Positions 1 to 64,000 of a stretch of 64,000 nucleotides of DNA are shown here, piece after piece. The notes below the pieces were generated by a model. The model was not told the DNA's origin. It saw only the letters and a list, made by a program, of their open reading frames with translations, and made no database searches. The DNA is from Symbiobacterium thermophilum IAM 14863 (GTDB lineage Bacteria; Bacillota; Sulfobacillia; Symbiobacteriales; Symbiobacteriaceae), in assembly GCF_000009905.1 (NCBI RefSeq), contig NC_006177.1, positions 248,001 through 312,000 on the forward strand, given 5' to 3'. Each line of letters starts with the position of its first letter. Within the stretch, counting starts at the first letter, position 1. The position numbers and the translations under genes are program-made.

Positions 1-413
1 GGCACCGTGCGCCCCGCGGATGAGGTCTGCGACGCGGCCGGATGGCCGCAGACGAGCAGTGCGCGCTCCGCGACCAGATCCGGCTGGACGGGGCGGAGGA
101 GGCAGTAGCTGGCCCCTTTCTCGTAGTAGTGCTGCACCAGCAGGTCTGATGCGCAGGAGAGGAGCAGCAGGACGTGGGGGCGCCCCTCCGGGCCCAGCTC
201 CGCCAGTACGCCCAAGCCGTCCAGGTGCGGCAGGACGTCGTCCAGGATCAGCAGGTCCGGGCGCAGGGTCCGCACCAGTTCCACCGCCTCCAGGCCGTGG
301 CGCGCCTCGCCCACCACGGTGAACTCGGACATGCCGTCGAACTTGTCCATGAGGCGCTGGCGTTCCTCGTGGTTGTCGTTGGCGATCAGGACGGTGGTCC
401 GGCCTTCCACCAT
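1..413 (-). CDS. Spo0A-like response regulator receiver domain (partial)
   Basis: The ATG at 413 follows a good ribosome binding site (AAGGAGGG). The 137 visible residues form a CheY-like receiver, and the gene runs off the window before any output domain is seen. The ILDDVLPHLDG stretch around D58 and the GASYCLLRP stretch (100-108) closely resemble Spo0A of Bacillus, so this may be Spo0A or a paralogue. Several phosphorylation residues differ from the norm: the first acidic-pocket residue is Asn (N12-D13), the switch residue is Ser86, and the invariant Lys is Arg107. The phospho-acceptor Asp58 is present. The gene diverges from uraA. Receiver fold is secure; Spo0A identity and phosphorylation are inferred. 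Confidence 0.75.
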   Translation of the reverse strand, partial: MVEGRTTVLIANDNHEERQRLMDKFDGMSEFTVVGEARHGLEAVELVRTLRPDLLILDDVLPHLDGLGVLAELGPEGRPHVLLLLSCASDLLVQHYYEKGASYCLLRPVQPDLVAERALLVCGHPAASQTSSAGRTV

Positions 414-516
414 CTCAAAGAACCCCTCCTTCCCGACAGGAAAGAATCCTAACTTCTGGCATGAAATACCTGCCGGGAGGCCCAAAAAATCTGCCGGCGG
501 AAGAGGAAAAGGACTC

Positions 517-545
517 TGGTCATCCGCGGCAGGTCGTGTTATACT
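517..545 (+). promoter_or_regulatory. Promoter of the uraA transcript
   Basis: TGGTCA, a 17-bp spacer and TATACT form a sigma-A-type promoter. The expected start lies about 10 nt upstream of the PyrR-type leader, which fits an attenuated transcript. Confidence 0.6.
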
Positions 546-560
546 GACTCAGAATTAAAT

Positions 561-661
561 ACCGGCGACCTTTAAGGCAGTCCTGTGAGACTGGCAAGGT
601 CACATGGTTCGGTGCGCCCTGACACGGGTGTGCCTGCCACGCGACTTCTTGCCTCGCCGGT
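561..661 (+). promoter_or_regulatory. PyrR-binding attenuator leader of uraA
   Basis: The motif AGTCCTGTGAGACT (579-592) matches the PyrR binding-loop consensus ARUCCNGNGAGRYU. It sits in a two-part hairpin: GACCTT (567-572) pairs with AAGGTC (596-601), and CAGTC (578-582) pairs with GACTG (588-592). ACCGGCG (561-567) is complementary to CGCCGGT (655-661), giving an antiterminator that excludes both the PyrR loop and the following terminator. By family knowledge, PyrR bound to UMP stabilises the loop and allows termination before the uracil permease gene. Confidence 0.85.
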
Positions 662-676
662 AAGAGGTCCTTTTTT
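643..676 (+). terminator. Attenuator terminator before uraA
   Basis: GACTTCTT (643-650) pairs with AAGAGGTC (662-669) with one G-U pair, followed by CTTTTTT. It overlaps the 3' arm of the PyrR leader antiterminator. Confidence 0.85.
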
Positions 677-714
677 ATGCGTCGCAGGAGCATCATGATC
701 AGGGGGTATGTGCG

Positions 715-1947
715 ATGGCGGGTTCGACGGGAACGCTCTCTCCGACTAAGCGGTTTGTGCTGGGCCTGCAGCACGTGGCGGCGATGTTCGGGGCCACGGT
801 GCTGGTGCCCATCCAGACGGGGCTCAACCCCAGCGTGGCCCTGCTGACCGCGGGCCTCGGCACCTTGCTGTTCCACCTGGTGACGAAGGGCAGGGTGCCC
901 GTGTTCCTGGGCTCCAGCTTCGCCTTCATCGCCGCCATCCAGCTGGTCGGGCAGACGGAGGGGTTGGAGTACGCCGCCGGTGGCATCGTGGCGGCGGGCC
1001 TCGTCTACCTGGTTCTGTCGGGACTCATCTACCTGTTCGGCGTCGACCGGATCCGCAGCTTCTTCCCGCCCATCGTCGCCGGACCGATGATCATGGTCAT
1101 CGGCCTGACGCTGGCGCCCGTGGCCGTGGACATGGCCTCCTCCCACTGGCTCGTGGCCCTTATCACGCTCCTGACGGTGGTGCTGGTGTCGGTCTACGCC
1201 CGGGGCTTCCTGAAGCTGCTGCCGATCATCTGTGGCCTTCTGGTGGGGTTCGCCGCCTCGGCGGCGTTCGGGCTGGTGGACTGGGCGGCCGTGGCCCAGG
1301 CCTCCTGGGTAGCCGTCCCGCCGGTGACGGCGCCCAAGTTCAGCCTCTCGGCCATTCTGGCGATCGCCCCCCTGGCTCTGGTGACGATGGTGGAACACAT
1401 CGGCGACATCACCACCAACGGTGCGGTGATCGGCAAGGATCTGATCCGTGATCCCGGCCTGCACCGGACCCTGATGGGCGACGGCCTGGCCACCGCCCTC
1501 GCCGGCCTGCTGGGCGGCCCGGCCAACACCACGTACTCGGAGAACACGGGCGTCCTGGCCGTCACCCGTGTTTACGATCCCGGTATCCTCCGCATCGCGG
1601 CCGTTGTCGCCATCGCCCTGTCGTTCGTGGGCAAGCTGGGCGCCCTGCTGCAGGCGATCCCGACGCCGGTGATGGGCGGTATCTCCATCGTCCTGTTCGG
1701 CATGATCACCTCCATCGGCATCCGGCAGGTGGTGGACGCCCGGGTGGACCTTACCAACGGGCGCAACCTGGTCATCGCCGCAGTGGTGCTGGTTTTGGGG
1801 ATCGGCGGCGCCGCGCTGCCGCTTCCCGGCGGGCTGCAGTTGGGCGGCATGGCCCTGGCCGCCCTGGTCGGCGTGGTGCTGAACAAGCTCCTGCCGGAGC
1901 AGGTGGTGCGGGAGACCGAGCCGGCCCTGACCGGCGGCGACGACTAG
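715..1947 (+). CDS. uraA: Uracil permease (UraA, NCS2 family)
   Basis: A 410-residue polytopic membrane protein that imports uracil with protons. The N-terminal FVLGLQHVAAM stretch carries the NCS2 Gln-His motif. VEHIGD (E227, H228) and the YSENTG motif (E276) match the two substrate-binding segments of UraA. The length is typical for the family. The PyrR attenuator directly upstream ties expression to the pyrimidine pool, which supports uracil rather than xanthine as substrate. The ATG at 715 follows a G-rich ribosome binding site. Family assignment is secure; the substrate rests on the leader and motifs. Confidence 0.93.
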   Translation: MAGSTGTLSPTKRFVLGLQHVAAMFGATVLVPIQTGLNPSVALLTAGLGTLLFHLVTKGRVPVFLGSSFAFIAAIQLVGQTEGLEYAAGGIVAAGLVYLVLSGLIYLFGVDRIRSFFPPIVAGPMIMVIGLTLAPVAVDMASSHWLVALITLLTVVLVSVYARGFLKLLPIICGLLVGFAASAAFGLVDWAAVAQASWVAVPPVTAPKFSLSAILAIAPLALVTMVEHIGDITTNGAVIGKDLIRDPGLHRTLMGDGLATALAGLLGGPANTTYSENTGVLAVTRVYDPGILRIAAVVAIALSFVGKLGALLQAIPTPVMGGISIVLFGMITSIGIRQVVDARVDLTNGRNLVIAAVVLVLGIGGAALPLPGGLQLGGMALAALVGVVLNKLLPEQVVRETEPALTGGDD

Positions 1948-1975
1948 CGCCGGAGACGAAACCGGAACAGAAACA

Positions 1976-2008
1976 CCCCGGGAGGGCTATCGGCCTTCCC
2001 GGGGTTTC
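1976..2008. terminator. Bidirectional terminator between uraA and the convergent lipoprotein gene
   Basis: CCCCGGGAGG and CCTTCCCGGGG form a GC-rich hairpin with one bulge, followed by TTTCATT on the plus strand. Confidence 0.75.
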
Positions 2009-2034
2009 ATTATCCCGACACGGTTCACGAGGAC

Positions 2035-2601
2035 CTACTTCGCCCGCTCGTTGATGGCGTTGATCAGCGCGGCCAGGCCCCCGGCGGGATCGCCCTGTCG
2101 CGAGCGGGTCAGGTACTGGCTCTGTACCAGCTCCAGCATCTGCTGGAGGGTGATCCTGCGGTCAAAGACCAGCGAGCCCATCGCAAAGCGGATGTTGTAG
2201 TTGTCCGCGGGGAACAGGACCAGTAGGATCTCGTTCTTGCCGGGGTAGCCCTGCTCCGCCAGCATCTGATCCAGATAGGCGGTCTTGTCCATCTCGCGGG
2301 GGGCGTCGTGGGCGAGGACGATGGTGTAGGTAATGGGCGACTGGACCCGCAGCGCCTCTCTCAGGGCCTCCGTGTCGCCGGGAAGAGCGGGGACATCCGG
2401 CTCGGGCTCTGCGGGGTCCTCAGGGGCATCGGCCGGAGGTGACGGCGTCTCCGGTGTCTCCGGCGGCGTCGGGTTCGGCGTCGGCTTCGGTTCGGTCTGC
2501 GGCGGCGGTGAAGGCGGAGGGTTGTCCGCGGAGCCACAGCCGCTGAGGATCAGCGCGGTGCTGAGGATGAGTGCTGCGGCGCGCAACCAGGGACGGCGCA
2601 T
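2035..2601 (-). CDS. Lipoprotein with a TPM-like domain
   Basis: A 188-residue secreted lipoprotein. The lipobox LSGC places the lipidated Cys near residue 22. A Pro/Glu/Thr-rich linker (about residues 25-70) follows, then a folded domain with YTIVLAHDAP and NEILLVLFPADNYNIRFAMG. That strand pattern recalls TPM (YgcG-like) domains, but similarity is weak by eye. The ATG at 2601 was chosen over the GTG at 2610 because AAGGGGG sits 8 nt upstream of it. The gene stands alone, convergent to uraA. Role unknown; probably tethered to the outer face of the membrane. Confidence 0.7.
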   Translation of the reverse strand: MRRPWLRAAALILSTALILSGCGSADNPPPSPPPQTEPKPTPNPTPPETPETPSPPADAPEDPAEPEPDVPALPGDTEALREALRVQSPITYTIVLAHDAPREMDKTAYLDQMLAEQGYPGKNEILLVLFPADNYNIRFAMGSLVFDRRITLQQMLELVQSQYLTRSRQGDPAGGLAALINAINERAK

Positions 2602-2765
2602 GTGTGACACCCCCTTGGCTCTCTTACAGATAATCTAACGACAAAACGGGCTGTCAGGTTACGGGTCACCGAACTATCCATGAGGGCCATGGCAAATCCC
2701 CCGCGCTCCCTATTCCGCCCCTCGGGACGAGGGCGGTAAGATCAGGACAGACAGGGGGGAGCAGC

Positions 2766-3812
2766 TTGATCGATCTCGAACGGCTGCTGAAACTGATGGA
2801 TCCGGATCCCATCCGGGTTGACGCGCAGGCCTGCCTGGCGGCGCGGCACCGGCACTCCAGCTGCCGACGCTGTGCGGAGGCGTGCCCGACCTCTGCGCTG
2901 CGGGTCGAGGGCGGGAGGGTGTGGGCGGACCCCGCCGTCTGCGATCGCTGCGGCATCTGCGCCGGCGTCTGCCCCACGGCGGCCGTCTCCGTCAGGGGCA
3001 TCGACGACGAGGCGGTTCTCTCCGCGGCGGCCGTGCGATGCGAGAAGGCCGCCGGCGACGGTCTTCGCCTGCCCTGCCTGGGCTACTTGTCGGTGGACCA
3101 CCTGCTCGCGATGGCCCTCCGCCATGGCCGGGTGGAGCTCGCCGCCGGCGACTGCGAGTCCTGCTTCCGCAAGGTTGGCGGGGAGCTGGCCCGGGAGGCG
3201 GTGGCGCTGGCGCGGGCGGCGCTGGCCGCACTGGGGTCGGATCACGCGATTCGTCTGACGACAGAGGGCGGCGCCGAAGCGGCCACGCCGAGCCTGACCC
3301 GGCGGGAGCTGCTGAGCCTCTGGCGCACCGAGTCGGCCCAGGCGGCCCGCCAGCTGCTCCCCGAACCGGAGCTCAACCACGCGCGTCTGCCCGCCCGGCT
3401 GCCCCGGCGGCGCGCCCGCTGGCTGCGGCGGCTCGACCCGGACGCGACCCGGGCCGGGGAGATGCCCGCAGGACCGTGGAAGGCCCGCCGCGCGACGGAC
3501 GCATGTACCGGCTGCGGCATCTGCGCCGCGTTCTGCCCGACCGGCAGCCTGGCCGCGGAAGGGGCGGAAGCCGGGTGGACGCTCACCCACCAGCCGGCCG
3601 CGTGCGTGGCCTGCGGCACCTGTGTGGATCTCTGCCCGGCACGGGCGATGGGGGAGGCGCCCCTCGCGGTCGAGGACCTGGCCCGCGGGGAGCGGCGTGC
3701 GCTCATCCAGCTGGTCGAGTGCCGCTGCCGCCACTGCCGTCGAACCTTCCGGGGCCGCCCCGGGGAGACGCAGTGCCCGGGTTGCAGGAATATACTGGGA
3801 GGCCGCGTGTAA
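2766..3812 (+). CDS. Multi-cluster 4Fe-4S ferredoxin-like protein with a C-terminal zinc ribbon
   Basis: A 348-residue cytoplasmic protein that probably carries electrons. An N-terminal pair of clusters is followed by a roughly 150-residue middle region and a second pair, CTGCGICAAFCP and CVACGTCVDLCP. CDRCGICAGVCP in the first pair is complete. The very first motif reads H-x2-C-x2-C-x3-C-P (H30, C33, C36, C40), so His stands where the first Cys is expected. The C-terminus has CRCRHC and CPGC, a likely zinc ribbon. The TTG start at 2766 is preceded by GGGGGGAG. It has no oxidoreductase partner next door. The partner and pathway are unknown. Confidence 0.8.
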   Translation: MIDLERLLKLMDPDPIRVDAQACLAARHRHSSCRRCAEACPTSALRVEGGRVWADPAVCDRCGICAGVCPTAAVSVRGIDDEAVLSAAAVRCEKAAGDGLRLPCLGYLSVDHLLAMALRHGRVELAAGDCESCFRKVGGELAREAVALARAALAALGSDHAIRLTTEGGAEAATPSLTRRELLSLWRTESAQAARQLLPEPELNHARLPARLPRRRARWLRRLDPDATRAGEMPAGPWKARRATDACTGCGICAAFCPTGSLAAEGAEAGWTLTHQPAACVACGTCVDLCPARAMGEAPLAVEDLARGERRALIQLVECRCRHCRRTFRGRPGETQCPGCRNILGGRV

Positions 3813-3835
3813 ACCATCATCCCACATAGTAGACG

Positions 3836-3865
3836 ATCCGGCTGGGTTTATCCAGCCGGATTTTC
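3836..3865 (+). terminator. Terminator of the ferredoxin-like gene
   Basis: A perfect 10-bp stem ATCCGGCTGG/CCAGCCGGAT with a 6-nt loop runs into TTTTCT, 24 nt after the stop codon. Confidence 0.85.
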
Positions 3866-3880
3866 TGAACCCAGGCGCGA

Positions 3881-3918
3881 ACCAACGTGCGGCACCGCAT
3901 CCGGTGCCGCACGTTGGT
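3881..3918. repeat. Perfect 17-bp inverted repeat
   Basis: ACCAACGTGCGGCACCG and its exact complement are separated by CATC. There is no T-tract on either side. It lies between the ferredoxin terminator and the 3' end of amtB, so it may be an RNA-stabilising hairpin or a protein site. Confidence 0.7.
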
Positions 3919-3994
3919 CTCGGGCAGGCGTCCGTGTCGCCCGCACAGCCCGTGGGGGTCGTTGGTCGTCGCACGCGCCGGTGACGGGGAGCCG

Positions 3995-5254
3995 TCAGTC
4001 GTCGCCCGTGTAGCCGTGCGCCGCAGCCGGCTGGAAGTCGGGGTACGCCCGCGCACCGTGCTCGGTGTCGAGGCCGGAGAGCTCCTCCTCCTGGGAGACC
4101 CGGAGCCCTACCGTGGCCTTGATGGTGGCAAAGATCAGCAGGCAGACGGCAAAGGCGTATGCGAAGACCGCCGCCGCGCCCAGGGCCTGAATGGCCAGCA
4201 GCTGCGGTCCGCCGCCCACCAGCAGTCCCTGAGTCTCGTGGAAGAGGCCCACCGCCAGGGTGCCCCAGAGGCCGGCGAAGCCGTGCACGGGGATGGCGCC
4301 CACGGCGTCGTCGATGCGGAACCGCTCCAGCAGGGCCGTGCCGGGGGCCAACAGCATTCCGGCGACGGCGCCGATGAGAATTGACGCTGCAGGCGAGACA
4401 AAGGCGCAGCCGGCGGTGATGCCCACCAGGCCGGCCAGGGCGCCGTTGAGCGCCGCCTCCGCCTCCCAGGTGCGGGTGCGCAGGTAGGCGCTGAGCAGCG
4501 CGGCCAGGGCGCCGGCGGCGGCCCCCAGATTGGTGGTCACCGCGATCCGCCCGATGTTGGGGTCGGTGGCGGAGAGTGTGCTGCCCGGGTTGAAGCCGAA
4601 CCAGCCGAACCAGAGGATGAAGACGCCCAGGGCCGCCAGCACCAGGTTGTGGCCCACGATCTTTCGGGGCCTGCCCTGTTTGTCGTACCGGTCGATCCGG
4701 GGGCCCAGGAGGAGGAGGCCCGCCAGCGCGGCCCAGGCGCCCACCGAGTGCACGACCGTGGATCCGGCGAAATCCACGAAACCCAGCTGGGCGAGCCAGC
4801 CGCCGCCCCAGATCCAGTGGCCGCCCACCGGGTAGACCAGCAGCGTGATGGCCGCGCTGAAGAGCAGGTAGGCTGAGAACTTGGTGCGCTCCGCCATTGC
4901 CCCCGAGACGATGGTTGCCGCGGTCCCCGCGAACGTGGTCTGGAACCAGAGGAAGACGAAGAACGGAATCGCCAGGCCCAGGTGGAGGAAGCGGGATTCG
5001 GGGGATCCGAAGCCGCCGAGGCCGACCAGCCCGCCGGCGTCAGCCCCGAACATCAGCCCGAAGCCCACCGCCCAGAATGCGATGGAGGCGACGACGAAGT
5101 CCATCAGGTTCTTGAGCACGATGTTCACCGCATTCTTGGAGCGAGTGAACCCGGCCTCCACCATCGCGAACCCGGCCTGCATGAAGAAGACCAACGAGGC
5201 GGCCACCATGGTCCACGCCGAATCGATCCCCACGGTCCATCCATCCAGGTTCAT
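3995..5254 (-). CDS. amtB: Ammonium transporter (Amt family)
   Basis: A 419-residue protein with about 11 membrane segments that conducts ammonium across the cytoplasmic membrane. The N-terminal QAGFAMVEAGFTRSKN stretch is diagnostic of Amt. Both pore histidines appear to be present: H169 in TVVHSVGAW and H324 in PVHGFAGLWG. The ATG at 5254 follows GAAGGAGGG, and a small hairpin (CCTGGC/GCCAGG, 5276-5291) lies just upstream of that site. It follows gltB by 130 nt on the same strand, so uptake and assimilation of ammonium are probably co-expressed. No glnK/PII gene is adjacent, unlike many amtB loci. Confidence 0.95.
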   Translation of the reverse strand: MNLDGWTVGIDSAWTMVAASLVFFMQAGFAMVEAGFTRSKNAVNIVLKNLMDFVVASIAFWAVGFGLMFGADAGGLVGLGGFGSPESRFLHLGLAIPFFVFLWFQTTFAGTAATIVSGAMAERTKFSAYLLFSAAITLLVYPVGGHWIWGGGWLAQLGFVDFAGSTVVHSVGAWAALAGLLLLGPRIDRYDKQGRPRKIVGHNLVLAALGVFILWFGWFGFNPGSTLSATDPNIGRIAVTTNLGAAAGALAALLSAYLRTRTWEAEAALNGALAGLVGITAGCAFVSPAASILIGAVAGMLLAPGTALLERFRIDDAVGAIPVHGFAGLWGTLAVGLFHETQGLLVGGGPQLLAIQALGAAAVFAYAFAVCLLIFATIKATVGLRVSQEEELSGLDTEHGARAYPDFQPAAAHGYTGDD

Positions 5255-5384
5255 CGCTCCAGCCCTCCTTCACGCCTGGCGAACGCCAGGATCTCTTTCT
5301 TGGCCGAACCCCTCCGGGTCCGGCGGATATGCTGTCACCCGCACACCGGCGGGTGAAACGGGTCCGTGCGGACGCCGAGGTCTG

Positions 5385-10043
<4,659 letters not shown>

Positions 10044-10119
10044 TGTTCTCTCACCCCTTTGGCCGCCTCCTCACCGGGAGCGCAGACAGGCGCTCCGCCA
10101 TGTGAAAAATGTGATTTGC

Positions 10120-10149
10120 AGTATAGGGGTGGCATCCACTTACTGTCAA
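10120..10149 (-). promoter_or_regulatory. Promoter of gltB
   Basis: On the minus strand TTGACA, 18 bp and TATACT form a near-consensus sigma-A promoter about 80 nt upstream of gltB. Confidence 0.85.
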
Positions 10150-10170
10150 TCCGTGATCCGGCATTCCCCC

Positions 10171-10192
10171 GATACAAGTTCGGAATTGTATC
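10171..10192. promoter_or_regulatory. Palindromic operator upstream of the gltB promoter
   Basis: GATACAA and TTGTATC are exact inverted half-sites 8 nt apart. They lie 22 bp upstream of the -35 box, a typical activator position. GltC-type LysR control is one guess. Confidence 0.55.
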
Positions 10193-10250
10193 GAATCGAG
10201 AATCCAATCAGTGCACGGATGCTCCCGGCCTGCTGCCGCCCCGGAACACG

Positions 10251-10295
10251 CGGGGCTGCCCCGGGAGAGTCGATCGCTCCCCCGGGGCAGCCCCG
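10251..10295 (-). terminator. Terminator of asnB
   Basis: A 17-bp GC-rich stem, CGGGGCTGCCCCGGGAG against its complement with one extra C, lies 22 nt past the asnB stop codon. The T-tract is poor, so termination strength is uncertain. Confidence 0.65.
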
Positions 10296-10316
10296 TTCGC
10301 TGCGGTCCGCCGTTTC

Positions 10317-12161
10317 TCAAACGAGCACCACCTTGTAGTGCCGGAGCCAGGCCTCGAGCTGGATGAGCCAGGCGAAGTACTGGGGGCCGCTCATCAGCTG
10401 GCCGAACCAGGGCAGGTCCGTGGCCTCGTGGTCCTGCCGCGCCAGGGCCCGCACCCGGTCGGCCCGGACGATCTTGTGCAGCCGGCAGGCGGGGTCGTCC
10501 AGCAGGGCCAGGACCCGGTCCCGCACGGCGCGGAAGTATTCCGGGTGGTGGGTCTTCGGGAACGGGCTCTTGCGCCGGGTCCGCACCGCTTCGGGCAGCA
10601 CCCCCCGCAGCGCTTCCCGGAGGATGCCCTTCTCCCGCCCTCCGTAGGTCTTCAGGCGCCAGGGGATGTTCCACACGTACTCGACCAGGAGGTGGTCGCA
10701 GAAGGGGACGCGCGCCTCCAGCCCGACCGCCATGGACATGCGGTCGTTGCGGTCCAGGAGCGTGGCCATAAACCAGGCCAAATTGAGGTAGAAGAGTTCC
10801 CGGATGCGGGCCTCCTCCGGCTCCTCCCCCGGCAGCCGGGGCACGCGGGCTACGGTGTTGCTGTACCGCTGGGCCACGTAGTCCTCGGCCCGGATCGGCC
10901 CCGTGACGCCGGGCTGCAGCAGGGCCGTGCGGGCCTCCAGCGAGCGGATCCAGGGGAAGGTCCGGCCGGTCTCCGGGCCGGGTCGGTGGAACCACGGGTA
11001 ACCGCCGAACACCTCGTCCGCGCACTCGCCGGAGAGCACCACGGTGGCCCCCTTCTTGATCTCCCGGCAGAACAGGAAAAGCGCGGCGTCGACGTCGGCC
11101 ATGCCCGGCAGGTCCCGGATGAGCGCCGCCTTCTCCAGCGCGTCCACCAGCTGCGGTGTATCGATGACGACCTCGTGGTGCACCGTGCCTAGGCTCTCGG
11201 CCATCGTTCCCGCGTAGGCGCTGTCGGGGTCGGGCTGGAAGGCGTGGGCGCGGAAGTGCCGGTCGTTTTCCGCGTAGTCGATGGACCAGGTGTGCAGGGG
11301 CCCCCGCCCTTGGGCCCGGAAGGCCTCGGCGGCGAAGGCGGTGATCGCGCTGGAGTCGAGCCCGCCGGAGAGCAGGGTGGCCACCGGCACGTCGGCCACC
11401 AGCTGCCGGCGAACCGCCTCCCGCAGCAGCTCCCGCACCCGCTCGGCCGTCTCCGCCGGGCCGTCGGTGTGGGGCCTGCTTTCCAACTGCCAGTACGGCT
11501 GCGTCCGCACGCCCGCGCGGTCGAAGAGGAGCCAGTGGCCGGGCAGCACCTCCCGGACGCCCCGGAACACGCCGTGGCCCGGGGTGCGGGACGGTCCCAG
11601 GTAGAGCACCTCGGCCAGCCCCTCTGCGTCCACCTCCGGCTGCACCAGCGGGTGGGCCAGCAGCGCCTTCAGCTCGGAGCCGAACAGGATCGCGCTTCCC
11701 ATCGTCTTATAAAAGAGAGGTTTCACGCCAAAGCGGTCGCGGGCCAGGAAGAGCTGTTGCCCGGCCTCGTCCCACACCGCGAACGCGTAGATGCCGTTCA
11801 GACGGCGGGTGCACTCCGGCCCCCACTCCATGTACGCGACGAGCAGGACCTCGGTGTCCGACTGCGTCGAGAAAGCATGACCGCGGGCGGTGAGCTCCTC
11901 TTTCAGCTCCTGCGTGTTGTAGAGTTGCCCGTTGTACACAAGGACATAGGTTCGGTCACCGCGGCTGCGGACCATGGGCTGGGCGCCGCCGACCAGGTCG
12001 ACCACCGCCAGACGCCGGTGGCCGAAGGCGCAGTGGCCGGAGCACCAGATGCCCCCGGCGTCCGGCCCCCGATCGGCCAGCGGCGCAATCATCGTTTCCA
12101 GTACCGGGCCTTCCCGGGAAAGGTCCCTCTTCCAGTCGGCCCAACCGGCTATGCCACACAT
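10317..12161 (-). CDS. asnB: Asparagine synthetase, glutamine-hydrolysing
   Basis: A 614-residue enzyme that amidates aspartate using glutamine and ATP. The start at 12161 gives MCGIAGW with catalytic Cys2; GGAGGG lies 8 nt upstream. A longer reading from 12197 would bury that Cys and is rejected. The class II glutaminase domain (about residues 1-200) is followed by the synthetase domain with the PP-loop SGGLDSS and the LSGECADEVFGGYPW motif. It is the first gene of a minus-strand nitrogen block with gltB and amtB, though a strong hairpin and a separate gltB promoter divide it from gltB. A second, altered AsnB-like gene lies at 37091. Confidence 0.95.
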   Translation of the reverse strand: MCGIAGWADWKRDLSREGPVLETMIAPLADRGPDAGGIWCSGHCAFGHRRLAVVDLVGGAQPMVRSRGDRTYVLVYNGQLYNTQELKEELTARGHAFSTQSDTEVLLVAYMEWGPECTRRLNGIYAFAVWDEAGQQLFLARDRFGVKPLFYKTMGSAILFGSELKALLAHPLVQPEVDAEGLAEVLYLGPSRTPGHGVFRGVREVLPGHWLLFDRAGVRTQPYWQLESRPHTDGPAETAERVRELLREAVRRQLVADVPVATLLSGGLDSSAITAFAAEAFRAQGRGPLHTWSIDYAENDRHFRAHAFQPDPDSAYAGTMAESLGTVHHEVVIDTPQLVDALEKAALIRDLPGMADVDAALFLFCREIKKGATVVLSGECADEVFGGYPWFHRPGPETGRTFPWIRSLEARTALLQPGVTGPIRAEDYVAQRYSNTVARVPRLPGEEPEEARIRELFYLNLAWFMATLLDRNDRMSMAVGLEARVPFCDHLLVEYVWNIPWRLKTYGGREKGILREALRGVLPEAVRTRRKSPFPKTHHPEYFRAVRDRVLALLDDPACRLHKIVRADRVRALARQDHEATDLPWFGQLMSGPQYFAWLIQLEAWLRHYKVVLV

Positions 12162-12359
12162 CTGCGCTGTTCCCTCCGTCTCACCTGAATACTCCATGGT
12201 ACTCGCCGGCGACAGGGTGCGTCCCTGGCGCCGCCGGCTGCGGGGAACCGGGACCGAGACGGCTCCGGGGCAAAAGGCGCGGTCTGCACGGCTCGCGGGT
12301 GACTAGGCTGGGCGGATCCCGGTCGATTCTGGTAATGTAAGGGTGAGGAGGTGGTCTGG

Positions 12360-13178
12360 GTGGAGGTGGTCGCGCTGGTCGGGCCGGCGGGCAGCGGCAA
12401 GAGCCACCGCGCCCAGATCGTGGCGTATCAGAACCAGTGCGAGCTGATCGTCGACGACGGACTGCTCATCGACAAGGACGGGAAGATCCGCGCGGGCACC
12501 AGCGCCAAGCGGGAGGAGAACAAGATGGCGGCCGTGCGGCGGGCCATCTTCCTGGATGAGGGCCACCGGGCGGAGGTCCGCTCCGCGCTCTGGTCGCTGA
12601 AGCCCAAGAAGGTGCTGGTCCTGGGCACGTCCGACGAGATGATCGTGCGCATCTGCGACGCGCTGGACCTGCCGCACCCCGACCGTACGATCCGCATCGA
12701 GGAGATCGCCACACCCGCGCAGATCCGCCTGGCGCAGCGCAAGCGCCATCACGAGGGCAAGCATGTCATCCCGGCCCCGACGTTCGAGGTGAAGAAAACC
12801 TTCTCGGGCTACATGGTGGACCCGCTGCGCTTCTTCTTCAAGCGGGACCATGGGCTGGACCCGGTAACCCTGGAGAAGTCGGTGGTGCGCCCGACGTTCT
12901 CCAGCCTCGGTCGGTTCTTCATCGCGGACACGGTGATCGCGGCCATCGCCACCCGGGCGGCGGAGATGGTTCCGGGGGTCGGGCGGGTCGGCCGGGTGGT
13001 GGTCGAGAGCCGTCGGGAGGGCGTGCTGGTCGACATGGAGGTGCTCCTGCGGTACGGGTACCACATCTTCGACGTGCTGCGGGAGGCGCAGGAGGCCGTC
13101 GCGGCGCAGATCGCCCACATGACCGAACTGAACGTCCTGGAGGTCAACCTGGAGGCCAGGCGGCTGCTGGTGGACTAA
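12360..13178 (+). CDS. P-loop NTPase fused to an Asp23-like domain
   Basis: A 272-residue protein. The N-terminus has a Walker A motif (GPAGSGKSH, about residues 7-15). The C-terminal roughly 70 residues (VVVESRREGVLVDMEVLLRYGY onward, ending NVLEVNLEARRLL) look like the Asp23/Gls24 family, which is known as an envelope-stress or membrane-associated domain. The middle has KKTFSGYMVDPLRFFFKRD. The GTG at 12360 was chosen because GAGGAGG sits 8 nt upstream. The gene is single, with its own terminator. Function is not known; a regulatory ATPase at the membrane is possible. Confidence 0.75.
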   Translation: MEVVALVGPAGSGKSHRAQIVAYQNQCELIVDDGLLIDKDGKIRAGTSAKREENKMAAVRRAIFLDEGHRAEVRSALWSLKPKKVLVLGTSDEMIVRICDALDLPHPDRTIRIEEIATPAQIRLAQRKRHHEGKHVIPAPTFEVKKTFSGYMVDPLRFFFKRDHGLDPVTLEKSVVRPTFSSLGRFFIADTVIAAIATRAAEMVPGVGRVGRVVVESRREGVLVDMEVLLRYGYHIFDVLREAQEAVAAQIAHMTELNVLEVNLEARRLLVD

Positions 13179-13184
13179 AAAAAG

Positions 13185-13223
13185 AGCCCCCTCGCAGGCG
13201 TTTCCGCGCTGCGGGGGCTTCTT
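13185..13223 (+). terminator. Terminator after the P-loop/Asp23 gene
   Basis: AGCCCCC-T-CGC pairs with GCGGGGGCT, preceded by an A-run and followed by TCTT. It overlaps the 3' end of the convergent small gene and may serve both strands. Confidence 0.75.
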
Positions 13224-13548
13224 ACATGGGCGGGGTGTCCTTGCCGACCTTCCGGGGAGGGGCGGGCCAGCTCTGCCGCCCCGGGGAAACGGCTTCGTCC
13301 TGCTCGGGAGGCACGGGCCAGACGCGGGCGAGGACGGCCAGCAGGCTGCTCAGGTTCCCCTGGAAGGTGAGGGTTCCCCGGCTTTCCCCGGGCATCCCGC
13401 TGATGACGTTCATCTCGAGGGCCACTTCCATGCCGTCGAGGTTCCCCTCGGCCTGGACGTCGCTCTCGAGCAGGTTGATCGGGGTCTCGCACACGCGCAT
13501 GTTGCGCTTGCGGCAGGCGTTCAGCAGGGCCTCCTTTCCCTCGAGCAT
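13222..13548 (-). CDS. Conserved-looking hypothetical protein
   Basis: A 108-residue protein of unknown function. The ATG at 13548 follows GAGGAGGG, a strong ribosome binding site. The sequence alternates hydrophobic and polar residues (MRVCETPINLLES, GMEVALEMNVISG, RGTLTFQGNLSSLL), suggesting a small beta-sheet domain, and ends in a Pro-rich basic tail. Two Cys are present, at positions 12 and 20. It diverges from dapF. No family is recognised. Confidence 0.6.
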   Translation of the reverse strand: MLEGKEALLNACRKRNMRVCETPINLLESDVQAEGNLDGMEVALEMNVISGMPGESRGTLTFQGNLSSLLAVLARVWPVPPEQDEAVSPGRQSWPAPPRKVGKDTPPM

Positions 13549-13616
13549 CGGCTTCCCTCCTCATCACGGGTCATTTAGACTGTCATTATAACCACGGGAC
13601 CGGCCGCAAACCAGCC

Positions 13617-13645
13617 TTGCTGGGGTCGGAATCTCCTGGTACAAT
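13617..13645 (+). promoter_or_regulatory. Promoter of dapF
   Basis: TTGCTG, 17 bp and TACAAT. Transcription would begin near 13652, only about 5 nt before a terminator-like hairpin. Confidence 0.7.
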
Positions 13646-13656
13646 GTACGCAACGT

Positions 13657-13685
13657 GCTGAACCGCGGTCGTGGTTCAGCTTTTT
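13657..13685 (+). terminator. Promoter-proximal intrinsic terminator before dapF
   Basis: GCTGAACC and GGTTCAGC form a perfect 8-bp stem with an 8-nt loop followed by TTTTT. No gene upstream on this strand needs it, so it probably acts as an attenuator on the dapF transcript. Confidence 0.75.
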
Positions 13686-13760
13686 CAGTCTCCGGGCGGC
13701 GCGGGGACGGGCGCGACGGCCCATCGCCTGCCCGCTTCCCGCGGGTGGTCTGACGGGGGG

Positions 13761-14585
13761 ATGGCGGTGGTCCGCTTTACCAAGATGGAGGGGGCCGGGA
13801 ACGACTACATCTACGTCAACAACCTGGTGGAGCAGGTGCCCGAGGAGCGGCTGCCGGCGCTGGCCCGTGCCTTGAGCGACCGGCACTTCGGCGTGGGCGC
13901 GGACGGCCTGATCGTCATCCTGCCGCCGGCGGAGCCGGGCTATGACTTCCGGTTCCGCATGTTCAACGCCGACGGGTCCGAGGGCGAGATGTGCGGCAAC
14001 GGCATGCGCTGCTTCGCCCGGTACTGCTACGAGCGGGGGCTCACCGCCAGGCGGCGCATGCGCGTCCAGACCGCCGCGGGCTGCGTGGTGCCGGAGGTGC
14101 TGGTGGATGACGCCGGCTCCTTCGCCGGGGTCCGGGTCGATCTGGGCCCGCCCCGCATCCTGGGCGACCGGCGGATCGCGGCGGAGGGCCGGGAGTACCC
14201 GGTGACCGTGGTGGACACCGGCGTGCCCCACATCGTGATCTTCGTCGACGACGTCGACGCGGTGGACCTGGCGAAGGTCGGCCCGCAGCTGGAGCGTCAC
14301 CCCGACTTTCCGGCGCGGGTCAACGTCAACTTCGCGGAGGCGCAGGGCCCGGCGGAGCTGCGGGCCCGGACGTGGGAGCGGGGCTCCGGTCTCACGCTGG
14401 CCTGCGGCACGGGGGCCTCGGCCGTGCTGGTGGCGGCATGCCTCAAGGGCCGCACCGGGAGGGCTGCCCGGGTCCGCATGCCGGGGGGCGACCTGCAGGT
14501 GGAGTGGGACGAGGCCACGGGCCACGTGTTCCTCACCGGGCCGGCGGAGTTCGTCTGCGACGGCGTCTTCCTGAGGGAGTTCTGA
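13761..14585 (+). CDS. dapF: Diaminopimelate epimerase
   Basis: A 274-residue cytoplasmic enzyme that converts LL- to meso-diaminopimelate for lysine and peptidoglycan synthesis. The start at 13761 gives MAVVRFTKMEGAGNDYIYV, the expected DapF N-terminus; the longer frame from 13671 covers the terminator hairpin and is rejected. Both catalytic cysteines sit in their motifs, EMCGNGMRC and LACGTGAS. Length is normal. Its distance to pstS is small (63 nt), so read-through into the phosphate genes is possible. Confidence 0.95.
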   Translation: MAVVRFTKMEGAGNDYIYVNNLVEQVPEERLPALARALSDRHFGVGADGLIVILPPAEPGYDFRFRMFNADGSEGEMCGNGMRCFARYCYERGLTARRRMRVQTAAGCVVPEVLVDDAGSFAGVRVDLGPPRILGDRRIAAEGREYPVTVVDTGVPHIVIFVDDVDAVDLAKVGPQLERHPDFPARVNVNFAEAQGPAELRARTWERGSGLTLACGTGASAVLVAACLKGRTGRAARVRMPGGDLQVEWDEATGHVFLTGPAEFVCDGVFLREF

Positions 14586-14595
14586 GTGCAAGCGC

Positions 14596-14648
14596 GGGGC
14601 GCCTGCCGGAAAGGCTAGGGAGAGACTGGCCTGAACGGGAGGCGCCCC
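14596..14648 (+). promoter_or_regulatory. Hairpin that could hide the pstS ribosome binding site
   Basis: GGGGCGCCT (14596-14604) is exactly complementary to AGGCGCCCC (14640-14648), which abuts the pstS ATG and overlaps its GGGAGG (14637-14642). Confidence 0.45.
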
Positions 14649-15428
14649 ATGCGCGTGCGTGTGAAGCCGCTGACACTCGTCGTTGCCCTGGCCGCGGCGC
14701 TGCTCGTCGGCTGCGGCCGGCCCAGCGTCGGCCTGCGCATCGCCGGTTCCACCTCGCTGCAGCCCCTGGCCGAGATGCTCGCGGAAGGCTACCGGGCCGC
14801 CGGCGGCGCCCGGGTCTCCACCCAGGGGGTCGGCTCCACGGCCGGCCTGCAGGCCCTGCGGAGCGGGGTTGCCGACCTCGCCACCGTCTCCCGCAGGCTT
14901 ACGCCGGAGGAGATGCGGGAGGGGTTCCAGGCGCACGTCATCGCCTGGGACGTGCTGGCCATCGCCGTCCACCCGTCCAATTCGGTGGACGGGCTGACCC
15001 TGGCGGAGCTGCGCCGCCTGTTCGCCGGTGAGATCCGGGACTGGGCCCAGCTGGGCGGCACGGCGGGCCGGGTGCACCTCATCAGCCGGGAGGCGGGATC
15101 GGGCTCGCGCCAGGCCTTCCGGGAGCTGGTGGGGCCGATTCACCCCCTCGCCGCGGTGCAGAACACCAACGGCGCCATCCGGCTGGCCGTGCGCAATGAT
15201 CCGGCCGCGGTGGGGTACCTGAGCCTGGGGGTCGCCCGGGCCGGCGGGGTGAAGCTGCTCCGGATCGACGGGTACCTGCCGGGCGAGCCCGGTTATCCGC
15301 TGGTGCGGCCGCTCAGCCTGGTGACGCTGGGCCCCCCGGCCGGGGAGGCCCGGGCCTTCCTGGCGTACGCCCTGAGCCCGGCCGGTCAGAAGCTGGTGGC
15401 GGACGAGGGGATGCTGCCGGTCCGATAG
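14649..15428 (+). CDS. pstS: Phosphate-binding lipoprotein of the Pst ABC transporter
   Basis: A 259-residue extracytoplasmic phosphate receptor. The signal peptide ends in the lipobox LVGC (lipidated Cys22). The mature N-terminus IAGSTSLQPLAEML carries the Ser/Thr phosphate-binding loop, and SREAGSGSRQAF near residues 146-157 is the second ligand loop of PstS proteins. It heads pstSCAB on one strand. No Pho-box consensus was evident by eye in the short upstream gap. Confidence 0.93.
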   Translation: MRVRVKPLTLVVALAAALLVGCGRPSVGLRIAGSTSLQPLAEMLAEGYRAAGGARVSTQGVGSTAGLQALRSGVADLATVSRRLTPEEMREGFQAHVIAWDVLAIAVHPSNSVDGLTLAELRRLFAGEIRDWAQLGGTAGRVHLISREAGSGSRQAFRELVGPIHPLAAVQNTNGAIRLAVRNDPAAVGYLSLGVARAGGVKLLRIDGYLPGEPGYPLVRPLSLVTLGPPAGEARAFLAYALSPAGQKLVADEGMLPVR

Positions 15429-15483
15429 CCTGTCTCTCCCGCGGCGGTCCCGCATATCCATCGCTTCAGGAGGAGCTGGGGGG

Positions 15484-16317
15484 ATGGACGTGCGGGACCG
15501 TCTTGCGCGCGCGGCGCTCGGCGCCGCGGCGACCGTGGCTTCCGCCGGCGTCATCCTGATCGCGCTCGCGGTGACCGCCGAGGGATGGCGGGCGCTGCCG
15601 CACCTGTTCGGGCCGGTCTGGAGCCCGGAGGACGGGCGGTTCGGGGTGCTGCCGCTGCTGGCGGGTTCCGTCCTCGTCACGCTGGGGAGCCTGGCGCTTG
15701 CCGTGCCCGTCGGCGTCGGGGTCGGCCTGTTCCTGACTGAGGTCGCGACGCCCCGGCTGGCGGGCGCGGTGCGGCCCGTGCTTCAGGGGATGGCGGCGGT
15801 GCCCAGCGTCGTCTTCGGCTTCCTGGGGTTGAACCTGATCGTGCCCTGGGTCAGCCGGGCCTTTGGCGGGTTGGGGCTCAGCCTGCTGGCCGGCTGGCTG
15901 GTGCTGGCGCTCATGGTGCTGCCCACGGTCGCCGCGGTGAGCGAGGACGCGCTCCGGGCGGTGGACCCGGCGCTGCGGGAAGGGGCGTACGCGCTGGGGG
16001 CCACCCCCGGTCAGGTGGCCTGGCGTGTGCTCCTGCCCGCGGCGAAAGGCGGGATCACGACCGCGGTGATCCTCGCCCTGGGCCGGGCCCTGGGGGAAAC
16101 GATGGCGGTGCTGATGGTGCTGGGCAACGCCGCCGCCGTGCCCCGGTCCCCCCTGGACCCCGCCCGCACGCTCACCGGCAACATCGCCCTGGAGATGGCC
16201 TACGCGACCGGTCGCCACCGGGAGGCGCTGTTCGCCAGCGGTGCGCTGCTCCTCCTCATCAACCTGGCCGTGACCCAGGCAGCCCGGCGGGCCGCAGGCG
16301 GGAGGGCTGCGCCGTGA
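15484..16317 (+). CDS. pstC: Phosphate ABC transporter permease PstC
   Basis: A 277-residue inner membrane permease with about six membrane segments. The cytoplasmic coupling loop has EDALRAVDPALREGAYALGAT, and ALGRALGETMAV follows; both are typical of PstC/PstA. The ATG at 15484 follows AGGAGGAGC. Its end overlaps the pstA start by 4 nt. It forms the channel for phosphate with PstA, powered by PstB. Confidence 0.94.
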   Translation: MDVRDRLARAALGAAATVASAGVILIALAVTAEGWRALPHLFGPVWSPEDGRFGVLPLLAGSVLVTLGSLALAVPVGVGVGLFLTEVATPRLAGAVRPVLQGMAAVPSVVFGFLGLNLIVPWVSRAFGGLGLSLLAGWLVLALMVLPTVAAVSEDALRAVDPALREGAYALGATPGQVAWRVLLPAAKGGITTAVILALGRALGETMAVLMVLGNAAAVPRSPLDPARTLTGNIALEMAYATGRHREALFASGALLLLINLAVTQAARRAAGGRAAP

Positions 16318-17107
16318 GGCCGCTGCTCAGCGCCCTGGCGCTCGCGGTGACGGGCGTGATGGTGGGGCTGCTGGCCGCGCTCGCCGCCGGGGGAGCCGGG
16401 AGCCTCACGCCCGAGTTCTTGTTCACCCTCCCGGCCGCGGCGGGACGGGAGGGCGGCATCCTCCCGGCGATCCTCTCCACGCTGTGGCTGGCCGCGGGCA
16501 GCCTCGCGCTGGCGCTGCCGCTGGGGGTCGGTACCGCGCTGTACCTGGCGGAGTACGCGCCCCCAGGCCGATGGGTTGCGGCCATCCGCAGCCTCACCGA
16601 GACGCTGGCCGGCGTCCCGTCCATCCTCTTCGGGCTCTTCGGGTTTTCCGTGTTCGTCGTGCGGCTGGGGTGGGGGCCTTCGCTCCTCGCCGGGAGCGCG
16701 ACGCTGGCCCTCATGCTGCTGCCGACCGTCATCCGCACCAGCGAGGAGGCCGTGGCGGCCGTGCCGCAGGAGCTGAGGGAGGGGGCGGCCGCGCTGGGGG
16801 CGACCCGGTGGGATGCCGTCCGCCGGATCGTGCTGCCGCAGGCGGCGCCGGGGATCCTCACCGGCGCGCTGCTGGCCCTGGGGCGGGCGGCCGGGGAGAC
16901 CGCAGCCGTGCTCCTGACCGCCGGGACGGACCTTGCCCTGCCCAGGTCGCCCCTGGACCCGGGGCGGTCGATGGCGGTCCACCTTTACCTGCTGGCGGGG
17001 GAGGGGTTGTCGGACGGCCGGGCCCACGCCACGGCCCTCGCCCTGGTCTGCGGCGTCATGGTGCTGAACGCGCTGGCGCAGTTGCTCATGGGCGGGAGGC
17101 GGGACAG

Positions 17108-17111
<4 letters not shown>
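16314..17111 (+). CDS. pstA: Phosphate ABC transporter permease PstA
   Basis: A 265-residue permease, partner of PstC. The conserved coupling loop reads EEAVAAVPQELREGAAALGAT, followed by LGRAAGETAAVLLTAG. The start is a GTG overlapping the pstC stop (GTGA), which implies translational coupling; its own end overlaps pstB the same way. Confidence 0.94.
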
Positions 17112-17917
<806 letters not shown>

Positions 17918-17954
17918 CGTACACCAGAGCAGCCTGCTGCTGGGGGTGGCGGCC

Positions 17955-19313
17955 ATGCGTCTCGGCTTTGAGCTTCGGATGCAGCAGACCCAGCGCCTGG
18001 TGATGACGCCCGAGTTGCGCCAGGCGATCACCGTCCTGCAGAAGCCGGTTGCAGAGCTGAGCGAGCTGATCGCCGGCGAACTCCTGGAGAATCCCTGCCT
18101 GGAGGTGGAGCCCAGGGAGCCGTCTGAGGATGGCGCGCCCTCCGAGGTCGGCCGCCTGCTGGATTTCCTGAACCGCGGGGGATCCCACGGGGCCGGCGCG
18201 CCTCCTGAGCGGGAGGAGGACACATCTTTCGAGCCGTTTACGCCCAGGATGCCCACCCTGGCCGAGCACCTGCACAGCCAGCTGGGGCTCCTTCGGCTCG
18301 ACCGGGCGCAGGAGCGCATCGCCCGCTTCCTCATTGGCTGCATCGACGACCACGGTTACCTGGCGGTATCCCTGGGGGAGGCCGCCGCGCAACTGGGCGC
18401 GACCGAAGAGCAGGTGGAGGCGGCACTGAAGGTCATCCAGTCGCTGGACCCGCCGGGGGTCGGCGCCCGGTCGCTGCAGGAGTGCCTGCTGATCCAGTGG
18501 GCGACGCTGGACGACCCGAATCCGCTGGTGCCGGAGCTCATCCGCCACCACCTGCAGGATCTGGCCGCAGGACGCATCCCGCGCATCGCCGAGCGGCTCG
18601 GAGTGGACTGCGCCGCGGTGCAGGCGGCCGCAGACGCCATCCGCAACCTCGATCCCAAGCCCGGCCGGCGCTTCGGCGGCGGGGACGAGGCCCGGTACGT
18701 CGTGCCGGACGTGTTCATCGAGCGGGTCGGCCAGGAGTACGTGGTGATGGTCAACGAGGCGCCGTTGCCCAGGCTGTCGGTGTCCACCCATTACCGCCGG
18801 CTGCTCGACGCGGCTGACGGTCACACGCGCCGCTATGTGGAGGAGCGGATCCAGTCGGCCCTGTGGCTCATCCGGTCCATCGAGCAGCGCCGGCTGACGC
18901 TGCTCCGGGTGACCGAGGCGATCGTGCGGTTCCAGCGGGAGTTCTTCGACCGCGGCCCCCGCCACCTGCGGCCCCTGACGCTGCGGGAGGTGGCGCAGGC
19001 CGTCGGCGTGCACGAGTCGACCGTCAGCCGGGCGACCAGCGGCAAGTGGGCCCAGACGCCCCAGGGCATGTTCGAGTTGAAGTACTTCTTCTCCAGCGGC
19101 GTGGAGACGGGCCACGGGGAGGGAGTCGCGGCCGAGGCGGTGAAGCGGATGATCGCGGACCTGATCCGGCAGGAGGATCCGGCCCGGCCGCTGTCCGACC
19201 AGGCGCTGGCGGAGGCGCTCGCGGCGCAGGGGCTGCGGATCGCCCGCCGCACCGTCGCCAAGTACCGGGAGGAGATGGGCCTGCCCAACTCCGGCCAGCG
19301 TCGGCGTTATTGA
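17955..19313 (+). CDS. rpoN: RNA polymerase sigma-54 factor
   Basis: A 452-residue alternative sigma factor that needs enhancer-binding ATPases for open complex formation. The N-terminal region I is Gln/Leu-rich (FELRMQQTQRLVMTPELRQ), and the RpoN box reads ARRTVAKYRE at about residues 430-439. The core-binding region and a helix-turn-helix (VAQAVGVHESTVSRATSGKW) lie between. The ATG at 17955 gives the standard N-terminus. It closely follows pstB and may share its transcript. No bacterial enhancer-binding protein gene is in the window. Confidence 0.95.
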   Translation: MRLGFELRMQQTQRLVMTPELRQAITVLQKPVAELSELIAGELLENPCLEVEPREPSEDGAPSEVGRLLDFLNRGGSHGAGAPPEREEDTSFEPFTPRMPTLAEHLHSQLGLLRLDRAQERIARFLIGCIDDHGYLAVSLGEAAAQLGATEEQVEAALKVIQSLDPPGVGARSLQECLLIQWATLDDPNPLVPELIRHHLQDLAAGRIPRIAERLGVDCAAVQAAADAIRNLDPKPGRRFGGGDEARYVVPDVFIERVGQEYVVMVNEAPLPRLSVSTHYRRLLDAADGHTRRYVEERIQSALWLIRSIEQRRLTLLRVTEAIVRFQREFFDRGPRHLRPLTLREVAQAVGVHESTVSRATSGKWAQTPQGMFELKYFFSSGVETGHGEGVAAEAVKRMIADLIRQEDPARPLSDQALAEALAAQGLRIARRTVAKYREEMGLPNSGQRRRY

Positions 19314-19332
19314 CATCCTGAGGAACGAAGGA

Positions 19333-19356
19333 AGGGCTGCGCGCACGCGCAGCCCT
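19333..19356 (+). terminator. Hairpin after rpoN
   Basis: A perfect 10-bp stem AGGGCTGCGC/GCGCAGCCCT with a 4-nt loop, 19 nt past the stop codon. It lacks a T-run. Confidence 0.6.
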
Positions 19357-19407
19357 GTGCCATACGCGGGCTCCGGCCTGCTGCGGGGCCGGGCGGACGG
19401 GCCGCCT

Positions 19408-19836
19408 TCAGGCCACAATGTCGGCCTGCGGACAGCGCTCGCGCAGCAGGGCCAGGAACTCGGACCGGTTCCGTGGCGAGATCAGGGGTGCCGACCCCTT
19501 GTTGGTGCGGACCTCCAGCCGGTCCATGGAGAGCGCCGGGGACGTGAGCGGACTCCGCGTCGGCCGCACCCGCCGGATGGCGGCGAGAGGAATCCGCCAG
19601 GTCAGGAACGCCGACCGGATCACCAGCTCGTTTTCCGTGACCGCGTAGCCGGTCCCGAACCAGATCCAGATCAGCAGGCCCTCCAGCGCCGCGGGGGCCG
19701 CGCCCGCCAGGATCCAGTCCCACCACCGGGTCGGTTCCCGCAGCAGCAACACCAGCAGGAACGCCACGACGCCGGGGACGACGACCCAGACGATCAGTCC
19801 GAACCACAGCGAACGCTCCGAAGGAAAGTACCGCAC
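19408..19836 (-). CDS. Membrane protein with a bacterial PH-like domain
   Basis: A 142-residue protein. Two hydrophobic segments (about residues 10-32 and 42-62) precede a C-terminal region with GYAVTENELVIRSAFLTWRIPL and SPALSMDRLEV, a layout like the small PH-domain membrane proteins of Bacillus (SunI/YnzG type). Those family relationships are recalled, not computed. It lies just downstream of the LysR regulator on the same strand, 9 nt apart, so the two may be co-transcribed. Function unknown. Confidence 0.7.
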   Translation of the reverse strand: MRYFPSERSLWFGLIVWVVVPGVVAFLLVLLLREPTRWWDWILAGAAPAALEGLLIWIWFGTGYAVTENELVIRSAFLTWRIPLAAIRRVRPTRSPLTSPALSMDRLEVRTNKGSAPLISPRNRSEFLALLRERCPQADIVA

Positions 19837-19845
19837 CCCCTCGCC

Positions 19846-20763
19846 TCACCCCTCGTCCTTCACGCCCAGGTTGACCTGGAACATCTCCTCCAGCACGCGC
19901 AGGAAAGCCTTGGCGGTGCCGCTCCAGATCTTGCCCCGCCGGTGGATGAGAATGTTCTGCCGTTTTAGAGTGGCGCTGTTCGCCAGCGGTACGGCCACCA
20001 CCTGGCTCAGCTCGATCTCGGACTTGACCGTGGAGTAGGGCAGCATGGTCAGCCCGAGGCCGCAGAGCACCATGCGCTTGGCGGCCTCGATGGAGTCCAG
20101 CTCCATCGTGATGTGGGGGACGAAACCCTGGCTCGCCCACCACTGCTCCACCAGGGCCCAGTATCCGGACGCCCGGTCGGTGGTGATGAAGGACTCCTGC
20201 GTCAGCTCGTCCAGCGTCACTTCGCTGTGCCGGGCCACGGGATGGTCGGGCGGGACGACCAGCAGGATGGGCTCCTCCGACAGCGGGTAGGAGACGATCT
20301 CGGCGTGGCTCGGCAGCGGCGCGTGGACCAGCCCCACCTGGACGGTGTCGTCCAGCACCAGTTGCTGGACCTGGTGGGAACGGCCGGTGTGCACCAGCAC
20401 CTCCACGTTGGGGTAGCCGCGCTTGAAGCGCAGGAGAATGTCGGGCAGAAGGTACGCAGAGGTGGTCAGGGCCGAGCCCACGGAAAGCGTTCCGCCGCTG
20501 GCCGTCTGCAGATCGAGCACGGCCTGCCGGGCCCGCTTGATGTCCTGCAGGACGCGCTCGGCGTGGGGCAGCAGCGCCCGGCCGGCGTCCGTCAGCCGCA
20601 CCCCCCGGGGCCGGCGTTCGAAGAGCTGCTGTCCCAGTTCCTTCTCGAGGGCCTGTATGCGGGCGGTGACCGACGGCTGGGTCAGGAACAGCCGCTCGGC
20701 CGCGCGGTTGAAGCTGCCCGTCTTGGCAATCCACCAGAAGGCCTCGAGGCCCTGCACGTCCAT
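19846..20763 (-). CDS. LysR-family transcriptional regulator
   Basis: A 305-residue regulator. The N-terminal winged helix-turn-helix starts MDVQGLEAFWWIAKTGSFNRAA and includes LTQPSVTARIQALEKELG. The rest is the periplasmic-binding-like effector domain (about residues 90-290). The start at 20763 is the standard LysR start; a longer reading to 22143 crosses pgk and is rejected. It diverges from the pgk cluster across an AT-rich 285-bp gap, so it might control pgk as well as itself. By sequence it resembles CbbR/CysB/GltC-type proteins; the effector is unknown. Confidence 0.92.
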   Translation of the reverse strand: MDVQGLEAFWWIAKTGSFNRAAERLFLTQPSVTARIQALEKELGQQLFERRPRGVRLTDAGRALLPHAERVLQDIKRARQAVLDLQTASGGTLSVGSALTTSAYLLPDILLRFKRGYPNVEVLVHTGRSHQVQQLVLDDTVQVGLVHAPLPSHAEIVSYPLSEEPILLVVPPDHPVARHSEVTLDELTQESFITTDRASGYWALVEQWWASQGFVPHITMELDSIEAAKRMVLCGLGLTMLPYSTVKSEIELSQVVAVPLANSATLKRQNILIHRRGKIWSGTAKAFLRVLEEMFQVNLGVKDEG

Positions 20764-20970
20764 GGCTTGCTCGCCTCCCGGCTGGCAATCCCCTTTCCCA
20801 CTACTATTACCATACCATAAAAATAATCTATCCGGGGACCCAAGAAACCCTATCGGAATAAATGATATGCCGTGGTCCGCGGTCAGCCGGAGGCCGCGGC
20901 ACATCCGCGCGCCGGGGCCGAAGAATACTAACGCGGTGAGAAGGGATTTTTCCAACGGCGTGGTAAATCT

Positions 20971-20991
20971 TTTGTTGAGGGGTTTAACAAA
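20971..20991. promoter_or_regulatory. Inverted repeat in the LysR-pgk intergenic region
   Basis: TTTGTT and AACAAA are separated by 9 nt in an otherwise GC-rich region, 58 bp before pgk. The surrounding 20,805-20,870 stretch is strikingly AT-rich. A clear -10/-35 pair could not be fixed. Confidence 0.4.
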
Positions 20992-21048
20992 GTCTCGGGA
21001 GTATCCCGCCCCGCCTGGGGCGCCAGAGGAGAAAGGTGGAATCGCAAG

Positions 21049-22227
21049 ATGGCGCTGATGACCGTACGCGACATCGATGTCAAGGGCAAGCGCGTGTTCG
21101 TGCGTGTCGACTTCAACGTCCCGCTGGAAGATGGTCGGATCACGGATGACACCCGGATCAGGGCGGCCGTGCCCACCATCCGGTACCTGGTGGAGGAAGG
21201 GGCGGTCGCTGTGCTGGCGTCGCACCTGGGCCGGCCCAAGGGCCAGCGGAACGAGAAGTACTCCCTCGCCCCCTGTGCCCGGCGCCTGTCCGAGCTGCTG
21301 GGCCGGGAGGTCGTGTTCGCCCCCGACTGCATCGGCGAGGAGGTCGAGCGGCTGGTGGCCGAACAGCCGCCCGGGTCCGTGGTCCTGCTCGAGAACGTCC
21401 GTTTCTACGCGGAGGAGGAGAAGAACGACCCCGAGTTCGCCGCGAAGCTCGCGCGCCTCGGCGAGATCTTCGTCAACGACGCCTTTGGCACCGCGCACCG
21501 GGCGCACGCCTCGACCCGGGGGGTGGCCGACCACATGCCGGTTCGGGTGGCAGGCTTCCTCATGCAGAAAGAGGTCGACATCATGGGCAAGGCCCTGTCC
21601 GACCCCGACCGGCCCTTCGTGGCGATCATCGGCGGCGCCAAGGTCTCGGATAAGATTATGGTGATCGAGAACCTGTTGACCAAGGTCGACCGGCTCATCA
21701 TCGGCGGCGGCATGGCCAACACCTTCCTGCGGGCCAGGGGCTTCGCCACCGGCAAGTCGCTGGTGGAGGAGGACCGGGTCGACACCGCCCGGGAGCTGCT
21801 GGCCAAGGGCGGCGACAAGATCCTCCTGCCCACCGATCTGGTGGTCGCCTCGGAGTTCAAGGCCGACGCCGAGCAGAAGGTCGTTCCGGTGGACGCCATC
21901 CCCGAGGGCTGGATGGCCCTGGACATCGGGCCGGAGACCGCCCGGGCCTTTGCCGACGTGATCCGCGGGGCTCACACCGTCGTGTGGAACGGCCCGATGG
22001 GCGTGTTTGAGATGGAGCCCTTCGCGCGCGGCACCTTCGCGGTCGCCCAGGCGATGGCGGACTGCGAGGGCGTGACGATCGTGGGCGGCGGCGACTCCGT
22101 GGCGGCTGTCGAGGCGGCGGGCCTGGCCGATCGCATGACCCACGTCTCCACGGGCGGCGGCGCCTCGCTGGAGTTCCTGGAGGGGAAGGAACTGCCCGGC
22201 GTTGCCTGCCTCGCTGTGAAGCCGTGA
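21049..22227 (+). CDS. pgk: Phosphoglycerate kinase
   Basis: A 392-residue glycolytic kinase producing ATP from 1,3-bisphosphoglycerate. [19 protein letters not shown] near residues 20-38, SHLGRPKG, and the C-terminal nucleotide site [13 protein letters not shown] are all standard. GAGGAGAAAGGTGG precedes the ATG. It opens the glycolytic group without the usual gap gene before it. Its stop overlaps the next ORF as TGATG. Confidence 0.96.
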
Positions 22228-22670
22228 TGGACCTGCTGGGGCGGCTCTTCGGGCGTCGACAGCCGGAGTCGCCGGCTGCGGCGTGGTTGCGCCGGCGCGC
22301 CCAGGCGGAGCCAGCCGAGGTCGTGGTGGAACACTTCCGCGCGATCGAAGCCCACGACCTGGAGTGGATCCTGGCGACGCTCACGCCGGAGCGCGCGCGG
22401 CTGTATAACAGCCCGTCCACCTTCGACCGGCGCCGGCTGTCGGTGAAGGCGGCGCGCGTCACTCGCGTCGCGCCCGCACCGGACGCACCGGTGGCCCGGG
22501 TTCCGGGATATGCGGAGCAACAGGTATTCCGGGTGGAGTACGAGCTGGAACTGGCGCCCGGCGAGGCGCGGCGCGACCCCACGCTGGCGGAGGGGCCCCA
22601 GTGGGCCTACTTCCTGCTGGTGCGGGAGCGGGCCGGCGAGCCCTGGCTGATCGCGGACTGGGGCCGGTAG
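22227..22670 (+). CDS. Hypothetical protein between pgk and tpiA
   Basis: A 147-residue protein translationally coupled to pgk (TGATG). The segment AEVVVEHFRAIEAHDLEWILATLTPE, the following Arg-rich stretch, and the C-terminal WAYFLLVRERAGEPWLIADWG resemble an NTF2-like fold of the kind seen in small Firmicute proteins; this is a pattern judgement only. No active-site motif is evident. Its place inside a glycolytic transcript is odd. Confidence 0.7.
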   Translation: MDLLGRLFGRRQPESPAAAWLRRRAQAEPAEVVVEHFRAIEAHDLEWILATLTPERARLYNSPSTFDRRRLSVKAARVTRVAPAPDAPVARVPGYAEQQVFRVEYELELAPGEARRDPTLAEGPQWAYFLLVRERAGEPWLIADWGR

Positions 22671-22704
22671 CCGAGACGTGACATGCATAAGGAGGAATCA
22701 GGCG

Positions 22705-23475
22705 ATGCGGACCCCCATCGTTGCGGCCAACTGGAAGATGCACAAGACGCAGCCTGAGGCCCGGCAGTTCCTCGCCGATTTCCTGCCCCGGGAAGCCGGT
22801 ATGTCCGGGGTGGAGATCGTCATCTGCCCGCCCTTCACCGCGCTGGCCGCGGTGGCCGGGGGGCTCACGGGCACCCGGGTCGGGCTGGGCGCGCAGAACA
22901 TGAGCGACAAGCCCTCCGGAGCCTTCACCGGCGAGGTCTCGGGCGCGATGCTGGTGGACGCCGGCTGCCGGTACGTGATCCTCGGCCACTCGGAGCGGAG
23001 GCGGCTGTTCGGGGAGAGCGACGAGGTGGTCGGCGCCAAGGTGCGCGCCGCCCTGCAGCACGGGCTGATCCCCATCCTCTGCATCGGGGAGACGCTGGAG
23101 GAGCAGCAGGCCGGCGAGGCGGATGCCGTCAACCGGCGGCAGCTCCTGGCGGGCCTGGAGGGGCTGACTCCCGAGCAGGTGGCGAACCTCGTCATCGCGT
23201 ACGAACCGGTCTGGGCCATCGGCACCGGCCGGAACTGCGACCCCGGCGACGCCCAGGCGCGCATCGCCGCGGTGCGGGCGGTGGTGGCCGAGGCCTTCGG
23301 GCCGGAGGCCGCCGCGCGCGTGCGCATCCAGTACGGCGGCTCCGTAAAGCCGGAGAACATGGCGGCCTACATGGCCCAGCCGGATATCGACGGCGCCCTG
23401 GTCGGCGGCGCCAGCCTGGACCCGACCTCGTTCGCCGCGATCTGCGCGGCCGCCGCCGAGGCCCGGGCCCGGTGA
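22705..23475 (+). CDS. tpiA: Triosephosphate isomerase
   Basis: A 256-residue TIM-barrel enzyme interconverting DHAP and glyceraldehyde 3-phosphate. Substrate Lys is in AANWKMHK, catalytic His in ILGHSERR, catalytic Glu in AYEPVWAIGTG, and the phosphate loop is YGGSVKPEN. The ATG at 22705 follows AAGGAGG; upstream starts are discarded. It is cotranscribed with pgk by context and followed by a terminator. Confidence 0.96.
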   Translation: MRTPIVAANWKMHKTQPEARQFLADFLPREAGMSGVEIVICPPFTALAAVAGGLTGTRVGLGAQNMSDKPSGAFTGEVSGAMLVDAGCRYVILGHSERRRLFGESDEVVGAKVRAALQHGLIPILCIGETLEEQQAGEADAVNRRQLLAGLEGLTPEQVANLVIAYEPVWAIGTGRNCDPGDAQARIAAVRAVVAEAFGPEAAARVRIQYGGSVKPENMAAYMAQPDIDGALVGGASLDPTSFAAICAAAAEARAR

Positions 23476-23517
23476 GGCCGGGCGCCGGCCGGCCATCCCT
23501 GTTTCTCCCGAGCCTGA

Positions 23518-23549
23518 AGGCCCGCCGCGCGCCCTGCGGCGGGCCTTTC
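23518..23549 (+). terminator. Terminator after tpiA
   Basis: AGGCCCGCCGC pairs with GCGGCGGGCCT over an 10-nt loop, followed by TTCC. Confidence 0.8.
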
Positions 23550-23561
23550 CGCCCCCTGCCT

Positions 23562-23590
23562 TTGACAGAGGATACCGGGTACGGTAATCT
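23562..23590 (+). promoter_or_regulatory. Promoter of the CsoR-like gene with embedded operator
   Basis: TTGACA, 17 bp and TAATCT. Within the spacer and -10 lies ATACCG-GGTA-CGGTAA (23572-23587), an inverted repeat of the TACC-N6-GGTA type. A very similar one precedes trxA. Confidence 0.7.
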
Positions 23591-23610
23591 TATGGGAGGA
23601 GGCGGTTGGG

Positions 23611-23892
23611 ATGAACATTAGAGAAGTCAATCCGGCGCTCTACGAAGACCTGATGCGCCGGCTCAGGCGCATCGAAGGACAGGCCCGCGGGATCCAGCGG
23701 ATGCTGGAGGAGGGGCAGGACTGCGAGCAGATCCTCATCCAGCTGGGCGCCATGAAGGCCGCCATCAACCGCGTGGGCATGAAGGCCGCCGCCTGCAACA
23801 TGGGGCTGCAGGTGACCGAGGCCATCCGGCGCGGGGAGGACCCCACGGCCGCGGTCGACGAGGTGATCGAACAGTTCATCAAGCTCGGCTGA
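23611..23892 (+). CDS. CsoR/FrmR-family repressor with non-canonical ligand residues
   Basis: A 93-residue all-helical DNA-binding protein of the CsoR/RcnR/FrmR/CstR family; RLRRIEGQARGIQRMLEEGQDC is the family signature. Copper-sensing CsoR uses a Cys-His-Cys triad. Here the first Cys is present (C38), the His position is Asn63, and the second Cys position is Gln67; instead a Cys sits one residue earlier, C62. The C38/C62 pair is compatible with a thiol or persulfide sensor of the CstR kind, but that is inference. No copper or formaldehyde genes are adjacent; trxA is nearby with a matching operator. Confidence 0.88.
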   Translation: MNIREVNPALYEDLMRRLRRIEGQARGIQRMLEEGQDCEQILIQLGAMKAAINRVGMKAAACNMGLQVTEAIRRGEDPTAAVDEVIEQFIKLG

Positions 23893-23896
23893 GCCA

Positions 23897-23933
23897 AAAG
23901 GGGAACCGGACCTGGACGGTCGGGTTCCCCTTT
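23897..23933. terminator. Bidirectional terminator between the CsoR-like and the convergent gene
   Basis: AAAGGGGAACC and GGTTCCCCTTT are exact complements 15 nt apart, with A- and T-runs on either side. Confidence 0.85.
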
Positions 23934-23936
23934 GCG

Positions 23937-24539
23937 CTAGTCTGCCTGGAGGCGCAGCGAGAAGCGGTGCTGGGGCGGACGGACGGTCTCCGGCGTCACG
24001 GCGCCGTCCCGGAAGCCGCAGGCCCCCAGCCCGGCGACGTCGGCGGCCAGTTCGACCCGCCCGGCCTCCTCGATCTCGAACAGGTACGCCAGCAGGAGCC
24101 TCGCCGTCCGGACGTACACGTCGGGGGGCGCGGACAGCTCCTCCAGCCGCCAGGCGCCGGCTCCCAGCGGCCGGAAGCGCACGCGGCCGACCGCCGCGCC
24201 CGACACCTCCACCACCGCCGTCAGCGCCGCTTCGTCCGGCCGGGGAGGCCCGCCTTCGTCGGCGCCCCGCGGCGGGCGGATCACGACGACGTCATCCCGC
24301 ACCCCCGGGAAGAAGGCCTGGGGGCCGGCCCCTCCAGCCTGCTCTCCCTCGTCGTGGACCTGTCTGCGGTACTCCAGCGCCGCGAGGTGCTCCCCGCCGC
24401 CCAGGGCGGCGTTCAGCGTCTCCAGGGCGTTGCCGACCGCGGTGCCCACGTCGTCGTCGGACCAGCGGCCGGCGCGGTTCCAGAACGCCACGATGGCGGC
24501 CACGCCCAGGACGAACAGGGGCAGGATGAGGAGTTCCAC
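23937..24539 (-). CDS. Single-pass membrane protein of unknown function
   Basis: A 200-residue protein with one N-terminal membrane segment (ELLILPLFVLGVAAIVAFW, about residues 2-20) and a larger soluble part. The GTG at 24539 follows GGGAGGT at 8 nt; longer readings run into trxA in another frame. The soluble region has VVVIRPPRGADEGGPP and a C-terminal beta-rich segment. No family recognised. It follows trxA on the minus strand, 95 nt downstream. Confidence 0.65.
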   Translation of the reverse strand: MELLILPLFVLGVAAIVAFWNRAGRWSDDDVGTAVGNALETLNAALGGGEHLAALEYRRQVHDEGEQAGGAGPQAFFPGVRDDVVVIRPPRGADEGGPPRPDEAALTAVVEVSGAAVGRVRFRPLGAGAWRLEELSAPPDVYVRTARLLLAYLFEIEEAGRVELAADVAGLGACGFRDGAVTPETVRPPQHRFSLRLQAD

Positions 24540-24634
24540 CCGGCGGCACCTCCCGTGAGGACGGCGCGACTTCGCTTTCCGGAGACGAGTTCGGCGGAGG
24601 GGCGCTGTCTCCCTCCGCCGGTTCTGCCTCGTGC

Positions 24635-24979
24635 TCAGGCCGACTCGAGCTGATCCAGGGCGCTGTCCAGGATCTGGTACATCTCGTGCTTGGGCCGGAA
24701 GCCGACCAGCTGGCCGACCGGCTTCCCCTTGTGGAAGAGGATCATCGTCGGGATCGACATCACGCCGAACCGGCCCGCCCACTCCTGCTCCTCGTCCACG
24801 TTCAGCTTGGCGATCTTGATGCGGTGGCCGTTGTCCCGCGCATACTCCTCCAGCACCGGGCCGATCATGCGGCACGGCCCGCACCAGGGCGCCCAGAAGT
24901 CGACGAGCACCGGCAGCTCGGACTGCAGCACCTCGGCCTCAAAGGTGGCGTCGGTGATGGGAACGGTATACTGGGCCAT
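24635..24979 (-). CDS. trxA: Thioredoxin
   Basis: A 114-residue protein disulfide reductant. The active site is WCGPC (C33, C36), with the cis-Pro in SIPTMILF and a thioredoxin-like N-terminus. ACAGGAGGGG precedes the ATG. Upstream at 25002-25017 is a perfect ATACCC-GGCG-GGGTAT repeat matching the element in front of the CsoR-like gene, suggesting shared control by that repressor. Confidence 0.95.
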   Translation of the reverse strand: MAQYTVPITDATFEAEVLQSELPVLVDFWAPWCGPCRMIGPVLEEYARDNGHRIKIAKLNVDEEQEWAGRFGVMSIPTMILFHKGKPVGQLVGFRPKHEMYQILDSALDQLESA

Positions 24980-25001
24980 CTGCGGTCCCCTCCTGTCACA
25001 G

Positions 25002-25017
25002 ATACCCGGCGGGGTAT
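25002..25017. promoter_or_regulatory. CsoR-type operator upstream of trxA
   Basis: ATACCC and GGGTAT are perfect half-sites around GGCG, 22 bp before the trxA start. It shares TACC-N6-GGTA spacing with the operator at 23572. Confidence 0.65.
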
Positions 25018-25110
25018 TTACTCGCCGTTAGGACGCTCTTAGTTTGCACGCGGATACGGGCGGACGCGCAGACTAGGGGCGAAACTGAAAAAGATGCAGG
25101 GGAACAGGCC

Positions 25111-25139
25111 TTCACTGGCGAACCCGACTTTGGTAAAAT
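25111..25139 (+). promoter_or_regulatory. Promoter of gpmI-eno
   Basis: TTCACT, 17 bp and TAAAAT, about 75 nt before gpmI. Confidence 0.6.
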
Positions 25140-25214
25140 TACTTGGCAAAAGTTCTGCGGTAAGCGGTGACCCGCGCGCGCAGACTTTACTGGATCGCAG
25201 GAGGTGACCCGGAC

Positions 25215-26768
25215 ATGTCCGCCTATCGCAGACCCGTGGCCCTGATCGTGCTTGACGGATGGGGGCTGAACCCCGATCCCCGGGCCAACGCGGTGGCCAT
25301 GGCCCGACATCCGAACTTCGACCGCCTGATGGCGCGCTACCCGCACACGACCCTGACGGCTTCCGGCGAGGCGGTGGGCCTCCTCCCCGGCCAGATGGGC
25401 GACTCCAATGTCGGCCACCTGAACCTGGGGGCCGGTCGCATCGTGTATCAGACCCTTGTTCGCATCTGGCGTTCGATCCAGGACGGTTCGTTCTACACCC
25501 TGCCCGTGTGGCGCCCGGTCCTCGACCGCGCGAAGCAGCCGGGCAAGGCGCTGCACCTGATGGGGCTCGTCTCGGACGGCGGGGTCCACAGCCACATCGA
25601 CCATCTGCTGGCCCTGATTGACCTGGCCAAGCGGGAGAACGTGGAGCGGGTGTACGTCCACGCGTTCCTGGACGGGCGTGACGTTCCGCCCCAGTCCGCC
25701 CTTCCCTACCTGGAGCGGGTCGAGGCCAAGCTGAAGGAGACCGGAATCGGGGCGATCGCCACCATCTCGGGGCGGTACTACGCCATGGACCGGGACAAGC
25801 GTTGGGATCGCACGGAGAAGGCGTTCCTGGCCATCACCCAGGGGATCGGCCACACGGCGGGGTCGGTCGCGGAGGCGGTGGAACGGGCGTACGCCCGCGG
25901 GGAGACCGACGAGTTCGTGCAGCCCACGGTGATCGAAGGGGTGGACGGGCGCGTCCGGGAAGGCGACGGGGTCATCTTCTTCAACTTCCGGCCGGACCGG
26001 GCGCGGCAGTTGGTGCGGGCCCTGCATGAGACCGCCTTTGACGGGTTCAAGCGGCCCGAGGGCTACCGGCCGGTCGAGCTGGTGACCATGACCCAGTACG
26101 ACCAGACCTTCACCGACATCCCCGTGGCCTTCGGCCCGCAGTTCGTCGACGTGCCCATGGGCCAGGTGGTGGCGGAGGCAGGGCTCCGGCAGCTGCGCAT
26201 CGCCGAGACGGAGAAGTACGCGCACGTCACGTACTTCTTCAACGGGGGCGAGGAGCGGGTCTTCCCCGGCGAGGAGCGGGTGCTGGTCCCGTCGCCGAAG
26301 GTGGCAACCTATGATCTGAAGCCGGAGATGTCGGCCTATGAGGTGGCCCGCGAGGCGGTGAAGTGGATCGAGGAGGACCGCACCGACTTCATCGTGCTCA
26401 ACTTCGCCAATCCCGACATGGTCGGGCACACCGGCGTCCTGGAGGCGGCGATCCGGGCGGTGGAGGCGGTGGACGAGTGCCTCGGCCAGGTGGTGGACGC
26501 CCTGCTGGCCAAGGGCGGGGCGGCGGTCATCATCGCGGACCACGGCAACTGCGACCAGATGGTCGACTATGAGACCGGGGCGCCGCACACCAACCACACG
26601 CTGAACCCGGTCCCCTGCATCCTGGTGGACGACCAGCGGCTGGACGCGAAGCTGAAGCCCGGCGTTCTGGCCAACGTCGCGCCGACGCTGCTGGAGATCA
26701 TCGGCCTGCCCAAACCGCCGCAGATGGATGCGGATTCCCTGTTGGTGAGCAACGCGGAAGGAGCCTGA
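25215..26768 (+). CDS. gpmI: Phosphoglycerate mutase, cofactor-independent
   Basis: A 517-residue metal-dependent mutase of the alkaline phosphatase superfamily. VLDGWGLN at the N-terminus holds the first metal Asp, and GDSNVGHLNLG holds the phosphorylated Ser. DGRDVPP and IIADHGNCDQM carry further ligands. The ATG at 25215 follows AGGAGGTG. It is 6 nt upstream of eno, so the two are an operon. Confidence 0.96.
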   Translation: MSAYRRPVALIVLDGWGLNPDPRANAVAMARHPNFDRLMARYPHTTLTASGEAVGLLPGQMGDSNVGHLNLGAGRIVYQTLVRIWRSIQDGSFYTLPVWRPVLDRAKQPGKALHLMGLVSDGGVHSHIDHLLALIDLAKRENVERVYVHAFLDGRDVPPQSALPYLERVEAKLKETGIGAIATISGRYYAMDRDKRWDRTEKAFLAITQGIGHTAGSVAEAVERAYARGETDEFVQPTVIEGVDGRVREGDGVIFFNFRPDRARQLVRALHETAFDGFKRPEGYRPVELVTMTQYDQTFTDIPVAFGPQFVDVPMGQVVAEAGLRQLRIAETEKYAHVTYFFNGGEERVFPGEERVLVPSPKVATYDLKPEMSAYEVAREAVKWIEEDRTDFIVLNFANPDMVGHTGVLEAAIRAVEAVDECLGQVVDALLAKGGAAVIIADHGNCDQMVDYETGAPHTNHTLNPVPCILVDDQRLDAKLKPGVLANVAPTLLEIIGLPKPPQMDADSLLVSNAEGA

Positions 26769-28067
<1,299 letters not shown>

Positions 28068-28158
28068 TCTGGGCATCCGCTGGATAGCATGAGGGCGGGC
28101 GCTCGCCGCCGCGGGCGCCGCCGAAGGCCGCTGTCGCCTGAGGCGAGGCCGACCCAAG

Positions 28159-28198
28159 ACGGGGCCGCGAAATCTGTCGAGATTTGGCGGCCCCGTTT
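28159..28198 (+). terminator. Terminator after eno
   Basis: A long stem pairs ACGGGGCCGC with GCGGCCCCGT and continues through AAATCT/AGATTT, ending TTTGT. Confidence 0.8.
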
Positions 28199-28225
28199 GT
28201 CGTTCCGGGTCGCCGTACTCCGCGA

Positions 28226-28254
28226 TTGTCCACACAGGTGGGATGTGGTACAAT
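28226..28254 (+). promoter_or_regulatory. Promoter of secG
   Basis: TTGTCC, 17 bp and TACAAT, 37 nt before the secG start. Confidence 0.75.
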
Positions 28255-28291
28255 TAGCAGGCTGAAAAGGCGCACACGAGGGGGTGACGGG

Positions 28292-28525
28292 ATGACGACG
28301 TTCGTGCTGGTTCTGCACACCCTGTTTGCCCTGGGCCTGATCTCCACCGTGCTGCTGCAGTCCGGGAAGAGCGCCGGGCTGTCGGGCTCCATCGCCGGCG
28401 CGGGCGAGCAGATCTTCGGCAAGAAGAAGGGCCTGGACGAGATCCTCAACCGCTTCAGCATGGCCTTTGCCACCCTCTTCGTGCTGACGTCCGTGCTCAT
28501 GCTGTTCCTGGAGGCGCGCGGCTAG
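28292..28525 (+). CDS. secG: Preprotein translocase subunit SecG
   Basis: A 77-residue subunit of the SecYEG channel. Two membrane helices (about residues 3-20 and 55-74) flank the typical LLQSGKSAGLSGSI loop. The ATG at 28292 follows GAGGGGGTGA. The gene order eno-secG-esterase is found in Bacillus and relatives; the usual rnr-smpB do not follow here. Confidence 0.93.
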   Translation: MTTFVLVLHTLFALGLISTVLLQSGKSAGLSGSIAGAGEQIFGKKKGLDEILNRFSMAFATLFVLTSVLMLFLEARG

Positions 28526-28594
28526 TCTGGCAACGCCGTTTGGGGGCCGGGGGAAACCCGGCCTTTCTTGCGTTGGAAGCGGGAGGGAGCCGCC

Positions 28595-29281
28595 ATGCCG
28601 ATCGCAAGGCGCAGCCGGGAGGCCGTCTACCTGCGCGCCGGCCCGGTGGGCTGCCTGGTCCTGCACGGGTTCGGCGGTTCGCCGGCTGAGGTCCGGCCGC
28701 TGGTGGAAGGCCTTGCGGCGCGCGGGATCACCGTGTGCGCACCGGTGCTGCCCGGTCACGGTCCCGACGCCGCGAACCTGGGCCGCACCCGTCTCCGGCA
28801 CTGGATCCGGGGAGCCGAGGGGGCGCTGCGGGAGCTGCAGGCCGCGTGCGCCGAGGTGCACGTGGCAGGGTTTTCGCTGGGCGGGCTGATCGCGCTGCAC
28901 CTGGCGGCGCGGCACCCGGTAAGCTCCGTCTGCACCCTGGCGGCGCCGATCCTGGCGGAAGATCCCGGGGCGATCGGCGCCCGGCTGTCCGCGTACCTGG
29001 GGGATCCTGCGGCCGCGATGCCGGCCCTGCGGTCCCTGGTGCGGCTGGCGCGCCTTGCGCGGCGGGATCTGGGGAGGGTCCGGGCGCCCGTCCTGGTGCT
29101 GCAGGGCGACCGGGACGACTGGATCGCGCCGGAGAGCGGTCAGTACCTGGCGGAGCGGCTGTCCTCGGCCCGGCTCGTCGTGCTGCCCGGCCGGGGCCAC
29201 TTCCTGGCGCTGGAGCGCGGCCGGGAGGAGGTGGCCGTCCGGATAGCGCAGTGGATCACGGCACGCAGTGAACCAAAGTAG
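28595..29281 (+). CDS. Carboxylesterase of the Est30 type
   Basis: A 228-residue alpha/beta hydrolase. Oxyanion-loop HGFGGSPAEV, nucleophile in GFSLGG, acid in QGDRDDWI, and the catalytic His in GRGHFLALE form a complete triad. The ATG at 28595 follows GGGAGGG. Its position after secG matches the yvaK/est gene of other Firmicutes, which cleaves short-chain esters; the physiological substrate is unknown. Confidence 0.88.
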   Translation: MPIARRSREAVYLRAGPVGCLVLHGFGGSPAEVRPLVEGLAARGITVCAPVLPGHGPDAANLGRTRLRHWIRGAEGALRELQAACAEVHVAGFSLGGLIALHLAARHPVSSVCTLAAPILAEDPGAIGARLSAYLGDPAAAMPALRSLVRLARLARRDLGRVRAPVLVLQGDRDDWIAPESGQYLAERLSSARLVVLPGRGHFLALERGREEVAVRIAQWITARSEPK

Positions 29282-29375
29282 CCACCCACAAAATGAGCCA
29301 TTCCCGGGGTAGGCTATATCGAGGCGATCCGCTAGTATTATTTGTGACGGCTGTCACAAGAGGCGGGTGATCGTT

Positions 29376-30194
29376 GTGATTGGGCCGATCCTGAGGCGCG
29401 CCGCAGCCGGGCGAACGCCGAGTCGCCGGGAGATCCTGCTCATGTTGCGGGCCGAGGACGAGGAGTACCGCAGTCTGCTGGAGGTGGCCGGCCGCATCTG
29501 TCGGCAGAAGAAAGGTGAAGAGCCGTCACTGCGTTTTCTCGTCGACCTGGAGGTGAGCGACCCCCAGCGGATACGGGAGGACGTGGTTCACGCTTGGAGA
29601 ACAGGATGCGCGTCGGTGCTCCTCTGCGCTTCGTCGGGGTACGACGCGGTGGACGAGGTCGCTGCGCTGATCCGGGACATTGCCGAGGAGACAGACATGC
29701 AGGTCATCCTGGGCCTGGGGGAGCGGTCCTACGAGGTCTACGCACTGTGGCGGCACGCGGGCGCTGTCGAGTACCTGCTGCCCCATGACTCCTGCAACCC
29801 GGACCTCTTCTCGCAACTGCACCCGGGCCATTCGCCGGCCGTCCGGCTCACCCGGGGCCTGTGGCTGAAGGGACTGGGCTACCGCGTGACGGGGGGCATC
29901 TGCGTGGGCATCGACGGGGAGACCGATGAGGATCTGGCCGACGACCTGGAGGTGCTGCGCAACGCAGGCCTCACCGGCGTGATGGTCCGCTCCGCCGGCG
30001 GCGCCGGCGACCTGCTCAGGGTGCTCGCCATCACCCGGCTCTGCCTGCCCGACGCCGACCTCTGGGTGGCCACCGACGATCCGGTGCTGCAGGCCAGGGC
30101 CCTGGGCTGCGGCGCCAACATCCTGGTCACCGCGCACCCCGCCGGTTCGGATCACGAGGTGCCCCGGGCGCTGTCACACGGTATTTCCGGGTAG
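29376..30194 (+). CDS. HydE-like protein lacking the radical-SAM cysteine motif
   Basis: A 272-residue protein whose barrel matches the [FeFe]-hydrogenase maturase HydE: VILGLGERSYEVYALWRHAG, EYLLPHDSCNPDLFSQLHP, GICVGIDGETDEDLADDL and ITRLCLPDADLWVATDD. HydE proteins normally carry CX3CX2C after the segment aligned with GEEPSLR here (about residues 47-53). In this protein the next residues are FLVDLEVSDPQR with no cysteine, and about 20 residues seem deleted. Nearby cysteines (42, 78, 84) do not make a radical-SAM motif. The C-terminus is also shorter than HydE. The GTG at 29376 fits AGAGGCGGG better than 29367. It lies just before the S-box switch. Confidence 0.8.
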   Translation: MIGPILRRAAAGRTPSRREILLMLRAEDEEYRSLLEVAGRICRQKKGEEPSLRFLVDLEVSDPQRIREDVVHAWRTGCASVLLCASSGYDAVDEVAALIRDIAEETDMQVILGLGERSYEVYALWRHAGAVEYLLPHDSCNPDLFSQLHPGHSPAVRLTRGLWLKGLGYRVTGGICVGIDGETDEDLADDLEVLRNAGLTGVMVRSAGGAGDLLRVLAITRLCLPDADLWVATDDPVLQARALGCGANILVTAHPAGSDHEVPRALSHGISG

Positions 30195-30214
30195 TGGCTG
30201 CGCGGATTTCGATA

Positions 30215-30243
30215 TTGACGGCTGCCACACACCGTGGTATGCT
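30215..30243 (+). promoter_or_regulatory. Promoter of the metNIQ operon
   Basis: TTGACG, 17 bp and TATGCT, ending about 28 nt upstream of the S-box aptamer. Confidence 0.8.
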
Positions 30244-30271
30244 TAGCGCAAATAGCATATCGGACCGTTGA

Positions 30272-30389
30272 CTCTTATCCAGAGTAGGCTGAGGGACTGG
30301 CCCGATGACGCCACGGCAACCGGCACGTCTCCCCAGGCGTGCAGCGGTGCCAATTCCTGGGGAGGGCTCCGCCCTCCCGAAGATGAGAG
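30272..30389 (+). promoter_or_regulatory. SAM-I (S-box) riboswitch aptamer
   Basis: P1 pairs CTCTTATC (30272-30279) with GATGAGAG (30382-30389). The conserved core GAGGGACTGGCCCGATGA and GGCAACC is present. By family knowledge S-adenosylmethionine binding promotes termination, so metNIQ is expressed when SAM is low. Confidence 0.95.
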
Positions 30390-30411
30390 GCAGCCGGAAG
30401 TCGTTCATTCT

Positions 30412-30440
30412 GTGCGCCTCTTTGTTGGGGCGCACTTTTC
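30412..30440 (+). terminator. S-box expression-platform terminator
   Basis: GTGCGCC and GGCGCAC form a 7-bp stem followed by TTTTC, 27 nt upstream of metN. Confidence 0.88.
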
Positions 30441-30466
30441 TATTGCCGAAACGGGGGTAAGTCCTG

Positions 30467-31465
30467 GTGATCGAGCTCAAGGGCCTCACCAAGGTGTTCA
30501 GACAAAACGGGCAGGAGATCGTGGCCCTGAGCGACGTCAACCTGCACGTGCCGCGGGGCCAGATCTTCGGCATCCTCGGCCAGAGCGGCGCCGGCAAGTC
30601 CACCCTCATCCGCTGCGTCAACCTGCTGGAACGCCCCACCGCGGGTGAGGTCTGGGTGGACGGTCGGGAGATCACCCGCCTGTCCCCCGGGGAACTGAGG
30701 GCGGCCCGGCGGGAGATGGGCATGATCTTCCAGCAGTTCAACCTGTTCGACTCCCGCACCGTCTTCGGCAACGTCGCCTATCCGCTGGAGGTGGCCGGCT
30801 GGCCCCGGGCGCGCATCCGGGAGCGGGTGGAGGAGCTGCTTGCCCTGGTGGGGCTCGCGGACAAGGCCGGGGCGTATCCGAACCAGCTATCGGGCGGCCA
30901 GAAGCAGCGGGTCGGCATCGCCCGGGCGCTGGCGCCGGGGCCCAAACTCCTCCTCTCCGACGAGGCCACGTCGGCGCTGGACCCCGATACCACCCGGTCC
31001 GTGCTGGCGCTGCTGCGGGAGATCAACCGGCGGCTCGGGCTGACCATCCTGCTGATCACCCATCAGATGGAGGTCGTCAAGCAGGTCTGCGACTCGGTGG
31101 CCATCCTGGAGGAAGGCAAGGTGGTCGAGCAAGGCGGTGTGCTGGAGCTGATCGGCCGGCCCGGCTCGCGGCTGCGGGAGCTGTTCTACGAATCCACGGA
31201 GGAGGCTGCCCACAGGATCCACCCCGACGGGGTGCGTGTGTTGCTCTTCTTCGTCGGCGCCTCCGCCGACCGGCCGCTGATCAGCGAGACGGTCCGCCGG
31301 TTCCGGGTGGACGCCAACATCCTGCAGGGGGCGGTCGAGCGGATCGCCGGGGCGACCGTGGGCCGGTTGCTCGTGGAGTTCACCGGCCTGCCCGAGGACA
31401 TTCAGGACGCCCTGCGCTTCCTGGAGGAGCAGGGGGCCTCGCCGGAGGTGATACCAAATGGCTGA
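30467..31465 (+). CDS. metN: Methionine ABC transporter ATPase
   Basis: A 332-residue ATPase for D/L-methionine import. Walker A is GQSGAGKST, the signature LSGGQKQRV, Walker B LLLSDEATSALDP. The C-terminal roughly 80 residues form the NIL ligand-binding domain of MetN, which gives feedback inhibition by methionine. The GTG start follows GGGGGTAAG. metI begins 8 nt before its end. The S-box upstream confirms the substrate class. Confidence 0.95.
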   Translation: MIELKGLTKVFRQNGQEIVALSDVNLHVPRGQIFGILGQSGAGKSTLIRCVNLLERPTAGEVWVDGREITRLSPGELRAARREMGMIFQQFNLFDSRTVFGNVAYPLEVAGWPRARIRERVEELLALVGLADKAGAYPNQLSGGQKQRVGIARALAPGPKLLLSDEATSALDPDTTRSVLALLREINRRLGLTILLITHQMEVVKQVCDSVAILEEGKVVEQGGVLELIGRPGSRLRELFYESTEEAAHRIHPDGVRVLLFFVGASADRPLISETVRRFRVDANILQGAVERIAGATVGRLLVEFTGLPEDIQDALRFLEEQGASPEVIPNG

Positions 31466-32153
31466 GCCGGGAACGGCGCTGAAGGCCGCCTGGGCGGCGT
31501 TTTACGCTGACCTGGGGCGGATGATGCTGGAGGCCACCAAGGAGACCCTCTACATGGTGGGCGTCGCCGGTCTGTTCACGGTCCTGCTGGGTCTGCCCCT
31601 GGGCGTGCTGCTGGTGATCACCGCCCGGGACGGTCTGTGGGAGAAGCCGGCGCTGAACCGCATCCTCGGCGTGCTGGTCAACATCGGCCGCTCGACGCCG
31701 TTCGTGATCCTGATGGTCGCGGTCAGCCCGCTCACCCGGGCGATCGTCGGCAAGTCCATCGGCACCACGGCGGCCATCGTCCCGCTGGTGGTCGCCGCCG
31801 TTCCCTTCATGGGGCGGGTGGTGGAGCAGGCGCTCCACGAGGTGGGCCCCGGCAAGATCGAGGCCGCACTGGCCATGGGCTCCTCCAACTGGCAGGTGGT
31901 GACCAAAGTGCTCCTGGCCGAGGCCCGGCCCTCGCTGGTGCGGGGCACGGCCCTGATGCTGGTCAACCTCGTCGGCTACTCGGCCATGGCCGGCGCCATC
32001 GGCGGCGGCGGTCTGGGCGACGTCGCCGTCAAGTGGGGATACAACCGGTTCCAGATGGACGTGATGTACGTCAGCCTGGTGATCCTTGTCATCATGGTGC
32101 AGGTCGTGCAATGGATCGGCGACAGCCTGGCCAACAGGTTTTCGCATAAATAG
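31458..32153 (+). CDS. metI: Methionine ABC transporter permease
   Basis: A 231-residue permease with five membrane segments. The coupling loop ALHEVGPGKIEAALAMGSSN and the NLVGYSAMAGAIGGGGLGDVA segment are diagnostic of MetI. It overlaps metN by 8 nt and partners with it. Confidence 0.95.
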   Translation: MAEPGTALKAAWAAFYADLGRMMLEATKETLYMVGVAGLFTVLLGLPLGVLLVITARDGLWEKPALNRILGVLVNIGRSTPFVILMVAVSPLTRAIVGKSIGTTAAIVPLVVAAVPFMGRVVEQALHEVGPGKIEAALAMGSSNWQVVTKVLLAEARPSLVRGTALMLVNLVGYSAMAGAIGGGGLGDVAVKWGYNRFQMDVMYVSLVILVIMVQVVQWIGDSLANRFSHK

Positions 32154-32185
32154 ATAGTGTCCTGAATAAGCGGGGGGTTGAGCGT

Positions 32186-33076
32186 ATGAAGCGTATCGCA
32201 GGTATCGCACTGGTTTCCATCCTGGCACTGGGCGTGTTGGCCGGCTGCGGCGGCGCAAAGGGTTCCCCTGCGCAGGGGGAGCAGCCTGCGCAGCAGGCCC
32301 CGGCGCAGGACCAGGGGCAGGTGCAGGGGCCGGAGCAGACCCAGGAGCCGGTCACGCTGACGGTCGGCGCCACGGTCACGCCCCACTCCGAGATCCTCGA
32401 GTTTATCAAGGACAAAGCCGAGGCTGAGGGCATCAAGCTGGACATTGTGGTCTTCACCGACTACGTCCAGCCGAACCTGGCCCTGGCCGACGGCAGCCTG
32501 GACGCGAACTACTTCCAGCACGTGCCGTACCTGGAGCAGTTCTCCGCGGATCGCGGCCTTGACCTGGTCTCGGTCGGCCCCGTCCACCTGGAGCCCCTGG
32601 GCCTCTACGCCCTGGAGCTGACCAGCCTGGACCAGCTGCCGGACGGGGCTACGGTCTCCATCCCCGATGATCCCACCAACGCGGGCCGCGCCCTGAAGCT
32701 CCTGGCGGATCACGGGCTGATCGAGCTGAAGGAAGGGGTTGGCGTGAAGGCGACGCCCAACGACATCGTGGCGAACCCCAAGAGCCTGAAGATCGAAATG
32801 CTGCAGGCGGAGTTCCTGCCGCGCAGCCTCCAGGACGTGGATGCCGCGGTGATCAACACGAACTACTACCTGGACGCGGCGAAGAACCTGGGCGTGAAGG
32901 CGAACGTTCTGGCCCGGGAGTCGGCGGAGAACAACCCCTACGCAAACATCGTCGCCGTGCGCCGGGGCGACGAGAACCGGCCGGAGATCAAGAAGCTGAT
33001 GGAGCTCCTGCAGTCCGAGGCCGTCGCCAGGTTCATCAACGAAAACTACGACGGCGCGGTGGTTCCGGCGTTCTAA
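32186..33076 (+). CDS. metQ: Methionine-binding lipoprotein
   Basis: A 296-residue extracytoplasmic receptor. The lipobox LAGC (Cys21) is followed by a Gln/Pro-rich linker (about residues 22-55) before VTLTVGATVTPHSEIL. DANYFQHVPYLEQF and INTNYYLDAA match MetQ binding-site regions. It ends the metNIQ operon. Confidence 0.94.
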   Translation: MKRIAGIALVSILALGVLAGCGGAKGSPAQGEQPAQQAPAQDQGQVQGPEQTQEPVTLTVGATVTPHSEILEFIKDKAEAEGIKLDIVVFTDYVQPNLALADGSLDANYFQHVPYLEQFSADRGLDLVSVGPVHLEPLGLYALELTSLDQLPDGATVSIPDDPTNAGRALKLLADHGLIELKEGVGVKATPNDIVANPKSLKIEMLQAEFLPRSLQDVDAAVINTNYYLDAAKNLGVKANVLARESAENNPYANIVAVRRGDENRPEIKKLMELLQSEAVARFINENYDGAVVPAF

Positions 33077-33081
33077 TGGAA

Positions 33082-33112
33082 GTGGGGAGGGGGGCGGAGC
33101 CCCCCTCCCCAC
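33082..33112 (+). terminator. Hairpin after metQ
   Basis: A perfect 14-bp stem GTGGGGAGGGGGGC and its complement with a 3-nt loop, 5 nt past the stop. There is no T-run. Its 3' arm leads directly into the tandem repeat array and shares its CCTCCCCACCCCC motif. Confidence 0.65.
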
Positions 33113-33896
33113 CCCCACCCCCTGGCAATCGGCAGGCGGTGCCACGGCGGCTGGCCGTACATGCCGGCCAGCCGCCGTGAAGCGGGGGAGGGGGCAGGCG
33201 TGGGATGCTCAGGGAGCAAGGGTGTCCCCCCTCCCCACCCCCACCCCCTGGCAATCGGCAGGCGGTGCCACGGCGGCTGGCCGTACATGCCGGCCAGCCG
33301 CCGTGAAGCGGGGGAGGGGGCAGGCGTGGGATGCTCAGGGAGCAAGGGTGTCCCCCCTCCCCACCCCCACCCCCTGGCAATCGACAGGCGGTGCCACGGC
33401 GGCTGGCCGTACATGCCGGCCAGCCGCCGTGAAGCGGGGGAGGGGGCAGGCGTGGGATGCTCAGGGAGCAAGGGTGTCCCCCCTCCCCACCCCCACCCCC
33501 TGGCAATCGGCAGGCGGTGCCACGGCGGCTGGCCGTACATGCCGGCCAGCCGCCGTGAAGCGGGGGAGGGGGCAGGCGTGGGATGCTCAGGGAGCAAGGG
33601 TGTCCCCCCTCCCCACCCCCACCCCCTGGCAATCGGCAGGCGGTGCCACGGCGGCTGGCCGTACATGCCGGCCAGCCGCCGTGAAGCGGGGGAGGGGGCA
33701 GGCGTGGGATGCTCAGGGAGCAAGGGTGTCCCCCCTCCCCACCCCCACCCCCTGGCAATCGACAGGCGGTGCCACGGCGGCTGGCCGTACATGCCGGCCA
33801 GCCGCCGTGAAGCGGGGGAGGGGGCAGGCGTGGGATGCTCAGGGAGCAAGGGTGTCCCCCCTCCGGCTGGCAATCGGCAGGCAGTGCCATGAACAT
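33100..33896. repeat. 126-bp tandem repeat array
   Basis: Six full units start at 33122, 33248, 33374, 33500, 33626 and 33752, with a partial seventh at 33878. Each unit contains a 15-bp perfect inverted repeat around a 7-nt loop (33143-33179 in the first). Units 3 and 6 carry CGACAGG where the others have CGGCAGG, so a three-unit block of 378 bp was itself duplicated. The period is a multiple of 3, which keeps all frames open and creates false proteins on both strands. Confidence 0.95.
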
Positions 33897-33953
33897 GGCG
33901 GCGGCCATGCAGGGGGGTAGTCGTGCAGGGGAGTGGTTGGAAAATTGTCGATC

Positions 33954-33983
33954 TTGACATAGTGCCAGACCGCCTGGTAAAAT
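33954..33983 (+). promoter_or_regulatory. Promoter of the c-di-AMP riboswitch operon
   Basis: TTGACA, 18 bp and TAAAAT; the aptamer begins about 28 nt after the expected start. Confidence 0.85.
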
Positions 33984-34017
33984 TAACTCGCTTGTGGTAA
34001 CGGAATAGTCTCTGGAC

Positions 34018-34177
34018 CCGCCTGATCGCTGAATCTCCGCGTATGCGGGGAACGGGGGAACCACTTTCCTGGGGCGAATCGCACCGAGGCTCCGACGGGT
34101 GTCGGAGGGAGGATGCGTAGGGGTACGCTTCGGCGCCCCGAGTCCGTCAGCTAACCTCGTAAGCGTGGCTGAGGTGG
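34018..34177 (+). promoter_or_regulatory. ydaO-type (c-di-AMP) riboswitch aptamer
   Basis: Outer pairing CCGCCT (34018-34023) with AGGTGG (34172-34177) and CGCT with AGCG encloses the ydaO landmarks: CGGGGGAACCA, GGGGCGAATC, and CCGTCAGCTAACCTCGTAAGCG. By family knowledge c-di-AMP binding turns the downstream genes off, and targets often concern osmolytes, ions or cell wall. Recognition is by conserved core only. Confidence 0.85.
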
Positions 34178-34254
34178 TGGGCCCTTGCCATTGATGTCGA
34201 TATACCATGTGCTAAGGGGTCACCAGACCTTAAGCGTTTTCATGCCTTCAGGCG

Positions 34255-34284
34255 GGCGTCGACCGATCCGGTCGGCGCCTTCTC
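34255..34284 (+). terminator. Probable expression-platform hairpin of the c-di-AMP switch
   Basis: GGCGTCGACCG pairs with CGGTCGGCGCC around ATC with one G-U pair, followed by TTCTCC. The T-tract is weak. Confidence 0.55.
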
Positions 34285-34340
34285 CGTTCCCCGAGCCTGG
34301 CGACGTGCCAGTCATCCTGCTGCTGAGGAGGGAGGAGACC

Positions 34341-35435
34341 GTGCTGCGATACTGCGTGATCGGAGCCGGCCACGGCGGGCTCGCCATGGCCGGTCACCTG
34401 GGCGTGATGGGGTTCCCCGTGTCGCTCTGGGCCCGCAATCCCCAGACCCTGGAGCCGATTGAGGCCGTCGGAGGCGTGTTCCTGGAGGGCGAGGTCGAGG
34501 GGTTCGGTCCCGTGCAGGTCGCGTACAGCCTGGAGGCAGCCCTGGAGGGGGCGGATGCGGTGCTGGTCGTGCTGCCCGCCTCGGCCCACCGCGAAATCGC
34601 GATGCGGTGCGCGCCGTACCTGAGGGACGGGCAGCGGATCCTGCTGCTCCCCGGCCGCACCGCGGGAGCCATCGAGTTCCGGCATTCGCTGCGGGAGGCC
34701 GGGTGCACGGCCGACGTCATCGTCGGCGAGGCGCAGACGTTTCTGTATGCCAGTCGCAAGACGGGGCCGTTTCAGGCCCGCATCCACGGTATCAAGCGCC
34801 AGGTGCCGGCGGCCGCGCTGCCGGCGTCGCGCACCGGCGAGCTGCTGGAGGCGATCAAGCCCGCCTTTCCCCAGTTCATGCCGGCCCGCTGGGTCTGGAA
34901 GACCTCACTGGACAACGTGGGGGCCATCTTCCATCCGGGCGTCGCGCTCCTGAATGCCGGGCGTATCGAGTCCACCGGCGGGGCCTTCCGCCATTACGTG
35001 GACGGCATCACGCCGTCGGTGGCGGCGCTCCTGGAGCAGCTGGACCGGGAGCGGGTGGCGGTTGCCCGGGCGTTGGGGGTTGGGGCGCTGACGGCCCGGG
35101 AATGGCTCGCGGAGGCCTACGGGGTGGAGCGACCCACCCTGTACGAGGCGATCCAGGCCACCCGGGCGTACGCCGACGTCGGGGCGCCCGCACAGCTTCA
35201 CCATCGGTACATCTGGGAGGACGTTCCGACCGGCCTGGTGCCCATCGCCTCGCTGGGTGCCGCCTGCGGGGTGTCGACGCCGGTCGCCGACGCGCTGATC
35301 CAGATCGCCAACGGGATCTTCGGCGTCGATTTCCGGGCGATGGGCCGCACTGTGGAACGGCTGGGCATGGCGGGATGGGGGCCCGCGCGGATCACGCAGT
35401 ACGCCTTGGAAGGGGATGTGGTGGATGTTGCCTAA
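34341..35435 (+). CDS. Opine (octopine/nopaline) dehydrogenase-family enzyme
   Basis: A 364-residue NAD(P)-dependent enzyme. The Rossmann motif GAGHGG (G8, G10, G13) opens the protein, and NVGAIFHPGVALLNAGRIE with DGITPSVAALLEQLDRERVAVARALG is the signature of the octopine dehydrogenase C-terminal domain. Such enzymes join an amino acid and a 2-keto acid reductively, or run the reverse. The GTG at 34341 follows GAGGAGGGAGGAG; the longer reading overlaps the riboswitch platform. It is the first gene behind the c-di-AMP switch and overlaps the next by 11 nt. The substrates are not predictable. Confidence 0.85.
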   Translation: MLRYCVIGAGHGGLAMAGHLGVMGFPVSLWARNPQTLEPIEAVGGVFLEGEVEGFGPVQVAYSLEAALEGADAVLVVLPASAHREIAMRCAPYLRDGQRILLLPGRTAGAIEFRHSLREAGCTADVIVGEAQTFLYASRKTGPFQARIHGIKRQVPAAALPASRTGELLEAIKPAFPQFMPARWVWKTSLDNVGAIFHPGVALLNAGRIESTGGAFRHYVDGITPSVAALLEQLDRERVAVARALGVGALTAREWLAEAYGVERPTLYEAIQATRAYADVGAPAQLHHRYIWEDVPTGLVPIASLGAACGVSTPVADALIQIANGIFGVDFRAMGRTVERLGMAGWGPARITQYALEGDVVDVA

Positions 35436-37074
35436 CCGTCGTGTGATCGGGGGGGCGATCGGCGACGACGTCCACGTGGGCGGCGTCGTTCGCTTCCTGC
35501 AGATGGCGGAACAGCTGGGATATGAGGTGCGCTGCCTTGGGCCGGCCGTCTCGGTGGAGCGGCTGCTGGAAGAGGTGGCGGCGTACGATCCCGAGATCGT
35601 CGCCGTGGGCTACCGGCTCACGCCGGAGTCCGGCCGGGCGGTGCTGGCCCACCTGGCCCGTGCGGCGCGGGAGCAGGGGCAGGCCGGCCGCCGCTGGGTG
35701 CTGGGCGCGACGGATCCGGTGGCGGAGCACGGCCGGGCCCTGGGCTTCTTCGAGGCCGTGTTCGGCGGTTCGGCAGACTGGCAGGACGTCGTGGACTACC
35801 TGCGGGGGGCGCCGACGCGCAAGGCGGGTGGTATCCCGCCCCAGACGGTGGTGGAGCGCATCCTGTGGAAGCGCCCCTTCCCGCTGCTGCGCCATCACTT
35901 CGGGCAGCCCACCGTCGAGGCGACCGTGGAAGGGATCCGGCGGATCAGCGAGGCCGGGGTGCTGGATGTGATCAGCCTCGGCACCGACCAGAACGCGCAG
36001 GAGCACTTCTTCCGGCCCGAGGAGATGGACCCCCGGGAGCACGGAGCCGGCGGGGTGCCGGTCCGGACGCCGGACGATCTACGGGCGCTGTATGCCGCCT
36101 CCCGCACCGGGAACTACCCGCTGATGCGCTGCTACAGCGGCACCCGCGACCAGCTCGCCTGGGCCGAGATGCTCCACGAGACCATCCACAACGCCTGGGC
36201 GGCGGTGCCCCTGTTCTGGTACAGCCAGCTGGACGGGCGCTCGCAGCGGACACTTCTGGAGTCGATCCCGGAGGTACAGGCGGTGTTCCGCTGGCACGCG
36301 GAGCGGGGCATACCGGTGGAGTCCAACGAGAGCCACCACTGGTCGCTGCGGGACGCCCCGGACGTGGTGGCGGTGGCTGCCGCCTACATCGCGGCCTACA
36401 ACGCCAAGCAGGCGGGCGTCACCGACTATGTCCAGCAACTGATGTGGAACAACCCGCCTCTCACCTCCCCGGCGATGGACCTGGCCAAGATGCTGGCCAA
36501 GCTGGAGCTGGTGGAGTCGCTGGCGGGTCCCAACTTCCGGGTCTGGCGGGAGTGCCGCACCGGACTCACGTCGATGCCGGCGGGATTCGACCGGGCCAAG
36601 GGCCACCTGGCGGCGTCGACGTTCCTGCAGATGGCGGTGAAGCCCGACATTGTGCACATCGTGGGCCACTCCGAGTACCACCATGCCGCTACGGCGGAGG
36701 ACGTGATCGAGGGCTGCCATGTGGTCAACGGTGCCATCCAGCTGGCCCTGCAGGGGCTGCCCGACATGACCCGGGACGAGGCGGTTCAGGCCCGGAAGGC
36801 CGAGCTGGTGCAGGAGGCGAAGCTGCTGCTGGAGGCGATTGCCGGTCTGGCGCCTGCCGGCGTGGAAGATCCGCTCACCCACGCGCCGACGCTGGCTGCC
36901 GCGGTGCGCACCGGCCTGCTCGATGCCCCGCACCTGGTGGGTAACCCGGCCGCGCGGGGTGAGGTGGCGGTGCGGTTCACGGACGGCGCCTGCCGCGCCG
37001 TGGACCGGCGCTCGGGCCGGGTTCTGACGGAAGCGGAGCGGATCGCCCTGCTGCTCGCAGAAGAGATCGTGTAA
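35425..37074 (+). CDS. Cobalamin-binding, mutase-like protein
   Basis: A 549-residue protein. The N-terminal roughly 130 residues form a B12-binding domain with the D-x-H-x-x-G motif (D15, H17, G20) that takes the lower axial ligand position of cobalamin. The rest looks like a TIM-barrel catalytic part reminiscent of the glutamate mutase E subunit, with many conserved-looking His and Asp (GHSEYHH, NESHHW). This second assignment is by general resemblance only. The ATG at 35425 follows AGGGG. Fusion of both parts in one chain differs from two-subunit glutamate mutase. It lies in a three-gene operon with opine-dehydrogenase-like and AsnB-like genes. Confidence 0.7.
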   Translation: MLPNRRVIGGAIGDDVHVGGVVRFLQMAEQLGYEVRCLGPAVSVERLLEEVAAYDPEIVAVGYRLTPESGRAVLAHLARAAREQGQAGRRWVLGATDPVAEHGRALGFFEAVFGGSADWQDVVDYLRGAPTRKAGGIPPQTVVERILWKRPFPLLRHHFGQPTVEATVEGIRRISEAGVLDVISLGTDQNAQEHFFRPEEMDPREHGAGGVPVRTPDDLRALYAASRTGNYPLMRCYSGTRDQLAWAEMLHETIHNAWAAVPLFWYSQLDGRSQRTLLESIPEVQAVFRWHAERGIPVESNESHHWSLRDAPDVVAVAAAYIAAYNAKQAGVTDYVQQLMWNNPPLTSPAMDLAKMLAKLELVESLAGPNFRVWRECRTGLTSMPAGFDRAKGHLAASTFLQMAVKPDIVHIVGHSEYHHAATAEDVIEGCHVVNGAIQLALQGLPDMTRDEAVQARKAELVQEAKLLLEAIAGLAPAGVEDPLTHAPTLAAAVRTGLLDAPHLVGNPAARGEVAVRFTDGACRAVDRRSGRVLTEAERIALLLAEEIV

Positions 37075-37090
37075 GGAGGAGGTCGCTGCA

Positions 37091-38611
37091 TTGAGTGGGA
37101 TCGCTGGGATCCTCGGCAAACCTGACAAGGCCCGCATCGTGAGGATGCTGGAACAACAGGCGCACCGGGGGCCCGACGGTCGCGGGATCTGGACGGCGAC
37201 GGCCGGTTTCGGCCTGGGGCATGTGCGCCTGGCCACCGTCGATGTTGCGGGCGGTGGCCAGCCGCTGTCCAACGAGGACGGCAGCCTCTGGCTGGCGATG
37301 ACCGGCGCCATCTATAACCATGGCGCCCTTCGGCGAGAGCTCGAGGGGCGCCATGCGTTCCGGACTCAGTCAGACGCCGAAGTGGTGGTGCACCTGTTTG
37401 AGGAGTATGGCCCCGCCTGCGTGGAGCGGCTGGACGGGATGTTCGCGATCGCCATCTGGGGCGAGGAGGTGGGCCTTTTCCTCGCCCGCGACCCGCTGGG
37501 CATCCAGCCGCTGTACTGGGGGGAGGACGAGGAGGGCAATGTCCTCTTCGCCTCCGAGATCAAGGCGCTGGTCGGGGAGACGCGCTTCGTACGCGAGTTT
37601 CCGCCCGGCCACCGCTGGCGCGCCGGCGAGCCCCTGGAGCCTTACGAGCGGCTGCCGGCGCACACCGGCGAACTGGCGGACCCGGACCAAATCGTCCTGG
37701 CCCTGGACCGCCTGCTCCACGCCGCTGTGCGCAAGCAGCTCGCGGCGGACGTGCCGGTGGGCTGCCTGCTGAGCGGCGGGCTCGACTCCAGCCTGGTCAC
37801 CGCCATCGCGCGGCAGCACGCGGAAGGCGAACTCCATACGTTTGCTGTGGGGTTGGAAGGCTCGGCGGACCTGGAGCAGGCGCGCATGGTGGCCGGGGAA
37901 TTGGGTACCATTCACCACGAGCGGGTGCTCACGGAAAAGGAGGTGACCGCCGTCCTGCCGCGGGTGGTCGACGCCCTGGAGTCGTGTGACCCGGCGCTCG
38001 TGCGCAGCGCGGTCGCGACCTACTATGTGGCGGAACTGGCCGCCGGGCACGTGAAGGTGGTGCTCTCGGGCGAGGGCGCCGACGAGCTCTTCGCCGGATA
38101 TGACTACCTGGCCGAGTTCGAGCGCGATGCGGGCGCACTGGGGGCCGAGCTGTACGAGATCACGGCGGCCATGCACAACTGCAACCTGCAGCGGGTCGAC
38201 CGCATGACCCAGGTCCACGGCGTGGAGGCGCGGATGCCGTTTGCCGACCAGGCCGTGGTGGACTTTGCGTTCCGCATACACCCCCGCCTGAAGCGCCGGG
38301 ACGGCGAGAGCAAGTGGATTCTGCGGCGGGTCGCGGAGCAGTATCTGCCGCCGGCCATCGTCTGGCGGGAGAAGCAGAAGTTCGCCATCGGTTCGGGGAT
38401 CGCACCGCTGCTGGAGCATTACGCGGCCAAGGCGGTGCCGGACGCGGCCTTCCGCCGCGCGCGAAGCCCGAAGGGCGTTCCCTTCGCGTCGAAGGAGGAG
38501 TTCCTTTACTGGAGCCTGTTCCGCGAGCGGTACGGCCGGGAGGACGTGCTGGCGCTCATGGGCCGGAGCCGCAGCCTGAACCAGGGCCAGCGGTGGGTCG
38601 GGGCGCTCTAG
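37091..38611 (+). CDS. Asparagine-synthetase-like enzyme with Ser in place of catalytic Cys2
   Basis: A 506-residue AsnB homologue. The N-terminus reads MSGIAG, whereas active class II glutaminases read MCGIAG; asnB at 12161 keeps the Cys. AAGGAGG lies 10 nt before the TTG start and no Cys precedes it in frame, so the loss is real unless a sequencing error occurred. The synthetase half is intact: PP-loop SGGLDSS at about residues 228-234 and LSGEGADELFAGYDY. It can probably still adenylate a carboxylate but not draw ammonia from glutamine. Free ammonia or an amine substrate, as in beta-lactam synthetase relatives, would fit. Third gene of the riboswitch operon. Confidence 0.85.
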   Translation: MSGIAGILGKPDKARIVRMLEQQAHRGPDGRGIWTATAGFGLGHVRLATVDVAGGGQPLSNEDGSLWLAMTGAIYNHGALRRELEGRHAFRTQSDAEVVVHLFEEYGPACVERLDGMFAIAIWGEEVGLFLARDPLGIQPLYWGEDEEGNVLFASEIKALVGETRFVREFPPGHRWRAGEPLEPYERLPAHTGELADPDQIVLALDRLLHAAVRKQLAADVPVGCLLSGGLDSSLVTAIARQHAEGELHTFAVGLEGSADLEQARMVAGELGTIHHERVLTEKEVTAVLPRVVDALESCDPALVRSAVATYYVAELAAGHVKVVLSGEGADELFAGYDYLAEFERDAGALGAELYEITAAMHNCNLQRVDRMTQVHGVEARMPFADQAVVDFAFRIHPRLKRRDGESKWILRRVAEQYLPPAIVWREKQKFAIGSGIAPLLEHYAAKAVPDAAFRRARSPKGVPFASKEEFLYWSLFRERYGREDVLALMGRSRSLNQGQRWVGAL

Positions 38612-38641
38612 CGTGCCTTCGCGATCGCCTGAAAAGGCCAC

Positions 38642-38670
38642 TTGCCCCTCTAACGATGTAGTCCTATGAT
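38642..38670 (+). promoter_or_regulatory. Promoter of the DUF1646 permease gene
   Basis: TTGCCC, 17 bp and TATGAT, between the AsnB-like gene and the permease, so the permease can be expressed apart from the riboswitch operon. Confidence 0.65.
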
Positions 38671-38702
38671 GGTGGAGGATTCGGGGTGAGGAGGACAGAC
38701 TC

Positions 38703-39749
38703 GTGGCAGATACGTATGTCATCCCGGGGCTTGTGGTCATCCTGCTTCTGGTTCTGATCCTGCCGTTTGCCTTCAAGGCCATCGAACACCAGCTGGAGAT
38801 TTTCCTCTTCATCATGGGTGTTTCGGCCGCGCTGGTGAGCGGCATCATGGACCAGCACCTGATCATGAAGGCCTTGGAGGAGCCCATCATGATCACGGCG
38901 GCGGTCCTGATCGCCGGCATCCTGTTCAAGCTGTTTCAGACGAAGCTGCAGGCAGGCATCCGGGCGATCCTGAGGGTTGTGCCGTTCCCGGTGTTCGTGT
39001 TCCTGGTCGTCACCGTTCTCGGCCTGGTGTCCAGCGTCATCACCGCCATCATCGCCTCGCTGGTGCTGGTGGAGGTCGTCGGTGCCCTGCGGCTCGACCG
39101 GAAGACCGAGGTCAACTTGGTCATCCTGGCCTGTTTCAGCATCGGCCTGGGCGCGGCGTTGACCCCGCTGGGAGAGCCGCTGGCCACGATCGCGGTTTCG
39201 AAGATGGGCGGCGATTTCTGGTACTTGCTGCGAACGATCGGGGTCTACGTGGTGCCGACGGTGGTCGCACTGGGGCTCCTGGGCGCCCTCTTTCTGAAGG
39301 GCGGGCGGCCGGAAGCCGCGGCGCAGGCAGAAGGCCCCGGGCTGATCGAGCAGGAGGACGGCGAGTCCTTCAAGGACGTCATCGTGCGGGCGTTGAAGAT
39401 CTACCTCTTCGTGATGGCGCTGACGTTCCTGGGGGATGGCTTCAAGCCGTTGATCGACCGGTATGTGCTCGGATTGCCGAGCGCGGCCCTCTACTGGATC
39501 AACATGCTCTCGGCGGTGCTGGACAACGCCACGCTCACCGCCGCGGAACTGAGCCCGGCGATGGCGCCCGCACAGGTGAAAGCCGTCTTGATGGGCTTGC
39601 TCATCAGCGGCGGCATGCTGATTCCCGGCAACATCCCCAACATCGTGTCGGCCAGCAAGCTGAAGATCGGTTCGCGTGAGTGGGCCAGGACCGGTGTGCC
39701 CCTTGGGCTGGCCTTGATGGTGATCTTCTTCTTCATCGTCGTGCTGTAA
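38703..39749 (+). CDS. DUF1646-family membrane protein, putative cation transporter
   Basis: A 348-residue protein with about ten membrane segments. ITAIIASLVLVEVVGAL and GLGAALTPLGEPLATIAVSK, repeated in spirit near the C-terminus as SAVLDNATLTAAELSP and GGMLIPGNIPNIVSASKL, give the inverted-repeat pattern of ion transporter superfamily carriers. The family is usually annotated as a predicted cation transporter. The GTG follows GGTGAGGAGG. It lies downstream of the c-di-AMP operon but has its own promoter; a role in ion balance would suit that context. Confidence 0.75.
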   Translation: MADTYVIPGLVVILLLVLILPFAFKAIEHQLEIFLFIMGVSAALVSGIMDQHLIMKALEEPIMITAAVLIAGILFKLFQTKLQAGIRAILRVVPFPVFVFLVVTVLGLVSSVITAIIASLVLVEVVGALRLDRKTEVNLVILACFSIGLGAALTPLGEPLATIAVSKMGGDFWYLLRTIGVYVVPTVVALGLLGALFLKGGRPEAAAQAEGPGLIEQEDGESFKDVIVRALKIYLFVMALTFLGDGFKPLIDRYVLGLPSAALYWINMLSAVLDNATLTAAELSPAMAPAQVKAVLMGLLISGGMLIPGNIPNIVSASKLKIGSREWARTGVPLGLALMVIFFFIVVL

Positions 39750-39764
39750 CGCACAAGGCAAGTG

Positions 39765-39795
39765 ACGGGCGGGCACCGCCGTGGGGCCCGCCCGT
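39765..39795 (+). terminator. Terminator after the DUF1646 gene
   Basis: ACGGGCGGGC and GCCCGCCCGT are exact complements around an 11-nt loop, followed by TCCTC. Confidence 0.75.
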
Positions 39796-39827
39796 TCCTC
39801 ATGTGCGCAAATAGCCCTTTTTGGGTG

Positions 39828-39857
39828 TTGACCGGGCCGGTCCGCGCGTCGTAAGAT
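39828..39857 (+). promoter_or_regulatory. rrn operon 1 promoter P1
   Basis: TTGACC, 18 bp, TAAGAT. The first of three tandem promoters in the 416-bp gap before the 16S gene. Confidence 0.75.
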
Positions 39858-39933
39858 AGCTACCGCACGCCACGGAGCGGCGCTGGCCGCAGGACCGTGA
39901 GTGCGGCTTGGAAGCCCGGCCGGTGACGGGGTG

Positions 39934-39963
39934 TTGACGAGCCGCCCGGTTTTCAGCTAGACT
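39934..39963 (+). promoter_or_regulatory. rrn operon 1 promoter P2
   Basis: TTGACG, 18 bp, TAGACT. Confidence 0.78.
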
Positions 39964-40030
39964 ATACGACGTCCCCAGCGGGGCAATCCGCTGCGGTGCC
40001 AGTTGGGTCGGGCGGAATGAAATGGGTAGT

Positions 40031-40060
40031 TGACACCACCCCGGTTGGGATGATAAAGTG
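40031..40060 (+). promoter_or_regulatory. rrn operon 1 promoter P3
   Basis: TTGACA, 18 bp, TAAAGT. From about 40065 on, the leader is the same as that of operon 2. Confidence 0.7.
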
Positions 40061-40165
40061 TTAAAGCTGTCGCCTGACGGCAGCGAGATCTCGAACCTTG
40101 AAAACTGGACAGTGCAGAGAGGGAAGCCGAGCGAGCCGGTATTCCAAAGGAGCCAACATCAAGCT

Positions 40166-44963
<4,798 letters not shown>

Positions 44964-45015
44964 TCGCTGACATGTGTGTTCACTGTGTGGTTTTGAGGGT
45001 AAGACCTCCAAGGTT

Positions 45016-45122
<107 letters not shown>

Positions 45123-45129
45123 ATCTATT

Positions 45130-45205
45130 GGACCGCTAGCTCAATTGGTAGAGCATCCGACTCTTAATCGGCAGGTTGTAGGTTCGAGTCCTACGCGGTC
45201 CACCA
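45130..45205 (+). tRNA. tRNA-Lys (CTT)
   Basis: Full cloverleaf with encoded CCA; acceptor GGACCGC/GCGGTCC and anticodon loop CTCTTAA. Confidence 0.95.
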
Positions 45206-45210
45206 CTGCC

Positions 45211-45286
45211 GGCCCCATCGTCTAGAGGTCTAGGACGGCGCCCTCTCACGGCGCAAACAGGGGTTCGAATCCCCTTGGGGTCACCA
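45211..45286 (+). tRNA. tRNA-Glu (CTC)
   Basis: Acceptor GGCCCCA/TGGGGTC, anticodon loop CTCTCAC, CCA encoded. Confidence 0.95.
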
Positions 45287-45311
45287 CTGCAACAACTGCA
45301 TAGGGCACCAT

Positions 45312-45388
45312 GGCGGCGTAGCTCAGCTGGTCAGAGCATGCGGTTCATACCCGCAGTGTCGCTGGTTCGAATCCAGCCGCCGCTACCA
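45312..45388 (+). tRNA. tRNA-Met (CAT), elongator type
   Basis: Anticodon loop TTCATAC. The first acceptor pair is G-U, and the anticodon stem lacks the three G-C pairs of the initiator. A lysidine-modified tRNA-Ile with CAT cannot be excluded. Confidence 0.85.
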
Positions 45389-45393
45389 CCGAT

Positions 45394-45469
45394 GGCCCGG
45401 TAGCTCAGTTGGTAGAGCACGCGACTGAAAATCGCGGTGTCGCCAGTTCGATTCTGGCCTGGGCCACCA
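45394..45469 (+). tRNA. tRNA-Phe (GAA)
   Basis: Anticodon loop CTGAAAA, CCA encoded, 76 nt. Confidence 0.95.
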
Positions 45470-45474
45470 CTGGC

Positions 45475-45559
45475 GGGGAGATACCCAAGTGGTCAAAGGG
45501 GGCTGACTGTAAATCAGTTGCGTAACGCTTCGGAGGTTCGAATCCTCCTCTCCCCACCA
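45475..45559 (+). tRNA. tRNA-Tyr (GTA)
   Basis: 85 nt with a long variable arm; acceptor GGGGAGA/TCTCCCC, anticodon GTA. Confidence 0.95.
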
Positions 45560-45565
45560 GATTCT

Positions 45566-45641
45566 GCGGGTTTAGCTCAGTTGGTAGAGCGCCACCTTGC
45601 CAAGGTGGAGGTCGCGAGTTCGAGTCTCGTAACCCGCTCCA
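45566..45641 (+). tRNA. tRNA-Gly (GCC)
   Basis: Acceptor GCGGGTT/AACCCGC, anticodon loop TTGCCAA. Confidence 0.95.
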
Positions 45642-45648
45642 GCGTTAT

Positions 45649-45724
<76 letters not shown>

Positions 45725-45755
45725 GAGGCGGTGTCGGTGGCCGCCGCAGCCAGAT

Positions 45756-45831
45756 GCGCGGTTAGCTCAGTTGGGAGAGCGCATGATTGACGTTCATGAG
45801 GTCAGAGGTTCGATCCCTCTACCGCGCACCA
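45756..45831 (+). tRNA. tRNA-Val (GAC)
   Basis: Acceptor GCGCGGT/ACCGCGC, anticodon GAC. Confidence 0.95.
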
Positions 45832-45850
45832 CCAGACAATGTTCATACGC

Positions 45851-45927
45851 GGAGGCGTGGTGTAGAGGCCTAACATGCGGCCCTGTCACGGCCGAGATCG
45901 CGGGTTCGAATCCCGTCGCCTCCGCCA
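45851..45927 (+). tRNA. tRNA-Asp (GTC)
   Basis: Acceptor GGAGGCG/CGCCTCC with discriminator G, as expected for Asp; anticodon GTC. Confidence 0.95.
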
Positions 45928-45932
45928 GATTT

Positions 45933-46023
45933 GCAGATGTGGCGGAATTGGCAGACGCGCACGGCTCAGGACCGTGTCGGGTAACCACTCCCGGTGGGAG
46001 TTCGAGTCTCCCCATCTGCACCA
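45933..46023 (+). tRNA. tRNA-Leu (CAG)
   Basis: 91 nt with a long variable arm; acceptor GCAGATG, anticodon CAG. Confidence 0.94.
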
Positions 46024-46072
46024 CGTCGCCTGGGCTCCGCGGTATGCGCGGCGGGGATTCCGGGTGGGTTCT

Positions 46073-46148
46073 GCTGATGTAGCTCAGGAGGTAGAGCACG
46101 TCCTTGGTAAGGACGAGGTCACCGGTTCGAGCCCGGTCATCAGCTCCA
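46073..46148 (+). tRNA. tRNA-Thr (GGT)
   Basis: Acceptor GCTGATG/CATCAGC, anticodon GGT. Confidence 0.95.
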
Positions 46149-46151
46149 GGC

Positions 46152-46228
46152 GCGAGGGTAGCTCAGTAGGCCAGAGCACTCGGCTGATAACCGAGAGGTC
46201 CCGGGTTCGAATCCCGGCCCTCGCACCA
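46152..46228 (+). tRNA. tRNA-Ile (GAT)
   Basis: Acceptor GCGAGGG/CCCTCGC, anticodon GAT. Confidence 0.95.
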
Positions 46229-46237
46229 GTTTCATAC

Positions 46238-46314
<77 letters not shown>

Positions 46315-46318
46315 ATCC

Positions 46319-46352
46319 AACTTCGGAAGCGGCTTCTGCCGCTTCCGAAGTT
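46319..46352 (+). terminator. Terminator of rrn operon 1 and its tRNA genes
   Basis: A perfect 14-bp stem AACTTCGGAAGCGG and its complement with a 6-nt loop, directly after the last tRNA. Confidence 0.8.
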
Positions 46353-46394
46353 GCCTGCCGGGAGGCAGGAGGAAGTGCCGGCAGCATCTGGGCG

Positions 46395-46423
46395 TTGACG
46401 TCGACCGGTGCGCCTGCTAGAAT
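46395..46423 (+). promoter_or_regulatory. rrn operon 2 promoter P1
   Basis: TTGACG, 17 bp, TAGAAT. Confidence 0.8.
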
Positions 46424-46489
46424 AACTCCTTGCCGCCCACCGGCGGCGCAGCTCACGGCGGAAACGGCTGGCTGGAACGAGTTGGCCTG

Positions 46490-46518
46490 TTGACACGAAG
46501 CCGGGAGATTGCTAAACT
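46490..46518 (+). promoter_or_regulatory. rrn operon 2 promoter P2
   Basis: TTGACA, 17 bp, TAAACT; shared rrn leader sequence begins about 6 nt later. Confidence 0.82.
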
Positions 46519-46624
46519 GGTGAAGCTGTCGCCTGACGGCAGCGAGATCTCGAACCTTGAAAACTGGACAGTGCAGAGAGGGAAGCCGAGCGAGCCGGTA
46601 TTCCAAAGGAGCCAACATCAAGCT

Positions 46625-51424
<4,800 letters not shown>

Positions 51425-51476
51425 TCGCTGACATGTGTGTTCACTGTGTGGTTTTGAGGGTAAGACCTCCAAGGTT

Positions 51477-51583
<107 letters not shown>

Positions 51584-51594
51584 ACTCATTTGGA

Positions 51595-51623
51595 GACCGC
51601 CGCAGGCGATGCGGCGGTCTTTT
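51595..51623 (+). terminator. Terminator of rrn operon 2
   Basis: GACCGCCGC and GCGGCGGTC around a 7-nt loop, then TTTTG. Confidence 0.85.
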
Positions 51624-51643
51624 GCTACTGCAGGCGTGTCAGA

Positions 51644-51800
<157 letters not shown>

Positions 51801-51808
51801 ACTCACTT

Positions 51809-51837
51809 GGAGACCACCGCCGCGTGCGGTGGTCTCC
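51809..51837 (+). terminator. Terminator after the extra 5S copy
   Basis: A perfect 12-bp stem GGAGACCACCGC and its complement with a 5-nt loop. Confidence 0.8.
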
Positions 51838-51954
51838 TGTACTACCGCACCGAAGACGGCTGCGGACGCTGATCGCATGGAAAGCGTCTCCGGCACATAA
51901 GCATGTCTCGCGGCCCGGATGGGACGCGCCACACTCGAGACCCGGAGGTGCTCC

Positions 51955-52356
51955 ATGCGAGGCAAGTTCACGACCCCGGTCCTGGCGGCCGTGGCGGTGA
52001 TGTTGACCGCGGCGCTGGTGATCTACCCGAAGGAGTCCCTGGAGGCCGCCAAGGAAGGGATGAACCTGTTCTTCACCGTTGTTTTCCCGTCCTTGCTGCC
52101 CTTTTTCATCCTGAGTGAGATGCTGCTGGGGCTCGGCGTCGTTCACTTCATCGGGGTGCTGTTCACGCCGCTCATGCGCCCGCTCTTCAACGTGCCGGGC
52201 GAGGGTGCGTTTGTCCTCTCCATGGGCCTGGCCGCAGGATATCCCATGGACGCTGTGATCACGGCGCGCTTCCGCAGGAGCAACATGTGCACCCGGGTGG
52301 AGGGGGAGCGCATGCTGGCGTTCTCCAACACCGCCGACCCAGTATTTCTGTTGTAA
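51955..52356 (+). pseudogene. ylbJ: Truncated sporulation integral membrane protein YlbJ
   Basis: 133 codons matching the N-terminal third of YlbJ, a polytopic membrane protein needed for spore formation in Bacillus (family length about 400). FFTVVFPSLLPFFILSEMLL, MRPLFNVPGEGAFVLSMGLAAGYPMD and AFSNTADP are typical. Directly after the conserved SNTADP the frame reads VFLL and stops; the remaining two-thirds are absent from the window. CGGAGGTG precedes the ATG at 51955. A terminator and accessory genes follow at once, so the break is probably the border of an inserted element. Confidence 0.8.
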
Positions 52357-52378
52357 ACACCACCCGAACCAACAAGAC

Positions 52379-52412
52379 AACGCCCCTGACCACGGAGGTT
52401 GGGGGCGTTTTC
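52379..52412 (+). terminator. Terminator at the ylbJ break
   Basis: AACGCCCC and GGGGCGTT flank a 15-nt loop, followed by TTCG. It may end the convergent accessory genes as well. Confidence 0.65.
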
Positions 52413-52475
52413 GTGTTTCTTAGGCCGCTTGCGGGGCCATGCGGAAGGCCGCCAGCGGGAGTGCCACCGTGCCTG

Positions 52476-53444
52476 TTATCCAGTCCGGTGTGAGCGGCTG
52501 GTCCGTTCGAGCCAGCAGAGGTCGGTGTCGGCCTGGACGGCCACCACGGCGCGGAGCCCGGCCAGCTGGGCTGTTGCCTGGAGGGCCAGGACTAGCCGGA
52601 GGGGGAGGGTGACCACCCGGTGCCACTCCGGCGGGAGCGGCAGGCAGGTGGTCAGGACCAGGACCAGGGGACGGTCGCCACGGGCCGCCCAGCAGTCCAG
52701 GGGGCTGATCGGCCCGAAGTGGCCCACCCGATCACCGCCGAGGAGTGGAGCCAGGCGTCCGGCGATGGCCACCGCCTGGTCGAGTGTGGCCTGATCCCGG
52801 AGGAGCGGCTGGCCGTCCAGGTCCACCATCCGGGACTGGTCGGGAATGGAGGCCGGGCCGCCGATCTCCACCTCGGCGGTCTCCTCCGTCCGGCCGATGA
52901 GCCGCATGGCGTTGACCCGGACCTCCAGCACGGGTTCCAGGGCGGTGGCTCCGTGCCGGACCCGGTAGCCGTCAACCCGGCACCCACCCACGGCACCGGG
53001 GAGGTCTGCCAGGCTGATAGCCTGTACCTGGTCGTCATAGACCACCACGAACCAGGCCGGAACGCCGAGGGCGACGGACCACGTGGCCATGGCCGCAACC
53101 TTCCGCAAGTTGATGTAGAGGGTGGGGTACCTGGCAGCCTCATGATACCGCCGCTTGACCTCTACCGCGCCGACCAACCGCTCGCCGGCCACGGCCAGGA
53201 GGTTGATCTCCGCCAGACCGCCCGCCTTCACGACGGCCAGACCATGCCGGTAGAGGATGGCCGCCACCTTACGTTCGGCGGCGGCATCCGCTTCGGTGGT
53301 CCGGGCCCACGTACCATCCGGGTAAGCGGTAGGCCGGGACTGTATCTGATCGCATGGGTCACACCCCCATGCGCCTGTTTTCGGGTTTGTGAATGGGCGA
53401 AGGTCAAGACGCTGAGCAAGTGCAGGCGCAGTATTATCGGACAA
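52476..53444 (-). CDS. Accessory protein with a PD-(D/E)xK-like nuclease segment
   Basis: Up to 322 residues. The segment KAGGLAEINLLAVAGERLVG followed by AVEVKRRYHEAARYP has the hydrophobic strand plus ExK pattern of restriction-endonuclease-like folds, but no full active site was confirmed. The C-terminal half has no recognised motif. The TTG at 53444 is only one possible start; no clear ribosome binding site is visible. It is the last of several minus-strand genes in the accessory block and lies 16 nt after a sigma-4-like protein. Confidence 0.55.
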   Translation of the reverse strand: MSDNTAPALAQRLDLRPFTNPKTGAWGCDPCDQIQSRPTAYPDGTWARTTEADAAAERKVAAILYRHGLAVVKAGGLAEINLLAVAGERLVGAVEVKRRYHEAARYPTLYINLRKVAAMATWSVALGVPAWFVVVYDDQVQAISLADLPGAVGGCRVDGYRVRHGATALEPVLEVRVNAMRLIGRTEETAEVEIGGPASIPDQSRMVDLDGQPLLRDQATLDQAVAIAGRLAPLLGGDRVGHFGPISPLDCWAARGDRPLVLVLTTCLPLPPEWHRVVTLPLRLVLALQATAQLAGLRAVVAVQADTDLCWLERTSRSHRTG

Positions 53445-53459
53445 GTCACTGGTTGGATC

Positions 53460-53720
53460 TCAGATGAGCCCCATCGCCATGGCCAGTCGGGCTAGGGCTC
53501 GCTGTCGGATGCGGGCGGTCTGCGCCCGGCTGTAGCCGATCAGCAGGGCGGCGCCCACTAAGTTGTGCGTCTGGTCGATGTAGATGGCTTGGATCAGCTG
53601 CCGCTCCACCGGAGTCAGGACCTCCAGGGCGTGCTCCACCAGCCGGACCCGCTGCCAGGTTGCCCGGTACTCGGGGTCCGTCTCCATTACTACAACACGG
53701 CCTCCGGTCGGGTCGCTCAC
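53460..53720 (-). CDS. Small sigma-70 region 4-like / phage late regulator-like protein
   Basis: 86 residues (75 from the ATG at 53687). ALEVLTPVERQLIQAIYIDQ followed by ALLIGYSRAQTARIRQRALARL is a helix-turn-helix of the sigma region 4 / ArpU-RinA kind often found at the end of phage and ICE early regions. It contacts DNA or RNA polymerase by analogy. The start is uncertain: GGAGG lies 13 nt before ATG 53687, while GTG 53720 lacks a good site. Confidence 0.65.
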   Translation of the reverse strand: MSDPTGGRVVVMETDPEYRATWQRVRLVEHALEVLTPVERQLIQAIYIDQTHNLVGAALLIGYSRAQTARIRQRALARLAMAMGLI

Positions 53721-53743
53721 CCGTCCGGCCGGACGGCTGCCGC

Positions 53744-54190
53744 CTACGTTCTCTTCACCGGCTGTCTGCCATCCGATGCGCTCCGTAGCGATACACTTGT
53801 TGTTGCCCGCGCTATTTGGCAGTGACTTGACTGGCGACAGTGTCGTTCGTCAACTGACGCGTTGGTTTGTCGCCAGGATCGGGGGCGACCGGCAAGCCGG
53901 TCGCCCCTGCTGAGCTTAGAACAGTGTAGCTTGTACAGTTCCGGATGCGACCCGTTTGCTTGGGCTCGGTGAATCCGTGCCGTCCTCCGGCACTCCGTGA
54001 GTGCCTGGCGGCTCCTGGCGAGGAATGCACGAAGATCTCGGGCGCTGGGGAACTCCAGCTCGACGGCACCAGTCGTTCCATCCCGGAGCACGAGTACGTA
54101 ACGTGGGTGCGTCCGGCAGTCCGGCTCACAATCGAAGTAGACCTCAACCGTAAACTGAGGCAGCACGGTCGCTCGCAGTGAGGCCAGCAC
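53744..54190 (-). CDS. Hypothetical accessory protein, 3' end doubtful
   Basis: 148 residues as read. The first roughly 65 (VEVYFDCEPDCRTHPRYVLV and the following beta-rich stretch) look like a real small domain, and GGAGGG precedes the GTG at 54190. After about residue 90 the frame runs through a perfect hairpin (GGGGCGACCGGC/GCCGGTCGCCCC, 53880-53906) and becomes Arg/Ser-rich, so the original stop may have been lost. No family recognised. Confidence 0.45.
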   Translation of the reverse strand: MLASLRATVLPQFTVEVYFDCEPDCRTHPRYVLVLRDGTTGAVELEFPSARDLRAFLARSRQALTECRRTARIHRAQANGSHPELYKLHCSKLSRGDRLAGRPRSWRQTNASVDERHCRQSSHCQIARATTSVSLRSASDGRQPVKRT

Positions 54191-54204
54191 GAGTCATCCC
54201 TCCA

Positions 54205-54921
54205 TTACCACGGGCTGCTGCCCTTGGCGGTCTGCAGATCCTGCAGCTCAAACAGAACCCGGTCGACATTGGCCTCGTCCACAAAGCGCTGTTCACGGGA
54301 GCAGGCGTCCAGCAGGCAGTTGGTGCAGAGTGTGTTAATGACCCGGGGAAGCCCGCGGGACTCGGCGGCGATCTTCTGCAGCGCCTGTTCCGAGAAGATG
54401 TCGTGGTCGACGCCCGTCCGGCGCAGATGGTGCCGGATGTACGCGACGCTTTCTTCGTCGCTCAGCGGCCCCAGATGGTACCGCACCTGAACGCGCTGGG
54501 CGATGGCTTCGAAGGTGCGCAGGCGGAGCATGCCGCGCAGTTCGGACTGGCCCACCAGCAGAAAGGTCATGGGACAGGCCGAATCCAGGTGGAAGTTGAG
54601 CAGGAACCGCACTTCCTGCAGCATGGCGTGCGGCAGCAGATGGGCCTCGTCCAAGACGATGACGGGCTGCAGCCCGTGCAGCCGGTAGCCGTCCAGGATG
54701 GTCTGCTCAAACAGCCGGCGGGCCTCTCGGCTCAGGAAGTGGTAGGGTGCGGCGACACCGAGCTGGGTGAGCACGTCGCGGTAAAAGGCCGTGGGCGTGA
54801 GCTTGGAGTCGGCAATGTAGACAAACGGATTCCGGCTGCGATCCAGCAGGTCGTAGAGGGTACGGATCGCAGTGGTCTTGCCGGATCCCACCTCACCGGT
54901 GATGAGGCCGAACGCCCGGTG
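54205..54921 (-). pseudogene. ExeA/TniB-like AAA+ ATPase, N-terminus cut by an IS remnant
   Basis: About 239 codons remain. Walker A reads GEVGSGKTT, Walker B VIVLDEAHLL, sensor 1 LLVGQSEL, followed by LRTFEAIAQRVQVRYHLGPL. This ATPase type assists DDE transposases. In intact relatives roughly 30-50 residues precede Walker A; here the frame meets the IS21 terminal repeat at 54923. No partner transposase is next to it. A start at the internal ATG 54891 would delete half of Walker A and is unlikely to give function. Confidence 0.75.
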
Positions 54922-54922
54922 G

Positions 54923-55120
54923 TGCGTATTCCGGTCAAATCGACCAGTGATTCCGGTTCAAGCCGACCACTGGTTCTGATCCAAGTCGACCGCCGTTTCC
55001 GATCTCATCCGGCCAGCGCGGTGGCACTGAGGGGACGGAGCGAAGTGGCGATGGCTTGGCAGCGCTAAGCCATGCTCGACTGGGATGTCTGGAGGTTCGC
55101 TATCTTCCGCATGGATTCCC
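54923..55120 (-). mobile_element. 198-bp remnant of an IS21-family right end
   Basis: By eye identical, in reverse orientation, to 61912-62109, the last 198 bp of the complete IS21 element, including the last codons of istB and the TGCGTATTCCGG terminal repeat at 54923. It separates the truncated ATPase from another gene fragment. Confidence 0.9.
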
Positions 55121-55273
55121 CCTGGCCAGGGTCAGCAGGGCCAGGCCAGCATCTCGGGTGCAGTGGGCGGCGGCGGCACGTTCTGCGGCCTCGTGGGCCA
55201 GAGCGGCAGCTGGGAGCCAGTGCCCATCTGCTGCCGCACGCAGGTGGGCCAGGGTCATGGCAGTAGTGTCCAC
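55100..55273 (-). pseudogene. Gene fragment fused to the IS21 remnant
   Basis: A GTG at 55273 after GGGAGGGATC opens a frame rich in Ala and His (TLAHLRAAADGHWLPAAALA) that enters the IS remnant at 55120 and stops at 55100. About 50 codons are native. Product unknown. Confidence 0.5.
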
Positions 55274-55349
55274 AGCGATCCCTCCCTGCGTCTAATCATA
55301 CCACATGCGAACAGGTGTTTCCGTTTTAAGTAGGCGGCAAAAACAACAC

Positions 55350-55625
55350 TTGACAAATCAACGGACCCATCATAAGAGGAGACACCCCTTATCACTGGTG
55401 ATAGGGGTATCAGGTGAGATAGACCACCCCTTATCACGGGTGATAACCGAAGTTATATAAAGAAAGATACACATATACATGCGCGTGCTGGGAACTGGGA
55501 TCGCCGAAAGGTCCGGCTTCGCCGGACGGTCCCACAACTAAGGCTCTGCTTTGAGATGTCACGGTGATTCCCCAAGCAAGGCGGCCCCAAAGGCACCACA
55601 AGCGGCGCCAGCCGCTCCTTTCGGC
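55350..55625 (+). promoter_or_regulatory. Accessory leader A: promoter, palindrome cluster and structured leader
   Basis: TTGACA (55350), 17 bp and TAAGAG, then palindromes CCCCTTATCAC-TG-GTGATAGGGG (55385-55407) and CCCCTTATCAC-GG-GTGATAACC (55427-55448), then GAAGTTATATAA, a hairpin around GGCTTCGCC, and AGCGGC-GCCA-GCCGCT (55601-55616) followed by CCTTTCGG. The same parts in the same order occur at 57935-58271. It precedes the small membrane protein gene at 55693. Confidence 0.7.
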
Positions 55626-55692
55626 GGATCGCGAAACCACGACAGTCGCATAAAAGTTCTACAGTGAGACGGTGTGTAAGGAGGTTGATCCT

Positions 55693-56079
55693 GTGACCAC
55701 TGCAACCATGCTTGCGTCTCTGGCTGTTGGCGTTCTGGCCTGCTTGGCCGCCCGGCGGCTCGTGACCCTGCTTAGCCTGATCGTATACCTTGCCGTTGGC
55801 GGCCGCAGGACGGCCTCCGGCACCGTGGGCAGGTGGCTGGCCCTCTCGGCTGGAGTGCTGGCTCCGATAGGTCTCATACCCCTGATCTGGTGGGTCCTGT
55901 TGACGGACCCCGCTACATGGACGGCCTCGCAACCGTACCACATCGTCCTAATGATGGTGTCCCTCGGCCTCTCGCTTGGGTATTTCCGCGACCGGCGGCG
56001 CCCCGGAACCGTGATGTGGTGCTTGCGGCAGGAGGGGCTGGCGCTCGCAGCGCGGCGGGCCGGACGGCGACAGCTGTAA
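55693..56079 (+). CDS. Small accessory membrane protein
   Basis: 128 residues with three predicted membrane segments: about residues 4-20 plus 24-38, 48-70, and 85-95. The C-terminus is basic (RDRRRPG, RRAGRRQL). AAGGAGG lies 8 nt before the GTG at 55693. It is the only gene directly behind leader A and ends at a hairpin terminator. No family is recognised. Confidence 0.6.
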   Translation: MTTATMLASLAVGVLACLAARRLVTLLSLIVYLAVGGRRTASGTVGRWLALSAGVLAPIGLIPLIWWVLLTDPATWTASQPYHIVLMMVSLGLSLGYFRDRRRPGTVMWCLRQEGLALAARRAGRRQL

Positions 56080-56088
56080 GGAGAAGAA

Positions 56089-56122
56089 AAGACCGCTCGG
56101 CAGCGGTAGGCCGGGCGGTCAT
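56089..56122 (+). terminator. Terminator after the small membrane protein gene
   Basis: GACCGCTCG pairs with CGGGCGGTC, followed by ATTTC. Confidence 0.7.
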
Positions 56123-56327
56123 TTCTGAGCGGCATTTCCGGTGGCACTCTCGCATGCCATGTCAGTGCGGCAGAGCGAAGGGCGAATTACGAAGCCCCGC
56201 CAGGGGCGAGCGGCGATAGCCGAGTCGGTGTATACGCAGACCTAATTCGCCGGGCTCTGAACCCGCTGGCCCGCACCACGCCTGGCTTGTGGGCATCGGT
56301 CCTCTTTCCCCGGCGTGGAACCCACTA

Positions 56328-56423
56328 GTGGAAGGGGACGTGGAAACATCCGTGGAAAATGGCGTGGAAACGCCCGTGGAAATCAACGTGGAAATCCCCG
56401 TGGCAATCCACGTGGAAATGGCC
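56328..56423 (+). repeat. Eight-unit 12-bp repeat with GTGGAA at each start
   Basis: GTGGAA or GTGGCA recurs exactly every 12 bp (56328, 56340, 56352, 56364, 56376, 56388, 56400, 56412). Read on the plus strand from 56289 this encodes a Val-Glu-x-x tetrapeptide repeat in a 60-codon frame with a poor start, so coding is uncertain. Confidence 0.75.
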
Positions 56424-56494
56424 CGACAATGGTCTTGTGATCTTGTATACACGCCCGAAGCCGCGGAGTAGAAGGGCTTGAGCCTCCCGTGTAT

Positions 56495-56546
56495 ACAAAA
56501 ACGCCTCAGAAGGCTGTCTCAGGGCCACTTCTTACGGCGTTTTTGT
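56495..56546 (+). terminator. Terminator-like hairpin with long loop
   Basis: ACAAAAACGCC (56495) and GGCGTTTTTGT (56536) are exact complements 30 nt apart; the T-run lies within the 3' arm. It sits between the repeat region and the convergent gene. Confidence 0.55.
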
Positions 56547-56633
56547 TGCTCTGTATACACCGGAACGGCGCACCACGAGCGGTCTGGAGGTGGGTTTGTG
56601 TACGGCCACATGGGGCTCCCGCAGTTCGCGGGG

Positions 56634-57323
56634 TTACTGTCGTTTCTCGCTGGGGCTGGGGAGATGCCAGGCAGCTGATGGAGAGGGGGCTGGCGGGTCG
56701 GTCAGGACACTTAGGTGTCGCTCATAAGCCCAGATAATGGCCGGCGCCAGGTCTGTCGCTTCTCCCCGGCGAAACCTGACCAGATCGTGGCACAGGTCCG
56801 AAACCAGGGCGGTGATCCCGGCCTGGTATTGGGTTAGCTGGTGGTACGGCACCTCGCCGCCCACCTCCGCCAGGGTCTCGGCATAGGACGGATCACTGAT
56901 GATCCGGCTAGCCCATTCCCGGACGGTCGAGTGGATGGTACCGGGAGGGTGGAGCCTGCCCAGATGGCAGCGCAGTATGTTTTCGGCTATGGCCGCAACA
57001 TCCGACTGGAGCATGGGTTCGGTCCGGTCTATGATGATCCACTCAGCTTGGCGGTCTGTGCAGACCGATTGGATGATCTGCTCCACGGCCAGGCGGGCAT
57101 CCTGGTCACAGCCGTCCTCTGCGACCACTTGGAGGCAGGCGTCTGGGGCCAGCATCTCCATCAGACGGGCAACGCGGACGACTACTTCTGCGGCAGGATA
57201 CGCCGCCCGCAGTTCTTTCCGAATCAGGTCGGCCAGGGCATCGGCGCTGGCCAATTGCGAGATGTAGGGGGCATCCGGCACTAGGCGGGTGGGACACACG
57301 ACGTACTCGATGCGTGTGATCAT
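56634..57323 (-). CDS. Hypothetical accessory protein, 229 aa
   Basis: AAGGAGGCGC precedes the ATG at 57323. The protein is mixed alpha/beta: ITRIEYVVCPTRLVPDAP at the start, a mid-section with QAEWIIIDRTEPMLQSD, and a helical C-terminal half ending in a Pro/Ser-rich tail. Three Cys occur in the first 100 residues. No motif identifies a function. It is preceded by a small gene on the same strand, 65 nt away, and both face away from leader B. Confidence 0.6.
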   Translation of the reverse strand: MITRIEYVVCPTRLVPDAPYISQLASADALADLIRKELRAAYPAAEVVVRVARLMEMLAPDACLQVVAEDGCDQDARLAVEQIIQSVCTDRQAEWIIIDRTEPMLQSDVAAIAENILRCHLGRLHPPGTIHSTVREWASRIISDPSYAETLAEVGGEVPYHQLTQYQAGITALVSDLCHDLVRFRRGEATDLAPAIIWAYERHLSVLTDPPAPSPSAAWHLPSPSEKRQ

Positions 57324-57388
57324 CGGTGCGCCTCCTTTATTGGGCGCTCGGCCCCGCTGTTGGGCCGGGCTGGTTGGCAGTTAGTGGG

Positions 57389-57637
57389 TCAGACTGTGTG
57401 CTGGGCGGTCTGGATCGTGTACCAGTACAGTGGGTCGATCAAGGCCGGGTCCGTGCCGACGTAGTAGGCCAAAGGGCCGCGAGGAACGCAGTACAGGTAC
57501 TCGGATTCGGCCAGCCGCTTGATTTCAGCCGCTTCGCGCGGGTTCCGCGCGTACACCGGCACGGACCACATGCCCTCCGGTAAGCAGCCCTCAGCAATGG
57601 CAAATCGCAGGGTTTCGACGTTGATCATCCGCTCCAC
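57389..57637 (-). CDS. Small hypothetical accessory protein, 82 aa
   Basis: AAGGAGGGCA lies 8 nt before the GTG at 57637. It is rich in aromatics (EYLYCVPRGPLAYYVGTDP, LYWYTIQ). Unrecognised. It probably forms a transcript with the 229-residue gene; no secure promoter was found in the roughly 300-bp GC-rich gap upstream, though TATTAT-like patches exist near 57713 and 57890. Confidence 0.55.
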   Translation of the reverse strand: MERMINVETLRFAIAEGCLPEGMWSVPVYARNPREAAEIKRLAESEYLYCVPRGPLAYYVGTDPALIDPLYWYTIQTAQHTV

Positions 57638-57934
57638 AGCGTGCCCTCCTTCACACAGACGGCCCGGCCTGGCGAGGGCCTGGCGTCTTGGGTTCGTTGT
57701 CCGGCTTCACCTATATTATGGAGCGGCCGGTGAGCCGTTTCTGCTCCGCTGGTGGCGGAGCGGCTGGGGGGCGCCCGGTGAGGCGCCGGGCCTGCGCCGG
57801 GTGGTGCAGGCTGGCCCGTGGGCCGGTGTCCGGCCGGTGCGCCGGGGAGCGCCCGCCAGGGAGTGGGGTCATCACTGCCTGTAAACATTGTACATTATGA
57901 CAGGGTTGGGCGCAAGAGGTGTCTCAAGAGAATA

Positions 57935-58271
57935 TTGACAATATCACCATATAATGATATAGAGAGTACCCCTTATCACCCGTGATAGGGGGTATCATTA
58001 GCGATAATGGGTGCCCCTTATCACAGGTGATAGGGGGTATCACGGCTGATAGGGGAGGGGTTATCACCACTGATAACCGAAGTTATATAAGGAAGATACC
58101 CAAAGAAGATACACGCGTGCTTTTGGATCAGGGGATAGGGGAACCGCCGAATCCGGCTTCGCCGGGTGGGGTCAGAAGCACAACTAACCCCCTGCCATTA
58201 ACAGCACGCCGTCCCGTTCACCGGGCAGAGGGCCATTCGGGCAGCAGAGCGGCGCCAGCCGCTCCTTTCGG
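57935..58271 (+). promoter_or_regulatory. Accessory leader B: promoter, palindrome cluster and structured leader
   Basis: TTGACA (57935), 17 bp and TATAGA, then palindromes at 57969-57992, 58014-58037 and 58059-58078 (GGTTATCA-CCAC-TGATAACC), with degenerate ones between. GAAGTTATATAA, the GGCTTCGCC hairpin, CACAACTA and AGCGGC-GCCA-GCCGCT-CCTTTCGG follow in the same order as in leader A. No gene follows before the ISL3 remnant. Confidence 0.7.
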
Positions 58272-58307
58272 TGGGTCCGATTTCAGCCTGGAGGGTGAAA
58301 GGCTCAG

Positions 58308-58337
58308 TTGACGGAAACGGGGTGTCCGCCGTATGAT
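58308..58337 (+). promoter_or_regulatory. Second promoter behind leader B
   Basis: TTGACG, 18 bp, TATGAT. It points at the ISL3 remnant, so its original gene was probably displaced. Confidence 0.65.
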
Positions 58338-58371
58338 AACAGTGCAAGTGGGTCCAGTCCACACGATCAGG

Positions 58372-58414
58372 AGAAGACCACCTGGTGATTAGCGCCGGGC
58401 CGTCTTCTTTTTTT
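58372..58414 (+). terminator. Terminator with long T-run behind leader B
   Basis: AGAAGAC and GTCTTCT enclose a 23-nt region with CACCTGGTG, followed by seven T. It lies about 30 nt after the expected start from the promoter at 58308, as an attenuator would. Confidence 0.65.
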
Positions 58415-58479
58415 GCGCTCTCCGTCAATTGTTGTGGAGGCAGTGAACGCGGCCACGTCACCATCTTGGAAACTGGAAA

Positions 58480-59215
58480 CTAGGCAGCCAGCAGGATCTT
58501 CCGGCGGAAGTTCTCGAAGGAGCGGAATCCGTAGGCCTGACGCTTGATCACCTTGATCTTGTTGTTCAAGCCTTCGGTGATACTGTTGGAGATTCGGTAG
58601 CGATGGTAGTTGGCGAGCTCTCTCTGCCAACGGAGAAAGGTTGTGGCCAAGTGCTTCAGTTCAGGCACCCCGGAGGCCAGTAACCAGGAGATGAGTTGGG
58701 CCAGGCGGTGGCTTGAGTTCTCTGTGGTGCTGGTGTTGTACCAGCGACGGAGGCGCTCCTTGGCAGCGTAGGCCGCCCGCAGCTCGGGGGATAGGGCGAG
58801 GAGTTGCGATAGGCGCTTACGCTGGCTGGAACTCAAGTCTTCAAAGTTTCGAAGCAGGACGCTCCGGCTGCGGAAGATGGGGTGCGTTCTGTCGCCCTTG
58901 ATCTGACGCCGGACCCGTTTACGGACGGCGTTGAGGGCGTAGTTGGCCAACCGGATCACGTGGAACTTGTCGGCCACGATCTCTGCCTCCGGTAGCGCTT
59001 GACGCACCGCCTGACGGAAGGCTTCATTCAGGTCGATGCACACTGCCTGGACACTCTTCTCATACTGCTTTAGGTGCTCTCGGACGGGCTTCTTCTCCCT
59101 GGTCTCGACGACATCGAGAATCCTGCGCTCCTCCAGGTCAACGAAGACCGTGTTGTACACCTGTCCCCGCTTGGCAGCGAACTCGTCGACGCCCAGAAAC
59201 TTCGGCTTCGGCTGC
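58480..59215 (-). pseudogene. ISL3-family transposase, C-terminal remnant
   Basis: About 245 codons from FLGVDEFAAKRGQVYNTVFVDL to the end, with VADKFHVIRLANYALNAVRK and the C-terminal SITEGLNNKIKVIKRQAYGF typical of ISL3 DDE transposases. The N-terminal zinc-finger and DNA-binding half (usually about 150-180 residues) is missing; the frame runs backwards into a tnpB fragment near 59215. Inactive. Confidence 0.85.
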
Positions 59216-59438
59216 GGACGTGACTGCACCTCCCTGCGCCTGGAGGCGGCCCGGGTGTGGAACCGGTGCCTGGAACTCCACCGGCAGGGGCGGCAGCAGG
59301 GGCGGTGGCTGGACGAAGGGGAACTGAAGGCCCTGACCAAGGGTGGGCAGTTTGCCCTGCACGCCGCCAGCGTCCAGGCGGTGGTGGAACTCTTCGTGGA
59401 GTGCCTGGAACGGACAAGGGCGATGCGAAGGGCTGGCC
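59216..59438 (+). pseudogene. tnpB (IS200/IS605 OrfB) N-terminal fragment
   Basis: Plus-strand frame from about 59222: TSLRLEAARVWNRCLELHRQ, then LKALTKGGQFALHAASVQAV, which match the N-terminal part of TnpB proteins. Both ends are cut, on the left by the ISL3 remnant and on the right by the IS21 end at 59441. The RuvC part is absent. Confidence 0.7.
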
Positions 59439-59681
59439 GGTGCGTATTCCGGACGGATTCGACCACTCATTCCGGTCGAATCCGTCCACTTATTACGGAT
59501 GAAATCGACCACCGTTTGCGGGGATAGTCGACCGCCCATTCCGGCCCAAATCGACCGGCTCGAATCCTAGAGCGAAGCGGCATGGTCGACCATTACAGGG
59601 TTTTGCCGGCTCCTCCCGAATTGTGGATAACATCTCCACACGAGAGGACGTGGGCAAGCCTTGGCAAATCGGAGGTTGTCG

Positions 59682-61208
59682 ATGCGCAAGATCAGAGAGA
59701 TCCTTCGCTTGAAGTGGGAGGTCGGGCTCTCCGCCCGGCAGATTGCCCGGAGCCTCTCGATCTCGCACAGCACCGTGCTGGACATGCTTCGGCGGTTTGA
59801 ATGCTCCGGCCTTTCCTGGCCGCTGCCGAACATCGACGACGCAGAACTTGAGGCCAAGCTTTACCCAGGAAACCCCCAAGGGCTAGTAGAGCGGCCCTTG
59901 CCAGACATGGCCTACATCCACCGGGAACTGGCCCGAAAAGGGGTTACCCTGCAGCTCCTGTGGTGGGAATATAAGCAGAATCATCCAGATGGGCTGCAGT
60001 ACAGCCAGTTCTGCCAGCGATACCGGCAGTGGCGTTCCAAGCTCGATGTCGTTCTCCGGCAACCGCATCGGGCAGGTGAGCAGATGCAGGTGGATTTCGC
60101 CGGCGATACCGTGCCCATTCATGACCGCGAGACGGGAGAGGTTTGGCAGGCTCCGATCTTTGTTGCCGTTCTGCCGGCCAGCAATTACACCTTTGCCAAG
60201 GCCTATCCGGCTCAGGACCTGCGTTCCTGGATCAAAGCCCACTGCGACGCCCTGGAGTTCTTCGGTGGCGTTCCAGAGATCATCGTGCCGGACAATCCGA
60301 AGGCCGGCGTCACCCGCGCTTGCCGCTACGAACCGGATCTCAACCCGGCTTATCAGGAAATGGCGGCCCATTACGGCGCTGCGGTCATTCCGGCAAGACC
60401 CCGCAGCCCCAGGGATAAGGCGAAAGTCGAAAACGCGGTCCTGGTGGTGGAGCGCTGGATTCTTGCCGCCCTGCGGAACCACACCTTTTTCAGTCTTCAC
60501 GACGCGAACCGGGCAATTCGAGAGGCCGTGGCCAGACTCAACGACCGACCGTTCCAAAAACTCGAAGGAACGCGCCGGAGCCTGTACGAAACGCTGGACA
60601 AGCCGGCGTTGCGCCCTTTACCGCCGCAGCGTTATGAGTTTGCTGAGTGGCGGAAAGCCAAGGTCAATCTCGACTACCATGTCGAGGTCGACCGCAACTA
60701 CTACAGTGTCCCGTACCCGTTGGTTGGGGAGACGGTGGATATCCGCCTCACGGACGGCCTGGTGGAAATCTTGCACCGGGGAAAACGAGTAGCCTGCCAT
60801 CCACGGGCGACCGGCCGTGGACGGTCCGTCACCCAGATTCAGCACATGCCGGCCTCCCACCGCCGGCATCGGGAATGGACCCCGTCCAAGTTGCGGCGTT
60901 GGGCGGAATCGGTCGGACCCCACACGGCGCAGTTGGTGGTGACGATCCTGGAGGAGAAGCCGCATCCGGAGCAGGGCTTCCGGTCGTGCCTTGGCATCAT
61001 CCACCTGGCCAGGAAGTATGGCTCCGACCGTCTCGAAGCGGCCGCCGCTCGGGCATGTGCGGCCCGGACGTTCAGCTACAGCAGTGTGAAGTCCATCCTG
61101 GCCCATAACCTCGATCAAGCGCCGCTGCCTGGCCCGCCGGACAACCAAGCCACTCCGGTGCATCCCAATCTGCGGGGCCCCGACTATTACGCAGGGGGAG
61201 GGCCGTAA
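59682..61208 (+). CDS. istA: IS21 transposase IstA
   Basis: 508 residues. An N-terminal helix-turn-helix (LKWEVGLSARQIARSLSISH) precedes the DDE core: MQVDFAGDTVP has the first Asp, IIVPDNPKAGV the second, and PRSPRDKAKVENAV the Glu. GGAGG lies 6 nt before the ATG. IstB starts 3 nt after the stop. The gene is intact and probably functional. Confidence 0.93.
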   Translation: MRKIREILRLKWEVGLSARQIARSLSISHSTVLDMLRRFECSGLSWPLPNIDDAELEAKLYPGNPQGLVERPLPDMAYIHRELARKGVTLQLLWWEYKQNHPDGLQYSQFCQRYRQWRSKLDVVLRQPHRAGEQMQVDFAGDTVPIHDRETGEVWQAPIFVAVLPASNYTFAKAYPAQDLRSWIKAHCDALEFFGGVPEIIVPDNPKAGVTRACRYEPDLNPAYQEMAAHYGAAVIPARPRSPRDKAKVENAVLVVERWILAALRNHTFFSLHDANRAIREAVARLNDRPFQKLEGTRRSLYETLDKPALRPLPPQRYEFAEWRKAKVNLDYHVEVDRNYYSVPYPLVGETVDIRLTDGLVEILHRGKRVACHPRATGRGRSVTQIQHMPASHRRHREWTPSKLRRWAESVGPHTAQLVVTILEEKPHPEQGFRSCLGIIHLARKYGSDRLEAAAARACAARTFSYSSVKSILAHNLDQAPLPGPPDNQATPVHPNLRGPDYYAGGGP

Positions 61209-61211
61209 CGA

Positions 61212-61967
61212 ATGCCCTTGCAGACGACGATTGAAAGGCTTCGGGAAATGCGGCTTCGCGGCATGGCTGACGCCCTGGTGCGCCAACAGCAGCAACCTGA
61301 ACTCCAGTCCCTGTCGTTCGAGGAACGTCTGGAACTCCTCGTGGATCAGGAATGGCTCGACCGGCAAAACCGGCGCCTGGCTCGGCTTCTCAAAGAGGCG
61401 AAATTCCGCGTGGCCGCATGCATGGAGGATGTTGACTACCAGCATCCGCGCGGCCTGGACCGAACCGTCATGCGGAGCCTCGCCGCATGCCAGTGGGTCG
61501 AGTACGGCCAGCACATCCTGATTGTTGGACCCACCGGTGTGGGGAAAACGTTTATCGCGTGCGCCCTGGGCAACGCCGCCTGCCGGCACGGCTACACCGT
61601 TCGCTACTACCGAGTGCCGCGACTCCTTGCCGAGCTGGCTACCGCTCGGGTTGATGGCTCCCTTCGCCGCATCCTCAACACCCTGGCCCGGACCGATGTA
61701 CTGATCCTGGACGACTGGGGTCTCGCTCCCATCTCTGTGGCGGAATCCCGAGACCTTCTCGAAGTCATCGATGATCGTACACAGGCACGGTCGACAGTGA
61801 TTGCCTCGCAGTTGCCGATCGAAACGTGGCACAGTGTGATCGGCGACGCTACCGTAGCCGATGCGATCTTGGACCGCCTGGTACATGGTGCGCACAAACT
61901 GAACCTGAAGAGGGAATCCATGCGGAAGATAGCGAACCTCCAGACATCCCAGTCGAGCATGGCTTAG
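61212..61967 (+). CDS. istB: IS21 helper ATPase IstB
   Basis: 251 residues, DnaC-like AAA+ ATPase. Walker A is GPTGVGKTF and Walker B VLILDDWGL; the N-terminal helical part contacts IstA by family knowledge. ATG directly follows istA. Its last codons recur in the remnant at 54923-55120. Confidence 0.93.
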   Translation: MPLQTTIERLREMRLRGMADALVRQQQQPELQSLSFEERLELLVDQEWLDRQNRRLARLLKEAKFRVAACMEDVDYQHPRGLDRTVMRSLAACQWVEYGQHILIVGPTGVGKTFIACALGNAACRHGYTVRYYRVPRLLAELATARVDGSLRRILNTLARTDVLILDDWGLAPISVAESRDLLEVIDDRTQARSTVIASQLPIETWHSVIGDATVADAILDRLVHGAHKLNLKRESMRKIANLQTSQSSMA

Positions 61968-62226
61968 CGCTGCCAAGCCATCGCCACTTCGCTCCGTCCC
62001 CTCAGTGCCACCGCGCTGGCCGGATGAGATCGGAAACGGCGGTCGACTTGGATCAGAACCAGTGGTCGGCTTGAACCGGAATCACTGGTCGATTTGACCG
62101 GAATACGCAAAGAGATAGTGAGCCACTTTGATCATCGAAAAGTGAGCCACCTGCCAGCCCTATAGGGCTGTTTTTGTTTCCATTGCCGTTTCCAGTTGTC
62201 AGGCTACCTGCGGAGGCCCAAGGGAC

Positions 62227-63000
62227 TTACGGTGACTCCAGGCGCTGCTTCAAGGCTTCCTGCCGCCGGAGGGTCTCACGGAATCGGTACGACTCCCCGT
62301 TCATCTCGATGATGTGTGCCTTGTGGGTTACACGGTCTGCCAACGCCGCTGTCATCTTCTCGTCCCCAAACACCTGCGGCCATTCCGAGAATTCCAGGTT
62401 CGTCGTAATCATCAGGCTGCCCCGTTCGTAGCGTGCGGCGACGAAGTGGAACAGCAGTTCACTGGCCGTGCGGCTGAGGGACACATAGCCAAGCTCGTCC
62501 AGCACGACCAGATCGAGTCGCAGCCACTGCTTCTCGAGGCGGCTTAGCCGGTGCTCATTCTGCGCCTCCTGAAGTTCGGCGACGAGCTGGCCGACGCGCC
62601 AGAAGCGAACCCGGTAGCCCTGCCGGCACGCCGCGATGCCCAGCGCTGTGGCCAGGTGAGTCTTGCCTGTACCGCTATTTCCAACGAAGAGGACGTTCTC
62701 CCGATCCCGGATGTATTCGCTCTTGCTCAGCGCCAGGATCTTCGCCTTGTTCACGGACGGAATAACCGTGAAGTCGAAAGACTCCAGTGTCTTGGGAACA
62801 GGGAAGCCGGCGGCCTTGAGACGGCGCTGAAGCTGGTTGTCTTCCCGGTGGATCACCTCCTGCTCCATGAGGGCTTGTAGGTACTCCTCAAAGGTCTTGT
62901 TGTGTTCAGCCGCATCCCGCGCCAGATCCTTGTACAGGCGCCGGACTGTGGGTAGCTTTAGGCGCTTCAGGTAGTAGTCCAGCAGGAGTTCCTGGCTCAA
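62227..63000 (-). CDS. istB: IS21-family helper ATPase IstB (second element)
   Basis: 257 residues with Walker A GNSGTGKTH and Walker B LVVLDELGY. The TTG start at 63000 overlaps the istA stop (TTGA) and follows GGGGGCG, so translation is coupled. Clearly diverged from the istB at 61212. Upstream in-frame codons run into istA. Confidence 0.9.
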   Translation of the reverse strand: MSQELLLDYYLKRLKLPTVRRLYKDLARDAAEHNKTFEEYLQALMEQEVIHREDNQLQRRLKAAGFPVPKTLESFDFTVIPSVNKAKILALSKSEYIRDRENVLFVGNSGTGKTHLATALGIAACRQGYRVRFWRVGQLVAELQEAQNEHRLSRLEKQWLRLDLVVLDELGYVSLSRTASELLFHFVAARYERGSLMITTNLEFSEWPQVFGDEKMTAALADRVTHKAHIIEMNGESYRFRETLRRQEALKQRLESP

Positions 63001-64000
63001 TGCACCACGCCCCCTTTCAGGAGCCGGTTGTACTGAGCCAGTGAGGGTTGCTGGACCCGAATGCTGGCCAGTTCCCCGGCGGTGGAGGGCGGTGCTCCAT
63101 CTGCAAGATCCGGCTGAGCTCCAAGGAGTTGCTTGACGGCTGCGTAGCAAGCCGTACGCTGGGCCAGGGCTCGCTCCAGAGCGGTGCTTACCTCTGAAAC
63201 CGAATAGGTGCGGTGCAGCATGAGGATCTCGATGAACTCCCGGTCACTGCGACCCTGTGCCTGCAGCTCGGCCCGGAACTGGTGGTAAACGGCCGGAAGC
63301 TGCGCCATCCGGAAGGGCTTCGCCTGCTCCAGCGCCCCAGGCTTCGCGTGAAGGAGTTCGAGGTAGTGGTCCAGATCGAGGATCTCCCGGTTACGTTCGT
63401 AGCAGCGGGGATGACTGGCGATCTTCTCCTGCCCGACGTAAATGTCGATCCGGTCCCAGTAAGCCCGCACCTGCAGGGACCGGTTCGCATACTGAACTGG
63501 CACGGAGTAACGGCAGGTCTCGAACGTCACGCAGGACACCTTGTTGCTCGTGACCAGCGCCACCTTGCAGCAGTCGAATGGCCGGGCAGGCAGAGGGCGC
63601 AGGAACTTCTTCTCGTGCTCCCAGCGCTCCAGGATGGACTGCGTCGAACCCTGTGGGACACGCCTGGCATACTCCAGGCACCGCTGCCACAGAATGGCGT
63701 TGAGCTCGTCCCAGGTCCTGGCTTCCCGGTGTGGCCCGACGATGTAGCGCTGGGCCAGGCCGACCAGATTCTCTACCGAGCCCTTCTCGTTGCCGGAAGC
63801 CGGGTTGCAGAAGTTGCTGTCGATGAGGTAGTAGGTGCGGAAGCTCAGGAAGGCGTCCTGCTCTTCCCGGTTGCGGCCTTCCAGAATCCGCTTGACCGCC
63901 TGCTTCAGGTTGTCCAGGGTCATGCGGCGGGGAACTCCGCCCAGCAGCTCCAGCGCCCGCCGGAGGCCGTCGAACATGGCTTCCTGCCGCTGAGTCGGAT
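62997..64000 (-). CDS. istA: IS21-family transposase IstA (second element, N-terminus outside window)
   Basis: 334 residues visible, open to the window edge. FDGLRRALELLGGVPRRMTLDNLKQAV contains the second DDE Asp region and GNEKGSVENLVG the catalytic Glu; the helix-turn-helix and first Asp are outside. The C-terminal region has RYSVPVQYANRSLQVRAYWD, typical of IstA. Confidence 0.9.
   Translation of the reverse strand, partial: PTQRQEAMFDGLRRALELLGGVPRRMTLDNLKQAVKRILEGRNREEQDAFLSFRTYYLIDSNFCNPASGNEKGSVENLVGLAQRYIVGPHREARTWDELNAILWQRCLEYARRVPQGSTQSILERWEHEKKFLRPLPARPFDCCKVALVTSNKVSCVTFETCRYSVPVQYANRSLQVRAYWDRIDIYVGQEKIASHPRCYERNREILDLDHYLELLHAKPGALEQAKPFRMAQLPAVYHQFRAELQAQGRSDREFIEILMLHRTYSVSEVSTALERALAQRTACYAAVKQLLGAQPDLADGAPPSTAGELASIRVQQPSLAQYNRLLKGGVVH

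Follow-up and report, generated by a model that had tools for sequence, protein, structure and literature searches.

A conserved HydE paralogue without the radical-SAM cysteines, and its candidate redox-type operator, in Symbiobacterium thermophilum

Results

Gene anatomy and locus

The DNA analysed here (the window) is a stretch of 64,000 nucleotides, positions 248001-312000 of the single contig of 3,566,135 bases that makes up the genome of S. thermophilum IAM 14863. Its gene order includes eno-secG-est-(HydE-like ORF)-metNIQ, with the HydE-like ORF between an esterase gene (est) and the genes of a methionine transporter (metNIQ). The ORF opens with GTG and closes with TAG at the limits given in Table 1. 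An alternative in-frame GTG at 29367, which would give 275 aa, was rejected as the start because all the orthologues have V/M-IGP as their first residues, at the position matching 29376. The ribosome binding site reported by an earlier first-pass annotation, which saw the letters of the sequence alone, is indeed there, as a conserved Shine-Dalgarno-like element. A terminator-like hairpin accompanies the SAM-I riboswitch ahead of metNIQ, the two together spanning 30272-30435. As metNIQ has its own promoter-like sequence and SAM riboswitch, the HydE-like gene appears to be a separate transcription unit. Judged by its sequence, this gene is intact and looks expressed.

Table 1 Features of the HydE-like gene and its surroundings (window coordinates)
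Feature	Position	Strand	Basis
Weak, conserved promoter-like TAGGCT-N17-TAGTAT, directly 5' of the palindrome	29308..29336	+	By eye, three-way alignment; not among sigma-70 scan results
Perfect 18-bp palindrome TTGTGACGGCTGTCACAA, candidate operator of Rex or Crp-Fnr type, conserved in both orthologues	29342..29359	.	Genome scan, alignment
Shine-Dalgarno-like AGGCGGGTGATC, conserved in orthologues	29361..29372	+	Sequence, three-way alignment
CDS of HydE-derived (β/α)8-barrel protein without radical-SAM motif, 272 aa	29376..30194	+	ORF, profile, alignment, model
Junction where HydE has the CX3CX2C segment; LRFLVDLE/VSDPQRI contiguous here, codons about 53-60	29532..29553	+	Alignment
Promoter-like TTGACG-N17-TATGCT, separate, for the downstream metNIQ unit	30215..30243	+	Sigma-70 scan
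SAM-I riboswitch of the downstream metNIQ unit, a neighbour outside the HydE-like gene	30272..30389	+	

Homology to HydE and the missing cluster motif

The first-pass annotation had described the ORF as HydE-like, and this was borne out by both sequence searches. The top NCBIfam match was HydE (TIGR03956, E 1e-17), with 64.4 bits against an equivalog cut-off of 254.6, which the ORF does not reach and which the canonical HydE of the same genome, at 363.6 bits, exceeds. In the PDB sequence search the best E value was 8.6e-20, and HydE entries alone gave significant values. The ORF is also homologous over the barrel to the Pfam Radical_SAM domain (PF04055), at 29.7 bits barely above the cut-off of 29.5, the match covering profile positions 23-164 with the cluster motif outside.

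Alignment against 18 HydE rows agreed with the earlier claim that the CX3CX2C motif and some 20 surrounding residues are gone: about 22-25 residues are absent, and both flanks are contiguous. No CX3CX2C was found in the six frames of 28501-31000, and with it falls the possibility, raised at first pass, of an upstream portion surviving in another frame. The GPFIPxPxTPL loop, the PATT segment and about 70 C-terminal residues are missing as well. HydE has 74 invariant or near-invariant alignment columns; in the paralogues 24 of these are unchanged (mostly scaffold Gly, Ala and Leu, and a few Arg), 26 carry other residues, 18 are deleted and 6 are retained in part. Nearly all the HydE-invariant catalytic residues are replaced. 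In the numbering of the genome's own HydE, the losses comprise the cluster cysteines, Gln110 (C84 in the paralogue), Glu165 (D138), Thr138, Ser140, the GPFIP loop with Met228, Pro-Ala-Thr-Thr 270-273, Tyr307, Tyr310 and the C-terminal cap, several of which we take, from the Thermotoga maritima structures, to be cofactor or substrate contacts in HydE. The active-site segments QSGE, RHET, GPFIPxPxTPL, PATT and C-terminal YP are each either substituted or lost in all three orthologues. The cluster is the defining feature of radical-SAM enzymes; with the ligating cysteines absent, neither a site-differentiated [4Fe-4S] cluster nor SAM cleavage would be expected, so the protein should not be a radical-SAM enzyme in the usual sense.

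Compared with HydE itself (TIGR03956; PDB 3CIW, 3IIZ, 7O1P), the paralogue shares homology over the full length of the barrel, the N-terminal helices, the barrel glycines, the position of a SAM-carboxylate-type Arg (R157) and the closest fold. However, it lacks CX3CX2C, GPFIPxPxTPL, PATT and the C-terminal cap, where the auxiliary-cluster region lies, and the active-site Gln, Glu, Thr, Arg and Tyr are replaced. The barrels of BioB, PylB, HydG and ThiH have the same (β/α)8 fold and are the next-best structural neighbours, but all of them retain the radical-SAM cysteines, and their sequence and structural scores lie below those of HydE.

Predicted fold and newly fixed residues

An AlphaFold2 model built from a three-row alignment, one row being a distant HydE (pLDDT 83.5, pTM 0.83), showed eight alternating strands and helices in an intact (β/α)8 barrel. 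Its best structural match was HydE (TM 0.81-0.83; VIA Z 29, rmsd 2.2-2.5 Å), a nearness that the HydE row partly imposes. A first model from two rows, with the HydE row left out, also had HydE as its first match, at a pLDDT of 54.5 that is too poor to stand alone. VIA-align matched many aldolase- and TrpA-type barrels too, at Z values generic for TIM barrels. HydE is thus the closest homologue by sequence and by fold, and no family that never had the motif, the alternative considered at first pass, surpasses it on either measure.

Residues that all three paralogues share and no HydE row has at the same position include C42, D57, C84, S86, E132, P136, D138, C140, C176, W230, D234 and T252. Four cysteines (42, 84, 140 and 176) are thereby newly invariant, within three sequences of one genus. 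C84 replaces a Gln of HydE, D138 a Glu, and C140 and C176 residues that are Met, Ile or Leu. The model places C84, D138/C140, C176 and D234 close to, or at, the C-terminal ends of strands 2, 4, 5 and 7, on the active-site face, and from the alignment and the HydE structure, three of the four new cysteines presumably surround the former SAM pocket. This placement is the basis for supposing that the pocket has been rebuilt with thiols and acids and may bind a ligand or a metal, a model-based idea that we consider possible and would not call probable. Such a pocket would be no less compatible with a new enzyme, or with a protein that binds a metal or ligand, than with the regulator or scaffold imagined at first pass.

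Orthologues, distribution and descent

Orthologues of equal length (272 aa) with the same gaps, and thus with the same deletion, are present in both other sequenced genomes of the genus, here G001 (66-68% identity) and G002 (76-77%). The three loci are syntenic, in the order eno-(secG)-est-gene-metN-metI-metQ, with secG seen in G002 and in the window. Across these genomes the dN/dS of the gene is 0.24-0.26 (bootstrap 95% upper bound 0.36), no higher than that of the adjoining esterase (0.31-0.42; metN, 0.13-0.20). The dN is about 2.5-4 times that of HydE itself, indicating faster evolution.

The full-length paralogue was found in only 3 of the 154 genomes of the class, and there was no other complete motif-less HydE among these or the best hits from 398 genomes of the phylum. 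Motif inspection covered 94 HydE-like ORFs in loci from the class and phylum searches, taken for the phylum from the best hits of a longer list; the motif was absent from the three paralogues and one fragment (L109), which was rejected as a further case because it lies at a contig edge. A related-locus search of genome contigs returned the G002 copy alone, and the corresponding search of viral contigs found no paralogue. G004, which belongs to the same family, has different genes after eno-secG-est, and neither the paralogue nor metNIQ is there.

In the tree, the paralogues are monophyletic (100/100) on a long stem. A tree with PylB-like outgroups was set aside for long-branch attraction; when these are left out, the paralogue groups with HydE sequences of the order to which it belongs, at a support of only 40/77, and the AU test does not reject its being sister to the HydE of the genus itself (p-AU 0.26). 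The paralogue probably arose from that order's HydE.

A palindrome upstream of the gene

The palindrome stands between the weak promoter-like sequence and the Shine-Dalgarno element, over the probable transcription start, and is kept upstream of the gene in all three genomes. The exact form TTGTGAN6TCACAA occurs once in the genome, at this gene. TGTGAN6TCACA has four sites, and none in a reversed control: upstream of the HydE-like gene, at cydA, at hcp and at L080. The hcp gene (L041:141-1430), with TGTGACGGTTTTCACA upstream, encodes a short-form hybrid-cluster protein/hydroxylamine reductase, and the L080 site (G000:C1:2583000-2587000, position 1315) is flanked by a response regulator and a small ORF. 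In G001 and G002 the exact TTGTGAAN4TTCACAA precedes a pyridine nucleotide-disulphide oxidoreductase gene (ndh-like). Related sites also precede sdh genes, and a Rex-like site with one mismatch lies ahead of the NADH-dependent [FeFe] hydrogenase operon of G001. All three genomes contain rex and likewise a Crp/Fnr-family protein, encoded in S. thermophilum at L145 (G000:C1:3168000-3174000, 3160-3924). A TGTGAC/GTCACC-like site lies nearby at 3110; gene and site hold the same position in G002 and, more weakly, in G001.

The Rex operator of Staphylococcus aureus is TTGTGAAW4TTCACAA (PMC2883068), and in C. bescii hydG and hydrogenase are under Rex control (PMC6391272). With these regulons our genomes share the operator type (TGTGAN6TCACA/TTGTGAAN4TTCACAA), the rex gene and respiratory and hydrogenase genes as putative targets. 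However, the half-site of the HydE-like gene is TTGTGAC, not TTGTGAA, and a Crp/Fnr-family protein is also encoded. A pure Rex reading is further weakened by the same TGTGAC-type sites at cydA and, more weakly, beside the Crp/Fnr gene, and the L145 regulator is a candidate owner of the operator. Redox-type control of the gene, whether of the Rex or the Crp/Fnr type, is likely from these sequence patterns. Reading the palindrome as an RNA hairpin would be possible in S. thermophilum and G002; it is disfavoured by G001, which breaks an inner pair (C to A) and keeps TGTGA/TCACA, a single observation that leads us to prefer a DNA operator.

Hydrogenase genes

Hydrogenase genes, whose presence in the genome had been left to be checked at first pass, were found elsewhere on the contig. 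HydF, HydE and HydG, all above their family cut-offs, are encoded in one operon at about 388.6-392.3 kb, and two [FeFe]-hydrogenase-type genes lie at 3.42 and 3.52 Mb. All three paralogue-bearing genomes have intact HydF, HydE and HydG and an [FeFe] hydrogenase. As the set is complete, the paralogue is an addition, not a replacement. Its gene lies away from hydF and hydG, and no operon link to HydF, HydG or HydA was found; its position between est and metNIQ leaves ancestry and regulation as the sole ties to hydrogenase.

Discussion

It is almost certain, from anatomy and conservation together, that this gene encodes a real, conserved, non-radical paralogue of HydE. The idea that the motif is really present and was lost through a sequencing, assembly or frame error has a negligible probability: the DNA flanks are contiguous, no nearby frame holds the motif, and the deletion is common to three independent assemblies. 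A duplicate in slow decay, its frame surviving by chance in three genomes, would fit the extensive loss of HydE function and the raised dN, but we consider it very improbable. Indeed, the dN/dS upper bounds are well below 1, the length is identical in all three genomes, replaced residues show the same new residue in each, and promoter, operator and Shine-Dalgarno sequence are all conserved. The same lesions under purifying selection, together with the predicted barrel and the conserved control region, uphold the first-pass view of a non-radical relative as opposed to a decaying gene. Since every part of the radical chemistry is lost while selection and a redox-type site are retained, the protein probably has a new, non-radical job.

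What that job might be can be approached from the maturation machinery, the barrel or the pocket. A pseudo-HydE could bind HydF, HydG or HydE, or the HydE substrate complex-B, and tune hydrogenase assembly upon redox change in an accessory or inhibitory role. The shared presence of HydF, HydE, HydG and [FeFe] hydrogenase in the three genomes agrees with this, as do the reported tighter binding of HydE than of HydG to HydF (reviewed in PMC6212873), the Rex-like site before the G001 hydrogenase operon and the Rex control of hydG in C. bescii. However, the locus is separate from the hyd operon, and G004 and G005 have HydE and do fine without the paralogue; we regard this role as unlikely. A novel enzyme that uses the HydE barrel for non-radical catalysis, through residues such as H137, D138, C84, D234 and D235 at the strand ends, seems to us more unlikely still. 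These residues are among the protein's most constant parts and differ consistently from HydE, and the predicted barrel is intact and matches aldolase- and TrpA-type barrels, though at the generic level; but no known catalytic motif or family was matched in Pfam or NCBIfam, and pathway operon partners are absent.

We tentatively favour, at somewhat less than even chances for the whole, a genus-specific, redox-regulated, non-radical HydE paralogue with a rebuilt pocket. A HydE gene would have been duplicated, and the copy, having lost its [4Fe-4S]/SAM chemistry, would have been retained for another purpose. A Rex- or Crp/Fnr-type repressor may keep the gene off and release it on a change in NADH or respiratory state. 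The old SAM cavity, rebuilt with C84, D138, C140 and C176 plus H137 and D234/D235, could then bind either a metal ion or a small ligand that is thiol-reactive or resembles a nucleoside, and the protein might act as a non-radical carrier or sensor in redox or hydrogen metabolism. A more specific form of this proposal, in which the radical-SAM barrel has become a thiol/His/Asp metal or cofactor site (C84, H137, D138, C140, C176, D234/D235) in a redox-controlled sensor or carrier, is doubtful.

In the open literature searched we found no description of a conserved radical-SAM relative that lacks the cluster and whose fold is under selection. If its role is confirmed, the protein would offer a small, tractable case of the re-use of a radical-SAM barrel, and possibly a previously unrecognised component, under redox control, close to [FeFe]-hydrogenase metabolism. 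It also carries a warning for annotation, as Pfam labels the ORF Radical_SAM although the cluster ligands are absent.

Elsewhere in the window, a 126-bp tandem repeat lies directly downstream of metQ (33100-33864; 6.1 copies, 99% identical), its only place in the genome, and makes long spurious ORFs on both strands. Similar 23-bp tandem units, of the ATTCCGGTTCAAGTCGACCACTG type, occur at 54928-55004, 59446-59512 and 62041-62104.

Follow-up and report, generated by a model that had tools for sequence, protein, structure and literature searches.

Positions 37091-38611 of the window (the whole 64,000-nucleotide stretch of Symbiobacterium thermophilum DNA analysed here) encode a protein, here called ASN, that resembles the asparagine synthetase AsnB except that serine stands in place of the N-terminal catalytic cysteine. 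The locus raises the question of whether such an enzyme can still take nitrogen from glutamine and, if not, which nitrogen source and which acceptor it would use. The following features of the gene bear on the answer.

37091..38611, + strand: ASN, a putatively glutaminase-dead AsnB-like amide synthetase (ORF of 506 amino acids, TTG start)
37075..37082, + strand: GGAGGAGG, Shine-Dalgarno sequence of ASN, 8 nt from the start
37094..37096, + strand: AGT, the Ser2 codon replacing the catalytic Cys codon
37301..37309, + strand: T71-G72-A73, replacing N74-G75-E76 (E. coli numbering) of the glutamine pocket (alignment to 1ct9 and 54 relatives)
37772..37792, + strand: SGGLDSS, the PP-loop of an intact synthetase site (alignment)

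The ORF begins TTG-AGT-GGG-ATC-GCT-GGG (M-S-G-I-A-G); residues 1-30 contain no cysteine, and no alternative in-frame start further upstream would bring one in. Re-reading of this region upheld the earlier note as to both the MSGIAG start and the good ribosome-binding site preceding it. A second species (contig JAMNXV010000205.1, locus L005; also genome G002), in which the protein is 86% identical to ASN and lies in the same operon, has the same TTGAGTGGGATCGC start including TTG-AGT, and the serine is therefore real and not a sequencing slip. The identical start and ribosome-binding site there rule out a sequencing error or a wrongly chosen start, and the second-species sequence, together with the further pocket changes, rules out a strain mutation. 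The window genome is a single contig of 3,566,135 bp; its other full AsnB-family protein (10317-12161, − strand) keeps MCGIAG, as the earlier note had it, and PF00733 gives a weak third match at C1:1280699.

Near relatives differ at this position. The orthologue in G001 (same genus, 71-72% identity) keeps Cys2, as does that in G003 (same family, 63-65%), which also has a complete pocket; Ser2 is thus a derived change common to two species. Within the same order, G007 keeps the cysteine, and G005 and G006 start Met-Gly-Gly and have also lost Arg49. The earlier note had asked whether Ser2 is conserved in orthologues, and took retention of Cys2 to indicate a sequencing error or strain mutation: G002 shares the serine and G001 and G003 retain the cysteine, but the consequence drawn does not follow.

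The glutaminase and synthetase halves of ASN

Aligned with E. coli AsnB (1ct9), ASN has Ser for Cys1, Thr for Asn74, and Ala for Glu76, and retains Arg49, Gly75, and Asp98. The glutamine-pocket network of AsnB comprises Arg48/49, Asn74, Gly75, Glu76, and Asp96/98 (PMC6748925, in excerpt). ASN thus lacks two of its contacts in addition to the nucleophile. A further change lies on the presumed route of ammonia: at the position of human Arg-142, described as the gate of the ammonia tunnel in an extract of PMC11615228, all 27 relatives with the N-terminal cysteine in the set described below have Lys or Arg, and ASN and its G002 counterpart have Gln. The equivalent of human Glu-414 is retained in ASN. 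This conserved interface Glu is Gln in the G001 protein, where Asn74 has become Asp; among the 27 Cys rows this protein is the sole one changed at N74 and the sole one without Glu at the Glu-414 position.

The PP-loop and other synthetase motifs, which the earlier note had called intact, proved so on alignment: the synthetase domain scored 257.6 bits against PF00733, and SGGLDS, E328, D331, E332, Y337, and K428 are all present. Between the window and G002, dN/dS was 0.10 in the glutaminase half and 0.14 in the synthetase half. ASN is still under selection; its dead half has not diverged more quickly than the live half, and so is likely to retain a part in shaping the route of ammonia or the fold. 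The predicted structure of ASN (mean pLDDT 60.3, with a low-confidence glutaminase half) was too poor to use.

Loss of the N-terminal cysteine in the subfamily

In 43 of 398 genomes of the phylum and 21 of 154 of the class, profile searches gave matches with E no higher than 1e-110. The aligned set of 55 rows consists of the subfamily matches fetched, a Leucobacter protein (L006), and the window's other AsnB (L001); matches in G048, G194, G199, G223, G236, G296, G319, G414, and G433 lie outside it, as does L108 of G111, whose frame is broken by TAG. Row starts were picked by eye among candidate starts, and for L129 and L136, which have no clear start, the position-2 letter depends on the alignment. 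L108 (G111:C2:2055029-2056303) is itself a Cys-type member of the subfamily with an open frame of 341 codons, and its in-frame TAG marks either a decayed gene or a codon read as a residue.

Cysteine is present in 27 of the 55 rows and absent from 28 (Ser in 18, Gly in 6, Ala in 3, and Tyr in 1). The pocket residues follow this division: N74, E76, R49, and D98 are each kept in 26-27 of the 27 Cys rows, and in 1, 5, 3, and 7, respectively, of the 28 non-Cys rows. Asp74 occurs in 23/28 non-Cys rows and in 1/27 Cys rows, requiring eight changes on the tree. All 28 non-Cys rows keep SGGLDS, E328, D331, E332, Y337, K408, R412, and K428.

A maximum-likelihood tree of the 55 rows, built on the synthetase columns, requires the Cys label to change six times. 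Well-supported branches force every one of these changes, and none of 500 shuffles gave a number as low as six. Taking Cys as ancestral, Cys2 has been lost at least six times: in the window and G002 (Ser), in G005 and G006 (Gly), in L111 (Ala), in L135 (Gly), in L107 (Tyr), and in a 21-row clade (mostly Ser). The long branches of L001 and L006 meet others in the tree, and the six events are independent of them. An independent-pairs test of Cys loss against change at N74 gave changes in the same direction for an average of 4.9 out of 6 pairs and in the opposite direction for none, with a median p of 0.06, there being too few pairs for significance; the window pair need not differ at N74 because its Cys-keeping sister, G001, already has Asp74. 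The earlier note's claim that glutaminase but not synthetase chemistry has been lost is well supported, as judged from the sequences, by three altered pocket residues, six losses of Cys2, and an unaltered synthetase core in 28/28 non-Cys rows.

As a control, 18 further AsnB-family proteins from these genomes were considered; 14 of the 17 with a readable N-terminus keep the cysteine, the exceptions being L165, L166, and L167. Cys loss is thus not confined to the ASN subfamily, and among other AsnB-family proteins it is the exception. Both AsnB-family proteins of G185 (L167 and L111) start Met-Ala-Gly, not Met-Cys-Gly, and L167 reads LDGEIYN where NGE is usual; that genome yielded no AsnA and no AsnRS. 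A search of the open-access PMC literature found no description of a natural Cys-less AsnB subfamily or of the operon described below.

In the NAD synthetase family, the glutaminase domain is either absent or present, whereas in the ASN subfamily it is kept but broken. NAD synthetases are a precedent in that a single family includes both glutamine- and ammonia-using forms (PMC3376133). The PurF' proteins of Crenarchaeota are likewise amidotransferase paralogues without the N-terminal Cys, for which ammonia use has been proposed, but they have another synthetase domain and product and, in the excerpt of PMC3261824, form one cluster as opposed to six or more separate losses.

The operon and its riboswitch

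ASN is preceded by two genes, here called ODH and MUT, and by an RNA leader.

33954..33983, + strand: sigma-70-like promoter (TTGACA, 18 nt, TAAAAT), a consensus match only (11/12 matches in a consensus scan)
34017..34180, + strand: c-di-AMP riboswitch aptamer (RF00379, ydaO/yuaA leader; full-length Infernal match of 83.6 bits, gathering score 38)
34341..35435, + strand: ODH, opine-type dehydrogenase (PF02317, 166 bits; presumed GTG start behind AGGAGGGAGGAG)
35416..37074, + strand: MUT, B12-dependent mutase-like protein with an N-terminal B12-binding domain and a MutE-like part (PF02310, 27.9 bits; PF06368, 20.3 bits; both just under the gathering cut-offs)
38703..39749, + strand: DUF1646 membrane protein, of a predicted Na+/H+ antiporter family (PF07854, 416.6 bits)

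ODH has the PF02317 helical domain and the NAD-binding domain of an opine dehydrogenase, and its best solved relative is N-(1-D-carboxylethyl)-L-norvaline dehydrogenase (1bg6, E 2.1e-79). MUT, in which H20 and G23 of a DxHxxG-like motif are conserved, has close homologues in 82 of the 398 phylum genomes. It was rejected as a plain glutamate (methylaspartate) mutase, its PF06368 score lying under the cut-off of 26.6 bits. When aligned with true MutE, only R66 of the arginine claw (which we take to be R66, R100, and R149) has a clear suggested equivalent, and because that profile alignment is weak, such equivalences are leads only; the predicted structure of MUT (mean pLDDT 36.4) was too poor to use.

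The order ODH-MUT-ASN was found in 13 loci (the window, L022, L023, L024, L027, L028, L030, L100, L101, L103, L106, L124, and L134), with DUF1646 following ASN in the window, L022, and L023. L104 has MUT-ASN only, and in L105 ODH-MUT and ASN are one gene apart. Genomes with the ASN subfamily carry MUT in 28 of 37 cases, and those lacking the subfamily in 54 of 361 (Fisher test, phylogeny ignored); the 37 exclude six genomes with an MCSIMGY-type AsnB, five of them read and the sixth (G199) assigned by score and length only. Most ASN proteins in this type of operon keep the cysteine, and ammonia use is therefore not required by the pathway. Two loci (L049 in G035 and L054 in G009) have ODH-MUT without ASN, beside two ORFs resembling acyl-CoA dehydratase activase-type proteins; no c-di-AMP riboswitch was found in those stretches.

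The riboswitch in the window ends ~160 nt before the ODH start; 0.1 matches as good as the promoter are expected in shuffles, and a simple scan revealed no terminator-like expression platform after the riboswitch. A c-di-AMP riboswitch lies directly upstream of all 11 ODH-MUT-ASN operons for which upstream sequence exists, L030 and L106 being uncounted because of a contig edge. In L105, ODH-MUT and ASN each have their own riboswitch; L104, which has no ODH, has none. Stand-alone ASN genes have one in 2 of the 26 loci scanned, L107 (Tyr2) and L117 (Ser2), with L006, L109, L110, L115, L121-L123, L125-L128, L131, L132, and L136 lying outside the scan. Across 61 genomes of relatives there were 131 riboswitch matches, and one lay within 3 kb upstream on the same strand of 26 of 48 MUT matches (24 of 41 MUT genomes), where uniform placement would give ~0.06. 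The window genome has two c-di-AMP riboswitches, the other preceding a same-strand ORF that, judged by eye, reads as a secreted, cell-wall-type protein. Control of ASN by an asparagine T-box was also considered and rejected: no T-box came out of the Rfam searches, which covered the window and 41 loci and turned up the c-di-AMP riboswitch instead.

Genes for potassium, osmolyte, and cell-wall functions are under the control of riboswitches of this class. Genes for osmoprotectants lie behind tandem Na+/c-di-AMP riboswitches, and members of the DUF1646 family are predicted to be Na+/H+ antiporters (both from the accessible part of PMC9337991). The targets of the riboswitch class and the antiporter prediction together lead us to read the operon as an osmotic-adaptation unit. 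The osmoprotectant genes ablA, dapB, and eam similarly concern amino-acid-derived solutes under the same class of RNA switch, but those systems use lysine or glutamate aminomutases or DapB, and a B12 mutase, an opine dehydrogenase, and AsnB are not named in that part of PMC9337991.

Several other elements lie nearby. A SAM riboswitch precedes MetNIQ-like transporter genes (30272-33076) just upstream of the operon; with their own riboswitch, these genes are likely unrelated to ODH-MUT-ASN and were set aside as a part of the pathway. Direct repeats of ~126 bp, with several reading frames open through them, form an array at 33073-33960, after the MetNIQ genes and before the c-di-AMP riboswitch, and a repeat of different look is found at the matching place in L005. 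Two rRNA operons with 13 tRNA genes as a block between them extend over 40167-51584.

Nitrogen source and acceptor

Two equivalog models, both named asparagine synthase and one of them glutamine-hydrolysing, score over their cut-offs on ASN (NCBIfam AsnB equivalog, 552.8 bits; cut-off, 499). Databases would consequently credit ASN with taking nitrogen from glutamine, in conflict with the evidence of its active site. Gene content offers another view. AsnA was present in 2 of the 28 genomes examined (G079 and G122, which are of no help to the ammonia argument). In seven genomes (G005, G026, G045, G160, G180, G236, and G316) AsnRS scores over its cut-off, AsnA is absent, and the non-Cys enzyme is the only AsnB-family protein; the G236 protein lies outside the 55 rows and is classed as non-Cys by analogy with L078 and L120, its close relatives under the same genus code (g99). 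There, the non-Cys enzyme must make asparagine from ammonia unless asparagine is imported or formed by tRNA-dependent amidation, and ammonia-driven amidation is the best reading, for ASN as for these proteins. G002 fits the same AsnRS/no-AsnA pattern in a genome that is 88% complete; G096 and G327, which lend the argument no weight either, have only the non-Cys enzyme, with no AsnRS over the cut-off.

The earlier note had suggested an ammonia- or amine-using enzyme such as a relative of beta-lactam synthetase. Ammonia stands as the best reading, but the kinship finds no support: ASN sides with AsnB. Its best phmmer match in the PDB is E. coli AsnB (1ct9, E 1.9e-88), far ahead of CarA (1q15, 5.5e-25) and beta-lactam synthetase (1jgt, 1.6e-24), and the lasso-cyclase model NF033535 gave 178.7 bits against a cut-off of 525. 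ASN shares with E. coli AsnB and human ASNS the two-domain architecture, the PP-loop, and the synthetase catalytic residues, and differs from them in its pocket (broken at C1, N74, and E76), in T322-T323 (which we take to be E. coli AsnB residue numbers) becoming A-L, and in its operon and riboswitch setting. The N-acetylglutaminylglutamine amidotransferase model TIGR03104, presumably an AsnB-type enzyme that amidates an osmolyte, scored 273.6 bits against a cut-off of 570.1; that amidotransferase keeps the cysteine.

Attack of a substrate amine on the adenylate, as in beta-lactam synthetases and lasso cyclases, would agree with the loss of glutaminase beside a kept synthetase, and the neighbouring genes could supply an amine-bearing opine; it is nevertheless very unlikely, given the distances just described and the fact that the neighbours are ODH, MUT, and DUF1646, with no RiPP or beta-lactam genes recognised beside ASN. 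Close relatives in the same operon have a complete glutaminase, which argues that ammonia is the nitrogen donor. Serine can act in other N-terminal-nucleophile hydrolases, and with that precedent and the retention of R49 and D98, Ser2 might still hydrolyse glutamine slowly. We consider this extremely improbable, as N74T and E76A take away oxyanion and glutamine contacts and other lineages have Gly, Ala, or Tyr for the cysteine. Moreover, Cys-to-Ser substitution in PurF and AsnB, and Cys-to-Ala in AsnB, abolishes glutamine use (PMC3261824, in excerpt, citing Boehlein 1994 for AsnB). That ASN is a non-catalytic paralogue, serving the operon as a regulatory or scaffold protein, would suit a protein with one half catalytically broken, but is most improbable for a gene under purifying selection whose synthetase residues are invariant in 28/28 non-Cys rows.

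A plain ammonia-dependent asparagine synthetase, i.e., an AsnB fold doing the job of AsnA with aspartate as acceptor and the operon contributing regulation, is a more serious alternative, though a somewhat unlikely one. The equivalog score, the seven genomes in which AsnRS is accompanied by no further asparagine synthetase, and the retention of the E. coli Arg325 position as R305 speak for it. On the other side, T322-T323 is replaced by A-L in ASN and by other pairs across the subfamily, ODH, MUT, and the riboswitch have no obvious link to asparagine supply, the window genome has another AsnB, and the seven genomes may import asparagine.

The account that we favour, and regard on balance as probable, is that ASN is an ammonium-using, glutaminase-off amide synthetase of the AsnB family in a riboswitch-led osmotic-adaptation operon. 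The c-di-AMP riboswitch would lead a transcript encoding ODH, MUT, ASN, and probably the Na+/H+-antiporter-like protein. ASN would adenylate a carboxylate with ATP, and in the window lineage the adenylate would be amidated by free ammonium from solution and not by glutamine-derived ammonia; as acceptor, aspartate is one candidate and an acidic amino acid supplied by ODH and MUT another. The product would be an amidated, amino-acid-derived compatible solute for osmotic stress. Of this account, the residues, the tree, the gene order, and the RNA are observed; the activity, the nitrogen source, and the physiological role are inferred. Against it are the cysteine kept by most ASN proteins of such operons, the Cys-type AsnB of the window genome, the R49, D98, and Glu-414 equivalents remaining in ASN, the rarity of the riboswitch at stand-alone ASN loci, the gene content of G096 and G327, and the negative terminator scan.

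More tentatively, as a possibility short of an even chance, ODH-MUT-ASN may constitute an undescribed compatible-solute pathway of Firmicutes, gated by c-di-AMP, in which the B12 mutase would reshape an acidic amino acid, the opine-type dehydrogenase would modify it, and the AsnB-type synthetase would neutralise a carboxylate as the amide; in at least six lineages the synthetase would have left glutamine for ammonium while keeping the dead domain, mostly with Asp74. The riboswitch-led operon gives a concrete, testable starting point in the search for a new osmolyte whose synthesis involves a B12 enzyme. The repeated loss of the cysteine, usually with Asn74 changed to Asp, provides natural replicates of how amidotransferases turn ammonia-dependent and of why the dead domain stays.
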